Source: Candidatus Moraniibacteriota bacterium (GTDB lineage Bacteria; Patescibacteriota; Minisyncoccia; Moranbacterales; GCA-2747515). From it: a stretch of 18,840 nucleotides of DNA. The notes beneath the pieces were generated by a model. The model had not been told where the DNA came from and did not search any database. It saw only the letters and a program-made list of their open reading frames with translations. Numbering within the stretch: the first letter of the stretch is position 1; each line of letters begins with the position of its first letter. The stretch lies in contig JALXES010000055.1 of assembly GCA_027069365.1 (NCBI GenBank), positions 1 through 18,840 of the forward strand. Reading direction: 5' to 3'. This document shows, piece after piece, positions 1 to 18,840 of this stretch. Both the position numbers and the translations under genes were made by a program.

Positions 1-1065
1 CTCCACACGGAGTGTGACATCCTGTGTGGCTGTTACGAGTTCACCGTACTCCGCATGAATCTCCTTGCCATCCTTGTTCATGACATCAAAGTCAATGGTG
101 AGGTTGGGGGAGTTGGAGGGAGGGAGATACTGGATGGAAGCAGCAGGTGCTGCGGTAGGAATGCTGCCGAAGGTACCTGTAGCGGCTGCATTGCTTACAT
201 TGCCACTTGCTATACTGCCACCAGAAGACTCTTTCTCAGAGGAAAAGTCATCCACAGCACCGAGGTCGCAGGAGTATGGAAGGAAGTCATTGAAGATCGT
301 GTCTTCCTCTTTTCCTTCTCCATTCCATCGCACGCGGTCATAGGACGTGAAGAACTCCGGTCTGTAGAAGCGCACAAACGCTTTTCTCAGATTAAAGAAG
401 TTATTCCCATCAACATCCTCCTGTGACAAGAACCACGCATCAAGCGCACCACGTGCAAACCACGAGTACTTCTTGTACAGCGAAGGTTGCTCATCACGCA
501 GTTTGCGCAAATCACCGACCAACTGCACCTGTACGGTGAAATCTCCCTGATTAACTTCCGTGTGATCAGAGAACCGAATCGTGGTAATGTGCCAACGGTT
601 AGGCTGAAGTGCTGCGGGATCCTTCACAGCAACGCCGTAAGTGGTACGCTTATTGCTATCTCCAAATCCACTGTCTTTGTAGACAACATTGGGGTTGAAG
701 GAGTGCTCCACCGAGACGATGTGCTTGGGGTCAAAGACCTTCTTGTGGTCAATGACATCAAACTCAAAGCCCAGCGGCTTACGCGTACCATCGGTAAAGG
801 TCTGACGGTAGAACGCGAGGTTCTTTTCGGAGAGATAGAAGCCGATGATGACTGTATTCTCCGCTTTGCAGACCTTCAGCGCGCCTTTGAAGGGAACGAA
901 GGTGTTGCTGTAGGATGTCTTCGTTACATCAAAACCCCATATACCAGCGCTATCGCTTTCAATGGCATCGAGTACCATTCGCTCCGGTGTTTTGTAACCG
1001 AACGCCTGCAACGGCAGTAACAGTATGGATAGGACCATACCCACGATAATGTGAAGGTTCTTCAC
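1..1065 (-). CDS. Secreted or surface protein of unknown function, N-terminal 355 codons (runs off the window)
   Basis: An uninterrupted minus-strand frame runs from a GTG at 1063-1065 to base 1. A strong Shine-Dalgarno (AGGAGG, plus-strand 1070-1075) sits 5 nt upstream and decides this start. Residues 1-22 form a typical signal peptide: K2, then a hydrophobic core (IIVGMVLSILLLPL) ending in QAFG. The mature part is mixed beta-type sequence with many aromatic residues. A Ser/Gly/Ala/Pro-rich linker lies around residues 285-330, and then a second segment starts with LTIDFDV and contains DVTLRVE. That pattern suits an exported, possibly multi-domain, beta-sandwich surface protein. I recognise no family and no catalytic motif. 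The gene lies downstream of another membrane-anchored hypothetical on the same strand and may share its transcript. The C-terminus and any anchor lie outside the window. Confidence 0.8.
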   Translation of the reverse strand, partial: MKNLHIIVGMVLSILLLPLQAFGYKTPERMVLDAIESDSAGIWGFDVTKTSYSNTFVPFKGALKVCKAENTVIIGFYLSEKNLAFYRQTFTDGTRKPLGFEFDVIDHKKVFDPKHIVSVEHSFNPNVVYKDSGFGDSNKRTTYGVAVKDPAALQPNRWHITTIRFSDHTEVNQGDFTVQVQLVGDLRKLRDEQPSLYKKYSWFARGALDAWFLSQEDVDGNNFFNLRKAFVRFYRPEFFTSYDRVRWNGEGKEEDTIFNDFLPYSCDLGAVDDFSSEKESSGGSIASGNVSNAAATGTFGSIPTAAPAASIQYLPPSNSPNLTIDFDVMNKDGKEIHAEYGELVTATQDVTLRVE

Positions 1066-1091
1066 GATTTCCTCCTGTCACTTTGTGTGAC
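1066..1091 (-). promoter_or_regulatory. Strong Shine-Dalgarno with an adjoining mini-hairpin before the secreted-protein gene
   Basis: Reading the minus strand, a 5-bp stem (GTCAC, 5-nt loop, GTGAC; plus 1077-1091) directly abuts CAGGAGGA (plus 1070-1077), followed 5 nt later by the GTG start. The eight bases CAGGAGGA also occur in the 3' arm of the larger hairpin at 1141-1183. The SD is clear; a regulatory role for the stems is inference. Confidence 0.6.
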
Positions 1092-1140
1092 GGTTAGTTG
1101 TGGCTATAGATTGTTAAAGAGCAAGGTGGAGGTATAGCCG

Positions 1141-1183
1141 TCCTCCTGAGAGAGTACCTGTTTTACGTACTTTCTCAGGAGGA
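1141..1183 (-). promoter_or_regulatory. Long perfect-type hairpin (17-bp arms) between two envelope-protein genes
   Basis: Arms tcctcctgagagagtac (1141-1157) and gtactttctcaggagga (1167-1183) pair with one mismatch around a 9-nt loop, beginning 3 nt after the stop of the upstream gene. No T-run follows on the minus strand, so it is not a standard intrinsic terminator. The 5' arm (minus) carries UCCUCCUG, an anti-SD sequence, and the 3' arm carries CAGGAGGA. It could protect an mRNA 3' end, attenuate transcription or regulate the next gene's ribosome binding site. Confidence 0.6.
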
Positions 1184-1186
1184 CAT

Positions 1187-1882
1187 CTACGGTGTCTCTA
1201 TGAAGCGGAAAGTGTTGAGGATTGCGCGAGGGATGGAGAGGTCGTAGTCGTCGGCGTAGTCATAGGTGTAGAGTTTTTTGCGCTTGTGAAGCTCATTGCT
1301 GTATCGTTCTTTTTCATAGCTGCTGACATTGGGTTTAAGATTTTCATCAAAATATCCAATGCCGAGTTTATAGGTTTTATTACTTGTTCGAATGATATAT
1401 TTATGAGTAATATACGCATCAAAAGGAGACCCGGAACATGCATCAATGTGCACTCCCTTGATGCGAGAAAATTTCAGAGGAGGAATCACGCCGAGTCCAC
1501 ATAGGTGTTCATAGTAGTCGAGACTTGAGGGATCTAGATTAGAAGCGTTTTTGTTGTATACGCTAATTGTTGCCCTGCGAATATTAGAATGTTCATTCTT
1601 TACTCCTATATTTACAAATGCGCCCCCATCCTCCACCGATACCTCCCATGTCTGCGCGGGGTATTTGATGCAGTAGTGAAATTTCTTACTGCAGTATTCT
1701 TTCCAATCAGAGGTGTCAATGTCTGCATAGGCAGCATTCTTGGAGGCAAACGCGCGGGTCGGTGGCTTCATGAGGAGTTTTTCCTGTTCCTTCTGCATGT
1801 CATAGCGACCCAGCATAAAGCCGGCTGCTACCGCAACGACGACTGTCAGAAAAACGAGAGTAATTGTACGAAAGCGTGTCAT
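1187..1882 (-). CDS. Membrane-anchored hypothetical protein with a PsbP-like 'YPxxW' segment
   Basis: 231 aa. Residues 5-25 (RTITLVFLTVVVAVAAGFMLG) form one N-terminal membrane segment or uncleaved signal anchor, followed by a basic/acidic linker and a globular domain that should lie outside the membrane. Residues 64-80 read roughly CSKKFHYCIKYPAQTWEV, resembling the 'F.f.YP..W' signature of PsbP-like or DUF-type extracellular domains often seen in CPR proteins; this is a loose resemblance. There are four cysteines: two at the YP motif and two more in the centre (CGLG, ACSG), which could form disulfides outside the cell. A good promoter lies 35 nt upstream (1917-1946); there is no strong Shine-Dalgarno. 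Base composition is more AT-rich than gyrA next door. Function unknown. Confidence 0.75.
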   Translation of the reverse strand: MTRFRTITLVFLTVVVAVAAGFMLGRYDMQKEQEKLLMKPPTRAFASKNAAYADIDTSDWKEYCSKKFHYCIKYPAQTWEVSVEDGGAFVNIGVKNEHSNIRRATISVYNKNASNLDPSSLDYYEHLCGLGVIPPLKFSRIKGVHIDACSGSPFDAYITHKYIIRTSNKTYKLGIGYFDENLKPNVSSYEKERYSNELHKRKKLYTYDYADDYDLSIPRAILNTFRFIETP

Positions 1883-1916
1883 GGGGCATTTAGGAATTAT
1901 GAGAAGTATCAGACAA

Positions 1917-1946
1917 ATTGTAGCATCTTGTGTTTCAGTTCGTCAA
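1917..1946 (-). promoter_or_regulatory. Sigma70-type promoter for the envelope-protein pair
   Basis: On the minus strand, -35 TTGACG (1946-1941), an 18-nt spacer and -10 TACAAT (1922-1917). The -10 is preceded by TGC, which makes it an extended -10. The predicted start is near 1910, giving a leader of about 28 nt before the ATG at 1882. Confidence 0.6.
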
Positions 1947-2065
1947 CACTTGGAAGAACCCATCGGAAGCATAGGACACACATCACAAACATCCATTGGA
2001 CAAATGTCATGGTGGCACTGATTATTTAGCATGTTTGTAATCCTGAAGCACTCGTTGATCGTCAC

Positions 2066-2091
2066 ACAAAAACCGACCGCGGGGGTCGGTT
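2066..2091 (-). terminator. Intrinsic terminator after gyrA
   Basis: On the minus strand, AACCGACC (2091-2084) pairs with GGTCGGTT (2078-2071) around a 5-nt loop and runs directly into TTTTTG. It lies 27 nt beyond the gyrA stop. Outer CACACA/TGTGTG sequences can extend the stem. The same AACCGACC/GGTCGGTT stem recurs at 14911-14941. Confidence 0.85.
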
Positions 2092-2117
2092 GTGTGTGAT
2101 ACGTTGTGCGTCTCTCA

Positions 2118-4586
2118 CTAGAGGATTGTGGCGGCGCTGATGCGGTCGCCGGCTTTTGGCGTCATGAGGCGCACACCTTGCGTTGCACGACCGAGTACGG
2201 AAATGCTCCCCAGCGGGATGCGAATGATTTGCCCTGCGCGCGACGTCACAATGACATCACTAACCTCATCATCGGCGCGCACAACTTCCGCGTGCACAAT
2301 CGCGCCGGTTTTCTCTGTCACGCTGGCAGCTTTGATGCCACTACCACCGCGATGCTGTGTCTTGAAGGCGGTCACATTGGTGCGCTTGCCGTAGCCATTC
2401 TCGGTGATGACCAGCAGCGCTGCCTCTTCAATATCCCTCTGGCTAATCGTATCAACACCTACAACGACATCGTCCTTCTTGAGCTTGATGCCACGCACGC
2501 CGGCTGCGGCACGTCCCATTGCACGCACATCACGCTCCCGGAACCGAATGGCCTGCCCCTGCGCCGTTGTGATGAGCACGTCATCATCACCGGTTGTCGG
2601 GCGCACCCAGCCGAGCGCATCACCGTCTGCCAATTTAATCGCAATCAAGCCGGTGCGGCGCACATTGGCAAAGTCCTCAATCGCCACGCGCTTTACGGTG
2701 CCGTTGCGTGTGACCATTACGAAGTACTTGTACTGGTCATCGGCGTTGAACGCAATCATCGCAGTAACCTTCTCCTCCTGGGAGAGCTCCAGGAAGTTCA
2801 CCACCGCATTGCCCTTGGCGGTACGTGTAGATTCCGGAATTTCGTGCGCCTGCATCTGAAAGACCTTACCACTGGACGTGAAGAACAGCAAATTGTCGTG
2901 CGTCATCACGCTTGCCACTGTGGCAATTTGGTCGCCTTCTTTGGTGGTTGCGCCAATCACGCCTTTGCCGCCGCGGCGTTGTGCGCGGTACTGCGACGGA
3001 CTGACACGCTTAATGTAGCCATCCACACTGATGGTAATGATGGCCTCTTCATTTGGGATGAGGTCCTGGAGCGAGAAGTTCTCAATACCACCCGGCACCA
3101 CACGCGTCTTGCGCGCATCACCGTAGGCGTCACGGATTTCCACCAATTCATCCTTGATAATGCCCAGCAGCTTCTTGTGGCTTTTCAGGATGGACTCCAA
3201 GTACGCGATGAGCTTCTTCTTTTCTTTGAGCTCATCTTCAATCTTCTTGCGTTCCAAGCCGGCGAGCGTCTGCAACCGCATCTCCAAAATCGCTGTCGTC
3301 TGCCGGTCGGAGAAGCCAAATTTCTTCATCAAGTTCGCATGCGCCAACTCGCGTGTTTTGGACTGCTTGATGACCTTGATCACCTCATCAATGTGGTCCA
3401 ACGCCTTTACCAATCCCTCCAAGATGTGTGCGCGATCCTTGGCTTTCTGCAAGTCATACTTCGTACGCCGCGTCACGACATCCTCGCGATGTGCGATGTA
3501 GTACGTCAAGATTTCCTTGAGCGTCAAAATGCGCGGCTCAATCCCGTCCACAAGCGCCAGCATGTTGACGTTGAAGTTCTTTTGGAGGTCCGTGGTCGCA
3601 TACAGCTTGTTGAGCACCTTCTGCGGCTGCGCGTCTTTCTTTAGGTCAATCACGATGCGCACGCCGTCTTTGTCTGACTCGTCGCGCAGATTCTTGATGC
3701 CGACAATCTTCCCCTCTTTGACAAGATGCGCAATCTTCTCAATCAGCGTTGCTTTGTTGGTCTGGTACGTCACTTCCGAAACGATAATCTGAAAGGCGCC
3801 GGCACGCGTCTCCACAATCTCGGCTGCTGCACGTGTCACAATCTTGCCACGCCCTGTCGCGTACGCTTCACGAATATCGTTGACATTGTAAATCACGCCA
3901 CCGGTTGGGAAGTCCGGCCCCTTGACAAACTGCATCAACTCATCCACATCCGCTTTTGGATGGTCAATGAGATGCAGGATTGCATCCACAACTTCATTAA
4001 GGTTATGTGGCGGGATGTTGGTCGCCATCCCCACAGCAATACCCACCGTGCCATTCAGCAGCAGCTGCGGCAGCTTTGCCGGCAACACAACCGGTTCCTT
4101 GTGTGCACCGTCAAAGTTCGGCTGGAAGTCCACCGTCTCCTTCTCAATATCCACGAGCATCTCCTCGGCAATTGGGCGCAACTTCGCCTCCGTGTAGCGA
4201 TACGCCGCCGCACCATCGCCATCCATGGAGCCAAAGTTCCCCTGCCCCCACACCAGCGGGTAGCGCAAGCTCCACTCCTGCGCCATACGCACCATGGAGT
4301 CATACACGGCGCTGTCACCGTGCGGGTGGTACTTGCCCAGCACCTCACCGACCACTGTCGCACTCTTGCGGAACTTTGCCGTGTGCTTGAGACCCGTCGT
4401 CCACATGGAGTACAAAATCCTCCGGTGCACCGGCTTGAGACCGTCGCGCACATCCGGCAGTGCACGCGAGACAATCACACTCATCGCATAGTCCAGATAG
4501 GATTGCTTGAGTTCCTCCGTAATCATGCGTGGTGTCAAGCGTCCACTGTGCTGTTCTGCACTCATCTGCGTATTGTCTGCATTCAT
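2118..4586 (-). CDS. gyrA: DNA gyrase subunit A
   Basis: 822 aa. GyrA is the DNA-cleaving, strand-passing subunit of gyrase, acting with GyrB as A2B2 to introduce negative supercoils. The N-terminal breakage-reunion domain carries [12 protein letters not shown] (about 50-61) and the catalytic tyrosine Y131 in AAYRYTEAK. The quinolone-resistance region GDSAVYDS has Ser92 and Asp96 at the E. coli Ser83 and Asp87 positions, so it looks wild type. A GyrA box, QRRGGKG, lies at 536-542 and separates gyrase from topoisomerase IV ParC. The C-terminal beta-pinwheel follows; the long acidic tail of E. coli GyrA is absent. The start ATG at 4586 has a weak purine-rich SD (AAGAGAG). It sits 24 nt after a small TM-protein gene in what looks like a three-gene operon. 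gyrB is not in the window. Confidence 0.98.
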
Positions 4587-4610
4587 ATACTCTCTTGCGT
4601 TACATTATGT

Positions 4611-4955
4611 TTACTGGACCTGAATATCTGATTCTTCCTGCGGTGTTTGCGCCTGCGTATCCGCCTGTATCGGCGCGACAGTTTCCTCAAGGCGCTGTGT
4701 CTGTGCTGCCGTGTCATTTATGACATCGCCGGACTCCCGGATGACATCGCGAATCTCTTGCAAATGCGTCCCGCCATCCGGCAATGTCGTAGCATTGTCA
4801 ACATCATTGACGACCGCGCGGACATCAACGCGCACAGAAAAAATCCACAGCACAACAACAAATGTCATGATAATGGTCACAAAGATGTAGATATACACCA
4901 TGCGCGCTTTCTCCGGCTTGTTTTGGATTTGCTTGATTTTTTCTTCAATCGACAT
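4611..4955 (-). CDS. Small single-pass membrane protein, CPR-type hypothetical
   Basis: 114 aa. A short basic, cytoplasmic-like N-terminus (MSIEEKIKQIQNKPEKARM) is followed by one strong membrane helix (about 20-41, VYIYIFVTIIMTFVVVLWIFSV). A polar, acidic, Gln/Thr-rich tail of about 70 residues follows, with helical character around 70-95. The positive-inside rule puts the tail outside the membrane. No enzymatic motif is visible. The gene is 24 nt upstream of gyrA and 34 nt downstream of the metallo-beta-lactamase fold gene, all on the minus strand, so co-transcription is likely. No clear Shine-Dalgarno. Function unknown. Confidence 0.75.
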   Translation of the reverse strand: MSIEEKIKQIQNKPEKARMVYIYIFVTIIMTFVVVLWIFSVRVDVRAVVNDVDNATTLPDGGTHLQEIRDVIRESGDVINDTAAQTQRLEETVAPIQADTQAQTPQEESDIQVQ

Positions 4956-4989
4956 GTTGTTGTGGTTATGCGTGTTATCGTACCCCGAC

Positions 4990-5649
4990 CTATTTCTGCG
5001 GCGCCATCAGTACCACGTGCATCGCTGCGTCCGCACAATCCTGTGCCTTGAGCACGACCTTCGGCACTGTCTCCTTCGGACACGTGCCAATCTTGTCACA
5101 AAACTCATCCGTGGAAGCATATGGTGCGGTTGTTGCGTTGTGTAGCAGTGCACAGTTAACAGGAATAACAAAAGCCGGCTCTATTTTGCGCGTAATATCC
5201 ACCGCCTGAGAACCACTCAACACACCATTGCCACCGGCAGCAACGATCAAAACGTGTGCGCCATTCATCTCCTCAAATTGCCGCGCACCCGGCAATGTAT
5301 CTGTTGCCGTCACAACCGCCACTTTCATGCCCTCGGATTCAATAATAAAGGCAGTTGCCGGTGTTGTGTCAGCAGATACAGGAAGATCCACACCGACAAT
5401 CTGTACGCCCTTGATAGCATACTCGCCCGGCATCGTTACTGCCACAGCATCAGCGCCGCGTGCCGCGTCAGAGTAGTACGCCGATGTCTCCGCTGCCGCA
5501 ACGATAATATCTGCGCTGCCCAATTGCGGTGGCGTGAGGTCTTTCGTGCGCGTAAACGGATTGACCACAATCGTCACATCCGCAGCACCACGTCCGCCCG
5601 GTTTGGTCGTGAGCTTCACACACGACAGCCCATAGTATTGAATATGCAT
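4990..5649 (-). CDS. Degenerate UlaG-like metallo-beta-lactamase fold protein (probable pseudoenzyme)
   Basis: 219 aa from the ATG at 5649; a TTG three codons upstream is possible but less likely. The N-terminus MHIQYYGLSCVKL and the central MPGEYAIKGVQIVGV match the UlaG-like branch of the metallo-beta-lactamase superfamily. The region VLIVAAGGNGVLSGSQAV plus RKIEPAFVIPV matches its second half. The metal site is gone: where the family has V-T-H-x-H-x-D-H this protein reads VAAAETSAYY (50-59). The Asp/His of the 'GDLGH' strand is replaced by TATDTLP (114-120), and the family's 'P-M-H-Y' histidine is replaced by PVNC (163-166). It is probably non-hydrolytic, perhaps a scaffold or ligand-binding protein. 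It is the first gene of the apparent gyrA operon. The fold call is confident; the loss of activity is inference from missing ligands. Confidence 0.8.
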   Translation of the reverse strand: MHIQYYGLSCVKLTTKPGGRGAADVTIVVNPFTRTKDLTPPQLGSADIIVAAAETSAYYSDAARGADAVAVTMPGEYAIKGVQIVGVDLPVSADTTPATAFIIESEGMKVAVVTATDTLPGARQFEEMNGAHVLIVAAGGNGVLSGSQAVDITRKIEPAFVIPVNCALLHNATTAPYASTDEFCDKIGTCPKETVPKVVLKAQDCADAAMHVVLMAPQK

Positions 5650-5691
5650 AATCCTCAAATTGCCGCTAAAATATCTCCACAGTTTTAAAGC

Positions 5692-5753
5692 GCGCCGGTA
5701 GCGGCGCCCCTTCTTACAACGTCAGTATAGCATAAATGCACACACCCTATCAA
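5692..5753 (-). promoter_or_regulatory. Promoter and leader hairpin of the MBL-like/TM/gyrA operon
   Basis: Minus strand: -35 TTGATA (5753-5748), an 18-nt spacer and -10 TATACT (5729-5724) with an upstream TGC (extended -10). The predicted start near 5717 leaves a leader of about 68 nt that holds a GC-rich hairpin, GCGCCG-CTAC-CGGCGC (5707-5692). Confidence 0.65.
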
Positions 5754-5774
5754 GCGCGCCGGCCGTACAGAGAG

Positions 5775-5803
5775 TTGAATTTTTTGGCTTAAACAGGTAT
5801 ACT
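5775..5803 (+). promoter_or_regulatory. Sigma70-type promoter for thrS
   Basis: -35 TTGAAT (5775-5780), a 17-nt spacer and -10 TATACT (5798-5803). The predicted +1 near 5810 lies downstream of the in-frame GTG at 5806, which rules that codon out as the translation start. It is divergent from the promoter at 5724-5753, with 21 nt between the two -35 boxes. Confidence 0.7.
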
Positions 5804-5844
5804 TTGTGCATAACACTGCCCCGTTGAGGCGTAACAACACACCT

Positions 5845-7581
5845 ATGACAATGTCACACGATACACTCTTTGCACAGCGCCACAGCGCCGCTCACTTGTT
5901 GGCGCTCGCAACACTGGAGCTATTCCCCGGTACGCAACTGGGCACCGGTCCGGTCACGGATAACGGGTTCTACTATGATATGAAGACGCCCACGCCATTG
6001 ACCGACGCCGATTTGAAAAAAATTGAAAAACTGATGAAGAAGCGCGCGGCGCAGAACCTGGACTTCGTACGTGAGGAGCTCTCGCTGGAGGAGGCGCGTG
6101 CGCTGTTTCGCGATCTTGATCAACCCTACAAACTGGAACTCATTGACAAGATCGCCGCAACCGGTGCCACTACCGTGTCCGTCTACCGCACCGGCGAGCA
6201 CTTCGTGGACCTCTGCGAGGGTCCGCATGTGGCAAACACCAAAGACATCCCGCGCGACGCGCTGAAGCTTATCCGCCTCGGCGGCGCGTACTGGCAAGCG
6301 GATGAAAACAACGACCAACTCACGCGCGTCACCGGCGTACTGTTCAGCACCAAAGAGGAGTTGGATGCTTACCAGCAGATGCTGCGCGAAGCCGCCAAGC
6401 GCGACCACCGCAAGCTGGGCAAGGAGTTGGACCTCTTCACGTTCTCGGAACTTGTGGGGCCGGGATTGCCACTGTGGACGCCAAAAGGCACGCTCGTGCG
6501 ACAACTCATCGATGAGTACGTCTGGGAACTGCGCCGTGCGCGCGGCTACCAGCGTGTGACAATCCCGCACATCACCAAGAAAGAGCTCTACGAAACGTCC
6601 GGCCACTGGCAGAAGTTTGCCGATGAGCTGTTTCACGTGCGCGGACACGAGGACAAAGAATACGCCCTCAAGCCGATGAACTGCCCGCACCACACGCAGA
6701 TTTTTGCCCGCACGCCGGTGTCCTACCGCGACATGCCCCAGCGCTATGCGGAGACCACCATGGTCTACCGTGACGAGCAGAGTGGCGAGCTGGGTGGCTT
6801 GACCCGCGTGTTGTCCATCACGCAGGACGACGCCCACGTGTTCTGCCGACCATCACAATTGCGCGAGGAGTTCTTTGCGGTGTGGGATATGATTGACACC
6901 TTCTACACGACATTTGGCTTTACGTTCAAAACCATCCGCCTCTCCTTCCACGATCCGGCGCAGATGGACAAGTATCTCGGCACACCGGAGCTCTGGCACA
7001 CGGCGGAGGACACACTGCGCGCCATCGCACGCGAACGTGGCGTGGATGCCGAAGAAGCACCCGGCGAGGCAGCGCTCTATGGGCCAAAAGTGGACTTCAT
7101 TGCCACCGATTCACTCGGGCGCACGCACCAAGTAGCGACCATCCAACTGGATATGAACATGCCGGAGCGCTTTGATTTGACGTGCATTGACGAAAACGGT
7201 GACAAAGAGCGTGTGGTTATGATTCACTGCGCCATCGCCGGCAGCCTGGAGCGCTTCATCGGCGTCCTTCTGGAGCACACCGCCGGCAAGCTGCCCCTGC
7301 GCTTCGCACCGGTACAGGTCGCCGTACTGCCGATTTCCGACAAATTTGCCACCTATGCCGCTGATGTCGTCACTACGCTGCGCGACGCCGGCTACCGCAC
7401 GGAACTGCGCGGCGAATCCGAAACCCTCGGCAAGCGCATCCGCACCGCGCAAAAGGAGAAAATTCCGTATATGCTCGTTGTCGGTGAAAAAGAACAAGCG
7501 GAAGGGACTGTTGCCGTCCGCTCCCGCGATGAGGGTGACATGGGCGTCCTTGCCCTGTCGGAGTTTCTTGCGCAACTATAG
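5845..7581 (+). CDS. thrS: Threonyl-tRNA synthetase lacking the TGS domain
   Basis: 578 aa from ATG 5845; ATG 5851 is equally possible. ThrS charges tRNA-Thr with threonine. The protein starts directly in the N2 editing domain: HSAAH (H13, H17) and CEGPH (C124, H128) supply the four residues of the Ser-tRNA-Thr editing site. The catalytic core follows, with class II motif 1 around KGTLVRQLIDEYVW, zinc ligand C280 in MNCPHH, motif 2 YRDEQSGELGGLTRV, ITQDDAHVFC (second zinc ligand) and MIHCAIAGSLERFIG (third ligand and motif 3). The C-terminal anticodon-binding domain starts near VQVAVLPIS. E. coli ThrS (642 aa) has an extra N-terminal TGS domain; here the promoter leaves no room for one. MNCPHH differs from the usual MNCPGH. 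The nearest SD-like GAGG (5826-5829) is rather far from the start. Confidence 0.97.
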   Translation: MTMSHDTLFAQRHSAAHLLALATLELFPGTQLGTGPVTDNGFYYDMKTPTPLTDADLKKIEKLMKKRAAQNLDFVREELSLEEARALFRDLDQPYKLELIDKIAATGATTVSVYRTGEHFVDLCEGPHVANTKDIPRDALKLIRLGGAYWQADENNDQLTRVTGVLFSTKEELDAYQQMLREAAKRDHRKLGKELDLFTFSELVGPGLPLWTPKGTLVRQLIDEYVWELRRARGYQRVTIPHITKKELYETSGHWQKFADELFHVRGHEDKEYALKPMNCPHHTQIFARTPVSYRDMPQRYAETTMVYRDEQSGELGGLTRVLSITQDDAHVFCRPSQLREEFFAVWDMIDTFYTTFGFTFKTIRLSFHDPAQMDKYLGTPELWHTAEDTLRAIARERGVDAEEAPGEAALYGPKVDFIATDSLGRTHQVATIQLDMNMPERFDLTCIDENGDKERVVMIHCAIAGSLERFIGVLLEHTAGKLPLRFAPVQVAVLPISDKFATYAADVVTTLRDAGYRTELRGESETLGKRIRTAQKEKIPYMLVVGEKEQAEGTVAVRSRDEGDMGVLALSEFLAQL

Positions 7582-7803
7582 GATGTCCACGCACACGGGC
7601 GCTCGCTCGCGTCCACGCTGAATGACAATCTGCGTCTCATCCTCCGGCACGCCGGAAATACTGTGTAGCGTACCGTACCACGCGATGTGCCATGGTTGCC
7701 GCTGCTCCAAAAAGAGCCAGATGCTACCCGGATGCTGCTCCATCCGGATAGCCACAGCTCTTTTGATATATGCGCGACTCTCGTGCATATCAATGTGATA
7801 CAT
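7576..7803 (-). CDS. Small hypothetical protein (75 aa) with strong Shine-Dalgarno
   Basis: The ATG at 7803 is preceded by GAAGGAGGTCAGGCA, an excellent ribosome binding site that outweighs an upstream in-frame ATG at 7842. The protein begins MYHIDMHESRAYIKRAV and is rich in aromatic residues in the middle (IWLFLEQ, WHIAWYGTLH). It reads like a small beta-rich soluble domain without signal peptide or membrane segment. Its stop overlaps the end of thrS by 6 nt in convergent orientation. No promoter was obvious; upstream sequence lies antisense to the 5' end of miaA. I recognise no family. The SD and sensible composition support a real gene. Confidence 0.65.
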   Translation of the reverse strand: MYHIDMHESRAYIKRAVAIRMEQHPGSIWLFLEQRQPWHIAWYGTLHSISGVPEDETQIVIQRGRERAPVCVDIL

Positions 7804-7850
7804 TGCCTGACCTCCTTCGCAAAATGAACACGTCTCCATCATGCCACACT

Positions 7851-8909
7851 ATGTCTAAGAAAACAATCGCCATCATCGGCCCGACGGCGTCCGGCAAGAG
7901 TGATGCCGCAATTGCCATTGCGCGCGCGCACGGTGGCGCGGTGATTGGCGCAGACAGCCGGCAAGTCTACCGCCACATGAGCCTCGGCAGCGGCAAGGAG
8001 CCGGGGACAACCATTGACTTAGCACAGGAAGTCTCTCTCTATCATTCCCACACAGGCGGGAATTCAGGACCATCTACAAAATATCCTCTTGCCACGCTCC
8101 ATGCCCTGTCGCAAACACAGTTACTCACACACCCCTACATCTCCGCGGGTGTCCCCCACTACATGATTGATGTTGCCAATCCGACAGAAGACTACAGCGC
8201 CGGACGCTTTGTGCGTGAGGCACGCGCTGTGATGGATGCGCTGCATGCGCACGCCATTCTCCCCATTGTCTGCGGCGGCACGCACTTTTGGGTGCAGGTA
8301 CTTTTGGAAAACACACCCTTCGCCGCCGTGCCACCAGATGACACGCTGCGCCGTAAACTCGCCGCACTCTCGTGTGACGAACTTCTCTCACGCCTGGAAG
8401 CGTGTGACGCACGGCGTGCTGCGGACATCGTGTGCAAGAACGAACAGCGCAACCGCCACCGCCTCATCCGCGCCATTGAAATTTGCACCGCGCTTGGATA
8501 CGTCCCATCCGCACAGAGCACACCACCGAATCCACACACAACACTCATTGTCGCCATCATCCCGCCGATGTCGCAGATTGAACACAATATTACCGCGCGC
8601 CTCCAGCCACGTTTGGATGCCGGCATGCTGGAGGAAGTGCGCACACTGCACGACACGCATCGTGTCAGTTACGAGCGCTTGGAACACTTCGGACTTGAGT
8701 ACAAATGGTGCGCACTCTTGCTGCAGGAAAAATGCACACTTCAGGAAATGCGCAACGGCATCATTCGTGAGAGTCGCCAGTTTGCCAAGCGTCAAATCAC
8801 GTGGATTCGCCGCTGGCAAAAGAACGGCGCACGTATCCACACCGTCACAACACCGCATGCGGCACATCATGTCGCAGACACCTTTCTGGCAGCGCACAAG
8901 GATGTATAG
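7851..8909 (+). CDS. miaA: tRNA dimethylallyltransferase (tRNA A37 isopentenyltransferase)
   Basis: 352 aa from ATG 7851, which puts GPTASGKS (10-17) at the usual distance from the N-terminus; ATG 7824 is an alternative. MiaA adds dimethylallyl to N6 of A37 in tRNAs reading UNN codons. Motifs seen: the P-loop, DSRQVY (35-40) with the catalytic Asp, GVPHYMIDV, the CGGTHFWVQ nucleotide-binding segment, RNRHRLIRAIEI and RQFAKRQITWIRR near the C-terminus. Odd feature: about 30-40 extra residues sit between the GSGKEPG segment and GVPHYMIDV (about residues 57-97). Part of this insert is encoded by a REP/dRS3-like repeat (8044-8063). There is no clear Shine-Dalgarno. It lies downstream of thrS on the same strand, separated by a small antisense gene. 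Confidence 0.95.
   Translation: MSKKTIAIIGPTASGKSDAAIAIARAHGGAVIGADSRQVYRHMSLGSGKEPGTTIDLAQEVSLYHSHTGGNSGPSTKYPLATLHALSQTQLLTHPYISAGVPHYMIDVANPTEDYSAGRFVREARAVMDALHAHAILPIVCGGTHFWVQVLLENTPFAAVPPDDTLRRKLAALSCDELLSRLEACDARRAADIVCKNEQRNRHRLIRAIEICTALGYVPSAQSTPPNPHTTLIVAIIPPMSQIEHNITARLQPRLDAGMLEEVRTLHDTHRVSYERLEHFGLEYKWCALLLQEKCTLQEMRNGIIRESRQFAKRQITWIRRWQKNGARIHTVTTPHAAHHVADTFLAAHKDV
8041..8070. repeat. REP/dRS3-like short interspersed repeat inside miaA
   Basis: ATTCCC (8044-8049), 8 nt, then GGGAAT (8058-8063) matches the ATTCCC-N8-GGGAAT form of the Neisseria dRS3 element. The flanks (reverse strand gtcctgaattcccgcctg) match, from memory, the widespread 'ggattcccgcctgcgcgggaatgac' family. 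It is read through in frame in miaA as part of YHSHTGGN. Other copies were not seen in this window. Confidence 0.6.
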
Positions 8910-8915
8910 GAAAGT

Positions 8916-9521
8916 GTGGTGTATAGTAAGGATATGCTTCTATCACTCTTCAAAAAAATAGTGCTCGTCGGTGTCGTGCTCGTCACGATAAGTGCTGTAT
9001 GGATTTTTGCGCACTACGACGCACGCGCCACTGCACCGGCGGATTGCATTGTGGTTTTCGGCGCCGCTGTCTGGCCGGGAAACCGCCCCAGTCACGCACT
9101 TGCGGACCGCATGCTCACAGCAATAGATCTCTACAAAAACAATTACAGCAACCACTGTCTCATCCTCTCCGGTGGACCAAGCACGCCACCGTTGCGCCAT
9201 GAAGTAGATGTCATGCGAGATATTGCGCTGGCTAGTGGCATACCGGCTGACGCTCTTGTCACTGACGATGCCGGCGTGCGCACACGGGAAACGCTTGCGC
9301 ACCTTGAGCCCCATCGCTCCTACATCCTCGTTTCCAATGACTTTCACCTTGGACGCATTCGCCTCCTGGCACACCGCTACGACCTCCACGCAACAGTACA
9401 TGCAAGCACCTACCGCCACGGCCGTTACATCAAGGAGCCGTTCTTTGTGGCACGCGAGATTGTCGCCTTTTACTACTATCTCTTGCACCTTGATGCCCTG
9501 CGCCGGCAGCAGGACCAATAG
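8916..9521 (+). CDS. DUF218 (YdcF/SanA/ElyC-like) membrane-anchored protein
   Basis: 201 aa from GTG 8916 (AGGA 4 nt upstream); ATG 8934 is an alternative that starts right at the hydrophobic anchor. A membrane segment (about 13-31, KKIVLVGVVLVTISAVWIF) is followed by an external DUF218 domain. Conserved features: ADCIVVFGAAVWPG, NHCLILSGGPS, REVD-type HEVDVMRDIAL, TRETL and YILVSNDFHLGRIRLLAHR. In E. coli the relatives SanA and ElyC affect the envelope barrier and cell-wall precursor metabolism; the biochemical role is not settled. The gene follows miaA by 6 nt, so it is probably co-transcribed. It ends with a Tyr-rich segment (AFYYYLLH) and a polar tail. Confidence 0.88.
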   Translation: MVYSKDMLLSLFKKIVLVGVVLVTISAVWIFAHYDARATAPADCIVVFGAAVWPGNRPSHALADRMLTAIDLYKNNYSNHCLILSGGPSTPPLRHEVDVMRDIALASGIPADALVTDDAGVRTRETLAHLEPHRSYILVSNDFHLGRIRLLAHRYDLHATVHASTYRHGRYIKEPFFVAREIVAFYYYLLHLDALRRQQDQ

Positions 9522-9524
9522 CAA

Positions 9525-9557
9525 AAAGATAAAGGCTGTTGTCCTGGGACAACAGCC
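9525..9557 (-). terminator. Hairpin terminator after the small Cys protein gene
   Basis: A perfect 10-bp stem, GGCTGTTGTC (9534-9543) and GACAACAGCC (9548-9557), with a 4-nt loop. On the minus strand it starts 5 nt past the stop at 9563 and is followed by TTTATCTTTTTG. It also lies 12 nt after the plus-strand DUF218 stop, but no T-run follows on that strand. Confidence 0.75.
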
Positions 9558-9562
9558 ACGAC

Positions 9563-9817
9563 CTATGCTTTGCCAAACTGTGCGCGCATGCTGGCGCGCA
9601 CGAGTGCCACTGGCACGTCCACACGTGCCGGTGGTGCAACATGTGCGTTGCGCAGCATCATGCCGTACCACCTCTGCACCATGCCATTGCAGCGTGGTGC
9701 ACACTGCCGCTTACCATCGTACACAAAGCACTGTGCCGGGTTGGGCAAAAGGTCCAGAAACATCTCCATATCACAGGGATGTCGCCCATCTGTTAATGGA
9801 CACATTTTTGTCGCCAT
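9563..9817 (-). CDS. Small Cys-containing hypothetical protein (84 aa)
   Basis: The ATG at 9817 follows GAGAGGAGGTGTGTA, a strong Shine-Dalgarno. Five cysteines lie in the first half (C6, C15, C30, C39, C43, the last two as CAPRC), which could bind metal or form disulfides. No signal peptide or membrane segment is seen. The C-terminal half is Ala/Val/Arg-rich (VAPPARVDVPVALVRASMR). The gene has its own terminator immediately downstream. Upstream it is separated from gatB by a promoter, a possible 24-codon leader ORF and a terminator hairpin. I recognise no family; function unknown. Confidence 0.68.
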   Translation of the reverse strand: MATKMCPLTDGRHPCDMEMFLDLLPNPAQCFVYDGKRQCAPRCNGMVQRWYGMMLRNAHVAPPARVDVPVALVRASMRAQFGKA

Positions 9818-9844
9818 TACACACCTCCTCTCAATTTAATGAAC

Positions 9845-9870
9845 AAAAAACCACTGACACGTCAGTGGTT
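9845..9870 (-). terminator. Intrinsic terminator between gatB and the small Cys protein gene
   Basis: Minus strand: AACCACTGAC (9870-9861), then GTCAGTGGTT (9858-9849), running into TTTTTT (9850-9845). The tight stem has a 2- to 4-nt loop. It should end gatB transcripts and any transcript from the promoter at 9945-9974, and it lies only 27 nt before the strong SD of the 84-aa gene, so read-through would be needed to express that gene from these promoters. Confidence 0.85.
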
Positions 9871-9936
9871 GTGAGAAAAAAGGGAAACAGACCAACTCTT
9901 TGCATAGCGCGTCGTGTTGTTCTGTTCCTTTCTCAT
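9862..9936 (-). CDS. Candidate 24-aa leader peptide with its stop inside the terminator
   Basis: ATG at 9936 lies 8 nt after the -10 box, 2 nt from the predicted transcription start. The ORF begins MRKEQNNTTRYAKSW and ends SLFSHNH; its TGA (9864-9862) is inside the 5' arm of the terminator. A ribosome at the stop would cover the hairpin, which is the geometry of a translation-controlled attenuator. No Shine-Dalgarno is possible, so it would be translated as a leaderless or near-leaderless mRNA. An ORF of this length can occur by chance. Confidence 0.35.
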   Translation of the reverse strand: MRKEQNNTTRYAKSWSVSLFSHNH

Positions 9937-9944
9937 TACTCAGA

Positions 9945-9974
9945 AGTATAGCATACAACACCGCATTCTGCCTA
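9945..9974 (-). promoter_or_regulatory. Promoter at the end of gatB, reading toward the small Cys protein
   Basis: Minus strand: -10 TATACT (9950-9945) preceded by TGC (extended -10), with TAGGCA (9974-9969; 4 of 6 matches to TTGACA) 18 nt upstream. The -35 overlaps the gatB stop codon. Confidence 0.5.
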
Positions 9975-11450
9975 GCCACGCATTTTGTCCTGCAACATCT
10001 GCGTGGCTTTCTGTGGGTTGGCCTTGCCCTTGGTTACCTTCATCACCTGCCCCATGAGATACTTAAGTGCATTGTCTTTGCCGGCCTTGTAGTCGGCAAC
10101 GGACTGTGTGTTGGCGGCAAGGACATCATCCACCACCTGCGCAAGCGCCGCATCATCATCCATCTGGGCCAGGCCGTGCTCATCAATGATGTGGCTTGGG
10201 TCATCGTCATCGCCCGTGTACATGAGCGTGAGAACTTTCTGCGCCGCGCTGGAGTTGATCTTGCCATCTGCTACCAGACCAATGAGCTCCGCAAAATTCT
10301 CCGGCGTGATGCGTACGTCCGTGATGCTCTTCTGGTCACGCGCCATGTATGCCTGGAGCTCATTAACCAGGTAGTTTGCGGCAAGCGTTATCAAACGTGC
10401 ATCATCGTCTGTCACAATCTCTCCCGACGCTTGCTTCTCGTGCAGTTCGCTGACCACCTGCTCAAAGTAATCCGCCAGCGGCTTCTCTCCCGTGATCACA
10501 TCGAGGCTCTCCGCGCTCAGATTGTACTCTGCGGCAAAGCGCGCGCGCTTGGCTGCCGGCAGTTCCGGCAACGTGCGCCGCAGTTGCTCAATGTGCGCCT
10601 CATCAAACACCATTGGCGGGATATCCGGCTCCGGAAAGTAGCGGTAGTCATGTGCTGACTCTTTGGCGCGCTGGCTAAATGTCACACCCTTTGCATCATC
10701 CCAGCCGCGCGTCTCTTGAACAACTGCCTCGCCACTCTCCAGCACTTCCGTTTGACGCGTAATTTCATACGCCACCGCGCGCTCCACAACGCGAAAGGAG
10801 TTGAGATTTTTGATCTCCACCTTTGTGCCGGAAAGCCGATCTTCACCCTCCTTATGTAGTGAAATATTCACCTCACACCGCATCTGCCCGCGCTCCATGT
10901 CCGCATCGGAGATGTCCAGATAGCGGATAATTTGCTGGAGGCGTTGGCAGAACTGCCGCGCCTCGGCGCCGCTCTCAATGTCCGGCTCGGTGACCAACTC
11001 CATCAGCGGCACGCCGGCACGGTTGAGGTCCACGAGCGTGTAGTCAGCGCCTTTGGGGTGCCGCGACTTCCCCGTATCTTCCTCCATGTGAATGCGTGTA
11101 ATGCCGATTGTACGCTCGCCGACGTTTAACGTCCCATTCTGGCACAGTGGCTGGTCATACTGTGAAATTTGGTACCCCTTTGGCAGATCGGGATAGAAGT
11201 AGTTCTTGCGGTCAAACTTTGTCTCGCGCAAGATCTCACACCCCAGTGCCAGCCCCGCACGCTGCACCGCATGAATAGCGGCAATATTCGGCACCGGCAA
11301 TGTACCCGGCTGTGCTGTTGTGACCGGGTCAATGTGCTCATTGGGCACGTCCTCCAGACCCAAGCCGTTTGTTTCTGTACAGAACATCTTGGATGCTGTC
11401 TTGATCTCACAGTGCACCTCCATGCCGATTACCGGGATATACGTTGTCAT
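9972..11450 (-). CDS. gatB: Asp-tRNA(Asn)/Glu-tRNA(Gln) amidotransferase subunit B
   Basis: 492 aa. GatB is the kinase/tRNA-binding subunit of GatCAB, which converts Glu-tRNA-Gln and/or Asp-tRNA-Asn to the correctly charged forms. The start MTTYIPVIGMEVHCEI matches the family. Signature blocks are KFDRKNYFYPDLPKGYQISQYD, IHMEEDTGKS, DLNRAGVPLMELVTEPD, EVNISLH, KVEIKNLNSFR and the TRGWDDAKGVTFSQR/YRYFPEPDIPP segment. The C-terminal helical and YqeY-like tail is present (INSSAAQKVL...). The acidic stretch GDDDDPSHIIDE in the tail fits the CPR form. A weak SD (GAGG) sits 3 nt before the ATG. gatA and gatC are elsewhere; the gene stands alone between two terminators. Confidence 0.98.
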   Translation of the reverse strand: MTTYIPVIGMEVHCEIKTASKMFCTETNGLGLEDVPNEHIDPVTTAQPGTLPVPNIAAIHAVQRAGLALGCEILRETKFDRKNYFYPDLPKGYQISQYDQPLCQNGTLNVGERTIGITRIHMEEDTGKSRHPKGADYTLVDLNRAGVPLMELVTEPDIESGAEARQFCQRLQQIIRYLDISDADMERGQMRCEVNISLHKEGEDRLSGTKVEIKNLNSFRVVERAVAYEITRQTEVLESGEAVVQETRGWDDAKGVTFSQRAKESAHDYRYFPEPDIPPMVFDEAHIEQLRRTLPELPAAKRARFAAEYNLSAESLDVITGEKPLADYFEQVVSELHEKQASGEIVTDDDARLITLAANYLVNELQAYMARDQKSITDVRITPENFAELIGLVADGKINSSAAQKVLTLMYTGDDDDPSHIIDEHGLAQMDDDAALAQVVDDVLAANTQSVADYKAGKDNALKYLMGQVMKVTKGKANPQKATQMLQDKMRG

Positions 11451-11480
11451 ACGCCTCGTAATTTGCTGTTTAATACTCTC

Positions 11481-11508
11481 ATTCTACCACACCGCACGCC
11501 GCACGCAA
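11481..11508 (-). promoter_or_regulatory. Probable promoter of gatB
   Basis: Minus strand: -35 TTGCGT (11508-11503), a 16-nt spacer and -10 TAGAAT (11486-11481). The predicted start near 11474 gives a leader of about 24 nt. Confidence 0.5.
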
Positions 11509-11538
11509 CAAAACAGCCCGCGTACGGCGAGCTGTTTT
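11506..11538 (-). terminator. Intrinsic terminator after the FKBP isomerase gene
   Basis: Minus strand: AAAACAGC (11538-11531) pairs with GCTGTTTT (11517-11510), with an inner CCG/CGG extension, followed by GTTG. It lies 21 nt after the stop at 11560 and just before the gatB promoter. Confidence 0.7.
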
Positions 11539-11559
11539 CTTCGGAAGCGATGTAGCAAT

Positions 11560-12546
11560 CTATTTGTCCAGTCCAACAATCTCAATCTCAAAGATGAGTG
11601 CCTCATTTGGCTCAATACCGGCAAACTGCATGCCTTGCTCACCATAGGCTTGATCGGCCGGGATGACAATCGTCCACTTGTCACCCACGCGCATGTTGCG
11701 CAGCGCTGTCCCAACGCCCGGCACTACCATATCGGCACTGAACGTTACCGGCTCGTCAGAATCACCTTTGCGCGAATTATCAAATTCCTCACCATTGATG
11801 TGCATGCCGCGATAGTGCACTTTGGCCGCGCGCTCACCAACGCGTGCACCGGTACCCACATTCTCTGCCTTGTAGAGCGTACCACCCTCAAGTTTCTTCA
11901 CACCGTCCTTCTTGGCAAACTCCTCTACAAAGGCATCGCTCTTTGCCTTGTTCTCCTTTGCCTTTGCCACAAGCTTGTCTTGCTCCATTTGGATGCGCGC
12001 CTCCAGCAAGCTGCGCACTTGATCTTCTGTCAGCAGCGGGCTTTTGGATTCTGTCACAACATCCGTCAGTCCGCGCACAAACATGTCCATGTCCATCTCA
12101 TCCTTGCCCGGGGCCTGTGCGAGCATCTGCACAACCTGCTGCCCAATCAGCGACCCGGCAGCATAGCCCCACTGTTTGGCATCGCGCGCATTCACATCGT
12201 TGCCGGGAGCCGGCATTCCGGCAAGCATACTGCGTACAGCTCCCACACCCGAGACATTGTTCTGCGTTACATACTTGTAGCCAAAGACCGCTGCTGCGAC
12301 AACAAGCGCAACTACGAGCCAGCGACGCGCATTCTTTGAGAGCGGACACGCATGACGCGCTGCCTTCTTGCGCACTGTCTCTGCAGCTTTCTTGGCGGTG
12401 TCAGTTGCCGTTCCCACCGCTTCTTGTGCGGCATCTGTCACCGTCTCTTTGATATCGGTTGCCGCCTCAACAGCTTCATCTTTTGCTGTGTCCAGCGCTT
12501 TCTTTGCTGCCGCGTCCGCGCGGCGCACGTGTTTCTTTTTTGTCAT
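11560..12546 (-). CDS. Membrane-anchored FKBP-type peptidyl-prolyl isomerase (FkpA/Mip-like)
   Basis: 328 aa from ATG 12546. A longer frame to 12636 is rejected because it overlaps the upstream gene and its promoter. Order of parts: a basic N-terminus (MTKKKHVRR); an Ala/Lys/Asp/Thr-rich amphipathic helical stretch (about 12-62); one membrane helix (about 76-93, RWLVVALVVAAAVFGY); a helical FKBP-N-type dimerisation region (about 125-200, GSLIGQQVV, FVRGLTDVV, LTEDQVRSLL); then the FKBP domain (about 215-328) with VHYRGMHINGEEFDNS, VVPGVGTALRNMRVGDKW and AYGEQG. Tyr245, Asp256 and Tyr301 fit FKBP active-site positions. It should catalyse proline isomerisation on exported proteins outside the membrane. 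The long cytoplasmic helical stretch is not part of usual FkpA. Confidence 0.93.
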   Translation of the reverse strand: MTKKKHVRRADAAAKKALDTAKDEAVEAATDIKETVTDAAQEAVGTATDTAKKAAETVRKKAARHACPLSKNARRWLVVALVVAAAVFGYKYVTQNNVSGVGAVRSMLAGMPAPGNDVNARDAKQWGYAAGSLIGQQVVQMLAQAPGKDEMDMDMFVRGLTDVVTESKSPLLTEDQVRSLLEARIQMEQDKLVAKAKENKAKSDAFVEEFAKKDGVKKLEGGTLYKAENVGTGARVGERAAKVHYRGMHINGEEFDNSRKGDSDEPVTFSADMVVPGVGTALRNMRVGDKWTIVIPADQAYGEQGMQFAGIEPNEALIFEIEIVGLDK

Positions 12547-12608
12547 AGATTTACAACAGTTAACATATCTCTGCATCCCGCGCAACATCCTGCGGGACCC
12601 ATCACACC

Positions 12609-12636
12609 AGTGTACCACATCACGCACCGATGCCAA
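12609..12636 (-). promoter_or_regulatory. Probable promoter of the FKBP isomerase gene
   Basis: Minus strand: -35 TTGGCA (12636-12631), a 16-nt spacer and -10 TACACT (12614-12609), overlapping the 3' end of the DUF45 gene. The predicted leader (about 12602 to 12547) contains a small hairpin, TCCCGC/GCGGGA. Confidence 0.5.
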
Positions 12637-13072
12637 AGTCCTCGTGTGGTGACATGTGCGTCATGCGCACAATGGTGTGTGGTGCATATGCGCGCAACGC
12701 ACGGCGGTGCGTGCGGTAGTCCGGCATGATTTGAGCAACACGCGCCCAGAACGCTGCGCCGTGATGCAGTTCGCGCAAGTGACACAATTCATGCACAATG
12801 ACATAATCCCGCACCGACGGTGGCAAGAATGCCAAACCGTAGTGCAAATTGATGTTCTTGCGCGACGAGCAACTCCCCCACCGCGTCAGCGTGTTGCGGA
12901 TAGCGATGCGGTTGTAGGTAAAGCCGTGCTGCGCACTTAGCGCCTCTACACGTGCCACAAGCACCGCACGTGCTGACGCGCGATGCGCGCGGTAGTGCGC
13001 GTCGGATGCTGCGCTTGGCCGGCGGCGTGGGCGCGTGCGCCGACGGCGGTGTGTGCGCCATGGTGTGATCAT
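12620..13072 (-). CDS. Minimal YgjP/DUF45-type zinc metallopeptidase
   Basis: 150 aa. The C-terminal part holds the family core: LTRWGSCSSRKNINLHYGL (about 62-80), LPPSVRDYVIVHELCHL with the HExxH zinc motif H94-E95-H98, and ELHHGAAFW with third ligand H104. YgjP-like proteins are usually about 230-240 aa; this one keeps only the catalytic half, preceded by an Arg-rich N-terminus (residues 8-18, mostly Arg/His/Thr). It starts with an ATGA overlap of the helicase stop, indicating translational coupling. Substrate unknown for the family; some relatives (SprT/WSS1) act on DNA-linked proteins. Coupling with a helicase is suggestive of DNA maintenance, which is inference. Confidence 0.88.
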   Translation of the reverse strand: MITPWRTHRRRRTRPRRRPSAASDAHYRAHRASARAVLVARVEALSAQHGFTYNRIAIRNTLTRWGSCSSRKNINLHYGLAFLPPSVRDYVIVHELCHLRELHHGAAFWARVAQIMPDYRTHRRALRAYAPHTIVRMTHMSPHEDFGIGA

Positions 13073-14733
13073 AGCCCTTCACTGTCCGCCAGACACAGCC
13101 GCACGAGGCGCAGCTGATCGTATGTGTACTTCCCGCCAAGGCGCCGGTGCACCGGGGCAAGCGTACGCGCTGCGTACGCGCGGAACGCCTCAGCAATCTC
13201 CCGCACAGCTTCCGCGTCAAGCGCCTCTGCCAGATACGCCACGTCCGGTGCGTCGCCAGTACGCTGCAGCTTCTCAATGTGGCTGATGATTGTCTCCACA
13301 GTCAGACCGCGCTGTGACGCAATGGCCTCCAGCGGCATCTTGTTTGTCAACATCTCCCGCGTGACTTCCAGTGTCGGCTTCTTCTTGGGCGTTTGTGCGC
13401 GCGCCACAAACGCCGCCGCCTCTTTTTGCGCACTACCATCCTCAATCGCTTCCACAATCCAGCTTTCGGTCTCTTCACCACGCGCACGCAGTGCGCTGTC
13501 CAATTCCCGCACGCGCTCCTCAATCATGAGCGCCGTGTCGTTGAAGCCCAGTAGCGAGAGTGTCCTGAGTGAGCGCACGCGGGAGAGCGCCACATAGCCC
13601 ATCCCGGAAACAAACGAGCGCGACAAGTCCATCACTGCGGCATCCAGCGTCATGCCCTGGCTCTTGTGCACGGTGATCGCCCACGCCAGACGCAGCGGGA
13701 TTTGCCGAATGCTCGCCAGCGGCACCCCCTCTTCATCAATTTCCCACGTCGCCGGCTCTACCGTTACCCGCGCACCATCGCTTGTCTCGACAACCGGAAA
13801 GCCTTGTTCACTGAAGTCCACCACTGTCCCCAACGTGCCGTTAGCGTACCCCGCATCAAAGTTGTTCTTGACAAACATCACCGCTGCGCCAATGCGCACA
13901 ATGAGTTCCTGTGGCGCCAGACACGCGCGCGTCAACGCCTCCGCGAGGCGCTCCTTGCCGTCGTGCGTCATGAGATACCGCCGCCCGGGCGTGGTGAGTC
14001 CTGCAAGGTGCGCAAGATTGAGTTGGTCCACGTCAACATTGTGCGTATACAACCGCGTCGGCACAACGTCAGCGGCAATCGGCGCGTCAATGCGCTGTTG
14101 CAGCGCATGCCGCATCTGCTCGTCCACATCTCCGGTGCGCAATGCATTGAGGATTGCTGTAAGCGCATCATCCTCATGCCGGTGCTGCGTGGAGAGGTAG
14201 CACACCTGCACATCCGCATCACGCCACGCACCACTCTCCGCCGCAAAGAACGGATCATCATAGGAGACGTCTTCTCCCGGCGCCGGCACTCTCCCGCGCA
14301 CCGGCGGCAACTGAAAGAAGTCTCCGCAGAACACCACCTGTAGCCCACCAAACGGTCGCGCATCATCGCGCACCGCCTTGCACACCGCGTCCACCATGTC
14401 AATCACGTGTGCCGCAAGCATGGATACCTCGTCAATAATCAGCACGCTGGCAGCGCGCAGTCGCTTGCGCAACTGTGGGCGCGCCGCCATTTGTGCGAGA
14501 TCCTTCTCCATCAGGCGGTCTTTGATGCCAATCCCGCTCCACGCATGGATGGTCATGCCGCCGATGTGCGTCGCCGCGATACCTGTGGACGCCGTGACGC
14601 CCACGCCAATCCCTTGCGCGCGCAAAAACGCAATGTACCGGTTCAGCACATACGTCTTGCCGGCGCCCGCCGACCCGGTGAGAAACACATTGCGCCCTGT
14701 TTTCAAAACCTCCAGTGCGTGTTCTTGGAGCAT
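13069..14733 (-). CDS. Pif1-family DNA helicase with C-terminal helix-turn-helix
   Basis: 554 aa. SF1B helicase motifs in order: Walker A GSAGAGKT (20-27), TASTGIAATHIGG (motif Ia region), Walker B LIIDEVSM (D101-E102), CGDFFQLPPV (136-145), then TVHKSQGMTLD (about 353-363) and GYVALSRVRS. Pif1 helicases move 5'-to-3' on single-stranded DNA and unwind G-quadruplexes and forked DNA. Residues from about 458 (TREMLTNKMPLEAIASQRGL) match an HTH_40-like domain found at the C-terminus of some RecQ and CPR Pif1 proteins, followed by an RQC/HRDC-like helical end. No Shine-Dalgarno precedes the ATG; the predicted leader is about 27 nt. The gene overlaps DUF45 by 4 nt (ATGA). Confidence 0.93.
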   Translation of the reverse strand: MLQEHALEVLKTGRNVFLTGSAGAGKTYVLNRYIAFLRAQGIGVGVTASTGIAATHIGGMTIHAWSGIGIKDRLMEKDLAQMAARPQLRKRLRAASVLIIDEVSMLAAHVIDMVDAVCKAVRDDARPFGGLQVVFCGDFFQLPPVRGRVPAPGEDVSYDDPFFAAESGAWRDADVQVCYLSTQHRHEDDALTAILNALRTGDVDEQMRHALQQRIDAPIAADVVPTRLYTHNVDVDQLNLAHLAGLTTPGRRYLMTHDGKERLAEALTRACLAPQELIVRIGAAVMFVKNNFDAGYANGTLGTVVDFSEQGFPVVETSDGARVTVEPATWEIDEEGVPLASIRQIPLRLAWAITVHKSQGMTLDAAVMDLSRSFVSGMGYVALSRVRSLRTLSLLGFNDTALMIEERVRELDSALRARGEETESWIVEAIEDGSAQKEAAAFVARAQTPKKKPTLEVTREMLTNKMPLEAIASQRGLTVETIISHIEKLQRTGDAPDVAYLAEALDAEAVREIAEAFRAYAARTLAPVHRRLGGKYTYDQLRLVRLCLADSEGL

Positions 14734-14766
14734 GGTACATTTGCTACTATTTACCAGTGTGCCCCC

Positions 14767-14794
14767 ATTGTACCATTGACACGCTGTGCGCCAA
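14767..14794 (-). promoter_or_regulatory. Probable promoter of the helicase/DUF45 operon
   Basis: Minus strand: -35 TTGGCG (14794-14789), a 16-nt spacer and -10 TACAAT (14772-14767). It interlocks with the stronger plus-strand promoter at 14776-14804, so both cannot be occupied at once. Confidence 0.55.
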
Positions 14795-14804
14795 AGGATA
14801 TACT
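14776..14804 (+). promoter_or_regulatory. Near-consensus sigma70 promoter
   Basis: -35 TTGACA (14776-14781, perfect), a 17-nt spacer and -10 TATACT (14799-14804). The predicted +1 falls on or beside the A of ATG 14811. This is the best promoter match in the window. Confidence 0.8.
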
Positions 14805-14810
14805 ACACAC

Positions 14811-14885
14811 ATGCAGATACTCACACACAACAACTCTTTCTGGTTTTATGTTACCGACCTGTGGGAGGCCGCGTTTTGTGTGTAG
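14811..14885 (+). CDS. Candidate leaderless 24-aa leader peptide (or short non-coding transcript)
   Basis: ATG 14811 lies 7 nt after the -10 box, so the mRNA would start with the start codon. The peptide begins MQILTHNNSFWF and ends LWEAAFCV (two Trp, four Phe). The ORF stop is 25 nt before an intrinsic terminator. The bases ACCGACCT (14853-14860) in the ORF repeat the terminator's 5' arm (14914-14921) and could compete for its 3' arm. With promoter and terminator the unit gives an RNA of about 130 nt, so a small RNA is the main alternative. Confidence 0.4.
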   Translation: MQILTHNNSFWFYVTDLWEAAFCV

Positions 14886-14910
14886 ATAAACATCACTTTT
14901 TCTCCAGACA

Positions 14911-14945
14911 AAAACCGACCTTCCTCGCGAAGGTCGGTTTTATTG
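14911..14945 (+). terminator. Bidirectional intrinsic terminator upstream of the CxxC protein
   Basis: AAAACCGACCTTC (14911-14923), a 5-nt loop and GAAGGTCGGTTTT (14929-14941), then ATTG; the reverse strand ends in TTTTTG. A 13-bp stem. It shares the outer AACCGACC/GGTCGGTT stem with the gyrA terminator. Confidence 0.88.
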
Positions 14946-14976
14946 TCTGCACGTTAACATACTAGAGGAGGATATC

Positions 14977-15198
14977 ATGTGCAACATTGACGTCACCCCG
15001 CGTGCCATGTACTACGACGGTGCGCTGGCGAAGTGCCCAAAGTGCAACGCCACTCTGCAATACTTCACCACCGTGCCGGCGCACGGCAGCACAACCACTG
15101 ACGCACCCTGCCTTGTGCGCCACTATAGCGCACCGTGCAGCTGCTCGCTGACAGGCTACTGGCTCCCGGCACCAGAGCAACTTGGTACGCACTCATGA
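14977..15198 (+). CDS. Small CxxC (zinc-ribbon-like) hypothetical protein (73 aa)
   Basis: ATG 14977 follows AGAGGAGGATATC, a strong Shine-Dalgarno. The protein has CPKC (20-23) and a second cysteine cluster APCSC (C54, C56) plus C45, which suits a zinc ribbon or rubredoxin-like knuckle. It also has a short aromatic segment (LTGYWLP). No membrane segment. It lies between two intrinsic terminators; no separate promoter was seen in the 35 nt before it, so expression may depend on read-through of the terminator at 14911-14945. I recognise no family. Confidence 0.68.
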   Translation: MCNIDVTPRAMYYDGALAKCPKCNATLQYFTTVPAHGSTTTDAPCLVRHYSAPCSCSLTGYWLPAPEQLGTHS

Positions 15199-15206
15199 CT
15201 CCCTAC

Positions 15207-15241
15207 GCCGTGAGCGTTCTTATACGCATGCGGCTTTTTTT
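15207..15241 (+). terminator. Intrinsic terminator after the CxxC protein gene
   Basis: GCCGTGAGCGT (15207-15217) pairs with ACGCATGCGGC (15224-15234), with two G-T pairs and one mismatch, around a 6-nt loop; seven Ts follow (15235-15241). It lies 9 nt after the stop codon. Confidence 0.85.
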
Positions 15242-15277
15242 ATGATATTTGCCAATATCATAGGTTTTGTGTATACT
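15241..15277 (+). promoter_or_regulatory. ATPase promoter with a palindromic operator candidate over the -35
   Basis: -35 TTGCCA (15249-15254), a 17-nt spacer and -10 TATACT (15272-15277). A perfect 9-bp inverted repeat, TATGATATT (15241-15249) and AATATCATA (15254-15262) with a 4-nt centre, straddles the -35. That size and position suit a dimeric repressor site. No regulator gene lies beside it. Confidence 0.6.
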
Positions 15278-15312
15278 TAAAACAATTAGTAAATAGTATA
15301 AAAGTTTTAAGT
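15275..15312 (+). promoter_or_regulatory. Leader inverted repeat immediately before the ATPase start codon
   Basis: ACTTAAAAC (15275-15283) and GTTTTAAGT (15304-15312) are perfect 9-bp complements around an AT-rich 20-nt loop; the right arm touches ATG 15313 and the left arm overlaps the -10 box. No Shine-Dalgarno is present. It may be a second operator, or a weak RNA hairpin if transcription starts early enough. Confidence 0.45.
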
Positions 15313-16524
15313 ATGATTAAAAGATATATAAAACGTGGAAAGTATTTACAGAAAGTAGCACCATTTATTGATAAAGATATCATCAAGGTCTTTGTTGGGC
15401 AGCGACGTGTGGGAAAGTCTTATCTGCTTTTTCAGATTATGGATGTCATTCGCAAAGAAAATCCCCACGCCCATATTATCTACATCAATAAAGAAAAGTT
15501 TGAATTTGATGATATTGTAGATTACAAGACATTGCTGCTTTATGTAAAAGAAAAAAGTTCCCGGAAGCACAAAAATTATTTGTTTATTGATGAAATTCAG
15601 GATATTGCGCAATTTGAAAAAGCATTGCGGAGTTTAAAAGCGGATGGGAACTATGACATTTACTGCACGGGAAGCAATGCAAATCTCCTTTCCGGAGAGC
15701 TGGCAACGTACTTATCGGGGCGCTATATAGAGATCCCCGTGTATTCTTTGGATTATCAAGAGTTTCTTATGTTCCATAAACTGCAAAACACTGAAGACTC
15801 TTTTGACAAGTACATTCGCTTTGGTGGAATGCCGTATCTCATGCACTTAGAGCTAAAGGAAGAAATTGTGTTTGATTATCTCCACAGTGTGTATAACACA
15901 ATTTTGCTGAAAGATGTCGTCAGTCGTTACAAGATTCGCAATGTTTCTTTCTTGAAAAATCTTGTTCGTTATGTGGCAGACAATATTGGTGCAGTGGTCT
16001 CTGCCAAAAAAATTAGTGATTTTCTCATCTCCCAAAGAATAAAAATTTCACCAAACATTGTTTTGGATTACTTATCATATTTGCACAATACGTTTTTTAT
16101 CTATAAAGTCCCGCGCATTGATGTTAAGGGACGGAAAATTTTTGAAGTTGGCGAGAAATATTATTTTGAAGATGTGGGTCTGCGTAATGCTATTGTAGGA
16201 TATGCGCATAGTGATATCAACAAAGTCTTGGAGAACGTGGTGTTCGTGCATCTGATGAGCAATGGGTATCATGTTTTTGTGGGGCAACTCAAAGAAAAAG
16301 AGATTGATTTTGTCGCAGAAAAGAACAATGAGCGCATATATGTTCAAGTGGCATACAAAATTCATGAAGACAATTATGAGAGAGAGTTTGGCAATCTGCT
16401 AAAAATCGCAGATTCTTACAAAAAAATTGTTGTTTCCGCGGATTCTTACATAGGACACAGAACCCACCAAGGAATTAAGCATGTGCATATTACAGACTTT
16501 TTGTTAGAAGACGTTACCGTGTAA
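15313..16524 (+). CDS. AAA+ ATPase with DUF4143 C-terminal domain
   Basis: 403 aa. Walker A GQRRVGKS (29-36), Walker B YLFIDEIQD (D93, E94), sensor-like TGSNANLLSGELATYLSGR (119-137) and the IRFGGMP motif (168-174) identify the AAA_14/DUF4143 family. The DUF4143 part (about 200-365) has a PD-(D/E)xK-nuclease-like layout (KEKEIDFVAEKNNERIYVQVA), with D..E/Q variants. The biological role of the family is unknown; it is common in mobile and CPR gene pools. Codon use is strikingly AT-rich compared with the GC-rich neighbours (many AAA, ATT, GAA codons), which suggests recent transfer. It stands alone, with its own palindrome-decorated promoter and no partner toxin or antitoxin nearby. Confidence 0.92.
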   Translation: MIKRYIKRGKYLQKVAPFIDKDIIKVFVGQRRVGKSYLLFQIMDVIRKENPHAHIIYINKEKFEFDDIVDYKTLLLYVKEKSSRKHKNYLFIDEIQDIAQFEKALRSLKADGNYDIYCTGSNANLLSGELATYLSGRYIEIPVYSLDYQEFLMFHKLQNTEDSFDKYIRFGGMPYLMHLELKEEIVFDYLHSVYNTILLKDVVSRYKIRNVSFLKNLVRYVADNIGAVVSAKKISDFLISQRIKISPNIVLDYLSYLHNTFFIYKVPRIDVKGRKIFEVGEKYYFEDVGLRNAIVGYAHSDINKVLENVVFVHLMSNGYHVFVGQLKEKEIDFVAEKNNERIYVQVAYKIHEDNYEREFGNLLKIADSYKKIVVSADSYIGHRTHQGIKHVHITDFLLEDVTV

Positions 16525-16623
16525 TTCGTTCATTCGCTTCATGGGAGGAGGAGTGGGCCTGTCCGGCATGTGCCGGAAATGCCCTGCGAAGGTGCAAACT
16601 GTGCTGCATCTTACTTTAGTTTG

Positions 16624-16710
16624 CGGAGAGGACAGGATTCGAACCTGCGGTACGCTTGCGCGTACACTACCTTTCCAAGGTAGCGCATTCAACCACTCTG
16701 CCACCTCTCC
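16624..16710 (-). tRNA. tRNA-Ser, anticodon GGA
   Basis: Minus strand: 87 nt with acceptor GGAGAGG/CCTCTCC and discriminator G, anticodon arm CTACC-TTGGAAA-GGTAG (GGA, reads UCC/UCU), a long variable arm (TACGC/GCGTA) typical of type II tRNA-Ser, and the T-arm GGTTCGAATCC. CCA is not encoded, so a CCA-adding enzyme is required. It starts 10 nt after the pyruvate kinase stop and probably shares its transcript. No clear terminator follows. Confidence 0.97.
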
Positions 16711-16720
16711 ATGGTGTATG

Positions 16721-18100
16721 CTATTGTGCCACAATGATATTTTTGCGCCCGACAATGTGCTGCGTGCGGGCAAGCAGCTGCTGTGCGTCGTACGCGAGCG
16801 CCTTTTTATCATAGTACGCTTCCACGCCCCAGACAAGAGCCAATTGCTGGCACACACGCCGCGATGACGCAAGGGCAACAATGCGCTGCATCGGACGAAA
16901 GTGTGATAGTGCGCGCGGCAGCTGTCCGTCAACCGTTGTGCAGACAATTACCTGTGCACCAACGCTGCGTGCGTGGCGGCACGTACTGCGTGCGAGCGCC
17001 ACGGCATCTGTGGTGATGTCTGTTGGCAGAAGCTCATGCACATCATCGTATGGTGAGCGTTCTGTCTGCGCAATGATGGCATGCATTGTGGCGACCGCTT
17101 CTACCGGGTAGTTGCCATTGGCACTCTCACCGCTGAGCATGGTTGCGTCCGTGTGGTCAATCACGGCGTTGGTCACGTCGGCAATCTCCGCGCGCGTTGG
17201 CCGCGGTGATTTCTCCATGCTCGCGAGCATTTGGGTGGCGACAATCACCGGCGTCATGTGGCGCAGCGCCGTGGTGATGATATCCTTTTGCAGAAGTGTG
17301 ACTTGCTCCTGCCCCGTCTCCGTGGCCAAGTCACCGCGCGCCACCATCACCGCATCCGTTGCTTGCACAATTTGTGCGAGGTGTGCAATTGCCTCCGGGC
17401 GCTCAATCTTGACCACGATGCGTGGGCGCTCCGTCGGCTCTGTGATAGCGTCAGCGATGCGTGCGCGCAAGTCCTCCACATCCGCTGCCGTCCGCACAAA
17501 TGACAGCGCGATGAAGTCAACATCTTGCGTCAGAATAAACGCCAAGTCCTCCTCGTCCTTGGGCGTCAGTGCCGGCAGTGGCACGTCTGTGTCCGGTAGG
17601 TTCACGCCCTTGTGGTTTGCCACTTCACCACCGGCCATTACTTCCGCCAGCACAATGCCATCACCACGCACATCCACGACTCTCAATTGCTTCAAACCGT
17701 CTTCGATAAACACGTGGTGTCCCTCGGCAAGTGCCGCAACGACGTCCGGCTGGTCCAGCCCAATCGCCGGTACTTCCGTCTGCGTCAAGCGTGCGTGGAC
17801 GTCATCGTCCGGCCCAACGCCCAGAAGCGCCACAATCATCCCATCCATGAGTTGCACAGGTTTTTCTACTACCGTGCGCACCCGCGGTCCCTGCAAATCT
17901 GCCAATACCGCGATGTTTGCCTCTTTGTCGCGCGCGACACTGCGTATCATCGCCATCGCCGCGCCGTTACTTGCGTGTGTGCCGTGCGAGAAGTTAATCC
18001 GCGCCACATCCAGCCCGGCATCCACCATCGCACCAAAAACATCGGCCGTATCCGACGCCGGCCCGATTGTGGCAACAATTTTTGTGCGTTGGGTGTCCAT
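16721..18100 (-). CDS. pyk: Pyruvate kinase
   Basis: 459 aa from ATG 18100; a longer frame from 18139 would start upstream of the predicted transcription start. Transfers phosphate from PEP to ADP in the last step of glycolysis. Motifs: TKIVATIGPAS, ARINFSHG (33-40), ADLQGPRVR (67-75), KIERPEAI with K231 and E233, MVARGDLATE (252-261, Mg site) and TDATMLSGESANGNYPVEA (317-335). Some core residues differ from the textbook enzyme: ADLQGPRVR replaces LDTKGPEIR, and SGES replaces SGET (the Thr that contacts the enolate). These are conservative or CPR-like. The C-terminal domain is short but present (VIVCTTVDGQLPRALSHFRP). Confidence 0.96.
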   Translation of the reverse strand: MDTQRTKIVATIGPASDTADVFGAMVDAGLDVARINFSHGTHASNGAAMAMIRSVARDKEANIAVLADLQGPRVRTVVEKPVQLMDGMIVALLGVGPDDDVHARLTQTEVPAIGLDQPDVVAALAEGHHVFIEDGLKQLRVVDVRGDGIVLAEVMAGGEVANHKGVNLPDTDVPLPALTPKDEEDLAFILTQDVDFIALSFVRTAADVEDLRARIADAITEPTERPRIVVKIERPEAIAHLAQIVQATDAVMVARGDLATETGQEQVTLLQKDIITTALRHMTPVIVATQMLASMEKSPRPTRAEIADVTNAVIDHTDATMLSGESANGNYPVEAVATMHAIIAQTERSPYDDVHELLPTDITTDAVALARSTCRHARSVGAQVIVCTTVDGQLPRALSHFRPMQRIVALASSRRVCQQLALVWGVEAYYDKKALAYDAQQLLARTQHIVGRKNIIVAQ

Positions 18101-18123
18101 AAAATGTATGCGTTCTTTTGGGT

Positions 18124-18132
18124 AGTATACCA
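18124..18132 (-). promoter_or_regulatory. Extended -10 promoter of pyk
   Basis: Minus strand TGGTATACT (18132-18124) with no good -35. Predicted start near 18117 gives a leader of about 17 nt before ATG 18100 without Shine-Dalgarno. Confidence 0.5.
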
Positions 18133-18169
18133 CAAGCATCCATCAACCGAGGTTTTGCTGCCAAAAAAA

Positions 18170-18200
18170 TATGCTCTGAAGCGTACCACATTTTACGCTT
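18170..18200 (-). terminator. Possible weak terminator between the small CPR protein gene and pyk
   Basis: Minus strand AAGCGTA (18200-18194) and TACGCTT (18185-18179) form a 7-bp stem, with a run of seven Ts only about 9 nt further on (18172-18166 region). The gap makes it a weak candidate. The rest of 18140-18268 shows no gene. Confidence 0.3.
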
Positions 18201-18268
18201 TAATTTCTGCACTTCAGGGTATGTATTTTGTGAGTGCGGAGATTGCGTGCACTAAGCGTAATCCATAG

Positions 18269-18679
18269 CTACAGCACCTCCGCCAGATCCGCAAGCACCT
18301 CTTCCGGCACACCTTCACCCGGCTTGGTCACGCCGGGGTAGCGCCACACGCTGATGAGTCGCAACTGTGTTGTCGCTCCCAGTGATGCCAGCAGCTCGGG
18401 GTCGGCGTTCGTGATATCCAGATTTTTCTTGTGGTGCCGCACTTGATACAGCAGCCAGTACTCCTGCGTCCACGTTTTTTGCTTTGTAGCGCGGTCGTAG
18501 CGCGTGGACACCGGCTGCATCACCGCGATGGTCTCGTCCGCAATACCCGTCTCCGTGCGCAGCGGCGCGCGCAAGATACGCTTCACGCGCGACTCGCTGA
18601 TACCGTATTGCCGCATCTTCATCTGAATGTGCTTGGTCCAGTAGTACTTTGCCGTGTTTTTGGGCGCGTTGAACTGCAT
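18269..18679 (-). CDS. Conserved-looking small CPR protein of unknown function (136 aa)
   Basis: Begins MQFNAPKNTAKYYWTKH. The segment MRQYGISESRVKRILRAPLR with TGIADETIAVMQ reads like a family I recall in Parcubacteria genomes (a H-x-x-x-K-M..YG[LI]S..RVKRVL..P-R pattern), but I cannot name a domain with certainty. A hydrophobic beta-type segment follows (YWLLYQVRHHK). Rich in Arg/Lys, soluble, no TM helix; a nucleic-acid-binding or RelE-like small fold is possible but unproven. It follows htpX by 28 nt, probably in one transcript. No clear SD. Confidence 0.75.
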   Translation of the reverse strand: MQFNAPKNTAKYYWTKHIQMKMRQYGISESRVKRILRAPLRTETGIADETIAVMQPVSTRYDRATKQKTWTQEYWLLYQVRHHKKNLDITNADPELLASLGATTQLRLISVWRYPGVTKPGEGVPEEVLADLAEVL

Positions 18680-18707
18680 ATGTCACGTAGAGCGAAGAGG
18701 CGAAGCA

Positions 18708-18840
18708 CTAGGCGCCGTGCGTGGACGCCCCACCAAAGTCCATCTCGCGCAAGCGGCGAATGCGCTCCTCTACCGGCGGGTGCGTTGCAAACACGTTGCG
18801 CAATGCCGTGCCACGGAACGGGTTGGTGATGAAGAGGTGC
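18708..18840 (-). CDS. htpX: HtpX-like membrane metalloprotease, C-terminal end (partial)
   Basis: The last 44 codons or so of a gene that enters from beyond base 18840. The visible end reads HLFITNPFRG, then LRNVFATHPPVEERIRRLREM, matching the C-terminus of HtpX (M48) proteases (typically 'HLFI.NPL....LF.THPP.EERI..L..M'). HtpX degrades misfolded membrane proteins using a zinc HExxH site, which lies outside the window. It stops at TAG 18708-18710. The call rests on this short tail. Confidence 0.85.
   Translation of the reverse strand, partial: HLFITNPFRGTALRNVFATHPPVEERIRRLREMDFGGASTHGA

Follow-up and report, generated by a model that had tools for sequence, protein, structure and literature searches.

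What is a 24-codon ORF doing between a promoter and a terminator, directly ahead of a gene for a small CxxC protein? The locus lies in an 18,840-nucleotide stretch of a Candidatus Moraniibacteriota genome, which we call the window (the assembly comprises 748,695 bases in 128 contigs), and the original prediction had proposed either a leader peptide or a small RNA for it. The features listed there (24-codon ORF, 13-bp terminator, Shine-Dalgarno sequence and 73-aa CxxC gene) were confirmed in every measurable point (Table 1). The leader-peptide reading has also gained support and can be sharpened: judging from sequence comparison and folding, the unit is quite probably a ribosome-mediated transcription attenuator responding to the supply of aromatic aminoacyl-tRNA, of a kind that is often leaderless and is here joined to an orphan gene.

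Table 1. Features of the leader unit and of the gene behind it, in window coordinates
Feature	Position	Strand	Evidence or remark
Promoter TTGACA-17-TATACT	14776..14804	+	Promoter scan; equal layout in same-genus genome G001
Leader ORF, 24 codons, MQILTHNNSFWFYVTDLWEAAFCV, probably leaderless	14811..14885	+	ATG at 14811, stop ends at 14885; homologous 25-codon ORF in G001
Control codons F-W-F-Y (codons 10-13)	14838..14849	+	FFWFYF in G001; F and W before B in 29/29 family leaders
Segment A, ACCGACCT	14853..14860	+	Copy of terminator 5′ arm core; can pair with D; A:D swap z −3.4
Segment B, end of ORF, antiterminator strand pairing with C	14864..14887	+	B:C swap z −5.1
Segment C, terminator 5′ arm (14911-14923) plus preceding B-pairing stretch	14899..14923	+	
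Segment D, terminator 3′ arm, U-rich end	14929..14941	+	Fold; C:D swap z −8.6
Shine-Dalgarno GAGGAGG of CxxC gene	14965..14971	+	Sequence
73-aa orphan protein, CPxC + CxC, zinc-ribbon-like by motif	14977..15198	+	ORF list

The leader unit and its same-genus counterpart

As had been claimed, the promoter is the best in the window, where it is the sole 11/12 match. The scan found 20 promoter-like sites across the window (13.1 ± 3.3 in shuffled sequences) and lists nothing between 14945 and 14977, in keeping with the suggestion that the CxxC gene has no obvious promoter of its own. The leader ATG is 6 nt past the −10 box. Given the spacing expected between a −10 box and +1, we infer that +1 is the A of this ATG; the short distance fits a leaderless mRNA.

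The terminator, a 13-bp hairpin with a loop of 5 (14911-14923/14929-14941), was picked up by RNA folding and is absent from the list of our simple scan. Segment A, inside the ORF, copies the terminator 5′ arm in C, and B, at the end of the ORF, resembles D. B can pair with C, replacing C:D, and the aromatic run lies upstream of B. On sequence grounds, the ORF, spacer and terminator together have classical attenuator anatomy. The B:C helix is long and irregular, spans C plus the stretch before it, and has the same shape in the window and in G001, with energies of −16.4 and −17.5 kcal/mol, respectively, for RNA ending with C. A:D is able to enclose B:C. The G001 leader is predicted to be most stable when nested in this way; the most stable fold predicted for the window leader, by contrast, retains the terminator. 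Compared with shuffled sequences, the fold energies correspond to z −2.9 for the window and −5.1 for G001, and the window’s B:C helix stands out modestly (z −2.1). At Rfam cut-offs there was no match in the window leader or in 20 other loci, and thus no T-box or riboswitch; in the whole window Rfam matched a tRNA only, and Phe_leader (RF01859) reached 19.2 bits (cut-off 55) in this region, over the terminator.

G001, the one same-genus genome available for comparison, carries the same unit (TTGACA-17-TACACT, ATG 6 nt past the −10 box, 25 codons) next to the same helicase as in the window. The leader DNAs are identical at 104 of 128 positions (81%), and the CxxC proteins share 39-44% identity. 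By eye, all four base changes in codons 11-24 alter the amino acid, and near the 5′ end of the leader the two genomes have letters in common that are read in different frames, which argues that the RNA is conserved in addition to the aromatic run. A DNA search of 93 relatives found the unit in G001 alone, the 14 other matches that we inspected being unrelated pieces. The helicase is present in 15 of 17 family genomes; among those whose sequence stretch reached its 5′ end, the unit adjoins it only in G001.

The locus had been described as the second of two units of the same design, of which we took the first to be the minus-strand one at 9974-9563. That description does not hold: the stop of the first unit lies inside the terminator’s 5′ arm, without attenuator anatomy and, as judged by eye, without an alternative pairing. 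It comprises a weak promoter (TAGGCA-18-TATACT) at the gatB end, 24 codons and an 84-aa Cys-rich ORF, and its DNA had no clear match in five relatives (best E 0.215 in G001, 0.018 or worse in the others). The equal leader lengths had been allowed to be chance, and this caution was well placed, as leaders of the family described below span 24 to 33 codons. The idea of a shared regulatory scheme thus stands through other genomes and fails for the window’s own two units. The proposed search for the promoter/ATG pattern did show enrichment, with 104 matches in the 17 family genomes against 39 for a reversed pattern; 103 distinct matches were analysed by script, and several are, by inspection, a leader, terminator, Shine-Dalgarno sequence and gene in that order.

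Related leaders across the order

A profile built from 4 leaders and then from 15 was run on 128 genomes of the order. With the 15-leader version, 30 matches were obtained at E ≤ 0.0021, of which 29 were kept, from 29 genomes in 17 genera (15 are rows of the profile and 14 are new; weaker matches were left outside the count). The match in G076 was dropped: it sits within an 823-codon frame. A hairpin with a U-rich end is present at all 29 loci, as a raw count by the script’s rule alone. Besides the F and W noted in Table 1, Y precedes B in 27 of 29 leaders; the profile having been constructed from aromatic leaders, some of this aromatic content is to be expected. The C-terminal residues are conserved as well, as FVFA in most members and FCV in the window. 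At L231 (G036), segment B is read in another frame (RRSICFCG) with its bases kept, reflecting either a sequencing slip or an RNA-level constraint. Measured from the −10 box of the best promoter, the ATG follows after 6 nt in 11 of 29 leaders and after 9-44 nt in 17, one leader being too close to a contig end; leaderless starts therefore appear common in the family but not universal.

How firmly the window belongs to this family was examined by jackknife. With the 27 leaders of other genera, G001 was recovered by both peptide (E 1.5e-4) and DNA (E 5.3e-9). For the window the values were 1.3 and 1.8e-5, the DNA match lying mainly over the terminator, and a search with profile A8 at E 0.02 missed the window. 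Since its peptide goes unrecognised by the leaders of other genera, the window’s membership rests on G001, and its sequence appears tied to the order-wide FVFA aromatic family mainly through that relative.

Draws beyond the order (383 class and 379 phylum genomes) gave 71/22 genomes with matches at E 0.05/0.02, many of them by chance. A fixed-rule screen passed 3 of 44 class and phylum loci, and in our judgement 8 of the 44 look leader-like by eye (L196, L203, L233, L234, L239, L240, L250 and L251).

Competing helices and the position of the ribosome

We compared own segment pairs with pairs exchanged between species, using 20,000 permutations. Across the 29 leaders, own B:C pairs averaged −18.39 kcal/mol vs −15.40 when swapped (z −5.1, p ≤ 5e-5), and own C:D pairs −15.37 vs −10.50 kcal/mol (z −8.6, p ≤ 5e-5). 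The result persisted with one leader for each of the 17 genera (B:C z −3.9, p 1.5e-4; C:D z −6.8) and with the window’s genus removed (27 leaders; z −4.6 and −8.1), while the negative controls were flat (A:C z 1.2, B:D z 0.1). A:D also responded (Table 1); A:B pairing is not established by these values (z −2.0, or −1.2 with one leader per genus). For the window itself, four foreign C segments pair with B better than its own C does, and its own D is the best partner of its C. B:C and C:D, which are mutually exclusive, are thus both co-adapted between species and both under selection.

In textbook attenuation, the position of a ribosome on control codons chooses between terminator and antiterminator. 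We modeled this by hiding a ribosome-sized stretch codon by codon in RNA made to the end of C. In the window, B:C was full with the ribosome up to codon 14, faded over codons 15-18 and was absent from codon 19 to the stop; in G001 it was full to codon 15 and later absent or present in traces. The aromatic runs (codons 10-13 in the window and 10-15 in G001) end at this border or one codon before it. Once the RNA is full-length and at equilibrium, the window reverts to C:D even with a ribosome stalled at codons 11-14; its switch must therefore be kinetic, with B:C forming before D is made. In ribosome-free RNA, the window adopts B:C, but in G001 B is captured by a 5′ segment. By a loose rule, 25 of 29 family members gain at least 4 B:C pairs with the ribosome in the run rather than at the stop; a strict rule (at least 6 pairs in the run and fewer than 3 at the stop) is satisfied by 14 of 29. 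Four members (G041, G059, G065 and G089) fail both rules and do not fit the ribosome-masking model.

For the window leader we infer transcription start, translation, stalling, signal and switch as follows. Transcription would begin at the ATG that opens the 24-codon ORF, or immediately beside it, and the ORF would be translated while being transcribed. A shortage of Phe-, Trp- or Tyr-tRNA would halt the ribosome in the F-W-F-Y run and leave B free to pair with C, and the polymerase would continue into the CxxC gene. With plentiful aromatic tRNA, the ribosome would reach the stop and cover B, C would pair with D, and transcription would end after about 130 nt.

Downstream genes, alternatives and implications

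In three genomes of another genus (G016, G010 and G015), related leaders stand before tyrA-like genes. In G016, the leader MNKQLINNWYYFWFYFMDLDRGQFVFACNI is followed by a 44-aa ORF, prephenate dehydrogenase and the start of prephenate dehydratase (PDH_N 3.6e-18, PDH_C 2.1e-15, PDT 3e-15); in G010 and G015, the leader is followed at a distance of about 0.5 kb by a PDH_N match. A weak leader match in G005 also precedes a PDH_N match. We also observed 43-57-aa ORFs ending in Trp (GW/HW) at L154, L158, L159 and L162; such an ORF separates the leader from the tyrA-like gene in G016, G010 and G015, and a similar one follows the G012 leader. Prephenate dehydrogenase exceeds the Pfam cut-off in 14 of the 128 genomes of the order, four of which carry a leader: G010, G012, G015 and G016 (the G012 copy is on a contig other than the leader’s); the other 25 leader genomes, whose assemblies are incomplete, lack a match above the cut-off, G000 having one below it only and G001 none.

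Elsewhere the genes differ. Of ten other downstream proteins compared with Pfam, one passed its cut-off (DUF2079). In G005, an HMGL-like synthase lies behind a Leu-rich leader (L094; 2.4e-52) and an ornithine cyclodeaminase behind a leader ending in IPSPTPR (L053; 1.8e-91); as a raw folding result, both leaders are able to form the B:C alternative. A leaderless-looking short ORF, a terminator and a gene with a Shine-Dalgarno sequence also occur at L060/L128 (G011/G013), L065 (G009) and L075 (G007), the genes encoding a membrane protein, a protein of unknown type and a GNAT protein. Our shuffle screen was noisy (z −1.0 for L075 and −0.9 for L094; another hairpin was chosen for L053, L065 and L077), so these loci rest on inspection, and L053 and L094 also on B:C folding.

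Long orphan proteins lie behind the leaders L077 (G011), L132 (G001), L139 (G009), L222 (G014) and L221 (G120). They have no Pfam match and share short motifs around R-x-D and E-V/I in a poor alignment; they may be one divergent enzyme family. Four loci of genus g5 (L052, L096, L102 and L108) combine a strong promoter, an immediate hairpin terminator and a small Cys-rich gene (KKCATCGCxCGG...), and in three of the four the ATG opens only MMN-stop; this looks like a separate promoter-terminator-Cys protein design.

The window’s own 73-aa protein is an orphan. Database searches returned itself and the G001 copy alone, and no wider family; against the 128 genomes of the order there were three further weak matches (E 0.001 to 0.006), two of them with stops. 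Pfam RUBY_RBDX matched at E 0.012 with 15.5 bits (cut-off 26.5), and the AlphaFold model (mean pLDDT 52.2) was too poor for use. Kinship with the CPVC protein behind the G069 leader was considered and rejected (hhalign probability 1%, E 0.052). An AT-rich stretch carrying an AAA_14/DUF4143 ATPase gene follows directly at 15313-16524; no ORF of this type was seen near the CxxC gene in G001, and the stretch is possibly an insertion.

The mixture of Phe, Trp and Tyr in the leaders, the mostly non-biosynthetic genes behind them, the scarcity of prephenate dehydrogenase above the cut-off in the leader genomes and the conserved leader ends would also suit an attenuator of the same build with another trigger, such as general ribosome slowing, a ribosome-binding drug or a small molecule acting through an arrest peptide, as TnaC does. 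We regard this as unlikely. The conserved leader end is made of the same bases as segment B, so that pairing with C explains its conservation; the aromatic runs differ between leaders in how their residues are ordered and in how long they are, whereas an arrest motif would be fixed; and the codons suit the pathways that can be named (aromatic leaders with tyrA-pheA, the Leu-rich leader with the HMGL-like synthase, IPSPTPR with ornithine cyclodeaminase).

Less probable still is a plain trans-acting small RNA of about 130 nt, bounded by promoter and terminator, with the CxxC gene read by leakage. Both signals are strong, the RNA is better conserved than the protein, and the terminated trpL leader of S. 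meliloti works in trans (PMC7298713), yet co-adaptation of a B:C helix that competes with the terminator is unexpected of such an RNA, and the order of leader, Shine-Dalgarno sequence and gene recurs in family members although the genes differ. The terminated RNA of an attenuator may nevertheless have a second role as a small RNA. That an ordinary promoter and a common terminator merely happen to lie next to an unrelated short ORF is scarcely credible: terminators with AACCGACC-like arms do occur elsewhere (window 2091-2071; L006), as does the promoter-ATG spacing in the reversed-pattern control, but this reading is contradicted by the conserved unit in G001, by the leaders found across the family and by the swap tests.

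The E. coli phe and trp leaders are attenuators with control codons in a short leader ORF. The proposed attenuator resembles these enterobacterial systems in its short ORF with a run of control codons, its choice between B:C and C:D and its U-tract terminator, and differs in its mixed Phe, Trp and Tyr codons, its frequent lack of a 5′ UTR, its phylum and its mostly orphan targets. Candidate attenuators of actinobacterial trp, trpS and leuS, with leader peptides and terminator/antiterminator pairs, were found by genome comparison; they concern another phylum, one amino acid per leader and named amino-acid genes (PMC1262725). The trpL leader of S. meliloti (rnTrpL/peTrpL) is a ribosome-dependent attenuator whose transcript begins at the leader ATG, as we propose for the window, and which releases both RNA and peptide; it differs in its 14 aa, its use of Trp only, its biosynthetic target and the trans action shown there (PMC7298713). 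Mycobacterial leaderless polycysteine ORFs, whose codons sense cysteine (Canestrari et al. 2020, as cited in PMC9031893), are likewise short, leaderless ORFs with amino-acid-sensing codons; they are described as exerting translational control of downstream genes, whereas here a terminator would compete with an antiterminator. Among the matches listed in the open-licence literature, there was no attenuator from CPR bacteria.

A bolder and less likely reading is that the Patescibacteria as a whole use an aromatic attenuator, freed from biosynthesis, as a sensor of hunger or host contact: a shortage of aromatic tRNAs would switch on lineage-specific orphan proteins, some of them small and Cys-rich, from leader transcripts that are often leaderless, and the leader RNA or peptide that is released might have effects in trans. 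If the attenuator itself is real, attenuation would outlive its usual pathway, as the 25 of 29 leader genomes without a prephenate dehydrogenase above the cut-off would illustrate, and the orphan genes behind the switch would be candidates for nutrient or host-contact functions. A large and mostly uncultured bacterial group would then have a sequence-predictable gene switch whose input is named and whose targets can be read from genomes.
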